NCBI RefSeq assembly: GCF_014646875.1
Contig: NZ_BMOC01000011.1
Location: 1-64,000 of the forward strand
Reading direction: 5' to 3'
DNA: 64,000 nt
Source: Halobellus salinus
Lineage (GTDB): Archaea > Halobacteriota > Halobacteria > Halobacteriales > Haloferacaceae
The notes under the pieces were generated by a model. It saw nothing but the letters and a program-made list of their open reading frames with translations. It made no database searches and was not told the DNA's origin. Position 1 is the first letter of the stretch, and every line of letters starts with the position of its first letter. Made by a program: the position numbers and the translations under genes. Of this stretch, positions 1 to 64,000 are shown piece after piece.

Positions 1-202
1 TCTTTGCGGCGATCCCCAGACATACCTCATCATCAGACTCTACCTTCATAACTTTCACTAGGCACTAAGGTCCCTCCCCGCCTGCGACTCGGTGCGCTCC
101 TCACTACGTTGCGGTGCTTACGTCGTCTCGGCTGACGGGCGACCGGCCCCGTTCAGCCCCGCCCACATGGGCTGGCTAACCGGCCGCCGCCGGCGGGGAC
201 TG
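1..202. other. Intergenic left edge, no gene seen
   Basis: I find no convincing coding frame in this stretch. It holds GC-rich sequence with short runs typical of haloarchaeal intergenic DNA and leads into the palindromic element at 203. The stretch from 283 to 514 likewise shows no supported gene and precedes the lipoprotein gene at 515. Confidence 0.5.
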
Positions 203-282
203 ATACTGTCGGCTATAACTACGTGAAGATTTTCGACACCCCGGGGTGTCAAAATACGTCACGCGACTATCGCCGACAGTAT
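203..282. repeat. 80-bp near-palindromic element, copy A
   Basis: An 80-base imperfect palindrome centred on the perfect core GACACCCCGGGGTGTC (235-250), with outer arms ATACTGTCGGC and GCCGACAGTAT. Two more copies lie at 29275 and 55713. The two arms differ from each other between the outer and inner matches, and each arm type is kept across copies. Copy A is inverted relative to the other two. The element could be a miniature mobile element (outer ends abut a TA dinucleotide on each side) or a structured RNA signal. Short open frames across it are not thought to be genes. Confidence 0.85.
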
Positions 283-514
283 GAAACGGGCGATTCGCTG
301 GAGGAAGGCGGGCGATGCAAGCACGCGACTGCAAGAGCGCGCGCAGCGAGCTCCCCGAGTCCAGCGAAGCGGGGCTTTCGAGGTGTCTCCAGTTGCACCG
401 CCCTCATCTGAACACTGCGCGGATTCAACCCCCGGGTGAACACCGTCGTGGGTTCGGAGGGGGGACGCGGGACTCGACCGAAACTGTTGATGCCGACGCG
501 TAACCGCTACAGGT

Positions 515-1945
515 ATGGATCGAACGCGTCGGCGGCTGCTTGCGGCGCTCGGCATCACCGGCGGCGGGGCACTCGGTGGGTGTCTTCGTCTGACTGACAG
601 CGGGGAGGAGGCTTCCGCGGCCGAGTCGACAGCCGCTCGACCGTCGGAGCGGTCGACAGCGGGGACGGCTGCCGGCACGGAACCCGAGACCGGGACCGAG
701 TCCCGGACCGACGGGGCAACGATCTCGTGTACGGCCGACACGCAACCGCCGACAGGAGCCGAGCGGTTCACCCACCCGTTCGGCGACAGCCGGAACTCGT
801 TCGCGGTTCCGGAGCGGGATGCACCCGCAGAGCAACCGTGTCTGGCGTGGACGCAATCGCTTTCGGGACAGGCGAACCGCGTGTTCACCGGTCCGGTGGT
901 CACCGGGGAACACGTTATCCTGTACTCGAGTCGGGAGTTCCGGGCGCGACGGAGAACGGACGGGATGGTGGCGTGGGACGGCGCCGGGACGCCGGGGGGT
1001 GGACTCAGCAAGATACGGCCGGTCGGGATGCTGGACGGAAACCTCCTCGTCTCCGGACAGAACCGCCGGACGTACGACCTGATGCTCGTCGCGATCGACG
1101 ACACGGGAAGCGCGGCCAAGTCTGCGGTCGTGTACGAGGCAGTGGGGCTGAACGACGCACACATCCCGACCGGGAGAGTCGTCGGCGATCGGGTGTACCT
1201 CGTTAGCAGCGACAGCGCAAACGAGGAGACGCGAGTGCTCGCGTACGACTGGGCGGACGGGGCGGTGGTGTGGGAGAAACCGATCGGCGGCGTCGACCTG
1301 CGCCTCGAGGATATGGGTGCCGACGCCGACGCAGTCGTCATCACGTCCGACGAGACAGTCGAGGGGAAGAACAACGTCTGGGCGCTCGCCAGCGACGACG
1401 GGTCGGTCCGGTGGTCGACGCGGCTGCCGGTCGGTGAGGGGGTTCCCGTGCTCGACGACTCTCACCTGTACCTGCCGATCGAGGGGTACGACTCCGACTC
1501 GGTCACCAGCCAGGTACGTGCGATGTCGAAAGCCACCGGTGACGTCGCGTGGACGTTTGAGGTGCAGAACCCGCCGCGGACCGGGGTTTCGGTCGACGAC
1601 GAGCGGGTGTACCTCGTCGCAGGCAACCAACTGTACGCCGTCGACTCCGACACCGGCTCCCCGGAGTGGCGGTTCTCACCGGAGACCGGGCCGGAGATCC
1701 GCGGCGACGCCAACGGGCTGCCGATCGTCTGCCGGAACACGCTGTTGCTCGGAAGTGCGTTCTCCGACGAGGCGCCAGCGCGGGTTCGCGCGGTGAACAA
1801 AACCACCGGCGAGCTCCGGTGGTCGTTCGGTGTCGACGGGACGAGCGTCCAGTCGCCGATCCCCGTCGACGGGGCGCTGTACGCGGTGGTCGAAGACCGG
1901 TCGGAGGAGGACACGCGGGCCGTGCTGTACAGTTTCTACAAATAA
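515..1945 (+). CDS. Tat-exported lipoprotein with PQQ-like beta-propeller
   Basis: A 476-residue exported protein. The N-terminus has a twin-arginine motif (RTRRRLLAALG, residues 3-13) followed by a lipobox ending in Cys23, so the protein is probably Tat-exported and lipid-anchored on the outer face of the membrane. A Ser/Thr/Glu-rich linker (about 27-75) leads to repeated blades with signatures such as AVDSDTGSPEWRF and AVNKTTGELRWSF, typical of PQQ-like (PQQ_2) propellers. Such domains usually bind partners rather than PQQ in lipoproteins, and no enzymatic role can be assigned. It stands alone between the palindrome and a convergent regulator gene. Confidence 0.85.
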   Translation: MDRTRRRLLAALGITGGGALGGCLRLTDSGEEASAAESTAARPSERSTAGTAAGTEPETGTESRTDGATISCTADTQPPTGAERFTHPFGDSRNSFAVPERDAPAEQPCLAWTQSLSGQANRVFTGPVVTGEHVILYSSREFRARRRTDGMVAWDGAGTPGGGLSKIRPVGMLDGNLLVSGQNRRTYDLMLVAIDDTGSAAKSAVVYEAVGLNDAHIPTGRVVGDRVYLVSSDSANEETRVLAYDWADGAVVWEKPIGGVDLRLEDMGADADAVVITSDETVEGKNNVWALASDDGSVRWSTRLPVGEGVPVLDDSHLYLPIEGYDSDSVTSQVRAMSKATGDVAWTFEVQNPPRTGVSVDDERVYLVAGNQLYAVDSDTGSPEWRFSPETGPEIRGDANGLPIVCRNTLLLGSAFSDEAPARVRAVNKTTGELRWSFGVDGTSVQSPIPVDGALYAVVEDRSEEDTRAVLYSFYK

Positions 1946-2011
1946 GCAAGGCGAGTGCCTCGGGGCTTGACTCCGACGTGAGAGTAACTAGGACCGACCC
2001 ACCCGGCGGCC

Positions 2012-2275
2012 TCAGATGTCCAGCGTGTACAGCCGCTTACGGGCGTCGGTGAACGAAAACCGGGAGTTCACGACGTCCGCGTCTTCGAGTCGGGTGAGAG
2101 CGTACCGAACAGTTCGGGGTGGGAGAAGCGTCTCCTCGGCGAGTTGGCTCTGTGTCAGTGTGTCGTTGTAGTCGAGGACCTTCGCCACGAGCTTCGCGCT
2201 CGGAGGCATCTCCCGAACCTGGGTCCAACGGTCGGCCGATTCCTCGTCCGGTGCGAGTGGTTCTGTGGCACTCAT
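2012..2275 (-). CDS. Small winged-helix transcriptional regulator (MarR/ArsR-like)
   Basis: An 87-residue DNA-binding protein. Residues about 25-87 form a winged helix: PPSAKLVAKVL begins helix 1, QLAEETLLPPRTVRYALTRL is the helix-turn-helix, and the wing ends DARKRLYTLDI. I chose the ATG at 2275 because a longer upstream frame reads through the AT-rich promoter. The start is preceded by a strong inverted repeat (2300-2333), suggesting autoregulation. A close paralogue lies at 55243-55515. The target genes are unknown. The divergent neighbour is the proteasomal ATPase gene, which could be co-regulated, but that is only inference. Confidence 0.8.
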   Translation of the reverse strand: MSATEPLAPDEESADRWTQVREMPPSAKLVAKVLDYNDTLTQSQLAEETLLPPRTVRYALTRLEDADVVNSRFSFTDARKRLYTLDI

Positions 2276-2299
2276 TCGTGTCTCCCGATAGTGAATGTA

Positions 2300-2333
2300 G
2301 GGTAATAATATTTTCTGTGTATATTTATTACCC
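2300..2333. promoter_or_regulatory. Inverted-repeat operator candidate upstream of the HTH gene
   Basis: Perfect 9-bp arms GGGTAATAA (2300-2308) and TTATTACCC (2325-2333) around a 16-base AT-rich spacer. It lies 25-58 bases upstream of the regulator start at 2275, where the TATA box would be expected, and 101 bases before the gene at 2434. It is AT-rich against a GC-rich background, so it stands out. Confidence 0.6.
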
Positions 2334-2433
2334 GATTGCATAAAACGTCGCAGGGCTCGGTGCCGACCGCATCGGGTGTGGGGAAATTTCGTCCACCCGA
2401 AGCCTCTTATGAAGCCGAAACGTACGACTGGTG

Positions 2434-3651
2434 ATGACTGACACCGTTGACGACGTCCAGCTTCCGTACGATGAGGAAGCGGCGTCGCAGCAGGAGAAGA
2501 TCGAGGCGCTTCGGGAGCGCCTCGACGTTCTCGAGTCCCAAAACGAGGAAATGCGGGACAAACTTCTCGACGCGAACGCGGAGAACAACAAGTACCAGCA
2601 GAAGCTCGAGCGGCTCACCCACGAGAACAAGAAGCTGAAGCAGTCGCCGCTTTTTGTCGCCACCGTCCAAGAGCTCAACGACGACGGCGTCGTGATCAAA
2701 CAGCACGGCAACAACCAGGAGGCGCTCACCGAGGTGACAGACGAGATGCGGGGCGAACTCGAGCCCGACTCCCGGGTCGCTGTCAACAACTCGCTGTCGA
2801 TCGTCAAGCGGCTCGACGACGAAACGGACGTTCGGGCCCGCGTGATGCAGGTCGACCACAGCCCCGAGGTCACGTACCAGGACATCGGCGGGCTTGACGA
2901 GCAGATGCAGGAGGTCAGAGAGACCGTCGAGATGCCGCTCGAATCCCCCGAGATGTTCGAGCAAGTCGGGATCCAGCCGCCCTCGGGCGTGCTGCTGTAC
3001 GGGCCGCCCGGAACCGGGAAGACGATGCTGGCGAAGGCGGTCGCCAACGAGACTGACGCGACGTTCATCAAAATGGCGGGGTCGGAACTCGTCCACAAGT
3101 TCATCGGCGAGGGCGCGAAGCTGGTGCGTGACCTCTTCGAGGTCGCCCGCGAGAACGAGCCCGCGGTGCTTTTCATCGACGAGATCGACGCCATCGCCTC
3201 CAAGCGGACGGACTCGAAGACCTCCGGGGACGCCGAGGTCCAGCGCACGATGATGCAACTCCTCTCGGAGATGGACGGCTTCGACGAGCGGGGCGAGGTA
3301 CGGATCATCGCTGCGACCAACCGGTTCGACATGCTCGACGAGGCGATCCTCCGGCCCGGCCGGTTCGACCGGCTCATCGAGGTGCCGAAACCCGGCCGCG
3401 AGGGGCGCGCGCTCATCTTCCAGATCCACACCCGCGACATGAACGTCGCGACCGATGTCGACTTCGAGCAGTTGGCCGACGTGGCCGACGACGCCTCCGG
3501 CGCCGACATCAAGGCGATCTGCACTGAGGCCGGTATGTTCGCGATCCGCGACGACCGCACCGAGATCGCGATGGCGGACTTCGTGGAGGCGTGGGAGAAG
3601 ATCCAAGCCGACGCCGTCACCGAGGGCGAGCCGAGCCGCGCGTTCGCCTGA
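2434..3651 (+). CDS. pan: Proteasome-activating nucleotidase (PAN)
   Basis: A 405-residue AAA+ ATPase that unfolds substrates and feeds them to the archaeal 20S proteasome in the cytoplasm. An N-terminal coiled coil (about 12-75, with [20 protein letters not shown]) is followed by an OB-like region. The AAA core has Walker A GPPGTGKT near residue 190, Walker B LFIDEID near 246 and the second region of homology [19 protein letters not shown]. The length fits the family. The C-terminus reads SRAFA, close to the HbYX docking motif but with Phe where Tyr is usual. A GTG directly before the ATG (2431) is an alternative start. Confidence 0.95.
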
Positions 3652-3687
3652 TCCGCGGGTTCTGGTTCTTCCGACCGGGTTTCGCGC

Positions 3688-4128
3688 CTACTTGTCGCTG
3701 TCGCCGCCGACTGTCCGGATCGATGCGACCCCCGCCCGCGCCGCAGCGGTCGCGTCGTACCCCCGTTCGCCGTGGACGGTCGTCTCGGCCGCGAGGTCGG
3801 CGGCGCGGAGCTCCGTCACCACCCCGTGGAGGTCCGACTCACACAGGTCGGTGGTCGAGAGCAGCTCCGCGGCCGAAAGCGGCCCGCGGTCGACGAGTTC
3901 GATCAAGAGTCCCAGCGAGCGGTCGTCGTGCGTGGCGGCCACGACCCGGCGAACCGGTTCGGGCACGGCGGCCGCCCGAACCGACAGCGGGGCTTCGGAC
4001 TCGAACGTCAGCGCGTTGTTGGGGCGGTACTCCTCCTCGCCGGTGTCGGGGTCGCGGATCCGACTCGATTCCGCGGAGCGCTTCACGAGGAGGTATCGGT
4101 CGCCGGCGTCATCGCGGACGGTCTGCAT
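3688..4128 (-). CDS. Haloarchaeal conserved protein with winged-helix-like domain
   Basis: A 146-residue protein, convergent with pan. The N-terminal third looks like a small beta domain (DRYLLVKRSAESSRIRDP), and the middle and end resemble a DNA-binding winged helix (LLIELVDRGPLSAAELL, then LHGVVTELRAADL). I recognise it as a haloarchaeal conserved type but cannot name a function. It is the distal gene of a possible minus-strand group with the two small genes upstream (4154-4594 and 4638-4826). A regulatory role is inferred from fold only. Confidence 0.7.
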   Translation of the reverse strand: MQTVRDDAGDRYLLVKRSAESSRIRDPDTGEEEYRPNNALTFESEAPLSVRAAAVPEPVRRVVAATHDDRSLGLLIELVDRGPLSAAELLSTTDLCESDLHGVVTELRAADLAAETTVHGERGYDATAAARAGVASIRTVGGDSDK

Positions 4129-4153
4129 ACTCGATTGGAGGAGGATAGTCGGC

Positions 4154-4594
4154 TTATTGGTTGCGTCCGTCGCTGGTTAGGTGGTTGGTCTCGCGTCCGC
4201 CGTCGACTCCGCGGTCGTCTTCGCCACTGCCACCGCCGGTGCCGTCCCCCTCAACGACGCGTTCCTGGTGCGTCCGGTAGAGGTCGTAGGTCCGGTAGAG
4301 CGCGACGAGTCCGACCGCGATCCCGGCTCCACCCACCGTCACCTGCCCCCGGAACAGGACCAACAACAGTCCGATGGAGACGCCGCCGAGCGCGATGTTG
4401 GCGTAAACCACCGCGGCCCAAAACAGCCTCGCGAGTTCACCATCGATTTCGATGCCGGCACCCTCGGCTCCGGGGTCAAGAGCCGGCGACTCCACGCTCG
4501 GGACCGAAACGAGGTCGTCTTCGGGGTCGCCCCACCGGGATTCGGGGTCCGGTTCATCGGGTTCGTCGGGCCACTTGTCGGACTCGGGAGGCAC
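4154..4594 (-). CDS. Haloarchaeal membrane protein with two transmembrane helices
   Basis: A 146-residue protein starting at a GTG (residues 2 onward PPESDKWPDEPDEPDPESRW). A long acidic N-terminus (about 1-60) is followed by two hydrophobic segments (FWAAVVYANIALGGVSIGL and VGGAGIAVGLVALY, about 68-112) and a charged Gly/Asp-rich tail. It probably sits in the cytoplasmic membrane with both tails inside. No catalytic motif is seen. It belongs to a haloarchaea-only family whose role is not known to me. The GTG start was preferred because upstream sequence overlaps the next gene in another frame. Confidence 0.65.
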   Translation of the reverse strand: MPPESDKWPDEPDEPDPESRWGDPEDDLVSVPSVESPALDPGAEGAGIEIDGELARLFWAAVVYANIALGGVSIGLLLVLFRGQVTVGGAGIAVGLVALYRTYDLYRTHQERVVEGDGTGGGSGEDDRGVDGGRETNHLTSDGRNQ

Positions 4595-4637
4595 GATCAG
4601 AACACGGCCGGCGGCCGCAAAAACGGTTTGCCCCGGA

Positions 4638-4826
4638 TCAGCACCGCTCGGCGAGCGACACCGTCCGCGACGCTTCAACCCACGCAAGCGGGTTCTGGGG
4701 GTCGTAGAACACCATCCCCTCGTCGACCTCGTAGGACTCGACCGCCGCGAGCCCGCTCGCTTCACCAAGCCGCGCGGGTGCGGCCGGCGACTGATCCGTC
4801 CGCTCGGAGTTCTCGGAATCCACCAT
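4638..4826 (-). CDS. Small acidic haloarchaeal protein
   Basis: A 62-residue protein beginning MVDSENSERTDQSPA and containing the conserved-looking core EVDEGMVFYDPQNPLAWVEA. The ATG at 4826 lies about 26 bases downstream of a TATA-like sequence on the minus strand (about 4850-4860), consistent with a leaderless transcript. It resembles small proteins widespread in haloarchaea of unknown role (possibly the family called DUF7331; not verified). It is probably transcribed with the membrane protein gene at 4594. Confidence 0.65.
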   Translation of the reverse strand: MVDSENSERTDQSPAAPARLGEASGLAAVESYEVDEGMVFYDPQNPLAWVEASRTVSLAERC

Positions 4827-4849
4827 CGTGATGTTTGGTATGCGGTAGC

Positions 4850-4975
4850 ATAGTATATGTCTTGCGTCCGGGTCGGTTATCGCCGGGCGATCCGAAACCG
4901 CACGACCGAAGCGGGATCCAGCCGGACGCGGAGCGGGGTCAGTGGGTCCGCCCGGAGGTAATGCCGAAGCTTTTA
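4850..4975. promoter_or_regulatory. Divergent promoter region (small protein / polB)
   Basis: On the minus strand a TATA-like ACATATACTA lies at 4850-4860, about 26-34 bases from the start at 4826. On the plus strand an AT-rich box (GCTTTTACTC, about 4967-4976) lies about 25-32 bases before the polB start at 4999. Both spacings fit leaderless haloarchaeal promoters. Confidence 0.45.
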
Positions 4976-4998
4976 CTCGGGAGCGGCGAAGGATCGGT

Positions 4999-7900
4999 AT
5001 GGAACAGGCAGGGCTCACCGACGGCTGGACCGACGGTGACGACGCCGGCGCCCGGCCGGACGCAGAGGCGGTCGCGGTCGCTGGCAACGGCGGCGGTCAC
5101 GTTTCCGAGGTCGTCGACAGCGAGGACATCCGGTTTCCCGACGCCGACGGCACGGTCGAGTTGATGGTGACGCAGGTGAACTACTCGATCGAGGGCAGCG
5201 GGAGTCGGGAGTACCCGGTCGTCCACGTCTTTGGCCGCACCGCCGACAACGAACCGGAGCACGTCCGCGTCCTCGGGTTCGAGCCGTACTTCTACGCGCC
5301 CACGGAGAGCCTCGACGACGACATCCTCGACCGCGACGTCATCACCCGCACCGAGGACGGGTTCGAGAGCATCCGCGGCGACGACCTCACGAAGATCTGC
5401 ACGCGAACGCCGCGGGACGTCGGCGCGATCCGCGACGACTTCGACCACTACGAGGCGGACATCCTCTTTCCCAACCGGCTGCTCATCGACAAGGACATCA
5501 AAAGTGGAATGAGCGTCCCCGCTCGCCGGCTCGACGACGGTTCGGTCCAGATCCCCCACGACGAGGTCGAGCCCGTCGAGGTCGCAGCCGACCTCCGCGT
5601 GAACACATTCGACATCGAGGTCGACGACCGCTCCGGGTTCCCGGAAGAGGGCGAAGAGCCCATCGTCTGTCTCACGAGTCACGACTCCTACCGCGACGAG
5701 TATATCGCGTGGCTCTACAACGCGCCGGCCACCGTCGATGGGGTGGAGAGCCCCGACGACCTCCCCGGCTACGAGCCCTTCCGAGAGGACACTGAGGTCG
5801 AGGTCCGTACCTTCGAACGTGAGGAGGCGATGCTCGACGCCTTCGTGTCCTACATCCAGGAGACAAATATAGATATTATGACAGGGTGGAACTTCGAGGA
5901 CTTCGACATGCCCTACCTCCTCGATCGAATGGAGGTGCTCAACCCCGCCGCCGCCGAGGACCTCAACCCCGATCGGCTCTCCCGGATCGACGAGGTGTGG
6001 CGCAGCGGGTGGGGCGGCCCGGACGTGAAAGGTCGGGCCGTGTTCGATCTGCTCTACGCGTACAAGCGCACCCAGTTCACCGAACTCGAGTCCTACCGGC
6101 TCGACGCCGTCGGCGAACTCGAACTCAACGCGGGCAAGGAGCGGTACACCGGCGACATCGGGGACCTCTGGGAGGAAGAGCCCGAGCGACTGCTCGAGTA
6201 CAACGTCCGCGACGTGGAGCTCTGCGTCGAGATCGACCGCAAACAGGACATCATCGCCTTTTGGGACGAGGTCCGCACGTTCGTCGGGTGCAAACTGGAG
6301 GACGCGCCGACGCCGGGCGACACCGTCGACCAGTATATTCTCCACGAGGCCCACAACCGCTTCGCGCTGCCGTCGAAGGGCAAGGCCGACGCCGAGGAGT
6401 ACGAGGGCGGCGCGGTGTTCGATCCGATCTCGGGGGTCAAGGAGAACGTAACTGTTCTAGATCTGAAGTCTTTGTACCCTATGTGTATGACAACAATTAA
6501 CGCCTCGCCCGAAACCAAGGTCGACCCCGAGGCCCACGGCGGCGAGACGTTCGAGGCGCCCAACGGGACCCACTTCCGGCGGGAGCCCGATGGGATCATC
6601 CGGGAGATGATCGACACCCTCCTGTCCGAGCGGGAGGAGAAGAAGTCGCTGCGGAACGACTACGACCCCAACACCCAACCGTACGAACAGTACGACCGCC
6701 AGCAGCAGGCTGTCAAGGTAATTATGAACTGTTTCACGCCGGACACCGAGGTTCTCACGCCCGCAGGCGTTCAGAACATCCGTGATCTCGGTGTCGGCGA
6801 CGAGGTCTACTCGATCGATCCTGACACACTGCGGATGGAGACGAAGCCAGTCGAGGAGACCCACGAGTACCCGGAGTATCGCGGGGACCTCGTGGACATT
6901 CAGACGAATAAGACCGACTTCCGAGTGACGCCGAACCACCGGATGCTGGTGCGGAAGAACTCGAAGAACGGGGCGACGTGGGACGGCTACCGGTTCGTCG
7001 AGGCCGGCGACCTCGACGAGTACTCCAACTACGAACTCCCGCACGACTGGTCGGCCGACCACGGGGATCCGATCGAGGAGGTGGATCTTACGGAACTCCT
7101 CGACGACAAGTATGAGGTATGGGTTCGGCCATCCGTTCACGGGCATACCTTCACTGCGGAACTGGGGTGGACACCGCGGCGCGTTCCGAAGGCCGGTCGC
7201 GGAGAGACCGGGTACGTGTTCACCGCCGACGAGTTCGAGACCCACCGCGAGTACATCGAGTCGGTCTGTGTGACCAGTTTCGTCCACCGGGAGTCCGGAC
7301 GGAAATGGGTGCCGCGCACCTACGACGGTGACGACTTCCTCGAACTCCTTGCGTGGTACGTCACCGAGGGCAACGTCCACACATCGAGCAAGAAGCAGTT
7401 CGGCGAGAACTACCGCGGGCCCGCGACCACGGTCAAGATCGCACGGAACGCGGGATCCGACGGTAGCGAGAACGCGATCCCGGACGGCGGCGACGGGGGA
7501 GAAACCGATCACGCGCGGATCGGATCACTACTCGACCGCTTGGGACTGGACTACTACGTCGACGACCGGTCGTACCAGTTCACCTCCCGGCTCTTCGGTG
7601 ACCTTCTCGAGCGTCTGTGTGGCGAGGACAGCTTCACGAAGCGGATACCCGACCTCGTCTTCGGCGCCAACGAGGCGCAGAAACGTCTGTTTCTGGAGAC
7701 GCTCGTCGCGGGCGACGGTGACCGCCAGGTAGGATCGTGGCGGTACACCACGTTGAGCGAACGGCTTCGCGACGACGTGCTCCGGCTGTGTACACACTTG
7801 GGCGAGACCGCGAGCTACAATCACGACAGCGGGTCGTGGCGGATCTACTGCACGGAGGGTGCCAAGAACTCGTTCCGGATGCACCGCAGCGGCGGCCGGA

Positions 7901-8958
7901 GCACTGCCGACGACGGCGTCTACTGCGTGACCGTCGCCGACAACAACACCCTGCTCGCGGGTCGAAACGGAAAGTTCCAGTTTGTTGGGCAGTCGCTCTA
8001 CGGCGTTTTGGGGTGGGATCGGTTCCGGCTGTACGACAAGGAGATGGGCGCTGCGGTCACCGCAACGGGTCGTGAAGTGATCGAACACACTGCCGAGGCC
8101 GCCAACGAACTTGACAGAGAAGTTATATACGGCGATACTGACAGCGTTATGTTAGAACTCGGACACGATGTCTCCAAAGCAGACGCCATCGAGCAGTCCT
8201 TCGAGTTGGAGGAGTATATCAACGACTCCTACGACGAGTTCGCGCTGGAAGAACTGGACGCCGCCGCCCACCGGTTCCAGATCGAGTTCGAGAAGCTCTA
8301 CCGCCGCTTCTTCCAGGCGGGCAAAAAGAAGCGCTACGCCGGCCACATCGTCTGGAAGGAGGGTAAAGACGTCGACGACATCGACATCACCGGCTTCGAG
8401 TACAAGCGCTCCGACATCGCGCCGATCACGAAGGAGGTCCAAAAGCGCGTCATCGAGATGATCGTCCGGGGAGAAGAGACCGACGACATCGCGGACTACC
8501 TCAACGGGATCATCGAGGATTTCGAGACGGGCGAGGTCTCCGTCGAGGAGATCGGCATCCCCGGCGGGATCGGCAAGCGACTCGACGCCTACGACACCGA
8601 CACCGCACAGGTCCGCGGCGCGAAGTACGCAAACGAGTTCCTGGGCACCAACTTCGGCCGAGGGTCCAAACCCAAGCGACTCTACCTCCGGAAGGTCCAC
8701 CCCTCGTGGTTCCGCGAGATGGAATCGCAGGGGTACGATCCCCAGCGCGACCCGCTGTACACCGAGTTCAAGCGCGACCCCGACGTGATCTGCATTGAGT
8801 ACGACGACCAACTCCCCGACGCCTTCGAGGTGGACTGGGACAAGATGCTGGAGAAGACGCTGAAAGGGCCGATCGAGCGGATCATCGAAGCGTTGGGGAT
8901 GTCGTGGGACGAGGTGAAATCCGGGCAGGAACAGACTGGCCTCGGGAGTTTCACGTAG
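4999..8958 (+). CDS. polB: Family B DNA polymerase (PolB) with one intein
   Basis: A 1319-residue precursor. Removal of the intein (residues 578-998) leaves an 898-residue replicative polymerase. The 3'-5' exonuclease motifs are present: Exo I NTFDIEVDD near 201, Exo II GWNFEDFDMPYL near 296, Exo III YNVRDVELC near 400. Polymerase motif A (LDLKSLYP, about 486) and motif C (YGDTDS, about 1043) are intact. Motif B is split by the intein between Asn and Ser. The ATG at 4999 was chosen over an upstream in-frame ATG because it starts just after the promoter. Codon use turns AT-rich at Exo II, motif A and motif C, unlike the rest of the gene (see findings). Confidence 0.96.
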   Translation: MEQAGLTDGWTDGDDAGARPDAEAVAVAGNGGGHVSEVVDSEDIRFPDADGTVELMVTQVNYSIEGSGSREYPVVHVFGRTADNEPEHVRVLGFEPYFYAPTESLDDDILDRDVITRTEDGFESIRGDDLTKICTRTPRDVGAIRDDFDHYEADILFPNRLLIDKDIKSGMSVPARRLDDGSVQIPHDEVEPVEVAADLRVNTFDIEVDDRSGFPEEGEEPIVCLTSHDSYRDEYIAWLYNAPATVDGVESPDDLPGYEPFREDTEVEVRTFEREEAMLDAFVSYIQETNIDIMTGWNFEDFDMPYLLDRMEVLNPAAAEDLNPDRLSRIDEVWRSGWGGPDVKGRAVFDLLYAYKRTQFTELESYRLDAVGELELNAGKERYTGDIGDLWEEEPERLLEYNVRDVELCVEIDRKQDIIAFWDEVRTFVGCKLEDAPTPGDTVDQYILHEAHNRFALPSKGKADAEEYEGGAVFDPISGVKENVTVLDLKSLYPMCMTTINASPETKVDPEAHGGETFEAPNGTHFRREPDGIIREMIDTLLSEREEKKSLRNDYDPNTQPYEQYDRQQQAVKVIMNCFTPDTEVLTPAGVQNIRDLGVGDEVYSIDPDTLRMETKPVEETHEYPEYRGDLVDIQTNKTDFRVTPNHRMLVRKNSKNGATWDGYRFVEAGDLDEYSNYELPHDWSADHGDPIEEVDLTELLDDKYEVWVRPSVHGHTFTAELGWTPRRVPKAGRGETGYVFTADEFETHREYIESVCVTSFVHRESGRKWVPRTYDGDDFLELLAWYVTEGNVHTSSKKQFGENYRGPATTVKIARNAGSDGSENAIPDGGDGGETDHARIGSLLDRLGLDYYVDDRSYQFTSRLFGDLLERLCGEDSFTKRIPDLVFGANEAQKRLFLETLVAGDGDRQVGSWRYTTLSERLRDDVLRLCTHLGETASYNHDSGSWRIYCTEGAKNSFRMHRSGGRSTADDGVYCVTVADNNTLLAGRNGKFQFVGQSLYGVLGWDRFRLYDKEMGAAVTATGREVIEHTAEAANELDREVIYGDTDSVMLELGHDVSKADAIEQSFELEEYINDSYDEFALEELDAAAHRFQIEFEKLYRRFFQAGKKKRYAGHIVWKEGKDVDDIDITGFEYKRSDIAPITKEVQKRVIEMIVRGEETDDIADYLNGIIEDFETGEVSVEEIGIPGGIGKRLDAYDTDTAQVRGAKYANEFLGTNFGRGSKPKRLYLRKVHPSWFREMESQGYDPQRDPLYTEFKRDPDVICIEYDDQLPDAFEVDWDKMLEKTLKGPIERIIEALGMSWDEVKSGQEQTGLGSFT
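6730..7992 (+). other. Intein with LAGLIDADG-type homing endonuclease in PolB motif B
   Basis: A 421-residue in-frame protein intron. It starts with Cys (CFTPDTEVLTPAG, splicing block A), has block B with VTPNHRM, and ends FQFVGQ directly before Ser of the C-extein (SLYGVLGW). The two dodecapeptide motifs are LLAWYVTEGN (about precursor residue 781) and LFLETLVAGDGD (about 896), each with an acidic catalytic residue, so the homing endonuclease looks intact. The insertion point, Asn|Ser-x-Tyr-Gly, is the known motif-B site. The last residue is Gln and the one before it Gly, in place of the usual His-Asn. Block F reads ADNNTLLAG with Asn where His is common. Confidence 0.92.
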
Positions 8959-9038
8959 CCGACCACAACCCACGTATTCAGAAAGCACAAAATAAATTTT
9001 CCTTACAATAAACCTTCGGCTGGCGAATGCGTAACCAT

Positions 9039-9058
9039 TATGGGTGGCTCTACCCATA
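9039..9058. promoter_or_regulatory. Palindrome in the sufC promoter
   Basis: Perfect 7-bp arms TATGGGT and ACCCATA separated by GGCTCT. The right arm merges with a TATA-like CCCATATAAC that lies 25-34 bases upstream of the sufC start at 9086. A repressor bound here would block the basal promoter. Which factor binds is unknown; iron or redox control is only inferred from the operon's function. Confidence 0.5.
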
Positions 9059-9085
9059 TAACGAGTGCGAGGAACCACTACAACA

Positions 9086-10015
9086 ATGGCCACACTTGAA
9101 ATCAGCAACCTCCACGCAAGCGTCGCAGAGGACGGCGGCGAACAGATTCTTCGCGGCGTCAACCTGGAAGTCAACTCCGGGGAGATTCACGCCCTTATGG
9201 GCCCCAACGGGTCCGGAAAGTCCACGACCGCGAAAGTCATCGCCGGCCACCCCGCCTACGAGGTAACCGACGGGGATATTCTGCTCCACCTCGAAGAGAG
9301 CGACTTCGGCGACGACTTCGAGATCCCCGAAGACAGGCGAACCTGGAGCCTGCTCGACCTCGAACCCAACGAGCGGGCGGCGCTGGGGATCTTCCTCGGC
9401 TTCCAGTATCCCGCCGAAATCGAGGGCGTCACGATGACGAACTTCCTCCGGACCGCGCTCAACGCCAAACTCGACGAACGAGACGAGCTCTTCGAGGACG
9501 AGGACGGCGAGGAAGACGCGGACGCCGACGAGGACGTCGAAGACGCAGCCGGCTACGACTCCTCTCCGATGGAGGGCGCAGCCGACGAAGGCGAGATCGG
9601 TGTCGCGGAGTTCCAGCGGCTCCTCAAAGAGAAGATGGAGCAACTGGACATGGACGAGAAGTTCATGCAACGCTACCTCAACGCCGGCTTCTCGGGCGGC
9701 GAAAAAAAGCAGAACGAGGTGCTCCAGGCGGCCCTGCTGGAACCGTCGGTTGCAGTGCTTGACGAGATCGATTCCGGGCTGGACATCGACCGGCTCCAAG
9801 ACGTCTCAAACGGAATCAACGCCCTTCGCGACGAACAGGGCACCGGAATCCTCCAGATCACCCACTACCAGCGGATCCTCGACTACGTCGAACCCGACCA
9901 CGTCCACGTGATGCTCGACGGCAAGGTCGCAAAGAGCGGCGACGCGTCGCTCGCCGAGGACCTCGAAGACGAGGGGTACGACTGGGTTCGCGAGGAAGTC
10001 TACGAAGCGGCGTAA
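9086..10015 (+). CDS. sufC: SufC, Fe-S cluster assembly ATPase
   Basis: A 309-residue ABC-type ATPase of the SUF Fe-S assembly complex, soluble in the cytoplasm with SufB and SufD. Walker A GPNGSGKST is near residue 39, the signature FSGGEKKQNE near 203 and Walker B VAVLDEIDSGLD near 222. It is longer than bacterial SufC (about 250 residues) because of an acidic insert at about 130-172 (Asp/Glu/Ala-rich), a plausible haloadaptive surface loop. The start at 9086 gives the expected MATLEISNLHA beginning. It is the first gene of sufC-sufB-sufD. Confidence 0.95.
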   Translation: MATLEISNLHASVAEDGGEQILRGVNLEVNSGEIHALMGPNGSGKSTTAKVIAGHPAYEVTDGDILLHLEESDFGDDFEIPEDRRTWSLLDLEPNERAALGIFLGFQYPAEIEGVTMTNFLRTALNAKLDERDELFEDEDGEEDADADEDVEDAAGYDSSPMEGAADEGEIGVAEFQRLLKEKMEQLDMDEKFMQRYLNAGFSGGEKKQNEVLQAALLEPSVAVLDEIDSGLDIDRLQDVSNGINALRDEQGTGILQITHYQRILDYVEPDHVHVMLDGKVAKSGDASLAEDLEDEGYDWVREEVYEAA

Positions 10016-10067
10016 CTACTGAGAGTTACGCACAGACATATAAGAAACAAGGATCAACAACATACGC

Positions 10068-11495
10068 ATGAGCTCAAACGAGGAACTTCAGAACACGAAC
10101 ACCGAGGAGCGCTTCGACTTCAAGAAAGAAGAGAAGTCGGCGTTCCAGACCGAGAAGGGACTGACCGAGGAGACCGTCCGCGTTATCTCCGAGGACAAAG
10201 GCGAACCCGAGTGGATGCTGAAGCGGCGCCTCCGCGCGCTGCACCAGTTCCAAGCGATGCCGATGCCAACCGACTGGCCCGGCCAGCCCGACCTCTCGGA
10301 GGTCAACATCGCCGAGATCGTCCCATACATCCGACCGGACGTTGACGTCCGCGCGGGCGTTGACGACTGGACGGAACTCCCCGACGAAATCAAAGACACC
10401 TTCGACAAACTGGGCATCCCCGAAGCTGAGAAGAACGCCCTCTCAGGCGTCGGTGCGCAGTACGAGTCCGAGGTCGTCTACCAGAATATGCAGGAGCGCT
10501 GGGAGGAGAAAGGCGTCATTTTCTGCAACATGGACGAGGCCGTCCAAGAGCACGAGGAGATCGTCAAAGAGCACTTCATGACGAAGTGCGTGCCGCCGAG
10601 CGACAACAAGTTCGCCGCGCTCCACGGCGCGGTCTGGTCCGGCGGGTCGTTCGTTTACGTCCCGGAGGACGTGACCGTCGAGATGCCGGTCCAGGCGTAC
10701 TTCCGGATGAACTCCGAGGGGATGGGCCAGTTCGAGCACACCCTCATCGTGGCCGAAGACGGCGCGGAGGTCCACTACATTGAGGGCTGTTCCGCCCCGA
10801 AATACTCCGCGTTCAACCTCCACTCCGGCGGCGTCGAGGTGTTCGTCGGCGAGGATGCCCACGTGCAGTACTCCACGGTCCAGAACTGGTCGAAGAACAC
10901 CTACAACCTCAACACCAAGCGCGCGCTGTGTGAGGCCGGCGGCCGGATGGAGTGGATTTCCGGGTCGATGGGGTCGAAGGCGACGATGCTGTACCCCTCG
11001 ACGGTTCTCAAGGGTCCGCGCGCCTCCGACAACCACATTACCATCGCCTTCGCGGGCGAGGGTCAGAACATCGACACCGGCGCGAAGGTCTACCACAACG
11101 CCCCCGAGACGAAGTCGACCATCGAGTCGAAGTCGGTCTCGAAAGACGGCGGCCGAACGAACTACCGCGGCCTGGTCCACATCGCCGACGGCGCCGAGAA
11201 CTCCTCGACGTCCGTCGAGTGTGACGCGCTGATGTTCGACAACGAGTCGACGTCGGACACGATGCCGTACATGGAGATCAACGAGTCGAAAGTTGACGTC
11301 GCCCACGAGGCGACGGTCGGCAAAATCGGCGACGAGGACGTCTTCTATCTCCAGTCGCGCGGCCTCGACGACGACGACGCAAAGCAGATGATCGTCTCGG
11401 GCTTCATCGAGCCGATCACGGAGGAACTACCCATCGAGTACGCGGTCGAACTCAACCGGCTCGTCGAACTCGAGATGGAAGGGAGCCTCGGGTAG
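10068..11495 (+). CDS. sufB: SufB, Fe-S cluster scaffold subunit
   Basis: A 475-residue SufB/SufD family protein, the scaffold on which SufBCD builds Fe-S clusters. An N-terminal helical region (1-110) is followed by the right-handed parallel beta-helix core with family hallmarks such as EHTLIVAEDGAEVHYIEGCS (about 224-243) and KPSTVLKGPRAS-like repeats. The C-terminal half has YLQSRGLDDDDAKQMI and SGFIEPI, typical of SufB. It follows sufC by 52 bases and is separated from sufD by a single base, so the three genes form one operon. Confidence 0.95.
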   Translation: MSSNEELQNTNTEERFDFKKEEKSAFQTEKGLTEETVRVISEDKGEPEWMLKRRLRALHQFQAMPMPTDWPGQPDLSEVNIAEIVPYIRPDVDVRAGVDDWTELPDEIKDTFDKLGIPEAEKNALSGVGAQYESEVVYQNMQERWEEKGVIFCNMDEAVQEHEEIVKEHFMTKCVPPSDNKFAALHGAVWSGGSFVYVPEDVTVEMPVQAYFRMNSEGMGQFEHTLIVAEDGAEVHYIEGCSAPKYSAFNLHSGGVEVFVGEDAHVQYSTVQNWSKNTYNLNTKRALCEAGGRMEWISGSMGSKATMLYPSTVLKGPRASDNHITIAFAGEGQNIDTGAKVYHNAPETKSTIESKSVSKDGGRTNYRGLVHIADGAENSSTSVECDALMFDNESTSDTMPYMEINESKVDVAHEATVGKIGDEDVFYLQSRGLDDDDAKQMIVSGFIEPITEELPIEYAVELNRLVELEMEGSLG

Positions 11496-11496
11496 T

Positions 11497-12762
11497 ATGA
11501 GCGGGACACAACTGCCGGCGAACCTCTCGGCTGAGATGGTCCAAGAGATATCAGAGCGCCGCGACGAGCCCGAGTGGCTGCTCGACGCTCGCCTCGAAGC
11601 GCTGGAGGCGCTCGATGACCTCGACCTGCCGGACGTCATCAAGACACCCGGCCGCCGGTGGACCAACCTCGAGGCGCTGGATTTCGGCTCCCTGGTCGAT
11701 CCGCTGAACCAAGCCGACGAGACAGAGCGGACGAGCGACGAGGGCGTCAAGGTGCTTACGTTCGCCGAGGCGATTGAGGAACACCCGGACCTGATCGAGG
11801 AGTCGTTCGGGTCGACCATCGATCCGACCGAGAACTACCTCACGGCGCTTTCAGCGGCGCTTTTCACGACCGGAACGGTGGTCTACGTCCCCGAGGGCGT
11901 CGACGCCGAAGACGTGACCGTCCGCGCGGAGATGAGCTCCCGGTCGCTGTTCAGCCACACCCTGGTGATCGCCGAGAAGTCCTCGTCGGTCACCATCCTC
12001 GAGAGCATCGAGTCCGGCGAGGGGGCGGCGCAAAGCGCCTCCGGATCGGCGAGCGGGCAGAGCCCGCAAGACACCGTCGACGCCGAATCGCGGTACTTCT
12101 CGAACCTCGTCGAGATCGACGCCGGGGAGAATGCGTACGTCCAGTACGGGTCGCTCCAGAACCTCGTGGCTGACACCTACAGTTACGCGCTCAAGCGCGC
12201 CGATGTCGGCACCTACGGCACGGTCAACTGGATCGAGGGTAACCTCGGTTCGCGGCTGACCAGAAGCGACGTGGAGTCCGACCTCAACGGCGACTCCGCG
12301 GAGACGAAGATCGTCGGCGCCTTCTTCGGCCACGGTGACCAACACTTCGACGTCAACGCCCGCGTGCGGCACCACGGCGAGAACACTACGGCCGATCTCG
12401 TCACCCGTGGCGTGCTCGACGACGAGGCCCGTTCGGTGTACGAGGGCGTCCAAGACGTCGGCAACGACGCGTGGAACACCTCGTCGTACCAGCGTGAGAA
12501 CACGTTGATGCTGTCGGACGACAGCGAGGCCGACGCGTCGCCGAAGCTGATCATCCACAACCACGACACCGAGGCGTCGCACTCCGCAACGGTCGGGCAG
12601 GTCGACCAGGAGGATCTGTTCTACATGATCTCCCGGTCGATCGGTCCGACCCGAGCCCGGAACATGCTCGTGGAGGGGTTCTTCGTGCCCGTTCTCGAGG
12701 AGATTGCGGTCGACGAGTTCCGTGAAGATCTCCAGGAACTCATCGCTGCGCGGCTCGAGTAG
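11497..12762 (+). CDS. sufD: SufD, Fe-S assembly partner of SufB
   Basis: A 421-residue SufB/SufD family protein, shorter and more divergent than SufB, matching the SufD role in the SufBC2D complex. Hallmarks include FSHTLVIAEKSSSVTILES (about 151-169) and the C-terminal FYMISRSIGPTRARNMLVEG. A Ser/Gly/Gln-rich insert (about 175-188) interrupts the early beta-helix. It starts one base after the sufB stop codon, indicating translational coupling. The operon ends in a T-run at 12783. Confidence 0.92.
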   Translation: MSGTQLPANLSAEMVQEISERRDEPEWLLDARLEALEALDDLDLPDVIKTPGRRWTNLEALDFGSLVDPLNQADETERTSDEGVKVLTFAEAIEEHPDLIEESFGSTIDPTENYLTALSAALFTTGTVVYVPEGVDAEDVTVRAEMSSRSLFSHTLVIAEKSSSVTILESIESGEGAAQSASGSASGQSPQDTVDAESRYFSNLVEIDAGENAYVQYGSLQNLVADTYSYALKRADVGTYGTVNWIEGNLGSRLTRSDVESDLNGDSAETKIVGAFFGHGDQHFDVNARVRHHGENTTADLVTRGVLDDEARSVYEGVQDVGNDAWNTSSYQRENTLMLSDDSEADASPKLIIHNHDTEASHSATVGQVDQEDLFYMISRSIGPTRARNMLVEGFFVPVLEEIAVDEFREDLQELIAARLE

Positions 12763-12792
12763 GCCGCGCGTCCGTTCGTCGGTTTTTTTATT
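12763..12792 (+). terminator. T-rich terminator after sufCBD
   Basis: A GC-rich stretch (ending CGTTCGTCGG) is followed by seven consecutive T at 12783-12789, between two convergent genes. T-runs of this kind terminate archaeal transcription; no strong hairpin is needed. Confidence 0.5.
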
Positions 12793-12801
12793 CCGGTTGA
12801 G

Positions 12802-15800
12802 TCACTCCCGCGAACACTCCCCGGTCGGCGTCACGCACCGCGGCCCCGGTTTGGGATCGCGCCACGCGACCGACCGCTCGTCGGCGTTGCCGTCGGTGTC
12901 GCCGACGCCAAGCCCACCTGACGGCACAGCCACGACCGAAACCGTCCGCACGCTAAACTCGATCCGCTTGCTCCGGCCCATCGGCTCTGCGACGCTGTCG
13001 CCGTCAACATCGAGTCCGACCTGTTGTCCGTCGCGGACGTAGGTGGTCGACCCCGACTCGGTGTGTACGGCGAACCGGCCGTATGCCCCCTTCGACTCGA
13101 TCACCCAAACGTTGACCGTCGCGACCCACGGGCTGAGACTGGGCGAGATCGGTAGTCCGGCGGGGACGCCACCGACCTTGCCCTTGCTCCCGCGCTCGAT
13201 CGCGACCTCAGTCGCGTTCTCCGCGAGGTTGTTCGTCTCCCGTTCGACGATCTTCCGCCGCTCGGAGACCACACCGTCGACAGCGTCTTCCGGCACGCGG
13301 ACGCGCTTTGCGGTCGCAACCCGGCGGAGGTCGACACGGAGCGCGGTTCGGAGCCGATCCTTGACCACGTCACTGTCGCCGCCGTGGGTTGACACCTCCG
13401 CGACCGCCGCCTCGGCCGTCGCTCGGGCGAGCGATCCGTCCGTCGCCGCGAGAGCGCGTTCCCCGGGGGTGTCCCACTGACTGAACGCGCGGTCGACGGC
13501 GTTGCGTCGCTGCTCGGTCGTGAGCGAGGTTTCCCGGGCGAGAGATTCGATCGCGGTATGTCTGACCGCCCGCATCGAGCGCTCCACGTTCGGTTCGAGC
13601 GCGTCGCGTCGGCTCCGGAGCGTCGGATCCGGGTGCTCCGCGAGCGTCCGGTCTGCGGCGACGAGTGCCCCGCCAGCGGTGTGCAGCGAGACACGTCCGG
13701 GATCGCCGAGCAGCGTCCGGGTGACGAGGTCAGCGGTGTCACCGTAGGGGATCGCAAAAACGTTCAGGTTCCGGACTGCGAGCCCGACGTACTGTTCGTC
13801 GTCGGCGATGCCGTCGACGAGCCGGCCGTCAACCGCCCCCGAGGAGAGGTACGCCGGGTCGCCGTCGGGGATGAACACCGTCGTCCCACGGACGCCCGTG
13901 TCGGATCCGACGGTAGCCCGCGGCGTGGGTGGTTCGGGGGTGAGGTCCGCGAGTTCGTTCGCTCGCTCTGGGGTGATGCCGGCGGCGTCCAGCGCCCGCC
14001 CGATGCCGTCGTTCCGGTCGTCGGTCCGGCCCGCGCGGCTGTCGAGGCGGGCGAGCACCCGATCGAGGTAGGCCACGCGGGCGGCCACCCGGCTCCGGTC
14101 TGCGACGCCGTGGTACTCCCGCGGTGCATCGACGAGTTCCGCCCGTCGATCACGGACGGCGGCGGCCAGCCGTGCGGCGCCGTTATCACCACCCGTCGCG
14201 GCGTCGCTCGCGGCGACAGTCACCGAGATGTTCCGTACCCGTTCACGGAGCCCCGTGAGGTCCTTGTAGATCCACGGGTCGAGACCGTCGGGACGGTCGC
14301 CGGCCACCGAGGTCGACGCGCTCGTCCGGCCGCCGGTCACCGCGTTCCGTGCGATCCCGTCTGCGCCGCCGAGGCCGGACACGACCGTCCGGGCCGCGGC
14401 GTTCGCATCTCTGAGGTTCGGACCATCGAGTACGCCGCCGGACTCGAAGGCCGGCCGGACGGGTCGGGATGGTGCACGGCTGTCGTCGAGGCGTGCGGTG
14501 GCGGTCACGCGAACCCGATGGGTGTCGCGCCACGACGCGGCGGTCGTCCGCGCGCTGATGTTTGGCTTGACCCAGGTCCGCTGGACGGTGTGTCGTTCGA
14601 CGACCCGGCGAGTCGCTCGGTAGAGTAGCCGCTCACCCACTCCGACAGGCTCGACCGGGCGGGCGCTCCCCCCACCGGCGACGGAGACGGTCGTCGAAAC
14701 GGAGGCGTACGCAAGCGTCCAGTTCTCACCCGGCGGGTCCGGGCCCGGTCGGTCCCCGCTGGTGATCGTCCGGCGGTCGGCCCCGACCGAGATATCGGCG
14801 CCGTAGCCGTTCTGCCGGATCGACTCCAGGGACTCGCCGTTCTCCCCTCGAAGCAGCGACAGGAACGCCGCGTCAGCGGTTCCGTTCACGCTGACCGACA
14901 CCGTCCGGGTGGCCGGGAGCGCGCCGCTGCCACCGCCCGCCGCCCGCTCCGGTGCGTTGGGGTCCGGGAGTTCGCCGGTGACCGCGGAGACGACCTGCGA
15001 GTCGGCGTGCGGGGAGAGCAGGTCGGTCGCGCCGGTCCGGAGGGTCGCAGCGCGCACCCCGGCAGCGGCGTCGGGGTCAGTGCGGCCGAACGCCGCGCGT
15101 TGGGCGTCGAGCAGTCCGGCGTTCGTCGAGAGCGAGACGTGGTGGGTAGCGACAACGTTCGAGATCGGGAGCCCCGCGTACTGTCCGAGCCCCCGTGCCT
15201 GCGCCACGGCAGTGAGCCCGACCGTCATCCGCCGCGCGAGCCCGGGCGACTCCAAGGGGCCGGCGTCCAGCCGCTTTTGGAACGCGGTTGTGCGGTCGTG
15301 GAGCGCGAGGGTCGGGACAGCCACGGTCACGGTCCGGTTCAGACGTCGGGTGTCGACGACGCGGCCGTCGCGCTCGACGCGCAACACGAGTCCACGGACC
15401 GTCGCCCGGAGTTCGGTCCCGCCGTCGACGCCCGACACAGAGACGCGGTCTATCGCTTCTGACACGGTGTCGACCGACCCGCCGAGCGAGACGCGGGCAA
15501 CGGCGTCGCCACGGCGGTGTTCGACCGGCGTGACCGCGTCGCGGGCCGACAGGAAGATCCGGAGTCGGAGATACCGGCGGAAGGTGTTCGGGCCCACGAG
15601 CGCGCTCCCGGGGCCGTCTTCGGCGGCAACAGTGACCGGGTCTCGTGCGGCGGCGCGGGCGGCGTCCCGGACGGCGGTCCGGAGCGCAGCGGTCGTTTCG
15701 GCGTCAACGCGCTCGGCGGCGGCGTCGGCGGACTTGTCGACGGGTCCGGGGCCGCGCGTCGACAGCGACGCCGCGAACGTCGCGCTCCCGACGAGCAGCA

Positions 15801-15855
15801 GCACGCCGATCAGCGCAAACGGGACCCGGGCGCGGTTGTCGTCGGCGAGCCGCAT
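12802..15855 (-). CDS. Large membrane-anchored protein of the pilus/secretion cluster
   Basis: A 1017-residue haloarchaeal protein, last gene of the eight-gene cluster. One N-terminal membrane helix (VPFALIGVLLLVGSATFAAS, residues 11-30) precedes a very large domain, probably outside the cell, rich in Ala, Arg, Asp and Val. No cysteine pairs, enzymatic motif or known repeat stands out. Near the end, GLPISPSLSPWVATVNVWVIESKGAYGRF (about 925-953; given here only as a landmark region of two adjacent motifs) is hydrophobic but not clearly a membrane segment. Its ATG overlaps the upstream stop codon (ATGA). I infer a structural or assembly role in the appendage or secretion machine. Confidence 0.7.
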   Translation of the reverse strand: MRLADDNRARVPFALIGVLLLVGSATFAASLSTRGPGPVDKSADAAAERVDAETTAALRTAVRDAARAAARDPVTVAAEDGPGSALVGPNTFRRYLRLRIFLSARDAVTPVEHRRGDAVARVSLGGSVDTVSEAIDRVSVSGVDGGTELRATVRGLVLRVERDGRVVDTRRLNRTVTVAVPTLALHDRTTAFQKRLDAGPLESPGLARRMTVGLTAVAQARGLGQYAGLPISNVVATHHVSLSTNAGLLDAQRAAFGRTDPDAAAGVRAATLRTGATDLLSPHADSQVVSAVTGELPDPNAPERAAGGGSGALPATRTVSVSVNGTADAAFLSLLRGENGESLESIRQNGYGADISVGADRRTITSGDRPGPDPPGENWTLAYASVSTTVSVAGGGSARPVEPVGVGERLLYRATRRVVERHTVQRTWVKPNISARTTAASWRDTHRVRVTATARLDDSRAPSRPVRPAFESGGVLDGPNLRDANAAARTVVSGLGGADGIARNAVTGGRTSASTSVAGDRPDGLDPWIYKDLTGLRERVRNISVTVAASDAATGGDNGAARLAAAVRDRRAELVDAPREYHGVADRSRVAARVAYLDRVLARLDSRAGRTDDRNDGIGRALDAAGITPERANELADLTPEPPTPRATVGSDTGVRGTTVFIPDGDPAYLSSGAVDGRLVDGIADDEQYVGLAVRNLNVFAIPYGDTADLVTRTLLGDPGRVSLHTAGGALVAADRTLAEHPDPTLRSRRDALEPNVERSMRAVRHTAIESLARETSLTTEQRRNAVDRAFSQWDTPGERALAATDGSLARATAEAAVAEVSTHGGDSDVVKDRLRTALRVDLRRVATAKRVRVPEDAVDGVVSERRKIVERETNNLAENATEVAIERGSKGKVGGVPAGLPISPSLSPWVATVNVWVIESKGAYGRFAVHTESGSTTYVRDGQQVGLDVDGDSVAEPMGRSKRIEFSVRTVSVVAVPSGGLGVGDTDGNADERSVAWRDPKPGPRCVTPTGECSRE

Positions 15856-16757
15856 CAGGCCACCTCCGGCGGGGCGCTCCAGGTTCGGACCACGATCCGG
15901 ACCGATGAGACAGAAGCCGCCTCCGCGGCGTCGCTCGGGTGGTCGTACTTGGATCTGAGCTCCGCCGTCATCCGCGTGGCCAGCGCTTCGGTGAGTCGTG
16001 CGTTGGCGGCGGCGGTGTCCTCAGTCGCAAGCGGCTCCGCGACCGACGCGTTCGTCGCCGCCGCGACCCGCGCGTAGCGGTGCGCCACGAGCGCGGCCTC
16101 CGGGTCGTCGCCGCGGAGCGTGATCCGCGCGGACCCGTGCGGGAGCAAGACTTCCACGGTTCGCGACGCGACGGCGTGCCCGAGGCCCCCGAACGTCGCC
16201 GTCGCGTGGGCCGGAACCGGTTCGACGCCCGTCGGGATCGTGAGGATCGCGGCGTGGACGCCGTCGCTCGGCGGTTCCGGGCCGACTCCGACGCGTCCGC
16301 CCACCGGTGCATCGGGGTATGGCTGCCACACGGCGTCGATACGGGCTCCCGCCCCGGTCCGTGCCCGCACCGCGTCGCGGACGGCGGACCGAAACCCCGC
16401 TCGCGTTCCGGTGATCGGGTTCCGTTCCGGCGGTTCGTCAGTGTGGAGCGCGACGCCGCTCGACGCGGTCGCGGCCCGGGCGAGGAGGCCGGCGAGGCTG
16501 CCGTGTGTCGTCCGGCGGAGTTCTTGATTCCCCGTCTGTCCCCGTCGGTCGGTGCCCCAGCCCGATCGGTTCAGTTCCCTGACGCCCGGTGCGAGCGAGT
16601 AGTTTACCGTCGCGGTCGTCGCCGCGAGCGCGTCGGCGACGGCATCGGCGCGGTCCGGTTCCGGCTCGGCCGCCGGCGTGTCGCTCCCCGTCACCACCAC
16701 GCCGACGGCCGCGGAGATCAAGAGCAGGGCGACCACCGCGTCGATCGCGGCGTTCAT
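15855..16757 (-). CDS. Pilus-cluster exported protein with N-terminal membrane helix
   Basis: A 300-residue protein starting MNAAIDAVVALLLISAAVGV, which is a single membrane anchor typical of small pseudopilin-like or TadE-like components. The remainder looks extracellular and has no recognisable motif. I chose the ATG at 16757 because it overlaps the stop of the preceding gene as ATGA; a GTG two codons earlier is possible. Both ends of the gene overlap its neighbours by the same ATGA pattern, so it is part of a translationally coupled operon. Confidence 0.65.
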   Translation of the reverse strand: MNAAIDAVVALLLISAAVGVVVTGSDTPAAEPEPDRADAVADALAATTATVNYSLAPGVRELNRSGWGTDRRGQTGNQELRRTTHGSLAGLLARAATASSGVALHTDEPPERNPITGTRAGFRSAVRDAVRARTGAGARIDAVWQPYPDAPVGGRVGVGPEPPSDGVHAAILTIPTGVEPVPAHATATFGGLGHAVASRTVEVLLPHGSARITLRGDDPEAALVAHRYARVAAATNASVAEPLATEDTAAANARLTEALATRMTAELRSKYDHPSDAAEAASVSSVRIVVRTWSAPPEVA

Positions 16758-17167
16758 CGCCACACCCAGACGCGGAGGCGCCCCCAGATCACGCCGCCCT
16801 CCGCGGTCGAAACCGCGACCGGCCGGGTAGCGGTGTCGACACCCTCGGATCCGGCGGGCGGGCGGGTCCCGCTCGTCCAGCGCCCGTCTTCGGTCGTAAT
16901 CGCCACCGCGAGCAGGTAGCCGTCGGGCGCGACGCGCTCGGCCTGTGATAGCCCGGTCGGCGAGACCACGCCCCCCTCGTTGACAGCGTCGTAGACGCGC
17001 TCCAGCGTCGGCTCCGCGAGCGCGTTCCCGGTTTCGGTCGGTGTCACCCCGAGGAGCGTGGACGCGTACAGCGAGACGCCGGCACAGATCGCGAACAGCG
17101 CGACAAGTGCGACGATCGGCGTCGTCTGCCCGCGGCCGGCCGCCTCACGCGTCGACGAGGACGACAT
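16754..17167 (-). CDS. Small pilin-like/TadE-like protein of the cluster
   Basis: A 137-residue protein with a basic N-terminus (REAAGRGQTTP, residues 7-17) followed by one hydrophobic helix (IVALVALFAICAGVSLYAS, about 18-36). The GRGQTTP stretch before the helix is the arrangement seen in haloarchaeal TadE-like and pilin-like proteins. The short extracellular part ends WGRLRVWVWR. It overlaps the upstream gene by 23 bases and the downstream one by four. Whether it is a pilin subunit or an assembly factor cannot be told from sequence. Confidence 0.65.
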   Translation of the reverse strand: MSSSSTREAAGRGQTTPIVALVALFAICAGVSLYASTLLGVTPTETGNALAEPTLERVYDAVNEGGVVSPTGLSQAERVAPDGYLLAVAITTEDGRWTSGTRPPAGSEGVDTATRPVAVSTAEGGVIWGRLRVWVWR

Positions 17168-17609
17168 CGACCCCCTCCCACGAGACTCGGCGGACGATCA
17201 GCGTCCGGTCTACAGTGCGCCACGGGGCGTTGCTCGCGTTGGCTCGTGCGTCGACAACCGACTGCCGGAACTCGGTCGGCGACTCGAAGGCCCGGTCCGG
17301 TGGCGTTCCGTACAGCACGTCCCGCAGTTCCGAATCGCCCGCCGGAACCGGCGTGACCGGCCCGAACGAGAGCGTGGCGTGTGCGGTCCCGGCGTCCGAC
17401 CGGAGCCCGATCCGGCGTGTCCCCAGCCTGACCTCGGTTGCGTCCAGCGGGTGTTCCGCCGTGGCGGTATACTCCGCGGCGGCGACCCGATCGATCGTCG
17501 CGCCCGCGGCGCCGGCGTCTGGTGGCGGTGCTGTGGGGAGCCCCGCCGCCGCGCCGAAGAGTGCAACGCCAGCCATCGACAGCCCGAACCACCCGTACCA
17601 CGCCTCCAT
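17145..17609 (-). CDS. Pilus-cluster protein with N-terminal membrane helix
   Basis: A 154-residue protein beginning MEAWYGWFGLSMAGVALFGA, giving one probable N-terminal membrane anchor, then a soluble part that ends RVSWEGVDVVLVDA. No catalytic motif is evident. A GTG five codons upstream (17624) is an alternative start. It lies between the PilC-like gene (69-84 bases upstream) and the TadE-like gene it overlaps. Function is inferred only from position. Confidence 0.6.
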   Translation of the reverse strand: MEAWYGWFGLSMAGVALFGAAAGLPTAPPPDAGAAGATIDRVAAAEYTATAEHPLDATEVRLGTRRIGLRSDAGTAHATLSFGPVTPVPAGDSELRDVLYGTPPDRAFESPTEFRQSVVDARANASNAPWRTVDRTLIVRRVSWEGVDVVLVDA

Positions 17610-17693
17610 AGCGAAGTCGAACACGGGGTGGATGGTCCCGGGATGGGATTTAAAGTCTCGTGACGGCAGGGGCCACCGTCGTGGCGCCCCGAG

Positions 17694-19445
17694 TCAGAAC
17701 AGCATCGACGCACCCAGAAACGCGACCACGTACGTCGGCGTCGCGGACAGAAGCGCAATCCCGACCCGGTAGCCGACCAGCGCCCGGTCGAGTCCGCGGT
17801 CGAGTCCAACCGCAACCGCGGTGAGGATCGTCGCCAGCGCGAGAACGTACACACCGACCGCGAGCCCGAGAGTCGACGGCGGAAGAACCGCAGCGCCCGG
17901 GGCCGACCCGGAGACCGATCCGCTGGTGGCGAGCGTTGACTCGGAGGCGGCCATCTGCGTCGCCATCGCCACGGTCGCGCCGCCGACGAGCGGGGCGAAG
18001 ACCGCGGCCGTGTGCCGCAGCGTCCCGGTGATCGCAGCGAGTTCCCGCCGCGCCTCCGCCTCGACCCGCCGGAGCTCGGTGAGGTGATCCGCCAGCGTGA
18101 CGAGCGTGGCCCCGGCGGGCCGCCCCTGTGCGGCCGCGACCGACAGGAGGGATGCCGTCGCTCGGGTTCGAGGGCTCGGAACGTCGGCCAGCGCGCCGTG
18201 TTCACCCAGAAACGCCCGCCGGACACCGACCCTGAGCCGGCGCTGGAGGCCCGCGGCCGTCGCAAATAGGTCGCTGGTCCGCCCCGTGGTGGCGTCTGCG
18301 GCGGATTCGACCGCGGTTTCGACGGACTCGCCCGCGGAGACCCGGCGTCCGACCACCGCGGTCGCGTCGGCGATCCCCGACTCGATGTCACGAACGTCAG
18401 CCCGGACGCGAGCCATCGGTCGGTAGTGGACGGCGAGGCCGGCACCGACGCCGACCCCGACGGCGGCGATCGGCGCGGCCCACGACGCGACCACAGACCC
18501 ACCCACCCCGCCGCCGACGGCTCCGAGCGTCCCCGCAGCCACTCCTCGAATCCTTCCGGACGGCACGTCGGGGTGGGCGGATCGGACCCGCGCCGGGGGG
18601 AGCGCGATCGGCCGCTGGAGAAGCAGCCACGCGCCGGCGGCGACCAGCCCGACCGGGAGAACCGCGTTGTAGAGAGTGATAAACGCCGCTGCCGGGATCG
18701 AGACACCGCCGGCGCGGGCCGCGGGGACAACGCCGACGAGCGCGAGCGGCAGGAGCACGCCGAACGCGTAGATCCCGCTCGCGGGGGCGCGGACTTCCCC
18801 CGCGAAGGCGGCCATCTGGTCGTGTGCGCCGTCGAGGACCGTCTCAAGCGCGCGGTCGAGGGCGGCCTCCTGCTCGTCGGGTGGGGCGTCGACCGCCGAC
18901 ACGAGGAGCGACACCGAGCGATCGAGTGCGGGGAACCACGACCGCCACTCGTCGGCGAACCCCTCGAAGCCAGTCGCAGATTCCCCACGCGTGCGGTCGG
19001 TGTGGGCCGCGAGGCTCCGGGCGAGCGGCCCCGATCCCGATCGGGCCGCGAAGGTGGCAGCCCGCTCCGGCGTCGCCGCGAGCCTGAGCCGGAGCGCTGC
19101 CCGCGCCACCAGCCCCGGCGCGTCCCCGAGCGCCCGTGTTCGGCGGAGCGTCGCCGCGGCGACCGGAAGCCGGTGGCAGACGTGGGTCGCGCCGAGCCCG
19201 ATCCCGATAGCGGCCGGTACCGCCGCCGGTAGCGGGACTCCCGGAAGTACGACAAGCGCGAGGAGACACGGGATCGCTGCGGGCACCGCAACGACATACC
19301 CGGCGCGGACCACAGTGTCGGCCCGGAGGTCGCTATCGAGGAACGCGAGCGCACGATGGAGTTCGCTCGTCGGCTCGACCGTTCCCGGGTACTGCTCCGC
19401 CACCCCCCGGGTGACCTTCCGGATCCGCGGGTCGACCCAGGTCAC
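17694..19445 (-). CDS. PilC/TadC-like membrane platform protein (GspF family)
   Basis: A 583-residue polytopic membrane protein, the expected inner-membrane platform of archaeal type IV pilus and Tad-like machines. Hydrophobic segments occur near 48-85 (YVVAVPAAIPCLLALVVLP and following), near 245-305, near 325-350, and at the C-terminus (LGLAVGVYVLALATILTAV and YVVAFLGASMLF). Two cytoplasmic helical domains (about 95-240 and 360-500) resemble T2SSF repeats. The GTG start overlaps the stop of the ATPase gene (GTGA), so the pair is co-translated, as is usual for PilB-PilC partners. Confidence 0.8.
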   Translation of the reverse strand: MTWVDPRIRKVTRGVAEQYPGTVEPTSELHRALAFLDSDLRADTVVRAGYVVAVPAAIPCLLALVVLPGVPLPAAVPAAIGIGLGATHVCHRLPVAAATLRRTRALGDAPGLVARAALRLRLAATPERAATFAARSGSGPLARSLAAHTDRTRGESATGFEGFADEWRSWFPALDRSVSLLVSAVDAPPDEQEAALDRALETVLDGAHDQMAAFAGEVRAPASGIYAFGVLLPLALVGVVPAARAGGVSIPAAAFITLYNAVLPVGLVAAGAWLLLQRPIALPPARVRSAHPDVPSGRIRGVAAGTLGAVGGGVGGSVVASWAAPIAAVGVGVGAGLAVHYRPMARVRADVRDIESGIADATAVVGRRVSAGESVETAVESAADATTGRTSDLFATAAGLQRRLRVGVRRAFLGEHGALADVPSPRTRATASLLSVAAAQGRPAGATLVTLADHLTELRRVEAEARRELAAITGTLRHTAAVFAPLVGGATVAMATQMAASESTLATSGSVSGSAPGAAVLPPSTLGLAVGVYVLALATILTAVAVGLDRGLDRALVGYRVGIALLSATPTYVVAFLGASMLF

Positions 19446-21541
19446 CGTCCGGCGCCTCCACGCACCCGGTCGCGGTCGTCCGGTCGGGTCAGTCTAGCGT
19501 CCGAGAGCCGCTTGAACCGGGTTGCGCGCCGCTCGACGGCGTCAAGCAGCGCCGCGTGTGACTCCCCGTCGGCACGGAGCCGCTCGAAGGCGACGCTGTC
19601 GCCGCGGTCGACGACGCCGGTCGAGCGGAGCTCGCCGTTGCCGCGATCGAAAAGCGGAGTAAACGACACGTCGCCGTCGCTGCCGCGCACCTCCTCGATG
19701 GCGGCGACGCGTCGGTCCTCGCCGTCGCGGGCGCAGGTCACCACCAGGTCGGTCGCAGCGAACGACGAGACCGGGACGCCGAGGTCGGAGACAACGCGCT
19801 CACACACCGCGGCCGCGGAGTCGCCGTGGATCGTCCCGAGCACCGCGTGGCCGTGAGCCCCGACCCGCATCGCCTCGTAGAGCGCACTCGCCTCCTCGCC
19901 GCGGACCTCACCCACGACGAGCGCGCCTTCACCCAGCCTGAGCGCCGACCGGAGCGCCTCGGCCGGCGGGATCGACCGGCCGGACGACCCGGCGTCGGGC
20001 CCCGATCCGACGCTCCCCCCCGCGTCGGTGTGAAGCGCCTGGACGTCGCGGTGGTGGTCCCGAAGCGACTCCACCGGGAGTTCGGGCGTGTCCTCGATGG
20101 TCACAACCCGCGTCGACACCGGGAGCTCCCAGAGCAACGCGCCCAAGAGCGTGGTCTTGCCGGCTCCGCGGGTGCCGGCCACGATGGTCGCCGCGCCGCG
20201 TTCGACCGCGAGCGAGAGTGTGGCGGCGGCACGCGGCGGGAGCGCGCCCGCAGCCACTAGCCGGGGGAGCGTCCACGCGTCGTCGTCGCGGACGCGGAAC
20301 GCGAACCCGACGCCGTCGCTCGCGGGCGCGGTCACTCCGGCGACCCGCACCCGTCGCCCCGTCTCGGCGACGACCGAGGCGTCGAGTGTCGGCGAACTCC
20401 GGGAGAACGACCGGCCGCTCTCCCGGCGGAACCGCGAGGCGAGCGACGCCGCCCCGTCCGGGGTGAGCCGGACGTTCGTCCGCATACGCTCTCCCCCGAC
20501 CACGACCTTGACCGGCGACTCGGTCACCGGCGCCGAGACGACAACGTCCGAGACGCGGTCGTCCGCGAAGAAATGCTCCAGCACGCCGAGACCGCGGGTG
20601 TGGCGGGTCAGGATCGCTGCAAGCGTCTCGACCGGGTCGTCGTCGCCCGCGACCCGCCGGACCGCCCGCCCCGGTGCCCGGGGCCCGCCGCCGACCGAGC
20701 CGTTGGCGAGGAGGTCGTATGCGGTCGCGAGCGTCGCCATCGCGTCGGTGGCGAGGTCGTGTGCGACCGGGCGGAGGTGGTAGACGGGGCCGTTGTCGGT
20801 CCGGTACCGGCGGACGCCGGCGTCCGTCGGGAGGTCGTGCGTCGCCTCACGCGCCGCATCCGCGGGCAGCCGACGAGAGATGAGTGCCTTCGAGAGCGTC
20901 GGCCCGACGAACGCGTGGAACGTGCAGCGGTCGGTAGCGTCGGTGTCGCCGTCGGCCGCGCGCCCCTCAGTGAGCCCCGACTCCGATCGCTCCGATACGC
21001 GGTCGGCGCCCGCGGCGAGTCCCGACTCGGCGGCGATCCGAGCCATCGCGCCGGCGCGTCCGGCGGCGCTGTGCGCTGCGGCGATGGGGTCCCGGCGTGC
21101 GTGGTCGGCGAGGTCGCGGTCGTGGAACGCCGCCCGTTCGACGAACCGACCCGCGGCGACGAGCACCCCGACCGACTCGTCGGTGTAGGTCCGCTCGACG
21201 CCGCTCGACCGCGTCCGGACGCCGTCCACGTCGCGGTCGGCGAGTGCACCGATCACGGTCGCCCGGCACTCGGGACTGGTCGACAGGTCGCCGTCGCCGG
21301 GGCACGCGTCGGCGTCAACCACGAGGTCCCGCCGGTCTGCTGTGGTCACGCCGCCGGTGCGTTCGACAGTGACGTGACACCGGCAGGTCGACTCCGCGAC
21401 TGCGTCCCTCGCCGTGGTGTCGGCCGTCGTCGACCCGTCTCTCTCCGTGTCGGTCCCAACCGCCGTCCCGAGAGCCGCTGTGACCCCCGCGAGCGACCCG
21501 GCGGGATCGACTCCGAGCGACGGGATACCGTCCAGAGGCAT
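19442..21541 (-). CDS. PilB/TadA-type secretion ATPase (type II/IV superfamily)
   Basis: A 699-residue cytoplasmic ATPase that would power pilus assembly or secretion. The long N-terminal part carries several cysteines (CRCH near 53-56, ACPGD, PECRA, DRCTF) that might bind metal. The ATPase core has Walker A GTRGAGKTTLL near 466, the Asp box TIEDTPELP, Walker B LRLGEGALVVGEVRGEEA near 557 and the His box GTIHGD. These are the order and spacing of the TadA/VirB11/PilB family. It is followed directly by its PilC-like partner. No prepilin peptidase gene is in the window. Confidence 0.88.
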   Translation of the reverse strand: MPLDGIPSLGVDPAGSLAGVTAALGTAVGTDTERDGSTTADTTARDAVAESTCRCHVTVERTGGVTTADRRDLVVDADACPGDGDLSTSPECRATVIGALADRDVDGVRTRSSGVERTYTDESVGVLVAAGRFVERAAFHDRDLADHARRDPIAAAHSAAGRAGAMARIAAESGLAAGADRVSERSESGLTEGRAADGDTDATDRCTFHAFVGPTLSKALISRRLPADAAREATHDLPTDAGVRRYRTDNGPVYHLRPVAHDLATDAMATLATAYDLLANGSVGGGPRAPGRAVRRVAGDDDPVETLAAILTRHTRGLGVLEHFFADDRVSDVVVSAPVTESPVKVVVGGERMRTNVRLTPDGAASLASRFRRESGRSFSRSSPTLDASVVAETGRRVRVAGVTAPASDGVGFAFRVRDDDAWTLPRLVAAGALPPRAAATLSLAVERGAATIVAGTRGAGKTTLLGALLWELPVSTRVVTIEDTPELPVESLRDHHRDVQALHTDAGGSVGSGPDAGSSGRSIPPAEALRSALRLGEGALVVGEVRGEEASALYEAMRVGAHGHAVLGTIHGDSAAAVCERVVSDLGVPVSSFAATDLVVTCARDGEDRRVAAIEEVRGSDGDVSFTPLFDRGNGELRSTGVVDRGDSVAFERLRADGESHAALLDAVERRATRFKRLSDARLTRPDDRDRVRGGAGR

Positions 21542-21588
21542 ACGCCGGGTGGTCCCGTTCCGGTATATAAATCATCGCCGCACACCGG

Positions 21589-22056
21589 TCACCAGTCGGC
21601 GGCCCTGGTGACCACGAGTTCGGGTCCGTCGTCACCGCGGACCAGCGCCAGGTCCACCGCGTGAGGACCCGGGTCACGGAACACGACCGGCCCCTGGGGT
21701 GTCCGGACGGGGATCGGTATCCCGAGGTGGTGGCGGTGGGTCGGCGACGACACGGCGTAGGTGACCGTCGACCGGTTTCCGGGGCCTCCAGGGGGGCCGC
21801 CGACCGCGACAAACCCGGGCTGTGCCGCGGTCAGCGACCGCTCCGGGAGGGTGAACGCGACGCGCCGCGTCGCCGCTGTCGACCGCGTCGGGACGGCGTC
21901 CTCCGTCGTCGCGAGCGCCCGTCCCGCGCGTTCGACTCGGTCGGCGGTCCTCTCGATCAGCGTGTCGCTCCGGGCCGTCCGCGCGTCGTCGACCGCCGGG
22001 AGCGCCACCGCCAGGGTCGCGACCGCGAGCGCGGCGGCGACGACCAGCCGGATCAC
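21589..22056 (-). CDS. Small membrane-anchored protein of the pilus cluster
   Basis: A 155-residue protein with one N-terminal hydrophobic helix (IRLVVAAALAVATLAVALPA, about residues 2-21) and a soluble, probably extracellular remainder. A Gly/Pro loop (GGPPGGPGNRS, about 87-97) and the ending DGPELVVTRAADW are its main landmarks. It starts with GTG overlapping the stop of the preceding gene (GTGA) and ends 47 bases before the ATPase gene. I recognise it only as a haloarchaeal conserved type that accompanies this ATPase. Confidence 0.6.
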   Translation of the reverse strand: MIRLVVAAALAVATLAVALPAVDDARTARSDTLIERTADRVERAGRALATTEDAVPTRSTAATRRVAFTLPERSLTAAQPGFVAVGGPPGGPGNRSTVTYAVSSPTHRHHLGIPIPVRTPQGPVVFRDPGPHAVDLALVRGDDGPELVVTRAADW

Positions 22057-22805
22057 CGGAACGCGTCGCGGAGCCGTGTGGCGAGCGACCGCTCTGCGTC
22101 GTCGGTCCGGGTCGCGTTATCCTCAATTCGGGTCGCGTTGTCGGCGGACCTACCCGACCCGACACTGGTGATCGCGCCGGGTCCGGCCGACCCCCCGTCG
22201 GTCGCGTTCGCGGTGGCGGGGCTGCTCCGCCCGTTCCCGGGCGGCCCTGTCGACGCCCCGGCGTCAGGTTCGGGTGTGCTGGGCGCGCCGGCGTGCCGCC
22301 CGGCGCCCTGATCGACTCCATCCCGGATCTGCGACCCCGCTTGCGGCCCGTCCTCCGGATCCGGTTCGGCAGTGCGGCGCCGAGGTGTTCGGTCGTCGCT
22401 CCCCTCACGGCGGCGGTCCCCACCCGGGTCCGGCAGCCGCTCGCGGACCAGCGTCGCTTCGGCTGTGAACCGCTTCTCCAGCGTTTCGGCCTTCGAAAGC
22501 GCGGCCGACGCCCGGCGTTCGACCCGTTCGTCGACGGTTTCGACGCCGTCGAGAAGGCCGCGAACCGCGTCGAGTTCGGCTTCGAGGTCAGTCACTCGGC
22601 GTTCGAGTGCCGCGACTCGGTCGGTGTCCGAGCCGTTGGCACCCCGATCGGGAGCCGCCACCGACTCGGGCACGTCTGAGGGGCCGGATCCGGGTTCGTC
22701 CGACCCGGTCGCCTCAGTCGTGTCGGCGGGGCGGTCGTGGGCGACGCGGTCGGCCGTCGGCGGTGTGGTGGTGCTCGGCTCACTCGGCGTCGTTTCCGTC
22801 GGCAT
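22053..22805 (-). CDS. Coiled-coil, low-complexity protein, first gene of the pilus cluster
   Basis: A 250-residue hydrophilic protein without signal or membrane helix. A Thr/Pro/Asp-rich start (1-55) leads to a short coiled coil (RVAALERRVTDLEAELDAV, about 63-81, continuing to about 118), then a long disordered Pro/Gly/Ser/Arg-rich region and a C-terminal amphipathic helix RSLATRLRDAFR. This matches haloarchaeal coiled-coil proteins of unknown role (perhaps DUF7310; not verified). It begins 56 bases after the synthase gene ends, so the cluster could be read from the same upstream promoter. Confidence 0.6.
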   Translation of the reverse strand: MPTETTPSEPSTTTPPTADRVAHDRPADTTEATGSDEPGSGPSDVPESVAAPDRGANGSDTDRVAALERRVTDLEAELDAVRGLLDGVETVDERVERRASAALSKAETLEKRFTAEATLVRERLPDPGGDRRREGSDDRTPRRRTAEPDPEDGPQAGSQIRDGVDQGAGRHAGAPSTPEPDAGASTGPPGNGRSSPATANATDGGSAGPGAITSVGSGRSADNATRIEDNATRTDDAERSLATRLRDAFR

Positions 22806-22860
22806 ACCGCCGGTGGCCGCGGCATCCGGTATGAACCTCCGGTTCGGAGCGGGGGACTGT

Positions 22861-23937
22861 TCAATCCAAACTCGACGCCGCGCGGTGGTACGGTCCCGCT
22901 GCGACCTCCTCCCGGAGGTCGCCGAGCGATTCGCGGGTCCCGTCGTCGCGCATCTCCGTGACCACCGCCAGCACCTCTTGGCGAGAGATTTTCACCCCGG
23001 TCGACGCCAGCGCGTCCTCCGGTCGGGCGAGCAGTTCGCGGAGAGTGCCGACCGCGAGCAGGAACGGGATCGCCCAGGCAGCCAGGGTGTTTCCGTCCCG
23101 CAGCGGGACCGCCTCCAGGTAGGTCTGGGCGTCGTCGAGGAACGACCCGGCGAACTCCGCGGTCCGGCGGACCACCGACGCCGCGCCCGACTGGTGGTCG
23201 TCGTCGAGGACCGCTTCCTGGGGCACGTTCTCGTCGGCCAGCCACTCTGCGGGGAGATAGACGTTGTCTTCGGCGGTGTAGTCGTCGTAGACGTCTTTCG
23301 AGATGTTCACGAGTTGGAGGCAGAGCCCGAACTCCTCGGCGGTGTCGTAGAGCCGGCGGCGGCGGTCGGCGGTCACGTCGTGGCGCGTCACCAGGTTCGT
23401 GATCAGGTTACCGACCGTCCCAGCGGCGTAGTAGCAGTACTCTTCGAGTTCACTCCGGGTTTGGATCCGGAGTCCGCCGTTGTTGTCGTACCGCTCAACG
23501 AACTCGGCCATTCCCCGAACCAACTCCCGCGCCGGTGGGACGACCGCGCGCTGGACGTCCGCGGGGAGGCTTCGGAAGGTGTCGATCACCCGGGGACTGT
23601 CGCGGACGACCGCCCAGTCGTCGGTCAGCTCCCCGTCGGCGGGGAGGTACGGCTCGACGGCAGCCACAAACACGTCGGCGTCCGTGTCGTCGTCGGGGTC
23701 GAGGACGGCGTCGTAGGTTCGGAGCAGTTCGGCCTGTTCAGCCGGCGGAATGTGGGAGGCGTCCTCGACAGTGTCGGCGATCCGGCAGACGAGATACCCG
23801 AGACAGATGTACGACGACATCGGCTCTTCGAGCACGTCCACGGTGAGCGCGAAGGTGCGGGACACCCCCTGTACCGAGTCGTGGCACCACTGGAGGTCGG
23901 CCCGGTCGACGTGGGGAGGGTCATCCTGCTGAGACAT
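22861..23937 (-). CDS. Phytoene/squalene synthase family protein, probable squalene synthase
   Basis: A 358-residue prenyl-prenyl condensing enzyme that joins two isoprenyl diphosphates head to head. The two aspartate-rich substrate motifs are present: DTVED at 55-59 and the second around NISKDVYDDY (about 214-223), with YCYYAAGTVGNLITNLV between them. The family makes either squalene (from farnesyl diphosphate) or phytoene (from geranylgeranyl diphosphate); motifs alone do not decide. I lean to squalene synthase because of the CYYAAGTVG element and the nearby archaetidylserine synthase-like gene, an arrangement I recall in haloarchaea. Confidence 0.85.
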   Translation of the reverse strand: MSQQDDPPHVDRADLQWCHDSVQGVSRTFALTVDVLEEPMSSYICLGYLVCRIADTVEDASHIPPAEQAELLRTYDAVLDPDDDTDADVFVAAVEPYLPADGELTDDWAVVRDSPRVIDTFRSLPADVQRAVVPPARELVRGMAEFVERYDNNGGLRIQTRSELEEYCYYAAGTVGNLITNLVTRHDVTADRRRRLYDTAEEFGLCLQLVNISKDVYDDYTAEDNVYLPAEWLADENVPQEAVLDDDHQSGAASVVRRTAEFAGSFLDDAQTYLEAVPLRDGNTLAAWAIPFLLAVGTLRELLARPEDALASTGVKISRQEVLAVVTEMRDDGTRESLGDLREEVAAGPYHRAASSLD

Positions 23938-24052
23938 TCGGAGTAATCAGTCCTACGACGGGCGGAATAAAAAGCTTCGTGGGGCGCTTCGGGCGGCGTC
24001 GCGGACACACGCCAGCTTCTTGTTGAGTGTGGTGTCATCCACAACACATCGG

Positions 24053-24355
24053 TCACGCGTCCGACCTCTCGGGGGAGTCATCGGCAACGCACACTGAGAG
24101 CCACGTATAGTACGACTCGACGCCGTCAACGCCCGCATCGGTCAGCCGGTAGACGTCGTGGATCCCGTTGCGCTCCTCGGCAACGAGTCCGTGATCAACG
24201 AGTGCGTTGAGGCTGCCGTGGAACGCCGTCGGATCGATCCGGGTGTCGTAGGCGGCTTCGAGTTCCGATTTCAGTCGCTGGCCGCGGAGCGTCCCCGCGT
24301 CGTAGAGCAGCGCACAGATGTCCCGGCGCCGCCCGCTCTGGAGCCACTGCGTCAT
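24053..24355 (-). CDS. PadR-like winged-helix regulator
   Basis: A 100-residue protein starting MTQWLQSGRRRDICALLYDA. It has a winged-helix fold: the helix region TLRGQRLKSELEAAYDTRID, then FHGSLNALVDHGLVAEERNG as recognition helix and wing, and VYRLTDAGVDGVESYYTWL as the C-terminal helix. This pattern matches PadR-type and related haloarchaeal regulators. The chosen ATG lies three bases from a short inverted repeat (24358-24372). A longer upstream in-frame start is unlikely because it crosses the promoter of the divergent gene. Confidence 0.75.
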   Translation of the reverse strand: MTQWLQSGRRRDICALLYDAGTLRGQRLKSELEAAYDTRIDPTAFHGSLNALVDHGLVAEERNGIHDVYRLTDAGVDGVESYYTWLSVCVADDSPERSDA

Positions 24356-24357
24356 AC

Positions 24358-24372
24358 CGGAGCGTGGCTCCG
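24358..24372. promoter_or_regulatory. Short inverted repeat between divergent genes
   Basis: CGGAGC-GTG-GCTCCG, perfect 6-bp arms, immediately upstream of the PadR-like start (24355) and 73 bases before the divergent gene at 24445. It may be an operator, but arms this short and GC-rich also arise by chance here. Confidence 0.3.
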
Positions 24373-24444
24373 AACCGTCACACCGTTTTCGCTTCCGGTC
24401 CGAGGAACCGACACCTTCGACTGTCCCGCATCCCAAAACAGCGT

Positions 24445-24720
24445 ATGGCGAGCGAAGAGACGACGACGAACGGCATCACTGCCCGGTACAGCGAAACCGA
24501 GACCGAACGGGTGCTCTCCTTCGAGGCCGACGGTCGGACGGCCGCGATTGCGCAGAACAGCGAGGGCTACGCAATGCTGAAGGTCCGCCCCACGACCGAC
24601 GGCGACGAGTTGGAGCGCTACTACGGGTTCGACATGGCGCTCGACCACGCGGGCGAGTTGCTCGGCGTGTCGCCGCACGATATTCCGGTTCCCGACGCCG
24701 CGGCCGACATGGGAATGTAG
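24445..24720 (+). CDS. Small conserved haloarchaeal protein
   Basis: A 91-residue soluble protein starting MASEETTTNGITARYSETE. It looks like a compact alpha/beta domain (RVLSFEADGRTAAIAQNSEG, YAMLKVRPTTDGDELERYYG, FDMALDHAGELLGVSPHD). I know no function for this family. It is divergent from the PadR-like gene and convergent with the CDP-alcohol transferase gene, so it is probably transcribed alone. The start was chosen because upstream in-frame sequence overlaps the divergent promoter. Confidence 0.65.
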   Translation: MASEETTTNGITARYSETETERVLSFEADGRTAAIAQNSEGYAMLKVRPTTDGDELERYYGFDMALDHAGELLGVSPHDIPVPDAAADMGM

Positions 24721-24760
24721 GTCCGGGCGGACACGCCGACGTAGCGCGGACGACCGAGGT

Positions 24761-25462
24761 TCAATCCCGGCGCCAGTAGAACCGCGGTCCCAAAAACAGG
24801 TACGAAAGCGAGAGGAACAAGAGGCCGAATGCGAACCCGCGGCCGATCGAGCCGACCAGCTGGCGCCCCATCCGACCGCCGAGCCCGATCGCGGCCACCT
24901 GAACGATCCCCATCACCACCGCGTCTTGGGCGTGGAGGTCGGGGTAGGTGATCGGCGCGAGCATGAGACCCGCAAGCAAGAATGTCAGCGGCGCCAGGAC
25001 GATCGGAGCGGTGAACCCCGCGAGGACGGTTGCGCCGAGGATTGTCGCCGCGAGCGTGGTCTGGACACCCTCGGTCTCGGCGGCGTCGCTGTCGTAGGCG
25101 GTGTAGAGTCCGAGCCGGGTCACTGCGGTCGCGACGAACAGCGCCGCACCGGCGACAGCAACCGCGCCGCGGGGAGTTGCGAGCCCCCACGCCTCGGCGA
25201 CCGCCATCGTGACCACCAGCGCGGGGGTGGCGCCGAAGGAGCTGACATCCGCGAGGGAGTCGAGATAGGGGCCGACTGTGGTCCCGCCGCGGCGACGGGC
25301 CACCACGCCGTCTAGGGCGTCTGCGACGGACGCGAGCAACAACAACCGCGCCGCGAGCCCGATGTCGACGGTTGCGGCGACGGCCGCTAGAAACCCGAGT
25401 GCGGCGTTGGAGACTGTCACCACGTCGGCGAGCCCCAATCGACCCACGAACCGCGGCTTCAT
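24761..25462 (-). CDS. pssA: CDP-alcohol phosphatidyltransferase, probable archaetidylserine synthase
   Basis: A 233-residue polytopic membrane enzyme that transfers a phospho-alcohol from a CDP-lipid. The catalytic pattern D-x2-DG-x2-AR-x8-G-x3-D-x3-D is seen as DALDGVVARRRGG followed by GPYLDSLAD (about residues 47-71). About seven hydrophobic helices follow. In haloarchaea this class makes archaetidylserine and is linked to the archaeosortase pathway that lipid-modifies surface proteins; that assignment is by family, not shown here. Strong TATA-like AT stretches (about 25490-25502) precede the start. Confidence 0.82.
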   Translation of the reverse strand: MKPRFVGRLGLADVVTVSNAALGFLAAVAATVDIGLAARLLLLASVADALDGVVARRRGGTTVGPYLDSLADVSSFGATPALVVTMAVAEAWGLATPRGAVAVAGAALFVATAVTRLGLYTAYDSDAAETEGVQTTLAATILGATVLAGFTAPIVLAPLTFLLAGLMLAPITYPDLHAQDAVVMGIVQVAAIGLGGRMGRQLVGSIGRGFAFGLLFLSLSYLFLGPRFYWRRD

Positions 25463-25544
25463 ACCACGGCCGTCTCGGAGGACAGGTATACCTTTTTATA
25501 TCCGGACCGCGCCGCATATACCGCTCGCCCCCCGAGATCCGAGT
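25463..25544. promoter_or_regulatory. Divergent promoter region (pssA / halocyanin gene)
   Basis: Two AT-rich boxes stand out: TTTTTATATCC (25493-25503), which reads as TATAAAAA toward pssA about 30-40 bases from its start, and GCATATACC (25514-25522), about 23-31 bases before the halocyanin start at 25545. Both spacings fit haloarchaeal TATA boxes. Confidence 0.5.
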
Positions 25545-25997
25545 ATGACAGAACACCAATCGCGGGACCTCAGTACCGTCACCCGTCGGCGTGTGCTCGC
25601 CGCCCTCGGGAGTGTTGGGGCGGTCGGCGTCGCGGGGTGTGCGGGCGGTGGGGACAGCCCCGAAGGCGACTACGATGTCGGCATGACGGCCGTCGCGTAC
25701 GACCCCACGGAGATCACGGTCTCCGTCGGCGACACCGTTGTGTGGGCCAACACCAGTTCCCGCGGGCACACCGTTACGGCGTACGACTCGGGGATCCCCG
25801 ACGAGGCGGCGTTCTTCGCCAGCGGCGGCTACGACTCGACCGAAGCCGCCCGGGACGCGTTCGGTTCCGAACTCGGCGGGCTCATCGACAGCGGCGACAC
25901 GTGGTCGCACACCTTCGAGGTCGCCGGCGAGTACGAGTACGTGTGTCTCCCTCACGAGGCATCGGGTATGGTCGGAACTGTCGTCGTCAAGGAGTAA
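25545..25997 (+). CDS. Halocyanin-like blue copper lipoprotein
   Basis: A 150-residue exported electron carrier. A twin-arginine motif (TRRRVLAALG, residues 13-22) and a lipobox ending in a Cys near 32 indicate Tat export and lipid anchoring. The plastocyanin-type domain has the four type 1 copper ligands: His in RGHTVTAYD, then Cys and His in YVCLPHEASG and Met in SGMVGTV near the C-terminus. It is of normal halocyanin-domain length. It is likely transcribed alone from the promoter it shares with pssA, and accepts or donates electrons in the membrane respiratory chain. Confidence 0.9.
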   Translation: MTEHQSRDLSTVTRRRVLAALGSVGAVGVAGCAGGGDSPEGDYDVGMTAVAYDPTEITVSVGDTVVWANTSSRGHTVTAYDSGIPDEAAFFASGGYDSTEAARDAFGSELGGLIDSGDTWSHTFEVAGEYEYVCLPHEASGMVGTVVVKE

Positions 25998-26051
25998 TGC
26001 GGAGCCGCCCGGGTCGGCACTCGCGTCGGAAAAAGTGAGTCGGCCGGCCAG

Positions 26052-26696
26052 TCAGGCGTCGTCGACCGCGATGTCGCCCTCGTCGACGTCGACGGCAGCC
26101 TCCTCCTCGGCGGCGACCTCCTCGGGCCGCGCTTCGAGGGTGAGTTTCTGGACTTCGACCCGCCGGAGCGGGTAGATGGTCTTCGCGTCGCCGTAGATGG
26201 CCGACGAAAGCCGCCCTTCGATAACGCTGTCGATGAGTTCGTCGAAGGTCCGCTCGGCTGCGGCTTCCCTGACGAGGTCGATCATCACGCGCCGGATCGC
26301 CTTCTCTTGGTTCCGGTCGGCCTTCTTTGTGGTGAACGCGACGGGCTGGAGCTGGACGCGGTAGTCGTCCGTGGTCAGCACCGTGATCGCGACGTCGACC
26401 TTCGAGGCCCCACGCCGCACGAGGCTGCGGACGTAGTCGCGTGCGAGTTCGTGTTTGACGAACTCGGTGTAAGCCGCGTCACTGGACACGTCGTTCACCT
26501 TGAAAGTGAGCTTCGTGTTGTTCTCGCCCTGATCGCCGGTGATGTCGCCGAGGGTGACCTCGACGGTTCGACCGTAGACCTTGTCGGGCTCGTCCGCAAA
26601 GGTCGAGCCGAGTTCGGTCCGGTCGAACTGCTCCGGCGCGATCAGGTCGTACCATCGCTTGCCGTCTCGCTGCTTGGATACTGATCGTTCGCTCAT
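26052..26696 (-). CDS. rps3ae: 30S ribosomal protein S3Ae (eS1)
   Basis: A 214-residue small-subunit ribosomal protein of the archaeal/eukaryal type. Family features include KRWYDLIAPEQFDRTELGST near the N-terminus, the region TVEVTLGDITGD, and RRVEVQKLTLEARPEE near the C-terminus. An acidic C-terminal tail (VAAEEEAAVDVDEGDIAVDD) is typical of halophilic ribosomal proteins. Its ATG overlaps the stop of the pcc1 gene, making it the last gene of the rps15 operon. Confidence 0.95.
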   Translation of the reverse strand: MSERSVSKQRDGKRWYDLIAPEQFDRTELGSTFADEPDKVYGRTVEVTLGDITGDQGENNTKLTFKVNDVSSDAAYTEFVKHELARDYVRSLVRRGASKVDVAITVLTTDDYRVQLQPVAFTTKKADRNQEKAIRRVMIDLVREAAAERTFDELIDSVIEGRLSSAIYGDAKTIYPLRRVEVQKLTLEARPEEVAAEEEAAVDVDEGDIAVDDA

Positions 26697-27016
26697 GAGT
26701 TGTGTGTTCGTGTCGTGTCGACGATGGCGTCGGCCACCGTCAGGTTGACCACGGTGTCGTCCACCGTGGATTGGAGCCCGCCGGTCGTCTTCCGGGAGAC
26801 GGTCGTCACGAGCTGGTCGCCCTCAACGGCCACCTCCATCGAATCGGTGTTGTCCGGACGGAGCGCCGCCGCCACCGTCTCGGCGTCGGCGTGGGTGGTC
26901 CGGAGGCGGGCGGTTCGCGACTGCGAGTCGCTTGCCCTCTCGGGCGTCGGTTGCGCGTCTGTTCGGTCGTGGCTCGAGTCGGATCGGTCGTGGCTCGAGT
27001 CGGATCGGTCGGTCAT
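26693..27016 (-). CDS. pcc1: KEOPS complex subunit Pcc1
   Basis: A 107-residue protein of the KEOPS complex, which makes the universal t6A modification at position 37 of ANN-decoding tRNAs. The Pcc1 fold lies at about 35-107, with RLRTTHADAETVAAALRPDN and ADAIVDTTRTHNS. The first 30 residues are an unusual acidic Ser/Asp/His-rich extension in which the heptad RSDSSHD occurs twice, from an exact 21-bp tandem duplication at about 26970-27012. A start further in cannot be excluded. The stop overlaps the rps3ae start. Confidence 0.8.
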   Translation of the reverse strand: MTDRSDSSHDRSDSSHDRTDAQPTPERASDSQSRTARLRTTHADAETVAAALRPDNTDSMEVAVEGDQLVTTVSRKTTGGLQSTVDDTVVNLTVADAIVDTTRTHNS

Positions 27017-27062
27017 TGTGCGGGCCCCTCCGTCGTGTCGGTCGCCACGGCCGTGCAGGCGG

Positions 27063-28277
27063 TCACGTCGACTGCCTCCTGATCGCGGCGACCATCTCCG
27101 GGACGGGCGTGCCGGTGGCGATGCCCGCGAGCGCCCGAGTGGGCCCACCGGTCCACCCCACCGCCGCGGCGGGGAACTCGGCGGCGAGCGTCGCGGCGGC
27201 GTCGGCCGCGCCGGACTCACGAGCCGAGGTGGCGGCGATACCGTCGCCGACCGCAACAACGAGCGGTTCGGGCGACCGGAAATCCCGGGCGAGCCGTGCG
27301 AGCGTCGCCAGCCGACCCGGCGTTCCGGCTGCCGCCTCGTCAACCCGGGCGACGAACACGCCGTCGTGGCGGGTCGTCGACGCCGAGTCGAGCGCGCTGT
27401 GAACCGTGCGGCCGTGCTCGCGCCACGCGTCGAGGGCGGCGTCGCGGCCGCCGTGACCGAGCGCGAGCGCGACTCCCGTCCCGGGTCGCTCCCGAGCCGT
27501 GGCGGTCAACACGTCCGCGAACCCACCCAGGGTCGCGACCGGCGCGTCGGGCGTCGTGTACGGCCGGACCGCGCGTTCGACGGCGTCGGCCGCCCGCGGC
27601 ACCGCATCGTTGTCGCCGGCGACTGCGAGCGCGACGCGCGAGGCGAGCGACCGTCGAGTTTCGGTGTCCGCCGCGGAGTCCGAATCCGCCCCGTTGTCGG
27701 AGCGCGACAGCGACGACACCGCGGCTGCCGCGGCATCGTGGTCGCCCGAAAACGGCGCGTGCAGGAGCGTCGAGTGGGTGAGGCCGTCGACAGCGTCGTC
27801 GACGGGGATCGATACCCCGGGACGCTGGACGGCCGAGCCGGCGTCCTCGGCGGCCGCGACGAGTTCGCCCGCGACCGATGCCGGGTGGGCTCCGTCGGCA
27901 ACGACGCCGGCGAGCGCGAGCACCGGGTCGGGCGCAGCGGCGTCGGTCCCGCCCACCTCCGCGGCGATCCGGGACGCCCGGAGGCTTGCGGGGGCGGTCT
28001 CCGGTGCGACTGTCGCGTCCGCGTTTACGTACGCCGAACCGACACCGACAAACAGGCCGTCGTCGCCGCTGGACGGTCTGCCGGCGCCCAGCGCGTCGAC
28101 GCGAACCTGGAAGGGGACGTCGACGCGCCGAAGCGCCCGAGCGAGTAGCCCTGCGGCCGCCAGCCCGTCGCCGTCCGCGCTGGCGAGCAGTCGGACGAAC
28201 GACGCGCTCGACAGCGCCGCCGCGACGCTGTCGACGGGGTCGTCTGCGGCCGCGGTGGTGTCGGTTCGTGAGGCCAT
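27063..28277 (-). CDS. RecJ-like DHH-family single-strand exonuclease
   Basis: A 404-residue member of the DHH/RecJ-like superfamily. The N-terminal motif reads ASADGDGLAAAGLLARAL (about 28-45), the place of the H/D-x-D-x-D-G metal site. Later landmarks are DGAHPASVAGEL, and GVALALGHGGRDAALDAW, with a C-terminal glycine-rich end VGWTGGPTRALAGIATG typical of the DHHA1 domain. The central DHH box itself is not preserved in canonical form, so nuclease activity is uncertain. The partner genes rps15 and pcc1 are the usual haloarchaeal neighbours, and the operon reads rps15-recJ-pcc1-rps3ae. Confidence 0.75.
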   Translation of the reverse strand: MASRTDTTAAADDPVDSVAAALSSASFVRLLASADGDGLAAAGLLARALRRVDVPFQVRVDALGAGRPSSGDDGLFVGVGSAYVNADATVAPETAPASLRASRIAAEVGGTDAAAPDPVLALAGVVADGAHPASVAGELVAAAEDAGSAVQRPGVSIPVDDAVDGLTHSTLLHAPFSGDHDAAAAAVSSLSRSDNGADSDSAADTETRRSLASRVALAVAGDNDAVPRAADAVERAVRPYTTPDAPVATLGGFADVLTATARERPGTGVALALGHGGRDAALDAWREHGRTVHSALDSASTTRHDGVFVARVDEAAAGTPGRLATLARLARDFRSPEPLVVAVGDGIAATSARESGAADAAATLAAEFPAAAVGWTGGPTRALAGIATGTPVPEMVAAIRRQST

Positions 28278-28284
28278 CGGGTGG

Positions 28285-28752
28285 TCAGTTTTCGAGGATG
28301 TCGACGGCGGCGTCGTAGGTGTAGACGAACTCCTCGTCGAGTTCGTCACCGCGGTAGTAGTCGACGAGCCGGCGGATCTTCGCCTCGGTGTTCTGCAGGG
28401 CGCGTTTGTTCTGCATGTCTTGGCCGTTCTCTTGGACGTGGCGACGGAGCCGGATCGCACGCTCCATCAGGTTCCGGAGGTCCTCGGGGAGCTCCGGTGC
28501 CGAGTCGTTGTCCTCGAGAATCTCGGTGACCTTCTTTCCGGTCGCGGCCTTGACATCGGGGACGGGAACGCCTTTGACGCCTTCGTCGCGGAGCTTCAGC
28601 CCGATCCCGCTCGGATCGTGGCCCTGCTCTGCGAGTTCGACGACGCGTGCTTCGATGTCGTCTGGGTCGACGTCACTCCACTCCGGGGGGTCGTCTGCCA
28701 CCGGCCTGTCCGAACCGGACGAGCCGCGGCGGCGGGTGTGCATTCGTGCCAT
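28285..28752 (-). CDS. rps15: 30S ribosomal protein S15
   Basis: A 155-residue archaeal/eukaryal-length S15 (uS15). It starts MARMHTRRRGSSGSDRP, continues through a helical N-terminal domain (IEARVVELAEQGHDPSGIGL) and ends with the conserved S15 helices (DLRNLMERAIRLRRHVQENG, then LQNTEAKIRRLVDYYRGDEL). It is the first gene of the four-gene ribosome/tRNA-modification operon. The stop lies eight bases before the RecJ-like start. Confidence 0.95.
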   Translation of the reverse strand: MARMHTRRRGSSGSDRPVADDPPEWSDVDPDDIEARVVELAEQGHDPSGIGLKLRDEGVKGVPVPDVKAATGKKVTEILEDNDSAPELPEDLRNLMERAIRLRRHVQENGQDMQNKRALQNTEAKIRRLVDYYRGDELDEEFVYTYDAAVDILEN

Positions 28753-28939
28753 TGTGTTGGTTGGAACGGCACAGGCCGCAGAAGATACGATGTGATGCAG
28801 TCGAGGGTGTCGACCGCATCGCACTTCCGCAATCCCAAGCCGCGAGAACGCGGCGAGTCGGACTTGCGGCCGTGCTGTTCCCGTGTAGAAACACCACAGA
28901 CGGCGACAAAAGGGTTGCGACCCGCGGCCGCGGGTGACC

Positions 28940-28987
28940 GAGTCGAAGCGCTTAAGAACGGAACAACAGTACGATCCGATGTCGTTC
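28940..28987 (+). promoter_or_regulatory. Promoter of the tRNA-Ala gene
   Basis: A BRE/TATA-like sequence GAAGCGCTTAAGAACG (28945-28960) lies about 30-40 bases upstream of the tRNA 5' end, the usual archaeal tRNA promoter spacing. Confidence 0.5.
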
Positions 28988-29059
28988 GGGCTCGTAGATC
29001 AGCGGTAGATCATCCCCCTGGCACGGGGAAGGCCGCGGGTTCAAATCCCGCCGAGTCCA
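28988..29059 (+). tRNA. tRNA-Ala (anticodon GGC)
   Basis: A 72-nt tRNA without intron or encoded CCA. The acceptor stem GGGCTCG pairs with CGAGTCC and contains the G3-U70 wobble pair that identifies alanine tRNAs. The anticodon loop is CTGGCAC on the stem TCCCC/GGGGA, and the T loop is TTCAAAT. Its last 13 stem bases are repeated 89 bases downstream, and its 3' end also has an inverted copy at about 29089. Confidence 0.95.
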
Positions 29060-29147
29060 CTTCTTCGCTCACTTCGTTCGCTCAGTCGTGGACTCGGCGA
29101 TGTCACGCTCGCTCCCTCCGGTCGCTCGCGTGACTCCCGCCGAGTCC
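29046..29147 (+). repeat. Copies of the tRNA-Ala 3' end
   Basis: TCCCGCCGAGTCC of the tRNA (29046-29058) recurs exactly at 29135-29147. In addition CCGAGTCCAC (29051-29060) has an inverted copy GTGGACTCGG at about 29089-29098, which could form a 10-bp stem over a low-complexity loop. Direct copies of tRNA 3' ends often mark integration sites; the inverted copy might act in termination. Confidence 0.55.
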
Positions 29148-29210
29148 GTAACTGTCGTGTGGCGACAGACCGTTTGTAGAACGGCGGGCTATTTCGAGCT
29201 CTCCGGCCCG

Positions 29211-29555
29211 ATGCAGGCGGCCATCGAGATCTTGATGACGGCCGCAGCGTACGAGGAGAAGATAGAGGAGACTGATACTGTCGGCTATAGTCGCGTGACG
29301 TATTTCGAGACCCCGGGGTGTCGAAAATCTTCACGTAGTTATAGCCGACAGTATGAGAAGGCAATCAACGCGACCGAGGAGAAGAAGGAGCGCGGTGATG
29401 ATCTGGGGCGTCCGCGGTTCGGGATGGCCCACGATGAAGAGAGGCGTCGACAGGTTCCTGGGAAGCGTTGGGAGGATGTGATGGAGATCTTCGAGATGCG
29501 TGAGGGTGGGCACACGTACAAAGAGATCACCGAGGAAGTTGGGGTTCGTCGGTGA
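29211..29555 (+). pseudogene. Recombinase/resolvase remnant carrying the palindromic element
   Basis: The frame begins MQAAIEILMTAAAYEEKIEE and after the palindrome continues KAINATEEKKERGDDLGRPR and ends YKEITEEVGVRR. The downstream part resembles the segment of haloarchaeal serine recombinases just after the catalytic domain (a GRPRFG-type motif followed by a small helix-turn-helix). The catalytic N-terminal domain with its active serine is missing, so this is a fragment. The 80-bp palindrome copy B sits in the middle, and the frame stays open through it. Lower G+C than its neighbours supports accessory origin. Confidence 0.5.
29275..29354. repeat. 80-bp near-palindromic element, copy B
   Basis: This copy has the same outer arms ATACTGTCGGC and GCCGACAGTAT and nearly the same core (one mismatch, GAGACCCCGGGGTGTC). 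It is inverted relative to the copy at 203 and lies inside the recombinase remnant, reading open as part of that frame. Confidence 0.85.
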
Positions 29556-29788
29556 CAGCGTATCTGATTGTTGATCGGCGAGAGCGGTACAAAAAAGCAG
29601 CCACAACTTCATAGTCTGGTTGTTTTTAGCCGAGCCGGATTCGCAAATTCCAGTCATCTGAGCGTGTGTAGCTGTAGGATCGAACCGCCGGACAGGGACT
29701 TCTATCGGGATTTTTGACCCTCCAACGTCACCGGACCACAACCGGCAGCAATCTTAATGTGTACACACACTCATACACAAAGCAACGG
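29556..29788 (+). promoter_or_regulatory. Spacer with vapBC promoter and palindrome
   Basis: This AT-richer intergenic stretch holds a TATA-like TCTTAATG (29752-29759) about 30-37 bases before the antitoxin start, immediately followed by the self-complementary TGTGTACACA (29758-29767). VapB antitoxins commonly repress their own promoter through such palindromes, so this is a candidate operator. Nothing else is recognisable. Confidence 0.5.
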
Positions 29789-30049
29789 ATGGCATCGAAG
29801 AACATCAGCATCAAAGAGGACGTATACGAGCGGCTCAAGGCGCACAAACGCGGCGACGAGAGCTTCAGCGAGATGCTCGACCGTATCCTCCACGAACTCG
29901 ACTCCGACTGGCGAACGAACGTCGGCTTTCTCGCCGGCGAGGAGGCGGCGGACCTCAAAGCGGAAGTCACGCGGGGGCTCGCGGACACCGACGATTCCTT
30001 GGAGGAACTCGGTGACGGGATCGACGAGCGCCTCTCGGAGGACATGTGA
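29789..30049 (+). CDS. vapB: VapB-type antitoxin
   Basis: An 86-residue DNA-binding antitoxin. The N-terminal ribbon-helix-helix-like segment is KNISIKEDVYERLKAHKRGD followed by ESFSEMLDRILHEL (residues 4-38), the archaeal VapB antitoxin pattern. The acidic C-terminal half would wrap the toxin. It overlaps the vapC start by four bases (ATGTGA, with the toxin starting at the GTG), so the pair is translationally coupled. Confidence 0.85.
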   Translation: MASKNISIKEDVYERLKAHKRGDESFSEMLDRILHELDSDWRTNVGFLAGEEAADLKAEVTRGLADTDDSLEELGDGIDERLSEDM

Positions 30050-30441
30050 AGCTCGTCGACGCCTCGTTTCTCGTCGACTACGCCACGGGTGACGACGGTG
30101 CGGTCGCCTACCTTGCCGCGCACGACCAAGAGGAGATCGGCGCTTCGACCATCGTACTCTCCGAACTGTATCGCGGGTTGATGATCACTCAGGAGATGAC
30201 ACGGGAGGAAACGAGGGCGAAGTACGAATGGGTGGTACCCATTCCGTTCACGGACGGGACTGCCGCGGAAGCGGCCGAGATCTACGTCGAACTTCGTGCC
30301 GACGGGAAGATGATCAACAAGAGCGATATCTATATCGCCGCGACAGCACGGTCTCTCGACGTTCCGCTCGTCGTCGCCGACGATCATTTTACTCATATCG
30401 ACGGGCTGGGCGTGGAAACGTACCGGGAAAGAGGCGAGTGA
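30046..30441 (+). CDS. vapC: VapC-type PIN-domain toxin ribonuclease
   Basis: A 131-residue PIN nuclease, expected to cleave RNA when not neutralised by VapB. The four acidic active-site positions are visible: Asp in VDASFLVDY (about 5), Glu in LSELYRG (about 40), Asp in NKSDIYIAATA (about 93) and Asp in VVADDHF (about 112). It starts with GTG inside the vapB stop. The pair lies in the small accessory island after tRNA-Ala. Confidence 0.88.
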   Translation: MKLVDASFLVDYATGDDGAVAYLAAHDQEEIGASTIVLSELYRGLMITQEMTREETRAKYEWVVPIPFTDGTAAEAAEIYVELRADGKMINKSDIYIAATARSLDVPLVVADDHFTHIDGLGVETYRERGE

Positions 30442-30541
30442 TATTTCGGTTCGTTACGCAGGAGATCACCCATCTGGGTCTGCATCGGCAACTACTCACA
30501 ACCGCAACGCTTGTACCCCCGCCTCGACAGACCTACTCACG

Positions 30542-31234
30542 ATGGCGTCGATCCCCGCCACAGACGACCTGCCGGCGTACCTCGCTCCCCTCCCCACCAG
30601 GGTCGAAACCCTGACGCTCCGCCTGGTCTGGGTGGTCGTCGCGGTCAACCTCGCGGGCACTGTCTTCGGGTTCTGGTACTACCGGTTCCAGCTGGGGAAC
30701 ACCGCGCTCGTGATGTGGCCGGTCGTCCCCGACAGCCCGATGGTGACGCTGTGTATGATCGCGAGCCTGGTGTCGTGGAAGGCGGGCCGAAATCGGAACT
30801 GGCTCCACGCCTTGGCGTTCGTTGGGAACCTCAAGTACGGCCTCTGGGTCGTCGTCGTCCAGCTCACCATCAACGACGTACTCACCAGCGGCGATCCCTA
30901 CTACTGGTTCCTACTGGTCGGCCACCTCGGAATGGCGCTTCAGGCGCTCGTGATCCACCGCTACGCGAGGTTCACGGTTCCGGCCGTCGGCGCCGCCGCC
31001 GTCTGGTTCGGGTGCAACGACATCGTCGACTACTTCATCCCCATCGTCGGCGACTACCACCACACGTACTTCGGCCCGCACCTCGTCAGCGTCGGCAACC
31101 ACAACGTCGTTGCACACGACATCGCCGCGGCCGCGGCGGTCTCGCTGACGCTCCTCGCGACGTTTCTCGCGCTCTCGATCCGCGTTCGAGGGGTCAAAAG
31201 TGGGAGCCGAACGCGATCCGCCGGGTCCGGGTAG
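30542..31234 (+). CDS. DUF1405 family integral membrane protein
   Basis: A 230-residue membrane protein with about six hydrophobic segments, the first being LVWVVVAVNLAGTVFGFWYY (about 28-47). The motifs FWYYRFQL, GNLKYGLW and the late HHTYFGPHL and GNHNVVAHD fit the DUF1405 family found in archaea and Bacillales. No biochemical role is established for this family to my knowledge. It precedes hflX by 78 bases on the same strand and might share its promoter. Confidence 0.8.
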   Translation: MASIPATDDLPAYLAPLPTRVETLTLRLVWVVVAVNLAGTVFGFWYYRFQLGNTALVMWPVVPDSPMVTLCMIASLVSWKAGRNRNWLHALAFVGNLKYGLWVVVVQLTINDVLTSGDPYYWFLLVGHLGMALQALVIHRYARFTVPAVGAAAVWFGCNDIVDYFIPIVGDYHHTYFGPHLVSVGNHNVVAHDIAAAAAVSLTLLATFLALSIRVRGVKSGSRTRSAGSG

Positions 31235-31312
31235 CGTTCAAGTGGTTCGACGGCCTACTGTCCGGGAGACAGTGTCAGGATCACGCCCGCGGACCACCGG
31301 AGGGAGGCACCG

Positions 31313-32638
31313 ATGAGCGACGGAACCCCGGTCGTCGTCGCCAAGCGCGTCGACAGCGGCGAGGACGCCGATCTGAGTGAGATCTCGGATCTGGCCCGCG
31401 CGGCAGGGTACGACGTCGTCGCGACCCGGTCACAGTCTCGGACGGAGGACGCCGCCTACCACTTCGGGGAGGGCAAAGCCGCGGAGCTCGCCCGGGCGGT
31501 CGCCGAGACGGGCGCCGCGGCGGTCGTCGTGGACAACCGGTTGGGGCCGTATCAGACGTACAACATCGGCGGGAAGCTCCCGACCGGCGTCGAGGTGATC
31601 GACCGATTCACCCTCATCCTGGAGATCTTCGGCCAGCGCGCCAACGCCCGGAAGGCACAACTCCAAGTCGAGCTCGCGGAGCTTCGGTACGAACTCCCGC
31701 GCGCGGAGGCGAAAGCGTCGTTGGCGAAGCGCGACGAGCGGCCGGGGTTCATGGGGCTCGGGGAGTACGACGAATCTCGGGAACGCGACATCAAAGCCCA
31801 GATCTCCCGGATCCAACAGGAGTTAGACGACATCGCCGACAAGGAGGAAAGCAGGAGAGAGCGACGCCGGGAGTCAGGGTTCGACCTGGTTGCGCTTGCG
31901 GGCTACACCAACGCCGGGAAGTCAACCCTGATGCGCCGGCTTGCGGACGACTTAGACGTCGGCGAGAACGAGGGCCTCCACCCGGACCTCGACCCGACCG
32001 CCGAATCGGAGGACCGGCTGTTCACAACCCTCGGGACCACCACGCGCCGGGCCGACACCGGAACCCGGGACGTGCTCTTGACCGACACAGTCGGGTTCGT
32101 GTCGGACCTCCCGCACTGGCTGGTGGAGTCGTTCGAGTCCACGCTAGATTCGGTCTACCGTGCGGACCTCGTGTTACTCGTCGTTGACGCCTCCGAGTCC
32201 GTCGAAGCGATGCGCGACAAGTTGGTGACTTGCCACGATACCCTCTATGAACGGAACGAGGCGCCCATCGTCACGGTGCTCAACAAGATCGACCGAGTTG
32301 ACGGTCCCGAACTCGAGCGGAAGCGGGCGGCGCTGGACGCGCTGGCGCCCAACCCCGTGGCGGTCTCGGGACTCACCGGTGAGAGCGTCGGCGAGTTGAC
32401 CGACCGGATCGAGGCCGAACTCCCGGCGTGGCGGGAGGAACGACTCCTGTTGCCGCTGGCCGACGGCGCCATGAGCCTGGTGTCGTGGCTCTACGACCAC
32501 GGCAACGTCGAGCGCGAGGAGTACACCGGCGAGGAGGTGGTAGTGGAGTTCTCGGCCAGGCCCGCGATCGTCGAACAGGCACGATCGAAGGCCGCCGAGG
32601 TCCGCGCACCCGCCGGCGAAACAGAGTCTGCCGACTAA
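31313..32638 (+). CDS. hflX: HflX GTPase
   Basis: A 441-residue ribosome-associated GTPase. The N-terminal HflX domain (about 1-190) has EGKAAELARAV and LGPYQTYNIGGKLP. A coiled-coil linker (EYDESRERDIKAQISRIQQE) leads to the GTPase domain, with G1 GYTNAGKSTLM near 195, G3 DTVGFVSDLPHWLVESF, and G4 NKID. HflX acts on stalled or idle ribosomes under stress; this is known for homologues. The length and domain order are normal. Confidence 0.93.
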   Translation: MSDGTPVVVAKRVDSGEDADLSEISDLARAAGYDVVATRSQSRTEDAAYHFGEGKAAELARAVAETGAAAVVVDNRLGPYQTYNIGGKLPTGVEVIDRFTLILEIFGQRANARKAQLQVELAELRYELPRAEAKASLAKRDERPGFMGLGEYDESRERDIKAQISRIQQELDDIADKEESRRERRRESGFDLVALAGYTNAGKSTLMRRLADDLDVGENEGLHPDLDPTAESEDRLFTTLGTTTRRADTGTRDVLLTDTVGFVSDLPHWLVESFESTLDSVYRADLVLLVVDASESVEAMRDKLVTCHDTLYERNEAPIVTVLNKIDRVDGPELERKRAALDALAPNPVAVSGLTGESVGELTDRIEAELPAWREERLLLPLADGAMSLVSWLYDHGNVEREEYTGEEVVVEFSARPAIVEQARSKAAEVRAPAGETESAD

Positions 32639-32704
32639 CCGGTGATCGGGGTCGCCGCCCCGCCGGTTCCCACCACAGGTCCCCGGTCCGGCGGTTCCGA
32701 TCCG

Positions 32705-33280
32705 CTACGTCCCGTCGACCCGTCGCTTCTCCTTGGACACCACCCGTACGTCGGTGATGCGGGTGTCGGGATACTGGCCGTCGTCGGTCTTCTCGGCGGC
32801 CTTGACCATGTCCCAGATCACGTTCAGCCCCGTTGTGACGCCCTCCAGCGCCTCCATCTCGCAGCCGGTCTTGCCGGTTGTCTCGACGGTAACGGCGAGC
32901 GCGACGCGGTCCGAACGGACCTCGAAGTCGGTGTCGACGTTCGTGATCGGGATCTGGTGGCACATCGGGATCGTCTCCCAGGTGTGTTTGACCGCCTGGA
33001 CCGCGCCGACCCGCGCGGTCGCGAGCACGTCGCCCTTGTCGATGCCGTCGTCGCGGATCGCCGCCGCCGTTGGCGGGGTCAGGTGGACAGTGCCGCGGGC
33101 GACCGCGCGGCGGTTGGTGTCGGGTTTTTGTCCGACGTCAACCATTTGGACGTCGCCCGACTCGTCAACGTGGGTGAGATCAGCGTCGGTGTCGGCGGCC
33201 GGGTCGGTGTCGGCGGCCGGGTCGCCGTCGCCGGCGGCGCCCTCAGCGGCGTTCTCGGGCGACGCCTCCTCGCGGGTCAT
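32705..33280 (-). CDS. moaC: MoaC, cyclic pyranopterin monophosphate synthase
   Basis: A 191-residue enzyme of molybdenum cofactor synthesis that, with MoaA, converts GTP into cyclic pyranopterin monophosphate. Core motifs are MCHQIPITNVD (about 106-116) and GCEMEALEGVTTGLNVIWDM (about 139-158). The first 45 residues are an acidic Ala/Asp extension with a short repeat (DPAADTDPAADTD), absent from bacterial MoaC. It overlaps the stop of the upstream nnr gene by four bases. Confidence 0.93.
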   Translation of the reverse strand: MTREEASPENAAEGAAGDGDPAADTDPAADTDADLTHVDESGDVQMVDVGQKPDTNRRAVARGTVHLTPPTAAAIRDDGIDKGDVLATARVGAVQAVKHTWETIPMCHQIPITNVDTDFEVRSDRVALAVTVETTGKTGCEMEALEGVTTGLNVIWDMVKAAEKTDDGQYPDTRITDVRVVSKEKRRVDGT

Positions 33281-34719
33281 TCTCCCACCGCCCGGTCTCG
33301 GAGTGCCGCTGGCAGCCGATTCAGCAGGTCCGTCGCGAGGAGGCCGCGGTCGCGCTCCTCGGCCGCAGCATCGCCTGCGCGTCCGGTTGCGTACGCCGCG
33401 ACCGACGCCGCCTGTGGCGGCGGGAGCACACACGAGAGCGCGCCCGCCGCGCCCGCGAGCACGTCGCCAGTACCGCCGACCGTCATCGCCGCGTTGCCCG
33501 TGCGGTTCACGCGAGTCTCGTCGCCGTCGGAGACGATATCGTAGGGGCCTTTCACGAGGAGGAGGTGGCCGAGGTCGGCTGCGAATTCGGCCACCAACTC
33601 CGCCCGGGTCCGCCAGTCGGCGGCGGTGTCGCCGCCCATCCCGCGGAGTTCGCCCTGGTGCGGAGTACACACCAGCGTCGCGTCGGTGTCGGTGTGGGGG
33701 ACGGCCGCCAGCGCGTCGGCGTCGACAACCGCGACGCCGTCGTACTCCGAGAGGAACGCCCGGACCGCGGTCTCCGTTCGGGTGTGGTCGCCCAGGCCGG
33801 GGCCGAGCACAACGGCGTCGTGACCGTCGGCCGCCGCGAGGAGGTCGTCGACCCGTTCGGGCGTGAGCCGGTCGCCGTCGTACGGTCGGACGATCAGGTT
33901 CTCGGTGTACCCCTGGACCGCCTCGGTTACCGAGGAGGGGCACGCAACGCGGACCAGGTCCGCACCCGCCCGGAGCGCCGCCTGCCCGGAGAGTGCGGGC
34001 GCGCCGGTGTAGGGGCCGCCCCCGATCACGAGCACCTCGCCGGCGTCACCCTTGTGGCTATCGGGGTCGCGGTCGAGAAAGCGCAGGTCGCCGGGGCCGA
34101 CGAACCGCTCGGCGGCGGCCGGGATCCCGATGTCCGCCACCGTCACCTCGGCGTCGAGCCCGTCGAGGCCGGGCTTCCGGTCGTGGAACGTCACGATTCG
34201 ATCCGCGTCCACGGCGACGCCTCCCGCTTCGCCGGTGTCGGCGTCGACGCCCGAGGGAACGTCCACTGAGACGACTGTCGCCGTCGCGTCGGCCATCGCG
34301 CGCGCGGCGGTCGCTTCGGGTTCGCGGAGGTCGCCGGTCACCCCGGTTCCGAGCATCGCGTCGACGACCACGTCCGGGTCCCCGAGGTCGAAGTCGGCGG
34401 AGTCGGTGACCGTCCGCGTGTCGTACGCCGCAGTCCGGAGGGCGTCCCAGTTCTCGCGGGCGATCCGCGTTCGGATCGTCGCGGGTCGGCCGAGCAGGTG
34501 GACGGTCACCTCGTAGTCGTCGAGAAAGCGGGCGGCGACAAGGCCGTCACCGCCGTTGTTCCCCCGACCGGCGACGACAGCGACAGCCGCCCCGGGGGCC
34601 GCCCCCCGGCGCACCGCCCGAGCGACGGCGTTACCGCTCGACTCCATCAACTGCTTCCGCGGGACTCCGAGTGCCGCAGCGTTGCGGTCAACCGCGGCCA
34701 TCCGGTCGCGTGAGATCAT
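33277..34719 (-). CDS. nnr: Bifunctional NAD(P)H-hydrate repair enzyme (Nnr)
   Basis: A 480-residue fusion of two repair activities. The N-terminal YjeF domain (about 1-210; AGRGNNGGDGLVAAR) epimerises damaged NAD(P)H hydrates. The C-terminal carbohydrate-kinase-like domain (about 225-480) dehydrates the S form with ADP; it has GPYTGAPALSGQAALRAGAD early and the anion-hole motif GGTGDVLAGAAGALS near the end. The ATG at 34719 gives the expected MISRDRMAAVDRNA start. It is co-transcribed with moaC. Confidence 0.92.
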   Translation of the reverse strand: MISRDRMAAVDRNAAALGVPRKQLMESSGNAVARAVRRGAAPGAAVAVVAGRGNNGGDGLVAARFLDDYEVTVHLLGRPATIRTRIARENWDALRTAAYDTRTVTDSADFDLGDPDVVVDAMLGTGVTGDLREPEATAARAMADATATVVSVDVPSGVDADTGEAGGVAVDADRIVTFHDRKPGLDGLDAEVTVADIGIPAAAERFVGPGDLRFLDRDPDSHKGDAGEVLVIGGGPYTGAPALSGQAALRAGADLVRVACPSSVTEAVQGYTENLIVRPYDGDRLTPERVDDLLAAADGHDAVVLGPGLGDHTRTETAVRAFLSEYDGVAVVDADALAAVPHTDTDATLVCTPHQGELRGMGGDTAADWRTRAELVAEFAADLGHLLLVKGPYDIVSDGDETRVNRTGNAAMTVGGTGDVLAGAAGALSCVLPPPQAASVAAYATGRAGDAAAEERDRGLLATDLLNRLPAALRDRAVGE

Positions 34720-34880
34720 TACGTACCGGTGGGGGCGACTCGGATTAAAAACCGGTGGAACAACCGGTGACAAAGTCTGATACGTGTCGTATCCACTCGG
34801 ACGGGCTACGGATCGGTCCTCGTCCATTGTCGGCCCTTCCCCCCGGAACAGCTGGTGTCGCGTGGTGTGACCGATCCGAT

Positions 34881-34900
34881 CACACGTGACTGAACGTGTG
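34881..34900. promoter_or_regulatory. Palindromic operator candidate before the ArsR-like gene
   Basis: Perfect 7-bp arms CACACGT and ACGTGTG around GACTGA, 47-66 bases upstream of the regulator start at 34947. A TATA-like AACGTTTAG follows at 34912-34920. It is placed to control that gene. Confidence 0.5.
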
Positions 34901-34946
34901 TCGGAAATGCGAAACGTTTAGCCCCCTAACACCGGTATGAATCGGT

Positions 34947-35315
34947 ATGTCGAGTCTGCAGCCGTCGGACACCGATCACAGCGCCGTTGAGGAGGACGGC
35001 AGCCTCCGCGTCCTGCCGCTTGATGACGATGAGGCCGGGCGGCTCATTAACTGTCTCACTTCTGATATTGCACGGTCAACGCTCGCCGCGTTACAGCGAG
35101 AGTCGGCGACCGCCTCCGAACTTGCCGACGCGGCCGGCACCTCGCTGCAGAACGTCAGACACCATCTTGACAGCCTCCGGGACGCGGGGTTGGTCCGAGT
35201 TGTGGGAACAAAATACTCCGTGAAGGGTCGCGAGATGACGGTCTACGGCACGACTGAGGGGTCGCTTGTGGTCTGCGTCGGCGAGGACTCCGAACGGCTT
35301 CGGGCGTTCGAGTAA
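34947..35315 (+). CDS. ArsR-like winged-helix regulator
   Basis: A 122-residue DNA-binding protein. After an acidic N-terminal tail it has a canonical ArsR-type winged helix (ARSTLAALQRESATASELAD, then SLQNVRHHLDSLRDAGLVRV, residues about 42-85), a wing VVGTKYSVKGREMTVYGTTE, and a short C-terminal segment (SLVVCVGEDSERLRAF) instead of a ligand domain. The single Cys argues against classic metal sensing. An upstream palindrome suggests autoregulation. The divergent nnr/moaC operon lies 227 bases away. Confidence 0.82.
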   Translation: MSSLQPSDTDHSAVEEDGSLRVLPLDDDEAGRLINCLTSDIARSTLAALQRESATASELADAAGTSLQNVRHHLDSLRDAGLVRVVGTKYSVKGREMTVYGTTEGSLVVCVGEDSERLRAFE

Positions 35316-35330
35316 CCGATCCGACTCAAC

Positions 35331-35525
35331 GGGACCCTCGCGAGCCTCGCGAGCGAGGGGTCGTCACGGAAGTGAGTGCAACAGACGGACGTGACGGGAC
35401 CCTCGCGAGCCTCGCGAGCGAGGGGTCGTCACGGAAGTGAGTGCAACAGACGGACGTGACGGGACCCTCGCGAGCCTCGCGAGCGAGGGGTCGTCACGGA
35501 AGTGAGTGCAACGAACGGACGTGAC
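35331..35525. repeat. Three tandem 65-bp repeats abutting tRNA-Arg
   Basis: Three near-identical 65-base units begin at 35331, 35396 and 35461, each starting GGGACCCTCGCGAGCCTCGC and ending ACGGACGTGAC. Units one and two are identical as read; the third differs by two bases near its end. The end of each unit plus the first bases of the next (CGGACGTGACGGGA) equals the 3' end of the adjacent tRNA. Each unit also holds an inverted repeat (GACCCTCGC with GCGAGGGGTC). Confidence 0.9.
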
Positions 35526-35589
35526 GGGATTCGAACCCGCGCTCTAGGGGTTAGGAACCCCTCGCCCTGATCCACTAGGCCACACGTCC
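35516..35589 (-). tRNA. tRNA-Arg (anticodon CCT)
   Basis: A 74-nt tRNA on the minus strand. The acceptor stem GGACGTG pairs with CACGTCC, the anticodon loop is TTCCTAA on stem AGGGG/CCCCT, and the T loop is TTCGAAT. The anticodon CCT reads AGG arginine codons. No intron or encoded CCA. The 65-bp tandem repeats lie at its 3' side. Confidence 0.95.
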
Positions 35590-35653
35590 GACCGGAGCGG
35601 AGGACGACCGTCGGAAAACACGCAGCGGAGAACGTGCCGGGGAGGAGAGGGGG

Positions 35654-35941
35654 TCAGTTCGTCTCGGTCGAGGTCTCAGTCGTCGCGGACCCGGACGGTG
35701 CGGTCTCCGAGTCGGCGTCGGCGACGACGTCGCCGTCCTGGTCGCTCTCGCCTTCCAGGTCGCTGAGTTCGTCTTCGATCTCCTCTCGGCCGCGCCTGAA
35801 CTCGCCCATCGCCTGCCCCGTTGATCGGGCCAGTTTCGGGATCTTGTTGGCGCCGAACAGGAGCACCAGAATGAGCAGGACGACGAGCACTTCCGGGCCG
35901 CCCGGCAGGCCCGGGAACAGTGGGGTGATGGTTCCGAACAT
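35654..35941 (-). CDS. tatA: TatA/E family twin-arginine translocase subunit
   Basis: A 95-residue membrane protein, the pore-forming component of the Tat system that exports folded proteins. One N-terminal helix (PEVLVVLLILVLLFG, about 16-30) is followed by the hinge ANKIPKLARSTG, an amphipathic helix (QAMGEFRRGREEIEDELSDL), and an acidic, disordered tail. The Phe-Gly before the hinge fits the family. Haloarchaea export most secreted proteins by Tat, including the lipoproteins at 515 and 25545. No tatC is in the window. Confidence 0.93.
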   Translation of the reverse strand: MFGTITPLFPGLPGGPEVLVVLLILVLLFGANKIPKLARSTGQAMGEFRRGREEIEDELSDLEGESDQDGDVVADADSETAPSGSATTETSTETN

Positions 35942-36058
35942 CGCTACACGGTCTTTGCCCAGTCGCGATTATAGGCTTTTTGCTCGTGATACGACGATCC
36001 CGCCGGGCCAACACCCCGCGAAAGCAACATTGAATCCGGAGGCGGTCGGAGGAGGTGT

Positions 36059-36538
36059 ATGGTCTCAGTCGGCGACACCGCCCCGGATTTCACCGTCCCG
36101 CTCGCGCACGGGTCCATCGACTCGTTCACGCTTTCGGAGCGCCTCAACGAAGCGCCGCTGGTGCTCGCGTTCTTTCCCGCGGCGTTCACACCGACCTGCA
36201 CCACCGAGATGTGCACGTTCCGCGACCGGCTCTCGGAGTTTGAGGCGATCGACGCGACCGTGTACGGCGTCAGCATCGACACGCCGTTCACGCTCAACGA
36301 GTTCAGAGAGCGGAACGGGTTGAACTTCGGACTCTTGGGCGACTCCAACCGGGAGGTCGTCGACGCCTACGGTGTGTCGATGGACTTTGCGGCCTACGGC
36401 GTCGATCGTGTCGCCAAACGTGCGGTCGTGATCGTCAACGCCGACGGGACGGTGACCTACACGTGGGTGAGCGACGACCCCGGCGCCGAACCCGACTACG
36501 ACACTGTCGCCCGCGCGGCCGACGAGGCCCGGGTGTAG
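36059..36538 (+). CDS. Peroxiredoxin (AhpC/TSA, AhpE-like)
   Basis: A 159-residue thiol peroxidase that reduces peroxides in the cytoplasm. The active site FFPAAFTPTCTTEMCTFRD (about 40-58) contains the peroxidatic Cys (Thr-x-x-Cys) and a second Cys four residues later that could be the resolving residue. The thioredoxin-like fold continues with VYGVSIDTPFTLNEF and FGLLGDSNREVVDAYGV. The length matches one-domain peroxiredoxins. It is transcribed alone, divergent from tatA. Confidence 0.9.
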   Translation: MVSVGDTAPDFTVPLAHGSIDSFTLSERLNEAPLVLAFFPAAFTPTCTTEMCTFRDRLSEFEAIDATVYGVSIDTPFTLNEFRERNGLNFGLLGDSNREVVDAYGVSMDFAAYGVDRVAKRAVVIVNADGTVTYTWVSDDPGAEPDYDTVARAADEARV

Positions 36539-36604
36539 CAGGTCGTCGCACCGCCGAGCGCAGCCGACCCTGAGGTACTTGTCCGTCCCCGGCCACCATC
36601 CGGT

Positions 36605-37417
36605 ATGACCCGCTCGCCCGGTAACGGCGGTCGCGAGTACGACGCCGACGCGGCGCACAACTTCCCCGACGGCCGACTGAACGAGGTGTTACCCGTGCTC
36701 CGGTCCGATCCCGAGATCACGACGTACCTGGAAGCGCAAAACGTCAACGCCGTGGCCCGCAAGAAGTACAACGACCACGGCGCCAAGCACATCGAGATCG
36801 TCCGCAACCGCGCACTGTGTCTCTATGACCTCCTGAAGGGGGGTGACGTGGCGTTCAACGGCGCGTCACAGCAGGGGCTCGGCGAGGCCGACGAGGCGGT
36901 CATCGTCGCTCTGGCGGCGACGCTCCACGACATCGGCCACGTCGTCCACCGCGACGACCACGCGTACTACTCGATCCCGCTGGCGGCCGACCTCCTCGAT
37001 CGGCTGCTTCCGGAGTTCGGCTTCTACGACGCGGGCGAGGCGGTCCGCGTGAAAGGCGAGGTGCTCCACGCCATCCTGTGTCACCACACCCCCGAGGACC
37101 CGCTCACGACCGAGGCGGGTGTGATCCGCGTCGCCGACGCCTTGGACATGGAGCGCGGCCGCTCGCGGATCCCATACGAGGAGGGCGGCCGCGGGATCAA
37201 CACGCTGTCGAGCCAGGCAATCGAGGACGTCTCGCTCCGTTCTGGAAACGGGAAGCCGGTGCTTGTCGAGATCAAGATGGTCAACGCCGCGGGCGTCTAC
37301 CAGGTTGACAACCTGCTGAAAGCGAAACTCGACGGGTCGGGCTTGGAAGACCACATCAGAATCGTCGCGGTCAACACGAAAGGCGACAATCCGCTCGTCG
37401 AACGGCTCGAGTTGTAG
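36605..37417 (+). CDS. HD-domain metal-dependent phosphohydrolase
   Basis: A 270-residue HD-superfamily protein. Metal-binding residues are visible in KHIEIVRNRALCLYDLL (about 63-79), LAATLHDIGHVVHRDDHAYY (His-Asp pair, about 105-124), and LHAILCHHTPEDP (about 156-168), followed by an Asp in RVADALDMERGRSRIPY (about 177-193). The family cleaves phosphate from nucleotides or related compounds; the exact substrate is unknown. The C-terminal part (about 215-270) ends VNTKGDNPLVERLEL. Confidence 0.85.
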   Translation: MTRSPGNGGREYDADAAHNFPDGRLNEVLPVLRSDPEITTYLEAQNVNAVARKKYNDHGAKHIEIVRNRALCLYDLLKGGDVAFNGASQQGLGEADEAVIVALAATLHDIGHVVHRDDHAYYSIPLAADLLDRLLPEFGFYDAGEAVRVKGEVLHAILCHHTPEDPLTTEAGVIRVADALDMERGRSRIPYEEGGRGINTLSSQAIEDVSLRSGNGKPVLVEIKMVNAAGVYQVDNLLKAKLDGSGLEDHIRIVAVNTKGDNPLVERLEL

Positions 37418-37435
37418 CTCGTCTCGCGACGCCGC

Positions 37436-38350
37436 CTACTCCCCGGCGGGTTCGACCTCTCCCGGTCCGGAGACGGTGAGTTCGCCACCCAGCGTCCGGT
37501 TGGGGTAGGGGATGTTGATATCCTCGTCGTCGAACCGGCGTTTCACCGTTTGGACGTACTCCCCGCGGGTGCGTACGAAGTCCGACCGGCTGGGGTCGTC
37601 GATCCAGATTCGCGATGTGAGCGTCACCGACGAGTCGCCGAGTTCCGTCAGCCGGACGCTCGGCGCGGGGTCCTCCAGGATGTCCTCGTGGGTGCGTGCT
37701 TCTTCCAGGATGATGTCGGTCGCCGTCTCGATGTCGTCGTCGTAACCGATCCCGAACGGCACCTGGAGCCGGAGTGTCCCCTTCGCGACGGGGTTTTTGA
37801 TCACGCCGTCGGTGAGTTGGGAGTTCGGGACGGTCAGAAGTTCGTTGTCGAACGTCTTGACCCGGGTGACCCGGAAGCTGATGTCCTCGACAATCCCGGA
37901 GTTGCCGTCCCACTTGATCCAGTCACCGATCTTGAACGGCTTGTCGGTGTAGATGAAGATGCCCGCAACGAAGTTCTGCAGCACGTCCTGCATCGCGAAC
38001 CCGATCGCCAGCGTCGCCGCGGCGGCAATCGTCGCGAGGGACCGCAGGAAATCCGGGTATCCCGCGGCCCCGAAGGCGGCGGTGATCGCCGCGAAACCGA
38101 CGAGCACGGCGATCAGGCGTCGGATCGGTCGCCGGGCGTGCGGTTCCAGGTCCCGGGAGACCATCATCCGGTTGACGAGCGGGATGAGGACGTTCCGGCC
38201 GGCCAGATACGCGCCCACGAACACCGCGAGGAACGCGAATAGCTGCCCGAGCAGCCCCGCAGCCGTGTCGGGGAGTCCGATCCCCGCGAGGAAGCGGCTG
38301 ATCGACCCGCTCAGCCCGACGCCGACCTGCAGCGCTCCCCCGAAACTCAT
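37436..38350 (-). CDS. MscS-family mechanosensitive ion channel
   Basis: A 304-residue small-conductance mechanosensitive channel that would relieve osmotic downshift. Three N-terminal membrane helices (LLGQLFAFLAVFVGAYLAG near 34-52, LIAVLVGFAAITAAFGAAG near 83-101, and the pore helix SLATIAAAATLAIGFAMQDV near 109-128) precede the conserved linker LQNFVAGIFIY and the beta domain DKPFKIGDWIKWDG. The final part is the soluble cage domain. Its ATG overlaps the stop of yhbY, giving the gene order rnp4-yhbY-mscS. Confidence 0.92.
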   Translation of the reverse strand: MSFGGALQVGVGLSGSISRFLAGIGLPDTAAGLLGQLFAFLAVFVGAYLAGRNVLIPLVNRMMVSRDLEPHARRPIRRLIAVLVGFAAITAAFGAAGYPDFLRSLATIAAAATLAIGFAMQDVLQNFVAGIFIYTDKPFKIGDWIKWDGNSGIVEDISFRVTRVKTFDNELLTVPNSQLTDGVIKNPVAKGTLRLQVPFGIGYDDDIETATDIILEEARTHEDILEDPAPSVRLTELGDSSVTLTSRIWIDDPSRSDFVRTRGEYVQTVKRRFDDEDINIPYPNRTLGGELTVSGPGEVEPAGE

Positions 38351-38595
38351 CGGTGCAAGACTCCCGTGTTCCCCCTGGTTTCGACGACCTCGGCGTCGGC
38401 ACGGGTAGCGAGGTCCGCGGCGAGGTCCGCAACGGTCGTGCCACCCTGCGATGCGCGGAGGAACTTCACCTTGAGCAGGTCACGGTCGGAGAGCTGATCG
38501 GCCGCCTCCTCGACGACCGGGTCAACTCCATCCTTGCCAACCCACAGCGTCACATCGAGGTCGTGGGCCCGCTTCCGCAGTTCTTGTCGGTTCAT
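38347..38595 (-). CDS. YhbY-family (CRM domain) RNA-binding protein
   Basis: An 82-residue CRM-domain protein that binds rRNA or other structured RNA and is linked to ribosome assembly in bacteria. It begins MNRQELRKRAHDLDVTLWVG and keeps the GxxG-type loop (KDGVD) and the beta strand LLKVKFLRASQGGTTVADLA. The second half ends VVETRGNTGVLHR. It overlaps mscS by ATGA and follows rnp4 by 82 bases. Confidence 0.9.
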   Translation of the reverse strand: MNRQELRKRAHDLDVTLWVGKDGVDPVVEEAADQLSDRDLLKVKFLRASQGGTTVADLAADLATRADAEVVETRGNTGVLHR

Positions 38596-38677
38596 ACCTG
38601 CGTGATACGACAGCGTCCGGTTTGAAAGTTGAGATTTTCGGTCGTCGGTGTCGGGGTGCCGGCTCGCGGCCCCGACG

Positions 38678-38959
38678 CTACCCCTCGTATGGATACCGTG
38701 CGGTCGCGCCGCAGGCCAGACACCGGATCGCGACGTGGCCCGATCGGAGCCGAACCCGGGCGGTCGCGCCCGGCCGAAGGTACGCGTCGCAGTCGTCGCA
38801 GCTGAAGCGGCGGAACCGCCGCTGGAGGCTGATCCGGTGGCGCTCGCCGATCCGACGGGCCAACCGGACGTACTCTCTGGCGCGGTCGATGTCGCCCTCG
38901 GCGGTCGCCTCCCGAGCGAGGTCCTGAAGCCGGTCGATTCGCTCGGCCGGGATGCCCAT
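38678..38959 (-). CDS. rnp4: Ribonuclease P protein component 4 (Rpp21/Rpr2)
   Basis: A 93-residue protein subunit of archaeal RNase P, the tRNA 5' end maturase. Two N-terminal helices (AERIDRLQDLAREATAEGDI, DRAREYVRLARRIGERHRIS) precede a zinc ribbon with CDDC (about 58-61) and CLAC (about 83-86), the expected four cysteines. The ATG at 38959 gives the usual family N-terminus; a longer upstream reading is possible but would enter the promoter of the divergent glycosyltransferase. Confidence 0.92.
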   Translation of the reverse strand: MGIPAERIDRLQDLAREATAEGDIDRAREYVRLARRIGERHRISLQRRFRRFSCDDCDAYLRPGATARVRLRSGHVAIRCLACGATARYPYEG

Positions 38960-39063
38960 ACCCAGGGGGATGCGGGCAGCGTCAAAGGCGTTCCGAACCC
39001 GTGTCGTGTCCGCGAGGTGCGAAACGACAGGCTCTAAGCCGGCCCCAAAGAATCCCACACGAC

Positions 39064-40161
39064 GTGGCGCTCCGCGTGCTCAACCACCTCGAACTGGAGT
39101 CCCGGCTGTCGCGCAGCGGCATCGGTACCGCGACCGATCATCAGCGGGCCGCCTTGGATCGCACCGACGTTGAGGTGACCACGTCGCCGTGGCGCGGCGG
39201 CGACCCGGCGGCCGGACTCCGGTCGCTCGCGGCGGGTAAGAGACTGTTCCGCGAGTACGACCTCGCCCACTGCAACCTGGTCGGCCCGGGGTCGCTCGCG
39301 GTCGCGCGACACGCCGTTCGGAACCATATTCCACTCGTTCTCCACGCCCACGTGACCCGCGAAGACTTCGCGGAGTCGTTCCGCGGGTCGACCACGGTCG
39401 CGCCCGCCCTGGGCCGGTATCTGAAGCGGTTCTACTCGCAGGCCGACCTGGTGCTCTGCCCCTCGGAGTACACCAAGCGAGTCCTCGAATCCTACCCGGT
39501 GACGCCACCGATCCGCCCGGTCACCAACGGCGTCGACGTCGACGCGCTGGCGGGGTTCGAGGACCGCCGGGAGGCGTACCGCGACCGCTATGATCTCTCG
39601 GGGACGGTGGTGTTCCTCGTGGGCAACGTCTTCGAGCGCAAGGGGCTGTCGACGTTCTGCCGGGTCGCGGAGGCGACCCCCTACGACTTCGTGTGGTTCG
39701 GACCGTACGACACCGGGCCGCACGCGTCGAAAGCCGTCCGGCGGTGGACGGAGAACCCGCCGGAGAACGTCACCTTCACCGGGTGGGTCGACGACATCCG
39801 CGGCGCGTACGGCGCGGGCGACATCTACCTCTTCCCGACGAAGAACGAGAACCAGGGGATCGCCGTCCTCGAGGCGATGGCGTGCGGGAAAGCGGTCGTT
39901 CTCCGCGATATCCCGGTGTTCGAGGAGTTCTACACCCACGGCCACGACTGTCTCAAGTGCGAGACCGACGCGGAGTTCCGCGAGGCGGTCGAACGGCTGG
40001 CGGGCGACGACGACCTCCGGGCGCGGTTGGGCGAGAACGCGGAAGCGACGGCGGCGGAACACAGCCTCGACCGCGTCGGGGAGACGCTCGCCGAGACCTA
40101 CCGGGAGGTCCGCGACGCGAAGCGGGCGGGGCGGCCGGTCGAGGTCGAGGATAAGAGGTGA
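39064..40161 (+). CDS. GT4-family glycosyltransferase
   Basis: A 365-residue GT-B-fold glycosyltransferase. The N-terminal domain holds RLSRSGIGTATDHQR and the acceptor-side motifs (PLVLHAHVTREDF); the C-terminal nucleotide-sugar domain has VFLVGNVFERKGL and the family signature NQGIAVLEAMACGKAVV with the conserved Glu pair (about 263-290). The start is a GTG chosen because it begins at the conserved VALRVLNHLE. Donor and acceptor cannot be told. The next plus-strand gene is a second GT4 enzyme. Confidence 0.88.
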   Translation: MALRVLNHLELESRLSRSGIGTATDHQRAALDRTDVEVTTSPWRGGDPAAGLRSLAAGKRLFREYDLAHCNLVGPGSLAVARHAVRNHIPLVLHAHVTREDFAESFRGSTTVAPALGRYLKRFYSQADLVLCPSEYTKRVLESYPVTPPIRPVTNGVDVDALAGFEDRREAYRDRYDLSGTVVFLVGNVFERKGLSTFCRVAEATPYDFVWFGPYDTGPHASKAVRRWTENPPENVTFTGWVDDIRGAYGAGDIYLFPTKNENQGIAVLEAMACGKAVVLRDIPVFEEFYTHGHDCLKCETDAEFREAVERLAGDDDLRARLGENAEATAAEHSLDRVGETLAETYREVRDAKRAGRPVEVEDKR

Positions 40162-40184
40162 CGGTGGCTGTCTGCCCGAAAACC

Positions 40185-40425
40185 ACCATCGGGTGGGAAT
40201 GGAAGGGGCCGCGTTCTCGACGACGGTGACGAGCGCACAGCTCTCGTCAGCCAACCAGAACGCGAGCGTTCTGGTGAAGGTGGCCGACGTAAGGACCGCA
40301 GGAGTGAGCCGGGCGAGACCGGAGGTCTCGCTGGAAACCGGCGGCTCACCGCTGGTGACGGAGCGAACGACGAGGACCGCAACGAGGCCCCCGAGTCGAG
40401 AGCGCGGGGGCTTCCGGGGTGTCCA
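40185..40425 (+). repeat. Dispersed structured element, copy 1
   Basis: Fills most of the 353-base gap between the two glycosyltransferase genes. It has a conserved 5' block (GGGTGGGAATGGAAGGGGCC, then TCGACGACGGTGACGAG), a perfect hairpin CCAGAACGC-GA-GCGTTCTGG (40255-40274), a variable middle, and a conserved 3' block ending GCGGGGGCTTCC (40403-40414). A second copy lies on the other strand at 57655-58005. It could be a small RNA gene or a non-autonomous mobile element. No protein is supported. Confidence 0.65.
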
Positions 40426-40514
40426 CGATACCATTCCCAGCAGTTCCGTCCTGGACAAGGCCATACCCTCGCTGTTCCGCAACTGATTAACCACACCTCC
40501 GAGAACCACGCCCG

Positions 40515-41639
40515 ATGGCTCCCGCCTCGGTTGCGGCGTTCACCGACACCTACCTCCCGACGGTCAACGGCGTCTCCTACACCGTCCGGACGTGGCGCGA
40601 CCGGTGGCGCGAGCGCGACGGACGGATGGATGTCGTCTACCCGGGCAGCGACGACTACGCCCCCGCGCCCGGCGAACACCCCGTCGGGAGCCTCCCGTTC
40701 CCGATGTACGAGGGGTTCCGGCTGGGGTTGCCGAAGGTCCCCGGTGCGGTCAGCGGCGTCGACCTCGTCCACACCCACACACCCTTTGCGGTCGGGTTGG
40801 GCGGCGTCCGGTTCGCCCGCCGCGCCGACCTCCCGCTCATCACGTCGTATCACACCCCGACCGCGGAGTACGCGGAGTACCTCACCTCGCAACCGTGGGT
40901 GGAACGCCGGGTCGAACGGCTCGCCGAGCGGTACGAGCGGTGGTTCCTCTCGCGGGCGGACGCGATTGTCTGCCCCAGTGAGGACGCGAAAGCTCGGATC
41001 GACCGCAACGTGACGGTCGACACGCCCGCGGTCGTGGTCCCGAACGGCGTCGACACCGAGTTTTTCGCGCCCGACGACGGCGACGCGTTCCGGGAGCGAT
41101 ACGACCTTCCCGACGGGACGCTGCTCGGCTACACCGGGCGCCACGGCTACGAAAAGCACCTCTCGGAGTTCTTGCGGGCGGCCGAGGGAATCGACGCCAC
41201 GGTCGTCGTCGGCGGCGACGGCCCCGCACGGGAGGAGTTGGAGGCGCTCGCCGCCGACCTCGACATCGACGCCCGCTTCCTGGGGTTTCTACCCCGCGGG
41301 GACCTGCCCGAGTTCTACTCCGCGCTCGACGCGTTCGTCTTCCCCAGCCCGGTGGAGACCCAGGGGCTCGTCGCCCTGGAGGCGAACGCCTGCGGGACGC
41401 CCGTGGTGGCGGTTGACGCGGGCGCGCTCTCGAACACGGTCGAGGACGGTGCCAACGGCTACCACTACGCCCGCGGCGACACCGACGGGTGCCGAGACAC
41501 GATCCGGCGCGTACTCGACGAGCGGGCGTCGCTGTCGGCGTCGTGTCTCGATCGTCGCGAGGAAACGGGCGTCGGCAACGCGATCGCGGAGCTCTCGGCG
41601 CTTTACGACCGGATCCTCGCGGAGAACGCGGAGGGGTGA
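40515..41639 (+). CDS. GT4-family glycosyltransferase
   Basis: A 374-residue GT-B-fold enzyme. It starts MAPASVAAFTDTYLPTVNGV, the typical beginning of mannosyl- and related transferases (TDTxxPxxNGV). An acceptor-domain motif is DLVHTHTPFAVGLGGVRFA; the donor domain has LLGYTGRHGYEKHLSEFLRA (about 195-214) and the signature VFPSPVETQGLVALEANACG (about 275-294). It probably glycosylates a lipid or cell-surface glycan. It lies downstream of the first GT4 gene but is separated by the dispersed element. Confidence 0.9.
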   Translation: MAPASVAAFTDTYLPTVNGVSYTVRTWRDRWRERDGRMDVVYPGSDDYAPAPGEHPVGSLPFPMYEGFRLGLPKVPGAVSGVDLVHTHTPFAVGLGGVRFARRADLPLITSYHTPTAEYAEYLTSQPWVERRVERLAERYERWFLSRADAIVCPSEDAKARIDRNVTVDTPAVVVPNGVDTEFFAPDDGDAFRERYDLPDGTLLGYTGRHGYEKHLSEFLRAAEGIDATVVVGGDGPAREELEALAADLDIDARFLGFLPRGDLPEFYSALDAFVFPSPVETQGLVALEANACGTPVVAVDAGALSNTVEDGANGYHYARGDTDGCRDTIRRVLDERASLSASCLDRREETGVGNAIAELSALYDRILAENAEG

Positions 41640-41652
41640 ACCGCCGCAGAAG

Positions 41653-42111
41653 CTACTCGTCGATATCTTCGACTGCCTGGGCGATACGCTGCAGTTGGCG
41701 GGTCGCGTCGCGGACCTCGTCGCGGAGCTGTCGGACCTCCCGGACGAGTTCCTCGTTGTCGTCGCTTTCTTCCGCGCCGCCACCACCCATCCCCGGCGGG
41801 CCGCCACCGCCGCCCATTCCGGGGGGACCGCCGCCGCCACCGCCCATCATCCCGCTCATCATCTGCGCGAATGGGTTGCCGCCGCCACCACCGGGGCCGC
41901 CGCCGCCCATCATCTCTTCGGGGCCGGGGCGGTCGCCCTCTTCGCCCTCCTCGGCGCGGCGTTCCCGGATCTCCTCAACGCGCTCCCGGAAGGATTTTTC
42001 CTCGTCGGTGGACTCCTCGCCCGTAGAGTCATCGCCGGCGTGCCCGCCGTCGTCACCGGCGGTACCGGCGTCAGTTGGTTCCTCGGCTGCGTCGTCTGGG
42101 TCGTCCGACAT
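41653..42111 (-). CDS. Gly/Met-rich low-complexity haloarchaeal protein
   Basis: A 152-residue hydrophilic protein. An acidic start (MSDDPDDAAEEPTDAGTAGD) and charged helix (EEKSFRERVEEIRERRAEEG) lead to a Gly/Met/Pro-rich centre in which MGGGGGPP and GMGGGGGPP repeat (about 91-120), then a C-terminal coiled coil (DNEELVREVRQLRDEVRDAT). No signal peptide or catalytic motif. The composition suggests a disordered centre bracketed by helices that could oligomerise. I do not recognise a function. It is convergent with the glycosyltransferase gene. Confidence 0.6.
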   Translation of the reverse strand: MSDDPDDAAEEPTDAGTAGDDGGHAGDDSTGEESTDEEKSFRERVEEIRERRAEEGEEGDRPGPEEMMGGGGPGGGGGNPFAQMMSGMMGGGGGGPPGMGGGGGPPGMGGGGAEESDDNEELVREVRQLRDEVRDATRQLQRIAQAVEDIDE

Positions 42112-42183
42112 ACCTCCGCGTATACTGTCGTCCCGCAAATGGCTGTTGGTCGGTGGTCGGGGACCCGTCGGGTGCACTCGGGG

Positions 42184-43522
<1,339 letters not shown>

Positions 43523-43978
43523 TACAACTGTAATCAGATATGCTGTAATAAGAACCTGTTGGAATATCAGGCTGTGCTATCGACGGTGGTTCGTGAAAGG
43601 TAGTGTCGGATTCATCCCCGCGCTAAAGCACTGTCTCTTACCAATAAGTCCACCAAGTTCCAAACAGACGTTTCAGACGCTGTCGACCCCAATCTACACT
43701 CAGAAGATCGAGGTAAGGAGTGAGTCGGGCGGTGATCTCGGCAGTCGGGGGTTACTGAACACGGGTAACCAAGATCGCCAAAATCGGTCCATAACGGTAT
43801 AACGCCCGCAGATATCGATATTTTGCCCGAAGTAATCGACCTCGGCAACAACTCGATTTGTGGGTAAAAGACAGCGCTAAAGCATGGGGCTTTCTCCTCG
43901 ATTCTCCGTAATCGCAGACGGTCCGGCTGGGTGGATCGCCGGCCGTCCGGCGGAACATGTCGGCGGACCCGACGTGGA
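43523..43978. other. Non-coding left end of the IS element with the inserted MITE
   Basis: No supported gene. This gap holds the tnpB upstream region, the split left end of the IS element, and the 244-bp MITE (43631-43874). The stretch 43906-43978 before the PRC-barrel gene shows nothing recognisable. Confidence 0.6.
43631..43874. mobile_element. 244-bp MITE with 10-bp target duplication
   Basis: A non-coding insert bounded by CTGTCTCTTACC at the left and GGGTAAAAGACAG at the right, which are inverted repeats matching at 11 of the first 12 positions. On both sides lies the same 10-bp CGCTAAAGCA (43621-43630 and 43875-43884), a target-site duplication. The CTGTCTCTTA-type ends and 10-bp duplication fit IS4-family (ISH8-like) elements, so this is probably a deletion derivative or MITE mobilised by such a transposase. 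The low G+C content differs from the host. Confidence 0.75.
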
Positions 43979-44296
43979 CTACGCGATCGCGGAGTCGTCG
44001 CTCTCCTCTCCGTCGGGGTGAGTCATCTGCTCGATGACGTCGTGGAGCGTCACGTCGTTGATCAGGACAATGTCGCCGACGGCCCGGACCCACCGGTACG
44101 GCAGGATGACGCCCTTTTGCCCGGCGACGACATCCGAAAAGAGTTCGTCGTTGAGTTGTGTGAGCGCCAACCCGGTGACCGCGCGGCTCCCGGTGAGGTC
44201 AAGCCGAACGTCGGCGACTTCGCCGACAAAGACGCCTTCGTTCGAGTACACCTCACGGCCGACAAGCGTCGTGATCTTCTGGGGAGTGTCGTCCAT
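43979..44296 (-). CDS. PRC-barrel domain protein
   Basis: A 105-residue single-domain protein. The PRC-barrel is seen as TTLVGREVYSNEGVFVGEVA (about 9-28) and GVILPYRWVRAVGDIVLIND (about 62-81). Such proteins in archaea are thought to be RNA- or ribosome-associated, or to bind cell-division proteins (CdpB-like); the sequence alone does not decide. The acidic tail (HPDGEESDDSAIA) is haloadaptive. It stands next to the IS element and is transcribed alone. Confidence 0.85.
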   Translation of the reverse strand: MDDTPQKITTLVGREVYSNEGVFVGEVADVRLDLTGSRAVTGLALTQLNDELFSDVVAGQKGVILPYRWVRAVGDIVLINDVTLHDVIEQMTHPDGEESDDSAIA

Positions 44297-44423
44297 ACTC
44301 CGGTGATCGTGAGCGTCCGTCTTAATTGTTCGTAGCCGAACGGCCGTAGCGCCCCGGAGCGACCGGGTGCGGCAGACGTGCGTCGGACGCTCGAGTTCCC
44401 GTGACGGCCGCGCCCGCGCCGAC

Positions 44424-44882
44424 TCACCCGGCGTCGAACTCCGGGCCAGTCACCCGGACAGTCACCGTCTCCTCGACCGCCCGGAGGTCGTAGTCGGGCA
44501 CCGTGCCGTCGGGGCGTCGGGTCACATACATGGGCTCGACGAGCCGATCCCCGTCGACACCGTAGACCGCAAGCCGGTCGCCGGTGGCTTCGGGGTCGAC
44601 GTCGCCGTCGCGGATCGCGGTCGCGAGGTCGCGGGTCAGCCACTCTGTCTCCGAGACGCTGGGGTCGCGAATCAGGGCGCGGTCGACGAACCGGACCAGA
44701 TACCAGTTGAGGTCGTTACACAACGATACGGCCGCGCCCAGGCTCACCGTGTCGACCGCGAGCGAGTTCTCGAAGGGGGCGTGGCGCTTGTAGGTGGCAA
44801 GAGCCTCCCGGGCGGTCTCCCGGGAGAGGAGTTCGTACTGCACGTCAGTGTCCCCGGCGCCGAGCAGACAGACCCGCGTCAC
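44424..44882 (-). CDS. Conserved haloarchaeal protein (DUF5804-like)
   Basis: A 152-residue soluble protein starting at a GTG before TRVCLLGAGDTDVQYELLSR. Features are REALATYKRHAPFENSLAVD and the strongly patterned LCNDLNWYLVRFVDRALIRD. I recall this as the DUF5804 family, whose function is unknown; the match is from memory only. A TTG two codons upstream is another possible start. It is not clearly in an operon. Confidence 0.7.
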   Translation of the reverse strand: MTRVCLLGAGDTDVQYELLSRETAREALATYKRHAPFENSLAVDTVSLGAAVSLCNDLNWYLVRFVDRALIRDPSVSETEWLTRDLATAIRDGDVDPEATGDRLAVYGVDGDRLVEPMYVTRRPDGTVPDYDLRAVEETVTVRVTGPEFDAG

Positions 44883-44951
44883 ACTCAAACTGTAGTCGGA
44901 GCACGCAAATCGGTTGCGGTGGCCTCCTCGGGCGGACCGCGCGGGGCTGCG

Positions 44952-45221
44952 CTACCGGTTCTCGACGTCGTCAAGCCAGGCGTTCGCGCACATCTCGTCG
45001 CAAAACGAGAGGAGGCGACGCTCGTGCGTCAGTTTCGCGGCGCCGTCTGTCGCCCGCTCGCGGTCGAGTTCGACCTGATAATGCGGGAGTCGGCGATCGA
45101 CGCCGTCACCGCACGTCGGGCATGCCTCGGTGGCGGCGTCCCACTCCGAACGGGACACCACCTGCCGCACGGTCCACTCGGATCCGGGGGGTGCCGGGGA
45201 GGGGCTACACGTCTTTGACAT
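44952..45221 (-). CDS. Small zinc-ribbon-like haloarchaeal protein
   Basis: An 89-residue protein with two cysteine pairs, CPTCGDG (about 34-40) and FCDEMCANAWLDD (about 73-85), the spacing of a treble-clef or zinc ribbon, with a Cys-x-x-Cys pair in the first. The helix after the second pair resembles MYM/TRASH-type zinc domains. I chose the ATG at 45221, which gives MSKTCSPSPAPPG; a longer reading would enter an AT-rich promoter. No function is known. Confidence 0.6.
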   Translation of the reverse strand: MSKTCSPSPAPPGSEWTVRQVVSRSEWDAATEACPTCGDGVDRRLPHYQVELDRERATDGAAKLTHERRLLSFCDEMCANAWLDDVENR

Positions 45222-45347
45222 TGACGAAACGTTGGGCCTGCAGGTATGTAAATCCATTTTGACCCGGTCGATCACACATATCCTGAACGATCGTCACTAT
45301 TTTTACGGGGTTCGGTGACGAGACACACACCGCGGAGCGGCGACGAG

Positions 45348-46538
45348 TCACACGGGAACGATCTCCGCGTTCCGGCCGGCCGCCCGGGCCGCGTCGAGCA
45401 GCCCCTCGGGTTCGGCGTCGACAACTCCGTCGGGCGTCGCGTTCGTCTCCGGGTGCGCCGGTGCGATCCGCTCGCAGCCGACAGGGACCGTCGACCCGGC
45501 GTAGGTGCCGAGTTCGCGGGCTTCGGAGACGATGTCGGCCTTGTCGGCGGCGAACAGCGGGCGGTGGACCGGCCGCGACGACGCGGTGTCGGTAACCGCG
45601 AGGTTGGCGCCGGTCTGGCTGGATTTCTGGCCGACGGACTCGCCGGTGGCGAGGCTGTGGGCGTCCGCGCGGTCGGCAACGCCGTCTGCCGCCGCGACCA
45701 GCACCCGGCGGAGCGACACCATTCGAGTGTCGTGGGTGGCCGCGACGACCCGCTCGATCAGCGGGCCGCCCTCAACGACGCGCGGGCGGAGGTCGGCACG
45801 AGGCGCCCGTGGGGCGAGGGTCCCAACCGCCTCGATCGCCCGAGCGCGGTGGTCTGCGCCGCCGTAGTCGCCGAGGTCGACGTACACCGGAACGGGAGTA
45901 CACCCGCGGCGGAGCAGCCGCCACGTCGCGACCGGGGAGTCGATACCGCCGCTGATGAGGACCGCAACGCGGCCTTGGGTGCCGACCGGGAGCCCGCCCG
46001 GCCCCTCGATCCGCCGGACCGAGACGAACGCCTCACGCTCTCGGGCTTCGATCCGGTAGGTCAGGTCGGGGTCGTCGAGGTCGACGTCGGCGCCCGTCGC
46101 TGCGCCGACAACGCGACCGACCTCGCGTTTCAGATCGGCGTTCGCGAACTCGTGGACGCCGTCGGGGCCGACACGATCGCTGTCGACGGCGTAGGTCTCC
46201 GCCGGAGTGTGTGCCCCGGCTGCTGCCAGGGTGTCGGCCGCGTCGCTGATCGCCGCCAGGTGCGGGTCGGTGGCGACCGCGGGGCGCGCGAACCCCACCC
46301 CCGGGATGGTCGCCGCGGTCCGGGCCGCAGCTGTCGGGCGATCGGTCCGGACCACGATCCGCGACCACGGGCGCTCGACGTCGGCGGTGATCCCCTCGGC
46401 GGCGAGCGCGGCGTCGACATCGGCGGCGACGCGCTCGGCCATCCGCGCGCGGACCACGCTGCTTTTGACACCGAAATCGCCGTGGCCGAGGAGGACCGCG
46501 TTCGTCGGATCCAGTGGGTCTGCGCTGTTCGGAGACAC
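45348..46538 (-). CDS. thiI: ThiI, tRNA 4-thiouridine synthesis sulfurtransferase
   Basis: A 396-residue enzyme that adenylates and thiolates uridine 8 of tRNA. It starts with GTG and has a ferredoxin-like/THUMP N-terminal part (about 1-165) and a PP-loop ATPase domain with [13 protein letters not shown] near 185. A late Cys ([10 protein letters not shown], about 343) may take part in sulfur transfer; the C-terminal rhodanese domain of bacterial ThiI is absent, as is usual in archaea. It follows the AdoMet synthetase gene by 77 bases on the same strand. Confidence 0.9.
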
Positions 46539-46615
46539 GTGTCACTCCTCGTTCGACGGCGACACAAATCACGCTATCGGCGTGGTCCCGGACCGGGACT
46601 CGCGTCCGGGTCGGC

Positions 46616-47821
46616 TCAGAAGGTCGACAGCTCGCCGTCGATGACCTGCCTCGTGATGTCGGTCACGTCCGCTAGCCGGTCGTCAACCCGCGCGTGGATC
46701 TCCGGTTCGATCTCCGCGAGGTCGACTCCCGGTTCCGTGACGACCTCCGCGTCAGCGACGTGGGGTTGGTCGATCGGGCGCCCGATCTGCGAGAGCAACC
46801 GGACCTGGAGGTCGCGGATGCCGTCGACGTCGGCCGCGACCGTCTCGGCGATGTCGGTCGAAAGCAGATTGTATATCTTCCCGATGTGGTTTACTGGATT
46901 TTTCCCGGAGGTCGCCTCCATGCTCATCGGGCGGTTCGGGGTGATGAGCCCGTTTGCGCGGTTACCGCGGCCCACCGAGCCGTCGTCGCCCATCTCCGCG
47001 CTGGTGCCCGTGACTGTGAGGTAAATCGAGCCCTCATCGTAGTTGTCGGCGGTGTTGACGTCGACGCGGACCTCGCGGTCGGTCAGCCGCGCGGCGACGG
47101 TCTCGGTGAACTCCCGGACCCGCTCGACCGCGTCGTCGTAGGCGTCCAGATCCGGGATGTAGGCGTCGATCACGGCGGCGGCGACCGTGATGTCGATCCG
47201 GTTGCTCTCGCGTTTCCCCATCACCTTCACGTCCGGACCGAGTTCGGGGTTGTCGTCGGCGTACGCGCCGTTGAGTTCACGCTCGACGGTCAGGACGATC
47301 TCCTCGGTTTCCGTGAGCGGCGCGTGGCCGACGCCGTAGGAGGTGTCGTTGGCCATCGGGACCTCCGCGCCGTCCTCCCCGAACACGTCTTGGAGGTCGC
47401 CGGAGCCCTCGCCCAGCCGAGTGTCGACCACGATGTCGGTTCCGACGTCGAGTTCGGGGACATACTCGTTGAGGTATTCGCGGGCGGCCGAAAGCGCCGT
47501 GGCGTCCACCGGGAGTTTCTGCCCGTCGTACTCCGTGGTGGCGCGGCCGACGATCAGGACGTAGATGGGTTCGACCATCTCGCCGCCACCGTACCGCGGT
47601 GCCGACTCCCCGGCGACTAGCTGCGTCTCGTCGGTGTTGTAGTGGAGAACGCGCCCGACGCGCTCGATGTAGAGCTGTGAGAGCGCCTGTGAGACGCTCT
47701 CGGCGAGCCCGTCGCAGATCGAGTCGGGGTGGCCAATCCCCTTCCGCTCGACGATTTCGACTCCTTGGTCCTCGACTGCAGCCCGTTCCGCCGCCTTGAC
47801 GTTGATGTTCCGTTCGGTCAT
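46616..47821 (-). CDS. mat: Archaeal-type S-adenosylmethionine synthetase
   Basis: A 401-residue methionine adenosyltransferase of the archaeal family, making S-adenosylmethionine from ATP and methionine. Characteristic are [20 protein letters not shown] (about 24-43), [18 protein letters not shown] and [20 protein letters not shown] (about 287-306) in order. The protein feeds the methyltransferase at 55910 and the many SAM users in the cell. The ATG at 47821 was preferred over one five codons earlier because it begins [14 protein letters not shown] as in homologues. Confidence 0.93.
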
Positions 47822-47902
47822 TTGCCGAGCGTTCACCCCGGCCGATCCTATAACTTGCGGAACTGTTTGGAACGAATATTATTACCTCTAGACATCATTT
47901 GG

Positions 47903-47952
47903 GCGGCGTGCAAAGCGTCGCGCACCGAACAGCGCGGCGTGCAAAGCGTCGC
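47903..47952. repeat. Two 19-bp direct repeats in an intergenic region
   Basis: GCGGCGTGCAAAGCGTCGC occurs at 47903-47921 and again at 47934-47952, 31 bases apart, between the AdoMet synthetase start and the cyaB stop. No hairpin is obvious. The AT-rich stretch before it (47871-47900) contains the likely mat promoter. Confidence 0.6.
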
Positions 47953-47971
47953 TCGTCGAACGGGACGGGGT

Positions 47972-48571
47972 TCAGTTCTCCGCGTCGAGCAACAGCCCGA
48001 GGTAGGAGGTCCGGATCTGGTCGTCGGGGTCGAGTCCGAGATCAGAGAGCACGTCCGCGGCCCCCTCCCGGACTTCGGCGACCGCGTCGCTCGCGGCCGT
48101 CTCGGCTTCGACCTCCACGAACTCTCCCAGCCCGTCGACGCGGTCGAGCGAGACGGTATACCCGTCGAGTTCGAAGAACGTGCGGTCCTTTTCCACCACC
48201 GCCGCCGGCTCGAACCCCAGCCCCGCGAGAATGTCTGCGGCCTCGTCGCCGTCGACGACCTCCGTTTCGTGTTCCTCGCGGGTCTTCGATTCCGCCTCGA
48301 CCAGCGGCCCCTTGTACGTCACTCTGGTCGTCGGCTCCGCGTCCGCCACGTCCGAGTGGTCACCCGGTGCCTGCGCGCCCGACGCTCCGACCCGTTCCCG
48401 GGTCTCCGCACGGAGCCGCAACGCCTCGTCGGTCTCGGCGAAGTCCCGATGCGGGGCGTCGTAGTAGGTGTCGACCTGTCGGACCCGCCGGTCGAGCGAC
48501 GCGCCGGCGTCGTTGAGCGCTTCTCGCACGGAGTCGTGGTCGGCGCGGAGTTTGAGTTCGACCTCGTACAC
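47972..48571 (-). CDS. cyaB: Class IV adenylate cyclase / CYTH-domain protein (CyaB)
   Basis: A 199-residue CYTH-superfamily protein. It opens YEVELKLRAD (the ExExK-type motif, residues 2-11), and continues with RVRQVDTYYDAPHRDFAETD and ALRLRAETRERVG, and later VEKDRTFFELDGYTVSLDRV and DGLGEFVEVEAE. CyaB homologues make cAMP in some bacteria, but archaeal members may instead act on triphosphate substrates such as thiamine triphosphate. The gene starts with GTG and diverges from the FKBP gene. Confidence 0.88.
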   Translation of the reverse strand: MYEVELKLRADHDSVREALNDAGASLDRRVRQVDTYYDAPHRDFAETDEALRLRAETRERVGASGAQAPGDHSDVADAEPTTRVTYKGPLVEAESKTREEHETEVVDGDEAADILAGLGFEPAAVVEKDRTFFELDGYTVSLDRVDGLGEFVEVEAETAASDAVAEVREGAADVLSDLGLDPDDQIRTSYLGLLLDAEN

Positions 48572-48696
48572 ACCGGCCGGTCGGACGGCACCCGCAAAAA
48601 CAGTCCGTTTCCGGGGTCCCGTCGGGCTCCGGACGGGGACGGCCCGCGCCGGACCGAAACGTGATTCTTAAGAGTCGCACGGGTGACTATCCGGAT

Positions 48697-49731
48697 ATGA
48701 GTGACGAACAGCAGGCCGATGCCGACGACTCGCCGGACGACGGCGACGTCCCCACCGACGAACCGAACGGACACGACGATGCCGACGTCGCCGGGGAGTC
48801 GTCCGAAGACGTCTCCGAGGAGACGCCCGACGACGTCGTCGAGGACGGCGACTTCGTCAGACTGGCGTACACGCTCCGGACGACCGACGACGGCCAGGTC
48901 GTCGATACGACCGACGCGGACGTCGCCGAGGACGCCGAAATCGACACCGACGAGTACGACTTCGAGCCGCGGATCATCGTGATCGGCGCCGGACACGTCT
49001 TCGAGAGCGTCGACGACGCGCTGATCGGCCAAGCCGTCGGCGCAACCGGGACGGTCGAGATCAGCGCCAAGGAGGCGTTCGGTGAGTACGACGACGACGA
49101 GGTCCGGACGGTGTCGGCCAACAAGATCGACGAAGAGAACCGGTACCCCGGCGCGCAGGTCCAGATCGACGGCGACCAGGGCCGGATCATCACCGTCGTC
49201 AGTGGCCGCGCTCGCGTCGACTTCAACCACCCGCTGGCCGGCGAGGACCTCGAATACGAGTACGAGGTTCTCGACCTGGTCGACGACCGCGAGGAACAGG
49301 CACAGAGCCTGCTCGGCATGTATCTCCAGCAGTCGCCCGAGGTCTGGATCCAGACCGACACCGTCGAGGAGGAGCAGGTCGTCGAGGTCGACGACGAGGA
49401 CGAAGAGGAGGTCGAGACCGAACTCGAAGTCGTCGAGACCGAAGAGGAGACGCTGTACATCGAGGCCACCCCCCAGATGACCATGAACCAGCAGTGGATG
49501 TTCTCGAAACAGCAGATCGCCCAGGACGTGATGGACCGACTCAACCTCGACCGGGTCATCGTCCAGGAGACCATCGACGGGAGCGGTGGGATGATGGGCG
49601 GCCTCGGCGGCATGATGGGCGCCGGCGGTGCCGGCGGCGCTGCGCCCGAGGACATCGAGGACGCCATCGAGGACGTCGACGTCGACGCCGACGAACTCGC
49701 CGAGGAACTCGACGCCGACATCGAGGAGTAA
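48697..49731 (+). CDS. FKBP-type peptidyl-prolyl cis-trans isomerase (SlyD-like, large)
   Basis: A 344-residue protein. An acidic disordered N-terminus (1-48) leads to the FKBP domain with an IF-domain insertion (about 50-220; DFVRLAYTLRTTDDGQVVDT, VIGAGHVFESVDDALIGQAV and the later FNHPLAGEDLEYEYEVLDL). A C-terminal extension (about 225-345) has acid-rich coils, a motif QMTMNQQWMFSKQQIAQDVM and a Gly/Met/Ala-rich tail (GGMMGGLGGMMGAGG). It folds proteins at prolyl bonds and acts as a chaperone. In-frame sequence continues past its stop as 45-bp tandem repeats. Confidence 0.9.
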   Translation: MSDEQQADADDSPDDGDVPTDEPNGHDDADVAGESSEDVSEETPDDVVEDGDFVRLAYTLRTTDDGQVVDTTDADVAEDAEIDTDEYDFEPRIIVIGAGHVFESVDDALIGQAVGATGTVEISAKEAFGEYDDDEVRTVSANKIDEENRYPGAQVQIDGDQGRIITVVSGRARVDFNHPLAGEDLEYEYEVLDLVDDREEQAQSLLGMYLQQSPEVWIQTDTVEEEQVVEVDDEDEEEVETELEVVETEEETLYIEATPQMTMNQQWMFSKQQIAQDVMDRLNLDRVIVQETIDGSGGMMGGLGGMMGAGGAGGAAPEDIEDAIEDVDVDADELAEELDADIEE

Positions 49732-49743
49732 CCCCCGGACGCT

Positions 49744-49898
49744 CGCGACCGACTTCTGCCGCCGGACCCGTTCTTTCTGTCGCCGTTCGTGGACCGGCTC
49801 CTGCCGCCGGACCCGTCCTTTCTGTCGCCGTTCGTGGACCGACTTCTGCCGCCGGACCCGTCCTTTCTGTCGCCGTTCGTGGACCGGCTCCCGCTCGG
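49744..49898. repeat. 45-bp tandem repeat, three copies
   Basis: A 45-base unit (GACCGACTTCTGCCGCCGGA as its start, ending TTCGTG) recurs at about 49747, 49792 and 49837, with a partial fourth. Differences are few and mostly third-base changes in the plus-strand reading that continues past the FKBP stop. Confidence 0.85.
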
Positions 49899-50040
49899 CG
49901 GCCTCGACACGCCGCGGAACCGGTCGGCGGTGACGCTCGCGGTCACAGCGCTGTTCGTCTCCTTCGGCGTGCTGTCGGCCTCCGGCGGACGACGCTACCG
50001 GCGGTCGGCTACGCGATGTCCCGGCTGGTGTCGACGGTGA
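49789..50040 (+). CDS. Possible small repeat protein with one membrane helix
   Basis: An 83-residue frame from a GTG, in the same phase as the FKBP gene after its stop. It reads as a 15-residue repeat (DRLLPPDPSFLSPFV, twice, then a divergent copy), followed by a hydrophobic stretch (SAVTLAVTALFVSFGVLSAS, about 46-65) and a basic tail. Its last 32 bases overlap the end of the convergent RecA-fold gene. No homologue is known to me. It may be coding, given repeat unit of 45 (a multiple of three) and G/C third positions, but non-coding repeat DNA is equally possible. Confidence 0.3.
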   Translation: MDRLLPPDPSFLSPFVDRLLPPDPSFLSPFVDRLPLGGLDTPRNRSAVTLAVTALFVSFGVLSASGGRRYRRSATRCPGWCRR

Positions 50041-50635
50041 CGCGCTCACCGAGCCGGAGTTTGATCGTCTCCTCCGGCGGGCGACCGCCGCGGAACTTCG
50101 GCACCGCGAGCCGGTTTTCGACCTCGGAGCCGTCGATCCGGGTCCGGAGGTCGAACACCACGTCGGCCATGTGCTTCGTGAATCCCCTGTTCTCGGGCTC
50201 CTCGCCGGCCTTCATGCCGTGGAGGACCGCCAACCCGCCGGTGTTGACCATGTGGGTCTGGAGTTCGTTCAGGAACTGTCGGTACCGGGCGGGTTCGGTC
50301 GTCTCTAAAACGTCGACGGCGTCAATGACGAGGTTCGCACCCTCGGGGAGGTCGCGAATAAACCGGTTTGCGGTGTCCAGCGGCGCGTCGCCGCCGACAT
50401 CCCGGAGCGCGGGGTCACCGACCGGACCGGTTGTCCGGTCGAGCGCGTCCTGGACTGCCTGGTCCGACCGGATGGTGGTGAGATACAGCGTCGACCGTAC
50501 GCCCGTGAGCTCGTAGAGGAACAGCTCCGACTGGCTGGCGGGGTCCGCGGCGAGAAACACGATGCTCCCCGGGGGGATCCCGCCGTCGAGTTGGCGGTCG
50601 AGGATGTCGATCCCGGTCGAGAGCCGTCCTGTCAC
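50009..50635 (-). CDS. RecA/KaiC-fold ATPase-like protein
   Basis: A 208-residue protein of the RecA/KaiC-like fold found in haloarchaea. The start is GTG before TGRLSTGIDILDRQLDGGIP, the usual N-terminal beta-hairpin. The P-loop region reads PPGSIVFLAADPASQSELFL, which lacks a clear GKT/S, so nucleotide binding may be lost. Other features are LPEGANLVIDAVDVLETTEP, the Walker-B-like strand, and HMVNTGGLAVLHGMKAGEEP. It precedes nothing on its strand within 500 bases and could be a signalling or regulatory protein. Confidence 0.75.
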   Translation of the reverse strand: MTGRLSTGIDILDRQLDGGIPPGSIVFLAADPASQSELFLYELTGVRSTLYLTTIRSDQAVQDALDRTTGPVGDPALRDVGGDAPLDTANRFIRDLPEGANLVIDAVDVLETTEPARYRQFLNELQTHMVNTGGLAVLHGMKAGEEPENRGFTKHMADVVFDLRTRIDGSEVENRLAVPKFRGGRPPEETIKLRLGERVTVDTSRDIA

Positions 50636-50660
50636 ACGGGCCGGTTGGACGCCGCCCGGC

Positions 50661-51263
50661 TTATGTTTTCGGCTGGTGTCGGAGCGTCCGCGCGAGGCGT
50701 TGGTACGCCCCCCGTACGTCCGGGTCCGCCAGCGGGTCCGGGGCGTCGGGGACGGTCGCGACCACCGGACACCCCAGGAGGTCGTCAACGCCGGGCGGTG
50801 CGATCCGCGCGCGGGTCACCACGGCACCGACCACCGACGTCCCGACCGCCCGCGCCATCGCTGCGGTCTTGGCTGCGTCGCGGAGTCCGGCCACGCACGC
50901 GGTCGACACCAGGAGGGCGCGGTCCGCGATCCGGAGCGGGACGGTCGCGTCCGGGCCGGCACCGGCGGGACAGTCCACAAGCGCGAGGTGAGAGTCGTGC
51001 GCGCGGAGGTGTCGGAGTCGGTCGCCAAGACCCTCCGGGAGGTCGCGAGGCGCCGGCACGACGCGCGTCTCCGACGGAGCGGTGGGGTCCGGGTGTCCCG
51101 GGCCGTTCGGCGGACAGTCGCGTGGGACACCGGCCAGGGCGTGGAGATTGGGGAGGTCGCAGTCGGCGTCAACCGCGAGGGTCGGCCCGTCGATCGCACG
51201 CGCCAACCCCAGGGTCGTGGTCGTCTTTCCGCTACCGCCCTTGCCGCCGGCAATCGCAAGCAT
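50661..51263 (-). CDS. MinD/ParA-family P-loop ATPase
   Basis: A 200-residue ATPase. The deviant Walker A motif GGKGGSGKTTTTLGLA (residues 7-22) with the signature Lys at position 2 of KGGxGKT is intact; DADCDLPNLHAL (about 32-43) matches the switch region and LALVDCPAGAGPDA the Walker B strand. It is shorter than MinD (about 260 residues). Such haloarchaeal proteins occur in several copies and place or deliver cargo; the partner is unknown. It starts 25 bases upstream of the RecA-fold gene on the same strand. Confidence 0.85.
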   Translation of the reverse strand: MLAIAGGKGGSGKTTTTLGLARAIDGPTLAVDADCDLPNLHALAGVPRDCPPNGPGHPDPTAPSETRVVPAPRDLPEGLGDRLRHLRAHDSHLALVDCPAGAGPDATVPLRIADRALLVSTACVAGLRDAAKTAAMARAVGTSVVGAVVTRARIAPPGVDDLLGCPVVATVPDAPDPLADPDVRGAYQRLARTLRHQPKT

Positions 51264-51348
51264 ACCGGGGGTGGTCACGGCTTGGTATTTCAAGCCTGGC
51301 CGCGACTCGCCGAGCCACAGACACCAAGCGAACCCTAATCGCGGAGAG

Positions 51349-51723
51349 CTACTCCTGACAGCAGCCGCCGGCCTCGCCGCCGAAATCGACCGCGAGCGGC
51401 TCCGAGATCGCCTCGTTGATCGATTCGAGCCGCTCTTGGAGTTCTTTTTGGGCGTCGAGGTAGTCTGCCATCTTCGGCATGGAGTGGAGGTCCTCCTGGG
51501 CCGACTGGACCTCGCGTACGAGTTCCTGGGTCGCGCCACCGGTCTTCCGGGCCTGCACGTACCGATCCCGGACCGCGTGGAACTCTGCGATCTGCGATTG
51601 GACCTCGTCGTCGGCCTCGACTGCGGCTTTCGCCCGCTCGAAGGCGTCGTACTCGGGCGTCTTGGCGATCGCGTCTCCCAACTCGCGGCCGAGGGTTTCG
51701 AGCCGGTCGGTCTGAACGCTCAT
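51349..51723 (-). CDS. YlbF-family helical protein
   Basis: A 124-residue all-helical protein of the YlbF/YmcA family. Landmarks are RLETLGRELGDAIAKTPEYD (about 7-26), FERAKAAVEADDEVQSQIAE and PKMADYLDAQKELQERLESI. In Bacillus these proteins affect RNA decay and development; the archaeal role is not established. The end reads FGGEAGGCCQE, with a Cys pair near the C-terminus, as in haloarchaeal members. Upstream is a 23-bp tandem repeat. Confidence 0.85.
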   Translation of the reverse strand: MSVQTDRLETLGRELGDAIAKTPEYDAFERAKAAVEADDEVQSQIAEFHAVRDRYVQARKTGGATQELVREVQSAQEDLHSMPKMADYLDAQKELQERLESINEAISEPLAVDFGGEAGGCCQE

Positions 51724-51765
51724 CAACCGGAGTTGGGACGGGGTCGATTTCAACCTGCCGGAGGG

Positions 51766-51834
51766 ATGGGACCGACCCGCGCCTGACGATGGGACCGACC
51801 CGCGCCTGACGATGGGACCGACCCGCGCCTGACA
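51766..51834. repeat. Three tandem 23-bp repeats upstream of ylbF and dph2
   Basis: The unit ATGGGACCGACCCGCGCCTG with ACG appended occurs exactly at 51766, 51789 and 51812 (the last ends imperfectly). It lies between the divergent YlbF and Dph2 genes, near where their promoters must be. Confidence 0.85.
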
Positions 51835-51910
51835 GTTCGGGCGGCCGCACGCGACGGCCCACACTTGGGGACCGCCGGGGTTATGGACCTCGGCGGAGTA
51901 GCTCTCTATA

Positions 51911-52945
51911 ATGAGTCAGGATGCTACCACCGAGGGTGACCTCCGAAACACCGGGATGTCGCTGCGGCACGACCGGGAGTGGGACTACGAACTCGACCGT
52001 ATCGTCGACGCCGTCGAGGACAGGGACGCCGACCGTGTCGGTCTCCAGTTCCCCGAGGGGCTGAAACGCCGCGGCCCGGCGGTCGCCGACGATCTCCGCG
52101 CGCTGTGCGACAACGACGTGACGTTCTTGCTCTCCGGGCAGCCCTGCTACGGCGCCTGCGACCTCGACACGTTCCTGATGCGCCGGACCGACGTGTTCGT
52201 CCACTTCGGCCACTCCCCTATGAAGGAGTCCGACAAGATCATCTATGTCCCCCTGTTCTCGAACGTCGACCCGTTCCCGATCATGGAGGAGGCCGTCGAC
52301 GACCTCCCGGAGGAAGACGTGGGTCTCGTCACCACCGCCCAGCACATGAACCGCTTCGACGAGATGGTCGAGTGGCTCGAAGAGCGCGACTACGACGTCC
52401 ACACCCGGCGCGGCGACGACCGACTCACACACGAGGGCCAGGTGCTCGGCTGCAACTACGCCTCCGCCGACATCGACGCCGGCCAGGTGCTCTACGTCGG
52501 CGGCGGGAAGTTCCACCCCCTCGGCCTCGCTATGGAACACCCCGACAAGCGGGTCCTGATCGCCGACCCCGTCAACAACGTGGTGACGCTGGCGGACACC
52601 GAAAAGTTCCTGAAGCAGCGCTACGGCGCGGTCCACCGCGCGATGGACGCCCAGAAGTGGGGCGTGATCTTCTGCACCAAGATCGGCCAGGGCCGGATGG
52701 ACGTTGCGGAGTCGATCATCGAGGACAACGACGACGCCTACCTTATCACGATGGATGAGGTCACACCTGACAGGCTCCGGAACTTCGACATGGACGCGTT
52801 CGTCAACACCGGCTGCCCGCGGATCACCACCGACGACGGCCCGCAGTTCCACAAGCCGATGCTCACCCCCGGGGAGTACCGGATCGCGGTCGGCGACAAG
52901 CCGCTCGATTCGCTGTCGTTCGACACCTTCCACGGCACCTGGTAG
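51911..52945 (+). CDS. dph2: Dph2, diphthamide synthesis radical enzyme
   Basis: A 344-residue 4Fe-4S enzyme that transfers the aminocarboxypropyl group of S-adenosylmethionine to a histidine of translation factor EF-2, the first step of diphthamide synthesis. The three cluster cysteines are in GQPCYGACD (about 77-85), VLGCNYAS (about 181) and NTGCPRI (about 299). Archaea use a single Dph2, unlike the Dph1-Dph2 pair in eukaryotes. The ATG at 51911 gives an acidic N-terminal tail before the conserved WDYELDRIVD. Confidence 0.93.
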   Translation: MSQDATTEGDLRNTGMSLRHDREWDYELDRIVDAVEDRDADRVGLQFPEGLKRRGPAVADDLRALCDNDVTFLLSGQPCYGACDLDTFLMRRTDVFVHFGHSPMKESDKIIYVPLFSNVDPFPIMEEAVDDLPEEDVGLVTTAQHMNRFDEMVEWLEERDYDVHTRRGDDRLTHEGQVLGCNYASADIDAGQVLYVGGGKFHPLGLAMEHPDKRVLIADPVNNVVTLADTEKFLKQRYGAVHRAMDAQKWGVIFCTKIGQGRMDVAESIIEDNDDAYLITMDEVTPDRLRNFDMDAFVNTGCPRITTDDGPQFHKPMLTPGEYRIAVGDKPLDSLSFDTFHGTW

Positions 52946-52970
52946 TCGCCGCGGAGCGGTTCGACACCGA

Positions 52971-53426
52971 CTACTCCTCGTCGATGCCCACTGCGGTCTC
53001 GACGTAGCGAACCGCTTCTTCGGCGCTTTCGACGGTTTCGACGTGGTCAGCGTCGTGCGTGCCGAGTCCGGCTGTCGGCCGGTCGTAGATCGACGCGTAC
53101 CCGAGTTCCGAGAGCGTCCCGCCGCCGCCGTCGACCGCGACGACAGCGTCGCCGTTCATCACCACCAGTGCGTTCCGGGCGTGGCCCAGCCCCGTCGCGA
53201 TCGGGTCGTCGACGTAGGGGTTGGCGTCGTCGGGGTCGTCGGTCGAGAGGATCCCGATGGTGTGGCCGCCCGCCTCCGAGGCGCCGCGGCAGGCCGCCTC
53301 CATCACGCCGCCGTAGCCGCCGCAGACGACGGTGTGGCCGTATTGGGCGAGTAGCCGCCCGACTGCCTCCGCGGTTTCGGCCTCCAACTCGGTGACGGTG
53401 CTGCCGCCGATGACGCTAACGCGCAT
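52971..53426 (-). CDS. LOG-like nucleotide-binding protein (TIGR00725 type)
   Basis: A 151-residue Rossmann-fold protein. It has the family motifs VIGGSTVTELEAETAEAVGR, VVCGGYGGVMEAACRGASEA (about 34-53; GGxxGxM), and AVDGGGGTLSELGYASIYDR (about 97-116; GxGTxxE). The family includes cytokinin-activating phosphoribohydrolases and Rossmann proteins of unknown role; the subtype here is the archaeal TIGR00725-like one. It is convergent with dph2. Confidence 0.82.
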   Translation of the reverse strand: MRVSVIGGSTVTELEAETAEAVGRLLAQYGHTVVCGGYGGVMEAACRGASEAGGHTIGILSTDDPDDANPYVDDPIATGLGHARNALVVMNGDAVVAVDGGGGTLSELGYASIYDRPTAGLGTHDADHVETVESAEEAVRYVETAVGIDEE

Positions 53427-53475
53427 ACCGGCGGCTCTCGGGGCGGGGTGGTAGTGGTTTCGACCGCGCCGGCGG

Positions 53476-54252
53476 TCACTCCTCGCCGGCGACCGGCGCC
53501 CCGTCCGGCCGCTTCGCGCCCTCGGAGTCGTGGACGACCACGCCGTCGGCGTCGGTCGGTTCGTACTCGTCGCGGACCGCGATCGCTTCCGCCAACTCGC
53601 GGACCGCGCGCTCTTTCAGCGCCGCCGCCAACTCCTCGGCCTCCGACCGGGAGATGTCGCGGCCGAGCCCCTCGCACTCGTGGGCCCGAACCATCCTCTC
53701 GGTGTCGGCGGAACCGTCCGCGGCGGGTCCGTCTGCCCGCGGGACCGGAGGTCCCGCACTGTCGACGGCTTCACCCATCGGCTGTGTGGTCCCGCCGAGC
53801 GCAACGCTGAACGGGTAGGTTGCACAGATCAGCGGCCGGTCGTCGTGGACGGTACAGGCACCCGTCCCGTCGGTCTCATCGTAGAAGGTGCAGTCGCCGC
53901 AGGCGTCAGTCTGCAGCGCCCACTCGAAGGTCTCGCCCTCGGGGCCCTCGGGACCCTCGGCGATCCCGTACGGCATCGGCCGCGCGACGTCGCGCCAGTC
54001 GTAAGCGGTTCCGTCGTCACCGTGGGCCCCGTTTTCGTCAGCGTCCGCAGCCCCCTGTAACTGCCGCACTTCGTCGGGGAACACCGTCGCGGTGTGGGGC
54101 TCCCGATCGCCGTCGTCGGTCGTGTGCCCTTTGCAGCACGCACCGCACCGCGTGCACTCGAACCCGATCGACTCGATGGCGTCCGCGAGATCCGAGACGC
54201 GGAGGTCGCGGGCGCGGTCGAGTTCCGTCTCCAACGCCGGGGGGTCGCTCAC
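53476..54252 (-). CDS. YkgJ-family cysteine-cluster protein
   Basis: A 258-residue protein with a cysteine cluster likely to bind zinc or an Fe-S cluster. The conserved block is FECTRCGACCKGHT (about 31-44), with further cysteines in DACGDCTFYDETDGTGACTV (about 116-135) and RPLICATYPFSVALGG. The C-terminal half is acidic and helical. The GTG start (VSDPPALETELD) was chosen because the long upstream reading has no coding character. Family members are often of unknown role. Confidence 0.85.
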   Translation of the reverse strand: MSDPPALETELDRARDLRVSDLADAIESIGFECTRCGACCKGHTTDDGDREPHTATVFPDEVRQLQGAADADENGAHGDDGTAYDWRDVARPMPYGIAEGPEGPEGETFEWALQTDACGDCTFYDETDGTGACTVHDDRPLICATYPFSVALGGTTQPMGEAVDSAGPPVPRADGPAADGSADTERMVRAHECEGLGRDISRSEAEELAAALKERAVRELAEAIAVRDEYEPTDADGVVVHDSEGAKRPDGAPVAGEE

Positions 54253-54340
54253 GCCCTTCTCTCGCGGCGGCGCGAACAAAACTCTCCCGGTGGTCGCACA
54301 CCGCGGCTGGGCGGTCGCGTCCGGCCGACCGTCGTCGCCG

Positions 54341-55174
54341 CTACGTCGGCGTGACGGCCCCGGTTTCGGGGTTGAACGCCACCCGCCCCTCGACGTCGAG
54401 TTTCTCCAGGTGCGCCACGGCCGTCGCCCGTGCGAGGTCCTCGAATCCGGAGAGATCCTTGTCGTAGGCCGCGTTGACGACCGCGTCAATGTCGGCGGCA
54501 CCCTCACGGACCGCCGCCACGACGCGCCGTTCGCGGTCGAGCCGGTGGGCGATCAGCCGTCGGCAGGTGGCCTGCGGGTCGTCGATGATCGGGCCGTGAC
54601 CCGGGAGCAGTCGCGAGGGGGTCCGGGCGTGGAGACGGCGCAACCCGATCAAGTATCCCCGGAGGTCGCCTTCGGGTGCCGCGACCGCGACACTGCCCGC
54701 TGCGACCGCCACGTCGCCGCAGACCGTCCCACCCTCGGCCTCGAATGCGACGTGATCGGGGGCGTGCCCTTGGGTATCGATCACACGGATCCCGCCGTCG
54801 ACCGGGATCTCCGTTCCCTCGCTGAAGATTCGGTCCGGTTCGATGCCCGCCGCGGCCGCAAAGCGGGACTCGAACCCGCGGCGACACCAGACGGTCGCAT
54901 CCGTCTCGGCCGCGTACGCGTCAACCGCTCCGACGTGGTCCGGGTGGGCGTGCGTGACCGCGACGTGTTCGATTCCGGCGGCGTCAACCGCGGCGTCGAG
55001 ATCGTCGGTACGGCCGGCCGGATCGATCAGAAGTTCATCAGCGAGGAGATACGCGTTGGTTGCACCGGTCGGCACGCGTTCTGTGACCGGGACGGGAACA
55101 CGGATGATTCCCCGTGCGACGTTCGACAGTTCACTCGAAGCGTTCGACGATCCGCTCACGAGCGTAACTACCAC
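54341..55174 (-). CDS. Metallo-beta-lactamase fold hydrolase
   Basis: A 277-residue MBL-fold enzyme. The metal site is seen as VTHAHPDHVGAVDAY (H-x-H-x-D-H, about 73-87), DTQGHAPDHVAF, the Asp in TVCGDVAVAAG and LLPGHGPIIDD. The C-terminal helical extension (AHRLDRERRVVAAVREGAAD) resembles LACTB2-type ribonuclease/hydrolases with a winged-helix-like end. Substrate unknown. The start is a GTG; a second GTG five codons later is possible. Confidence 0.88.
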   Translation of the reverse strand: MVVTLVSGSSNASSELSNVARGIIRVPVPVTERVPTGATNAYLLADELLIDPAGRTDDLDAAVDAAGIEHVAVTHAHPDHVGAVDAYAAETDATVWCRRGFESRFAAAAGIEPDRIFSEGTEIPVDGGIRVIDTQGHAPDHVAFEAEGGTVCGDVAVAAGSVAVAAPEGDLRGYLIGLRRLHARTPSRLLPGHGPIIDDPQATCRRLIAHRLDRERRVVAAVREGAADIDAVVNAAYDKDLSGFEDLARATAVAHLEKLDVEGRVAFNPETGAVTPT

Positions 55175-55242
55175 TGATCCGCCAAAAACGGTGTCGGCGT
55201 CGGACCGAGGCGGTGCCCCGGGTCCGATAGCGAGGGCCGCAG

Positions 55243-55515
55243 CTACGTGTTGAGGTAGTAGACCCGCTTTCGGGCGTCCTGGAAGCTGTACCGGGAGCCG
55301 ACGAGTCCGGCTTCCTCCAGCCGGTTGAGTGCGTATCTGACGGTGCGGTCCGGGAGCAGCGACTCCTCGGCGAGTTGCCCCTGCGAGAGCGGGGCGTCGC
55401 CTTCGAGGACTTTGGCGACGAGTTTCGCGCTCGGCGGCAGTTCACGGAGTCTGTCGCGGAACTCCGGCTCCGGAAGCGGATTTTCGCCTTCGAGGTCTGC
55501 GGTACTGGTGCTCAT
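55243..55515 (-). CDS. Small winged-helix regulator, paralogue of the gene at 2012
   Basis: A 90-residue protein, highly similar to the 87-residue regulator at 2012-2275: both share PPSAKLVAKVL, then QLAEE-LLP-RTVRYAL-RLE and the ending DARKR-Y-L. Differences lie in the N-terminal tail and wing. It is transcribed alone, upstream of a TATA-like AATATAAGGTG on the minus strand (about 55582-55592) and near palindrome copy C. The two may be a duplicated regulator pair with different targets. Confidence 0.82.
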   Translation of the reverse strand: MSTSTADLEGENPLPEPEFRDRLRELPPSAKLVAKVLEGDAPLSQGQLAEESLLPDRTVRYALNRLEEAGLVGSRYSFQDARKRVYYLNT

Positions 55516-55909
55516 ACCACGTGCCAGGCGTCTGTCTCGGGTAAAGGTTGCCTACAAGTGTGACGGTACAATACTTACACCTTATATTCGTATTACGGTG
55601 GCGACCACGGGAGAGCCGGATCGATTCCCCCGACGGAGGGCAATACAGCCGCTCTACACCAGCGTTTGCAACTGATTGCTCAGCAGATCGCACGGCTGCG
55701 TGCGATCAAGTGATACTGCCGGCTATAGTCGCGTGACGTATTTCGACACCCCGGGGTGTCGAAAATCTTCACGTAATTATAGCCGACAGTATGAGTACAC
55801 ACTTGCAGACCCTCCTATAGCCGACTTCGGAGTCGACAGCCGCCCCGCTGACGCACGCCCGACAGTATCCAGTACGGTTTTAATCCGCGAGTGAGGACGA
55901 ACTGGTAGC
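55516..55909. other. Intergenic region with palindrome copy C
   Basis: The region carries the promoter of the regulator (minus) and the palindromic element at 55713-55792. Downstream of the element, before the methyltransferase start at 55910, TTTTAATCC (55878-55886) is AT-rich enough to be that gene's TATA box. No other gene is supported. Confidence 0.55.
55713..55792. repeat. 80-bp near-palindromic element, copy C
   Basis: Third copy, same orientation as the one at 29275. The outer left arm has one change (ATACTGCCGGC). The core is perfect GACACCCCGGGGTGTC and the right arm ends GCCGACAGTAT. Confidence 0.85.
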
Positions 55910-56617
55910 GTGAAAGGAAAAGAGTGGTACCAGGCCGACGACGTCGCCCAGGAGTACGACTCGAAGCGGTTCTCGCGAGGCGGGAGACTCATCGACAGCC
56001 GGGAGAAGCGTGCGGTCGTCGACGCCATCGGGCCCGTTGAAGGTGAGAACATCCTCGAGATCGCCTGCGGAACCGGCCGGTTCACCGTCATGCTGGCCGA
56101 GCGGGGAGCGGACATCGTCGGGATCGACATCTCCGATGCGATGCTGTCACAAGGGCGTGCGAAGGCCCGCAGCGCCGGCGTCGCCGACCATATCGAGTTT
56201 CTCCGTGGCGACGCGGCCCGGCTGCCGTTCCCCGACGACCATTTCGACGCGGTCTTCGCGATGCGGTTTTTCCACCTCGCGGACACCCCGACCAAGTTCC
56301 TGACCGAGATGGCACGCGTTTCGAAGGATCTGGTCTTTTTCGACACGTTCAACCGCCGGAGCACCCGGGTCGCGTACAACTGGCTCCTCCCGATGGGGTC
56401 GCACCTCTACTCGCGGTCACAGGTCGACCGGCTGCTCGACGCTGCCGGTGTGCGGTTGGTGGGTGCCGAACACGACTTCGGCCTCCCGTATGGGTTCTAC
56501 CGGAAGCTCCCCAACGGGCTGGCACAGCAGTTCCGCGACGTCGACACCGCTGTCGGCGAGACGGCCGTCGGCGACGCGCTGGCGTCGGTTTCCTACTGGA
56601 CGACGTCCGTCGCGTGA
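55910..56617 (+). CDS. Class I SAM-dependent methyltransferase
   Basis: A 235-residue Rossmann-fold methyltransferase. Motif I is ILEIACGTGRFTVMLAERGA (about 47-66), the acidic loop VGIDISDAML follows, and post-I motifs DAARLPFPDDHFDAVFAMRF (about 103-122) are as in the UbiE/COQ5-like class. The substrate is unknown; the similarity is to lipid and small-molecule methyltransferases. The start is a GTG. It precedes a GT2 gene by 69 bases on the same strand, so the two may be co-transcribed. Confidence 0.85.
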   Translation: MKGKEWYQADDVAQEYDSKRFSRGGRLIDSREKRAVVDAIGPVEGENILEIACGTGRFTVMLAERGADIVGIDISDAMLSQGRAKARSAGVADHIEFLRGDAARLPFPDDHFDAVFAMRFFHLADTPTKFLTEMARVSKDLVFFDTFNRRSTRVAYNWLLPMGSHLYSRSQVDRLLDAAGVRLVGAEHDFGLPYGFYRKLPNGLAQQFRDVDTAVGETAVGDALASVSYWTTSVA

Positions 56618-56686
56618 CCCGGACGCCGTGGCGCCGGCCCGGGGCCGAGGTGTAGTGTTTAAGTTCGCGGGTCGCCTCCGGGCGGT

Positions 56687-57589
56687 ATGCAGCTTTCGGT
56701 CGTGGTTCCGACGCTCAACGCGCGGGACCGCCTCGCGGCCACCCTCGACGACCTGGCGTCGCACGCACCCGACGCCGAAGTGGTGGTGGTCAACGGGCCG
56801 TCGGCCGACGGCACCACCGGGATGGTGCGTAACCGAGAGGATGTCGACGTGCTGGTGGAAGTCTCCGACCGGACCCTGAATATCTCCCGGAACGCCGGGG
56901 TGCGAGCGGCGTCCGGGGACACTGTCGCGTTCCTTCGACAGGATCTCGGGGTCGAGAAATCGTGGGTGTCCGCGGTCGAATCGGGGGTCGAACGCGCGCC
57001 GGTTGTCACGGGGCCGGTTCACGAAACTCTCCCCGCCGGGATGACCACCACTGCCCCCGAGCGCCGCGAGATCCACGGCCGGGAGGTGGCCTACTTCAAC
57101 GGCGGGAATGTCGCGTTCCGCGCGGCGACGCTCGACGAGTTGGATGGCTTCGACGAGTATTTACAGACCGGCGGGGCTCGCGACGCCGCCCACCGGCTCG
57201 CGGGGCTCGATTGTGACGTTGAGTGGCGCTCAGACATGTGTGTCCGAACCGAGTACGAGGCCGACGGGGGCGTCACCGACCGGGACTACGGGTGGAAATA
57301 CCGCGCGCTCGCCTACCGGCTGGCCAAGAACTACGGGATCAGACCAACCGTGCTCCGCCGGGTCGTCTCCCACGCCGGGGCCGACGCGCTGTCGGCCGCC
57401 CGTGACGTCGTCGCCGGCGGTACCACCCCGACGAACTGGTTTGGGACCGGTCGCGACGTCGTCACGGGGATGGCCACCGGCTACTCCGACGGGTTGGTGG
57501 CGCGCGCTCGGGACCGGAGTCCAGCGCGGAACCCCCACGGCTGCTCGAAGCGGGCGGACCGAGCGGTCGCGACGTACGACCGGCGGTAG
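56687..57589 (+). CDS. GT2-family glycosyltransferase
   Basis: A 300-residue GT-A-fold enzyme. It begins QLSVVVPTLNARDRLAATLD with the nucleotide-sugar motif EVVVVNGPSADGTTGMV (about 26-42), followed by NISRNAGVRAASGDTVAFLR and the DxD-like QDLG in place of a canonical Asp-x-Asp (about 85-88). A later segment (REVAYFNGGNVAFRAATLDE, about 131-150) is typical of the acceptor side. It probably acts on a lipid or surface glycan. The third glycosyltransferase in the window. Confidence 0.85.
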   Translation: MQLSVVVPTLNARDRLAATLDDLASHAPDAEVVVVNGPSADGTTGMVRNREDVDVLVEVSDRTLNISRNAGVRAASGDTVAFLRQDLGVEKSWVSAVESGVERAPVVTGPVHETLPAGMTTTAPERREIHGREVAYFNGGNVAFRAATLDELDGFDEYLQTGGARDAAHRLAGLDCDVEWRSDMCVRTEYEADGGVTDRDYGWKYRALAYRLAKNYGIRPTVLRRVVSHAGADALSAARDVVAGGTTPTNWFGTGRDVVTGMATGYSDGLVARARDRSPARNPHGCSKRADRAVATYDRR

Positions 57590-58176
57590 CGGGCGCCGAA
57601 CCCGGAAGCGGTCCGGACGACGACCGAGGAGACTGTTTCGTTGGGAGTGAAACCGGTGGAGTAGTGTCGAAACGGCCGTGGAAGCCCCCGCGGTCTCGAC
57701 TCGACGGCTTCGCTTCGGTCCTCGTCGCTCACAGGTTCGCCCCTGCGGTCGCTGCTCACGGGCGCTTCGCGCTCGTTCGCACGGCCTGCGGCGGCTTCGG
57801 CTTTGCCGCCGGGAGAGCCGGGTGCTCCGAGCTCACGGTGGCGAGCCGCGGTGAACGACCCGCTGCGTGCGTCGCCCGTTACCACCAGAACGCGTCGCGT
57901 TCTGGGTGGCTGACGAGGGCTGGAGTTGTGCTCTCGTCACCGTCGTCGAAACCGCGGCCCCGTCCGGTCCCACCCAGCGGCGGGTTTCCGGTCGGTCGTC
58001 GCGTAACGAAACACCACCCGACCGAGGGCCCTGAGGTTTATTATAGTTCACGGAACCACCACCGGCGTGCGGTGAGAACTGCCCCGCGCCGGATTGCGGG
58101 TGTCCGGCACCACGGTGCGGGAACGACGGTGTGCCGGCTGTTCGCTATTTTTGCTGCGTCTCTTGGCGCCCTACGG
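57590..58176. other. Intergenic region with the second dispersed element
   Basis: No supported gene in 587 bases between convergent genes. Most of it is the dispersed element copy 2. At its far side, GAGGTTTATTATAGTTCACG (about 58029-58048) holds a TATA-like core that on the minus strand lies about 35-45 bases before the element's conserved 5' block, so the element could have its own promoter. Confidence 0.5.
57655..58005 (-). repeat. Dispersed structured element, copy 2
   Basis: Read on the minus strand, this copy has the same 5' block (GGGTGGGACCGGACGGGGCC, then TTTCGACGACGGTGACGAGA), the hairpin CCAGAACGCG-A-CGCGTTCTGG, a longer variable middle, and the 3' block GAGTCGAGACCGCGGGGGCT with TCCACGG after it. 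The hairpin keeps pairing although its loop differs from copy 1, which favours a structured RNA or a folded mobile end. Confidence 0.65.
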
Positions 58177-59007
58177 TCACGACTCGCCAGGGCTCAACCC
58201 GGGCACGACCCGCGAGGGGTTCGCCGAAAACGCCCGTCGCATCGCGTCCTCGGAGACGTCGAGCGTCAGGATCTCACTCACGCCGACGTTGGGGTGGACC
58301 TCCGGGGCGCCGCTTCCGAAGAGCACCCGGTCGGGGTGTTCCAAGAGGGCGCGTTCGAGCGCGCTCCGGAACCGAACTCCCGCGGTGTCGAGGTAGAGCC
58401 GGTCGTACCGGTCAAGAAGGTCGATCGCGTCGGCCATAAGGTCGCGGTCGAGCGGGTGGCCGCCGAACCCCGCCAGGATCACGGGGATCTCACGGTTGAG
58501 GAGGGTCTCCGCCACCGTGTCCGGCGGGAACGACCGGCCGCCGTGTACCACCAGTGGCAACCCAACGTCTTCCAACACGGCGACGGTCTCACTGTCCGGC
58601 ATTCCGTCGGCCCCGGGTGCGAGTGTGAAGCCGTGGAACCGGTCGTCGTAGGCGTACTGCTCAATGTCTTCGGGGCTTGTGTGTGACCTCTCGCGGGAGG
58701 ACGCCAGGTTCCGCAGTCGGCTCAACACCGCCGACGCCGGCTCCCACGGCCCGTTGATCCGGGCGAACGCGAGAAACGGCCGGTCAACGCTCAGTCGGGC
58801 TACGGCGTTATTGGCCTGGAGGTACCCTTCCCCTGCGGGGCGTTCTCCCGGAGAAACGACCGCCCGGACGACCCCGGCCTGCCGGAGTTCGCGTTCGAGC
58901 ACCTCCGGAGTCGTCTCGCGCCCGCGACTCGCAACCTCCGCCTCGTCGGTTGGGTCGAGCCGGGCGTGGACGTCGACCACCCTGAACCCGTGGTTCAACT
59001 CCAGCAT
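58177..59007 (-). CDS. Amidohydrolase-like TIM-barrel protein
   Basis: A 276-residue protein of the amidohydrolase superfamily. It starts MLELNHGFRVVDVHARLDPT, where the metal motif H-x-H of active members reads His-Ala-Arg, so one ligand is changed. Later parts follow the superfamily: GLPLVVHGGRSFPPDTVAET (His near 168), PVILAGFGGHPLDRDLMADA, RLYLDTAGVRFRS and DRVLFGSGAPEVHPN (Gly-Ser-Gly in place of the usual Gly-Ser-Asp). It may be a non-canonical or inactive hydrolase. It is convergent with the GT2 gene across the dispersed element. Confidence 0.75.
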   Translation of the reverse strand: MLELNHGFRVVDVHARLDPTDEAEVASRGRETTPEVLERELRQAGVVRAVVSPGERPAGEGYLQANNAVARLSVDRPFLAFARINGPWEPASAVLSRLRNLASSRERSHTSPEDIEQYAYDDRFHGFTLAPGADGMPDSETVAVLEDVGLPLVVHGGRSFPPDTVAETLLNREIPVILAGFGGHPLDRDLMADAIDLLDRYDRLYLDTAGVRFRSALERALLEHPDRVLFGSGAPEVHPNVGVSEILTLDVSEDAMRRAFSANPSRVVPGLSPGES

Positions 59008-59059
59008 CGTGAGACATTGTCGAACCGACGTAGATATAGGTTGGCGGAACGGCGTCGGG

Positions 59060-59857
59060 TCACTCGGCCGCCAACCGAACGTCGTCACCGGGCGCTAGCC
59101 CGAACGCGTCGTCCCCACGACCACGGTTGACATCACACTCCACGAACCCGTGGCTCCCCACTGTCACCAGGCGCTCGCCCGCGTCAACGTCGGCGAATGC
59201 GGTCACGACGGTCGCCGGCGTCCCGTCGACCGAGAGCGTCTCGCCGACCCGTCCGTCGAGAAACGACCCCGGAATGTTCGTGATCGCGTTCCCGAAGTCG
59301 TCAACGACCAGAACCTCACCGCGGGCGGACTCGGCGCTCACCTCGGGATCGGGAAACCGGCAGTCGACGACGATATCCGCGGGTGAGTCGGGGACGAACG
59401 ACTCGATGGGTGCTGTGGCGTCGAGTGATTCGATCGCGTCAACGCCGGCCGCGTGGACCGCGGCGGCCGCGGGCGCGAACACGTCGCGGCCGTGAAACGT
59501 CGACGACGCGGGGTCGGCGTACTCGTACCGGAAGCAGTCGAGTTCGACCCCGCGTGCTCCGGCGATCCGACGGGCGGACGGGAGCAACACCCCGTTGTCG
59601 GGGCCCACGAGCGCGTGGTCGCCAGCGCGGACGATGAGCGCGTTCCGATCGGTACCCACGCCGGGGTCGACTACCACCAGGTGGACCGACGGAGGGAAGT
59701 ACGGCACCGTCTCACGGCACCAAAACCCTGACGCGCGCACGTCCTGGCGGGGGAGGTCATGGGAGATGTCGACGAGTTTGGCGTCGGTCCGTTGGAGAAT
59801 AACGCCCTTCATCGCGGCGGGATACGGCGACCCGAAGTCGGAAGCAAGGGTGAGCAT
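59060..59857 (-). CDS. SAM hydroxide adenosyltransferase (DUF62 family)
   Basis: A 265-residue SAM-cleaving enzyme of the fluorinase/chlorinase fold, which in archaea hydrolyses S-adenosylmethionine to adenosine and methionine. Motifs include MLTLASDFGSPYPAAMKGVI (1-20), PSVHLVVVDPGVGTD and VGPDNGVLLPSARR (about 82-95), with DDFGNAITNIP near 189. The ATG at 59857 was chosen; a GTG three codons earlier overlaps the nadM stop as GTGA and would couple the genes. Confidence 0.88.
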   Translation of the reverse strand: MLTLASDFGSPYPAAMKGVILQRTDAKLVDISHDLPRQDVRASGFWCRETVPYFPPSVHLVVVDPGVGTDRNALIVRAGDHALVGPDNGVLLPSARRIAGARGVELDCFRYEYADPASSTFHGRDVFAPAAAAVHAAGVDAIESLDATAPIESFVPDSPADIVVDCRFPDPEVSAESARGEVLVVDDFGNAITNIPGSFLDGRVGETLSVDGTPATVVTAFADVDAGERLVTVGSHGFVECDVNRGRGDDAFGLAPGDDVRLAAE

Positions 59858-59862
59858 CGTCG

Positions 59863-60396
59863 TCACGCGGGGTCGTCAGCCCCGTCGCCGGTGGCGTCGG
59901 TGTCGCTGACCCGCTCGATCCGCTCGATACCACCGACTTCCTCGATCACATCAACGACAGCCGTCGGCACGAGGCTCCGCCAGTCGCCACCCGCAATCAT
60001 CCGCGCGCGGAGTTCCGCGCCTTCCAGAACGTCGCGGTTGAACATTGGTGACTGGCGTACCTCAACGGCTGCCTCGGAGAACAGCTGGATCACCAGGGGG
60101 TTGTTGGAGTAGGCGACATCGAAGGCTGGAGACATACTCTGGACGTGGCTCACCCACACCGAGTTCCGTTCGAGGTCCTCGATCGGGACCACGTAGGTCG
60201 TGAGATCGAGCTCCGCCACCGATTTGGTTACCATCATCACGCGCTCACCCGCGGTGAAGGGGTTCCGCGGCGTGTGGGAGTCGCCCGCGGATCCGATCCC
60301 GAGCACGAGTTCGTCGACGTCGTCTGCGATCTCCGTCACCATCCGGTGGTGGCCGTTGTGGTACGGCTGGAACCGACCGATGTAGAACCCCCGCAT
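59863..60396 (-). CDS. nadM: NadM, archaeal nicotinamide-nucleotide adenylyltransferase
   Basis: A 177-residue enzyme making NAD from NMN and ATP. It starts MRGFYIGRFQPYHNGHHRMV with the nucleotidyltransferase H-x-G-H motif (residues 13-16), then DELVLGIGSAGDSHTPRNPF (about 28-47) and IEDLERNSVWVSHVQSMSPA (about 72-91). The C-terminal SGGxWR-like region is AGGDWRSLVP. A TATA box (TTTATAAG on the minus strand, about 60419-60426) lies 22-30 bases upstream, consistent with a leaderless transcript. Confidence 0.95.
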   Translation of the reverse strand: MRGFYIGRFQPYHNGHHRMVTEIADDVDELVLGIGSAGDSHTPRNPFTAGERVMMVTKSVAELDLTTYVVPIEDLERNSVWVSHVQSMSPAFDVAYSNNPLVIQLFSEAAVEVRQSPMFNRDVLEGAELRARMIAGGDWRSLVPTAVVDVIEEVGGIERIERVSDTDATGDGADDPA

Positions 60397-60559
60397 ACCT
60401 CGCGTGAGGCCCGCGTCTCTTATAAATACCCCGAGATAGCACAATCCGGATACATACGGCGAAAAGCCGGTAAACGTCGGGTATAGCGGTTCACCCCGAC
60501 ACACACGGGGAGAAAGTATATGAGTCGTCCGACCGTCCATACAAATAGCGAATAATTCT
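60397..60559. promoter_or_regulatory. Divergent promoters of nadM and lonB
   Basis: Toward nadM: TATTTATAAG on the minus strand at 60418-60427. Toward lonB: AAAGTATATG (60513-60522), about 38-47 bases before the ATG at 60560. The spacer is otherwise unremarkable. Confidence 0.5.
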
Positions 60560-62716
60560 ATGAGTAACGACACGGAAGCCGACGAACACGCCCCCGAAGA
60601 GGGGGGTGGCGTCGCAGAAGACGCCCCCGAGTCGCCGCCGCCGGAGCGCGAAGACCGGCTCCCCGACGGGATCACCGACGAACCGGACGACGGCAGCCTC
60701 GGACCGGACCCCGGCGACCACCCGGGCAGCCGGAACGGCCACTCCGACGGCGAGACCGGCGGGACGATCGACGACCTCGGAAGCGACGTCGAGGTTGACG
60801 CCGAAGTCGCAGACGACATCGGCGAAGACGACCTGCTGGGCGGGCTGAAGATCGACTCCACCGAAGAGATCGACGTCCCCGACCGGCTCGTGGATCAAGT
60901 GATCGGACAGGAACACGCCCGCGACGTGGTTATGAAGGCCGCGAAGCAGCGGCGCCACGTGATGATGATCGGCTCGCCCGGAACGGGCAAGTCGATGCTG
61001 GCGAAGGCGATGTCCGAACTGTTGCCGCCGGAAGAGCTCCAAGACGTCCTCGTCTACCACAACCCCGACGACGGGAACAACCCCAAGGTACGGACCGTTC
61101 CCGCCGGGAAGGGCGACCAGATTGTCGAGGCACACAAAGAAGAGGCCCGGAAACGCAACCAGATGCGGTCGTTCCTGATGTGGATCATCATCGCGATCGT
61201 CATCGGGTACTCGTTCATCATCGCGGGCCAGATCCTGCTCGGGATCCTCGCTGCGGGCGTGATCTATCTCGCGTTCCGCTACGGCTCCCGCGGAAGCGAC
61301 GCGATGGTGCCGAACCTCATCGTCAACAACGCCGACACGACGACCGCACCGTTCGAGGACGCGACGGGCGCCCACGCCGGTGCGCTGCTCGGCGACGTCC
61401 GCCACGACCCGTTCCAGTCCGGTGGGATGGAAACGCCGAGCCACGACCGCGTTGAGCCCGGGGCCATCCACAAGGGCAACAAGGGCGTGCTGTACGTCGA
61501 CGAGATCAACACACTCGACATCCGCAGCCAGCAGCACCTCATGACCGCGATCCAAGAGGGCGAGTTCCACATCACGGGCCAGTCCGAGCGCTCCTCGGGC
61601 GCGATGGTCCAGACCGAGCCCGTTCCGACGGACTTCATCATGATCGCGGCGGGGAACCTCGACGCGATGGAGAACATGCACCCCGCGCTGCGCTCGCGGA
61701 TCAAGGGGTACGGGTACGAGGTGTACATGGACGACACCATCGAGGACACGCCGGACATGCGCCGGAAGTACGCCCGGTTCGTGGCCCAAGAGGTCAGCAA
61801 GGACGGTCGGCTCCCGGAGTACTCCGCGGAGGCGATCGAGGAGGTCATCCTCGAAGCCCGCCGCCGTGCGGGCCGGAAGGGTCACCTGACGCTGAAGCTC
61901 CGGAACCTCGGCGGGTTAGTCCGTGTTTCGGGCGACATCGCCCGCTCGGAGGACGCCGATCGCGTCACCCGAGACCACGTGCTCCAAGCGAAGGGTCGGA
62001 GCCGCTCGATCGAACAACAGCTCGCCGACGACTACATCGAGCGCCGGAAAGACTACGAACTGCAGGTCTCGGCCGGCTACGAGGCCGGCCGGGTCAACGG
62101 CCTCGCCGTGATGGGCGAAGACTCGGGGATTATGCTCCCCGTGATGGCCGAGGTCACGCCGACCCAGGGCGGCGGCCAGGTGATCGCCACCGGGCAACTC
62201 AAAGAGATGGCAGAGGAGTCGGTCCAGAACGTCTCGGCGATCATCAAGAAGTTCTCCGATGAGAACATCTCCGAGAAGGATATCCACATCCAGTTCATCC
62301 AGACCGGCCAGCAGGGCGTTGACGGCGATTCCGCGTCGATCACGGTCGCGACCGCGGTGATCTCCGCGCTGGAGAACATGGGCGTCGATCAGTCACTCGC
62401 CATGACGGGCAGCCTCTCGGTCCGCGGGGACGTGCTCCCCGTCGGCGGGGTCACGCACAAGATCGAGGCCGCCGCGAAATCCGGGTGTGACCGGGTCATC
62501 ATCCCTGCGGCGAATATGCAGGACGTGATGATCGAAGAAGAGTACGAGGAGATGGTCGAGATCATCCCGGTCAGCCACATCAGCGAGGTCCTCGACATCG
62601 CCCTTGAGGGCGAGCCCGAGAAGGACTCGCTTGTCGCCCGGCTGAAGAGCATCACCGGCTCGGCGCTCCCGAAGAGCGAGACGGTTTCGGGGCCCTCCAG
62701 CCCGAGCCCGCAGTAG
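60560..62716 (+). CDS. lonB: LonB, archaeal membrane ATP-dependent protease
   Basis: A 718-residue membrane-bound Lon protease that degrades membrane and regulatory proteins. An acidic N-terminus (1-100) precedes the AAA+ domain with Walker A GSPGTGKSMLAKAMSELLP near 138, and two transmembrane segments (FLMWIIIAIVIGYSFIIAGQ, about 205-224, and the next LLGILAAGVIYLAFRYG) are inserted in the AAA module as in archaeal LonB. Walker B is GVLYVDEINTLDIRSQQ near 311. The C-terminal protease has the Ser (GDSASITVATAVISALENMG, near 594) and Lys (VGGVTHKIEAAAKSG, near 635) dyad. Confidence 0.95.
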   Translation: MSNDTEADEHAPEEGGGVAEDAPESPPPEREDRLPDGITDEPDDGSLGPDPGDHPGSRNGHSDGETGGTIDDLGSDVEVDAEVADDIGEDDLLGGLKIDSTEEIDVPDRLVDQVIGQEHARDVVMKAAKQRRHVMMIGSPGTGKSMLAKAMSELLPPEELQDVLVYHNPDDGNNPKVRTVPAGKGDQIVEAHKEEARKRNQMRSFLMWIIIAIVIGYSFIIAGQILLGILAAGVIYLAFRYGSRGSDAMVPNLIVNNADTTTAPFEDATGAHAGALLGDVRHDPFQSGGMETPSHDRVEPGAIHKGNKGVLYVDEINTLDIRSQQHLMTAIQEGEFHITGQSERSSGAMVQTEPVPTDFIMIAAGNLDAMENMHPALRSRIKGYGYEVYMDDTIEDTPDMRRKYARFVAQEVSKDGRLPEYSAEAIEEVILEARRRAGRKGHLTLKLRNLGGLVRVSGDIARSEDADRVTRDHVLQAKGRSRSIEQQLADDYIERRKDYELQVSAGYEAGRVNGLAVMGEDSGIMLPVMAEVTPTQGGGQVIATGQLKEMAEESVQNVSAIIKKFSDENISEKDIHIQFIQTGQQGVDGDSASITVATAVISALENMGVDQSLAMTGSLSVRGDVLPVGGVTHKIEAAAKSGCDRVIIPAANMQDVMIEEEYEEMVEIIPVSHISEVLDIALEGEPEKDSLVARLKSITGSALPKSETVSGPSSPSPQ

Positions 62717-62723
62717 CCGCCCG

Positions 62724-63752
62724 ATGCCCGAGTGGGCGACGTTCGTCGGCTTCGCGTTCGTCGCCACCGCGGGGTTGCTGATTCTATCACACGCCTCACG
62801 CGGCGCCGTCGCCGACGGCAGTGGGGCTGTCAGCGGAACGGATCCGTCCCGAGAGCCCGGCAGTTCGACCGAAGCACCCGCTGCCGACGGGGTCGGATCC
62901 ACCGGTGCCGACGAGTCCGACCCGGATCGGCAGAGGTCCCGCGCTGTCGACGACGGCTCGACTGCGCCCAGTGCCGCGCGGTCCGTTGATTCCGGCAGCG
63001 TGGACGCGTCGGCGTCGACGACCGTCGCCACCGACGCCGACGTCGGGGCCGACTCGGAGGGGTTCGTCCTCCCGAAGTCGGGCGTCGCCTACCGGCCGAC
63101 GGAGCCGCGTTCTCGGCCGCACCGCCCTGGCGACGGCGCGGCGTCGCCGTCGACGACCTCGCTGCTTGCGAACGTGGCGGTCTCTCAGGGGGTGTTCGGC
63201 GCGCTGGTGCTCGTCGGTGCGTGGTACGCCGCGATCCCGGCGCGGGCGTTCGGCGTGGGCCCGGGAACAACCGGGGTTACGGCCGTCGCGGCCGGGGTCG
63301 GCCTGGGCGTGGGTCTCTACATCGCGAACGAGGCCGGCGCGGTCGTCGCCGCGCGGTTCGGGCTCAACGTCGGCGACGGACAGCGGCTCAGGAGCGCACT
63401 CGCGCCCGACACCCCGCTCGGGTGGGCGCTCTTGCTCCTGGTCGTGCTCCCGGTCATCGCGGGGTTCGAGGAGCTGCTCTTCCGCGGTGCCCTGGTGGGC
63501 GTCGTCGCGGCGGGGTACGACGTGTCGCCGTGGGTGCTGGCGGTCGTGGCCTCCGGGGCGTTCGCGCTCGGCCACGGCGCGCAGGGCCGGCTCGGGGTGG
63601 TCGTGACCGGCGCGTTGGGGTTCGTGCTCGCGGCGGCGTTCGTGGTCACCGGAAGCCTGCTTACAGTGATCGTCGCCCACTACCTGGTGAACGCCCTGGA
63701 GTTCGTCATCCACGAAGGAGTCGGCGTTGAGTGGTCACCCGACTCGGCGTGA
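62724..63752 (+). CDS. CPBP-family intramembrane metalloprotease
   Basis: A 342-residue membrane protein. After one N-terminal helix (FVGFAFVATAGLLILSHASR) lies a long disordered, Ser/Asp/Thr-rich region (about 28-140), then about seven membrane helices. The family motifs are EELLFRGALVGVVAAGYDVS (about 249-268), FALGHGAQGRLG (about 273-284) and HYLVNALEFVIHE (about 321-333), matching the EExxxR and H motifs of CAAX proteases/bacteriocin-processing enzymes. It starts eight bases after the lonB stop and is likely co-transcribed. Confidence 0.88.
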   Translation: MPEWATFVGFAFVATAGLLILSHASRGAVADGSGAVSGTDPSREPGSSTEAPAADGVGSTGADESDPDRQRSRAVDDGSTAPSAARSVDSGSVDASASTTVATDADVGADSEGFVLPKSGVAYRPTEPRSRPHRPGDGAASPSTTSLLANVAVSQGVFGALVLVGAWYAAIPARAFGVGPGTTGVTAVAAGVGLGVGLYIANEAGAVVAARFGLNVGDGQRLRSALAPDTPLGWALLLLVVLPVIAGFEELLFRGALVGVVAAGYDVSPWVLAVVASGAFALGHGAQGRLGVVVTGALGFVLAAAFVVTGSLLTVIVAHYLVNALEFVIHEGVGVEWSPDSA

Positions 63753-63801
63753 CCCGATCGAGTCCACACAACTACTTTGCCTGCCGGACCCACAGGGAGG
63801 T

Positions 63802-64000
63802 ATGGACACCCGCTCGCAGACCGTCCTCCGGTCAGTACTCATCGGGTATATCGCGCTGATCGCCGCCTCGCTCCTGATCGACAGCCCGATCGTGGCGACG
63901 GCGGCCGACCTCGGGTTCGCCGCCGTCGCGGGGTTTTTTGCGTACGCGATCTACGCAGGCGCGTCGCCGTCCGACGACCGGCGGGTCGTCCTCGGGTCGG
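63802..64000 (+). CDS. Partial membrane protein gene, truncated by the window edge
   Basis: The frame from the ATG at 63802 is open to the end. It reads MDTRSQTVLRSVLIGYIALI, followed by hydrophobic helices (LIDSPIVATAADLGFAAVAG, FFAYAIYAGASPSDDRR). At least two membrane segments are visible. The product cannot be named from this fragment. Confidence 0.65.
   Translation, partial: MDTRSQTVLRSVLIGYIALIAASLLIDSPIVATAADLGFAAVAGFFAYAIYAGASPSDDRRVVLGS

Follow-up and report, generated by a model that had tools for sequence, protein, structure and literature searches.

Patches of AT-ending codons at vacant intein insertion sites in haloarchaeal replication genes

Our study identified patches of AT-ending codons that gather at intein insertion points in haloarchaeal replication genes, where they arose many times and mainly mark sites that are empty of an intein. 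These patches are not peculiar to the Halobellus salinus genome; they are found haloarchaea-wide in polB, and also in mcm and DP2. From the sequences compared, we give a probability of about 0.5 to the reading that the patches are vacant homing sites rewritten under homing-endonuclease pressure, either as escape alleles or as scars left by cutting and repair.

Codon patches in the polB gene of the window

The window, a stretch of 64,000 nucleotides from Halobellus salinus, contains a polB gene interrupted by one intein, whose extein (898 aa) has a GC3 of 0.86. We take the four polB intein letters to correspond to Exo II (d), motif A (a), motif B (b), and motif C (c). The features considered here are the following.

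4999..8958, forward strand: polB, family-B DNA polymerase, with N-extein 4999-6729, intein 6730-7992, and C-extein 7993-8958 (open reading frame with Pfam DNA_pol_B, DNA_pol_B_exo1, and Hint)
5863..5892, forward strand: patch on the left side of polB-d (Exo II), which is empty and has its insertion point between 5892 and 5893; relatives have their intein at the same junction, with +1 Cys
6448..6498, forward strand: patch spanning polB-a (motif A), empty here, with its insertion point between 6468 and 6469; relatives' inteins lie between LDLK and SLYP
6718..6729, forward strand: brief run of AT-ending codons to the left of the intein at polB-b (motif B), which is inserted between 6729 and 7993; part of the widespread flank GCT GTC AAG GTN ATT ATG AAY
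6730..7992, forward strand: intein at polB-b (421 aa); its matches are a Hint splicing domain and, weakly, a single LAGLIDADG_3
8107..8181, forward strand: patch spanning polB-c (motif C), likewise empty, with its insertion point between 8136 and 8137; relatives' inteins lie between IYGD and TDS

AT-ending codons make up 37 of the 88 codons located at most 12 codons from the four intein sites, against 85 of 781 elsewhere in the gene (p=5e-12). A sequence-only reading of this DNA had placed such patches at four stretches of polB. Using a fixed-window permutation within amino acids, three of them were confirmed as far beyond chance (p=5e-5 for each), namely 5863-5886 (6/7 AT-ending codons), 6448-6498 (11/15), and 8107-8157 (10/16), whereas the fourth, 6718-6726 (2/2, p=0.014), is weak when taken alone. 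A blind scan of the extein returned codons 289-295 (5863-5883), 484-500 (6448-6498), and 616-640 (8107-8181) and no other segments, so the patch at motif C is enriched where it had been proposed but extends further, to 8181. The polB-d patch is left-sided and stops 2-3 codons short of the junction. In conserved polB stretches away from the intein sites, the AT3 excess is absent (mean -0.027).

The names of polB inteins a to d follow an earlier report (PMC4071816). In a set of 174 haloarchaeal polB genes, we located inteins between TGWN and C (polB-d) in 8, between LDLK and SLYP (polB-a) in 15, between VIMN and SLYG (polB-b) in 71, and between IYGD and TDS (polB-c) in 38. The four stretches of the window coincide with these residue junctions; the tie between patches and PolB intein insertion points that had been proposed from the window holds at all four, and it holds class-wide and for mcm and DP2 as well. 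The window's own alleles are empty at polB-d, polB-a, and polB-c and occupied at polB-b, and the three empty targets are altered at many positions, with 6-11 AT-ending codons each. As for the resident polB-b intein, its single LAGLIDADG_3 match compares with two in the polB-a intein of L116, and its endonuclease may be degenerating. The window's genome (L309, L235) has further inteins: mcm contains three, and DP2, the large subunit of polD, contains one.

Patches across haloarchaea and across genes

Runs of AT-ending codons were scanned for against each gene's own amino-acid-specific background. In 170 GC-rich haloarchaeal polB genes, 113 AT-rich runs were found, 92 of which lie at the four intein sites, compared with 14.6 expected; codon use followed along polB in many haloarchaea, as the sequence-only reading had advised, places these runs at the intein sites. 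The polB genes that were fetched later served as a replication set; of their 62 runs, 52 lie at the four sites (8.5 expected). For mcm, scanned in 58 genomes of the family, 38 of 39 runs lie at the four mcm intein sites against 5.0 expected, and at the main intein site of DP2 (between KRRN and CDG; 20 genes) the 13 empty alleles have a raised AT-ending signal that the 7 occupied alleles lack (p=0.005). By comparison, 306 neighbouring control genes with a similar codon total yielded no internal run reaching a score of 12, against 50 in polB; the sole control-gene run listed above a score of 11 (GWNFEDFDMP) is polB itself.

Because patch calling itself picks AT-ending codons, synonymous identity over all codons was used as a second measure. 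This identity reaches its gene minimum at polB-b, polB-c, MCM 335, and MCM 362, despite highly conserved residues. Between close genome pairs, synonymous difference is 2.05 times the gene mean at polB-c and 1.78 times at polB-b, and is not raised over the gene mean at polB-a and polB-d, where patches are rarer. Class-wide, the rise at polB-a is restricted to empty alleles, and at polB-d none was seen beyond a few patched alleles. Synonymous divergence therefore peaks at the insertion points and not at controls, strongly at polB-b, polB-c, MCM 335, and MCM 362 and weakly at polB-a and polB-d. Two other measures were set aside: the rare-codon count relative to clade neighbours is uninformative because these neighbours also bear patches, and the excess of two- and three-base synonymous switches within patches is no proof of block import, since higher divergence alone suffices to produce it.

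Patches in empty and occupied alleles

In the 170-gene scan, patched alleles at polB-c numbered 43 of 134 empty and 2 of 36 occupied; the corresponding counts were 10/155 and 0/15 at polB-a, 11/163 and 0/7 at polB-d, and 19/103 and 18/67 at polB-b, where the contrast is not significant. Allele counts are non-independent events; the patches were also placed on a host tree (a quick FastTree, with the site regions left out). On this tree, the patch state changed at least 28 times at polB-c, at least 29 at polB-b, at least 11 at polB-d, and at least 8 at polB-a. Phylogenetically independent pairs at polB-c linked the patch to the empty allele 9.9 times and to the occupied one 0.3 times (p about 0.002); the corresponding counts at MCM 335, which we take from its position to be MCM-a, were 6.4 and 0.0 (p about 0.03). 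Pooling eight polB and mcm sites, the values were 32.1 with empty and 6.1 with occupied, while a plain stratified test across all eight yields a weak association (OR 1.65, p=0.04); MCM 401 presents no contrast between empty and occupied alleles. On average, AT3 in the patched empty alleles peaks between about codon -9 and codon +8 relative to the junction, and the profile of occupied alleles at polB-a and polB-c is flat.

Origin and meaning of the patches

According to the reading that we favour, intein homing endonucleases circulating among haloarchaea would cut intein-free polB, mcm, and DP2 at fixed points, and the alleles that stay intein-free would tend to be those in which many synonymous target positions were altered together, with loss of recognition by the enzyme. 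Since almost every native target codon ends in G or C, protein-neutral change would largely suffice to make a patch AT-rich. The patches, at 50-75 nt, exceed the usually quoted size of a LAGLIDADG recognition site, so selection on enzyme contacts alone would be insufficient for their length. Rewriting might take place through repair of the break with a diverged copy that lacks the intein as template, through mutation, or both: repair from such a copy would explain block edges, shared haplotypes, and the co-varying residues found in Halorubrum polB-d patches, and mutagenic repair would explain host-like codons at polB-c. Patch blocks between close genome pairs do have sharp edges, and the codon choice of polB-c patches is mostly host-like; base-specific convergence is present at polB-b Ala571 and polB-a Val484/486 and was not found at polB-c. 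When an intein invades, the donor's flanks could replace the patch. A published study of the polB endonuclease from Haloferax volcanii states that a single synonymous change is tolerated by enzymes of this kind (PMC3024317), and escape would thus need several changes. The sequence-only reading had offered, as its alternative, selection on the DNA of the homing target; this comes closer to the data, but what the patches suggest is change away from the target and not its upkeep.

The same breaks might leave neutral scars, in which cutting followed by error-prone or diverged-template repair creates a synonymous hotspot without conferring resistance, and homing then overwrites the scar in occupied alleles. 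Such overwriting would yield an equal contrast between empty and occupied alleles, which counts against a reading by escape only. The peaks of synonymous divergence in empty and occupied alleles alike, the sharp-edged blocks, and the host-like codons at polB-c are all in agreement with scars, and the same idea has been put forward for mobile mitochondrial introns (PMC5378118); however, scars do not by themselves predict recoding throughout in some empty alleles and none in most, and we consider this explanation rather unlikely. Selection on codons at catalytic motifs that is unrelated to inteins, through translation pausing or RNA or DNA structure, might be suspected from the fact that the patched sites are catalytic motifs. 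It is highly improbable, given that the remaining conserved polB windows have no excess, that patches are present in some species only, and that their edges centre on intein junctions in three genes; a search for RNA elements at the patches gave no Rfam match.

The sequence-only reading had proposed co-conversion tracts from AT-richer intein donors, with the inteins later lost at Exo II, A, and C. Several observations are what such tracts would leave: the patches are blocks adjoining insertion points, the polB-b haplotype GCT GTC AAG GTT ATT recurs in distant species, the polB-a haplotype GTA ACT GTT CTA GAT is common to Halobellus and Natronococcus, and at polB-c the block of the occupied Halorubrum alleles is a different one, marked by amino-acid changes and an indel. 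Nevertheless, the main prediction of this account fails, since the flanks of occupied alleles at polB-a, polB-c, and polB-d are GC-rich, and the comparison of species with and without inteins finds patches mostly in empty alleles at these three sites, though not at polB-b, and likewise in independent pairs. Intein loss meets a further obstacle at polB-d, where the +1 residue is Cys in 8/8 occupied alleles and Phe in 163/166 empty ones: loss would require a return from Cys to Phe, so simple excision cannot have left the empty Phe allele. Co-conversion itself takes place, but here in the opposite direction, the occupied polB-c alleles of Halorubrum having a GC-rich block compared with close relatives that are empty and patched. 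We therefore regard AT-rich donors followed by intein loss as distinctly unlikely.

The search for a donor was likewise negative among the haloarchaeal, viral, and plasmid sequences considered. The affinity to AT-rich species that had been anticipated did not emerge, as the window's patches lie no nearer to the AT-rich L036, L121, L134, and L149 than to GC-rich haloarchaea. Viral contigs contained no match to any of four exact patch patterns or to a degenerate one, nor did a protein-level scan of them find any; the identity of haloviral PolB does not exceed 38%, and its other motif residues differ. Two plasmid polB paralogues gave no match to the patches. Haplotype sharing across clades was not found overall to be concentrated at the sites, because family-level relatedness dominates. 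The polB-b flank GCT GTC AAG GTN ATT ATG AAY is present in distant species whether or not their alleles are occupied. Its type requires 15 changes on the intein tree and 13 on the host tree, so that travel with a b-intein clade fits no better than descent along the host tree, and the evidence from polB-b on co-conversion is ambiguous.

The closest precedent is the polymorphism at mobile-intron boundaries in yeast mitochondria, where Repar and Warnecke (2017) reported raised polymorphism at exon boundaries, found no donor, and proposed co-conversion or mutagenic repair (PMC5378118). In both systems diversity peaks at the insertion points of homing elements; the haloarchaeal patches differ in concerning inteins in archaeal replication genes, in being synonymous and AT-directed, in lying between species, and in their excess in element-free alleles. 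Exon co-conversion at the plant cox1 group I intron resembles the patches as a short tract at the insertion point with block replacement, but the cox1 tracts match intron-bearing donors (PMC3192709), whereas the patches at polB-a, polB-c, and polB-d are unlike intein-bearing alleles. A study of haloarchaeal MCM inteins, concerned with the same hosts and the same type of homing, described laboratory escape mutations and invasion-resistant alleles and discussed +1 codon co-conversion; it compared targets mainly as amino acids and reported MCM-a as conserved (PMC10643990), while at the codon level few places in mcm vary as much as this site. The patches also resemble the resistance alleles of homing gene drives, in which a recoded target persists since the nuclease stops cutting, with the difference that the patches are natural and comprise many codons and that their resistance would be deduced from sequence. 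In the open-access papers searched, no report of synonymous recoding at archaeal intein sites was found.

If vacant homing sites have indeed been rewritten, synonymous DNA would contain a legible reason why intein sites stay empty, which is an enduring puzzle of the homing cycle. Researchers would also have hundreds of naturally recoded targets for studying the origin and spread of nuclease-resistant alleles, the main question for homing drives. Comparisons of homing sites as amino acids would overlook variation, and codon-based measures near intein sites would be locally disturbed. We suggest, only tentatively, that the patches may form a class-wide record of resistance, in which essential replication genes repeatedly escape through largely protein-neutral recoding of many codons and cut alleles are perhaps repaired from recoded ones, spreading resistance through breakage and repair just as an intein spreads.

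Some individual alleles deserve mention. In the Halorubrum genomes L301-L307, six genomes share an identical 41-nt recoded block at polB-d, GACGTAGATCTTATGACGGGGTGGAATTTCGAAGATTTCGA, from which the seventh departs at one base, and the six compared genes of this set differ outside the block. At polB-a, the +1 Ser (6469-6471 in the window) is encoded by TCN in 15/15 occupied alleles and by AGY in 65/159 empty ones, a switch that needs two substitutions. The reading frame of the polB-d intein seems broken by a frame change or a stop in L117, L119, and L208, which may reflect decay inside an essential gene or an assembly error. Finally, the C-terminal 160 codons (738-897) of the L170 gene (G398 polB) form one block rich in AT-ending codons unlike the remaining gene, and this end of polB is likely a recombinant.
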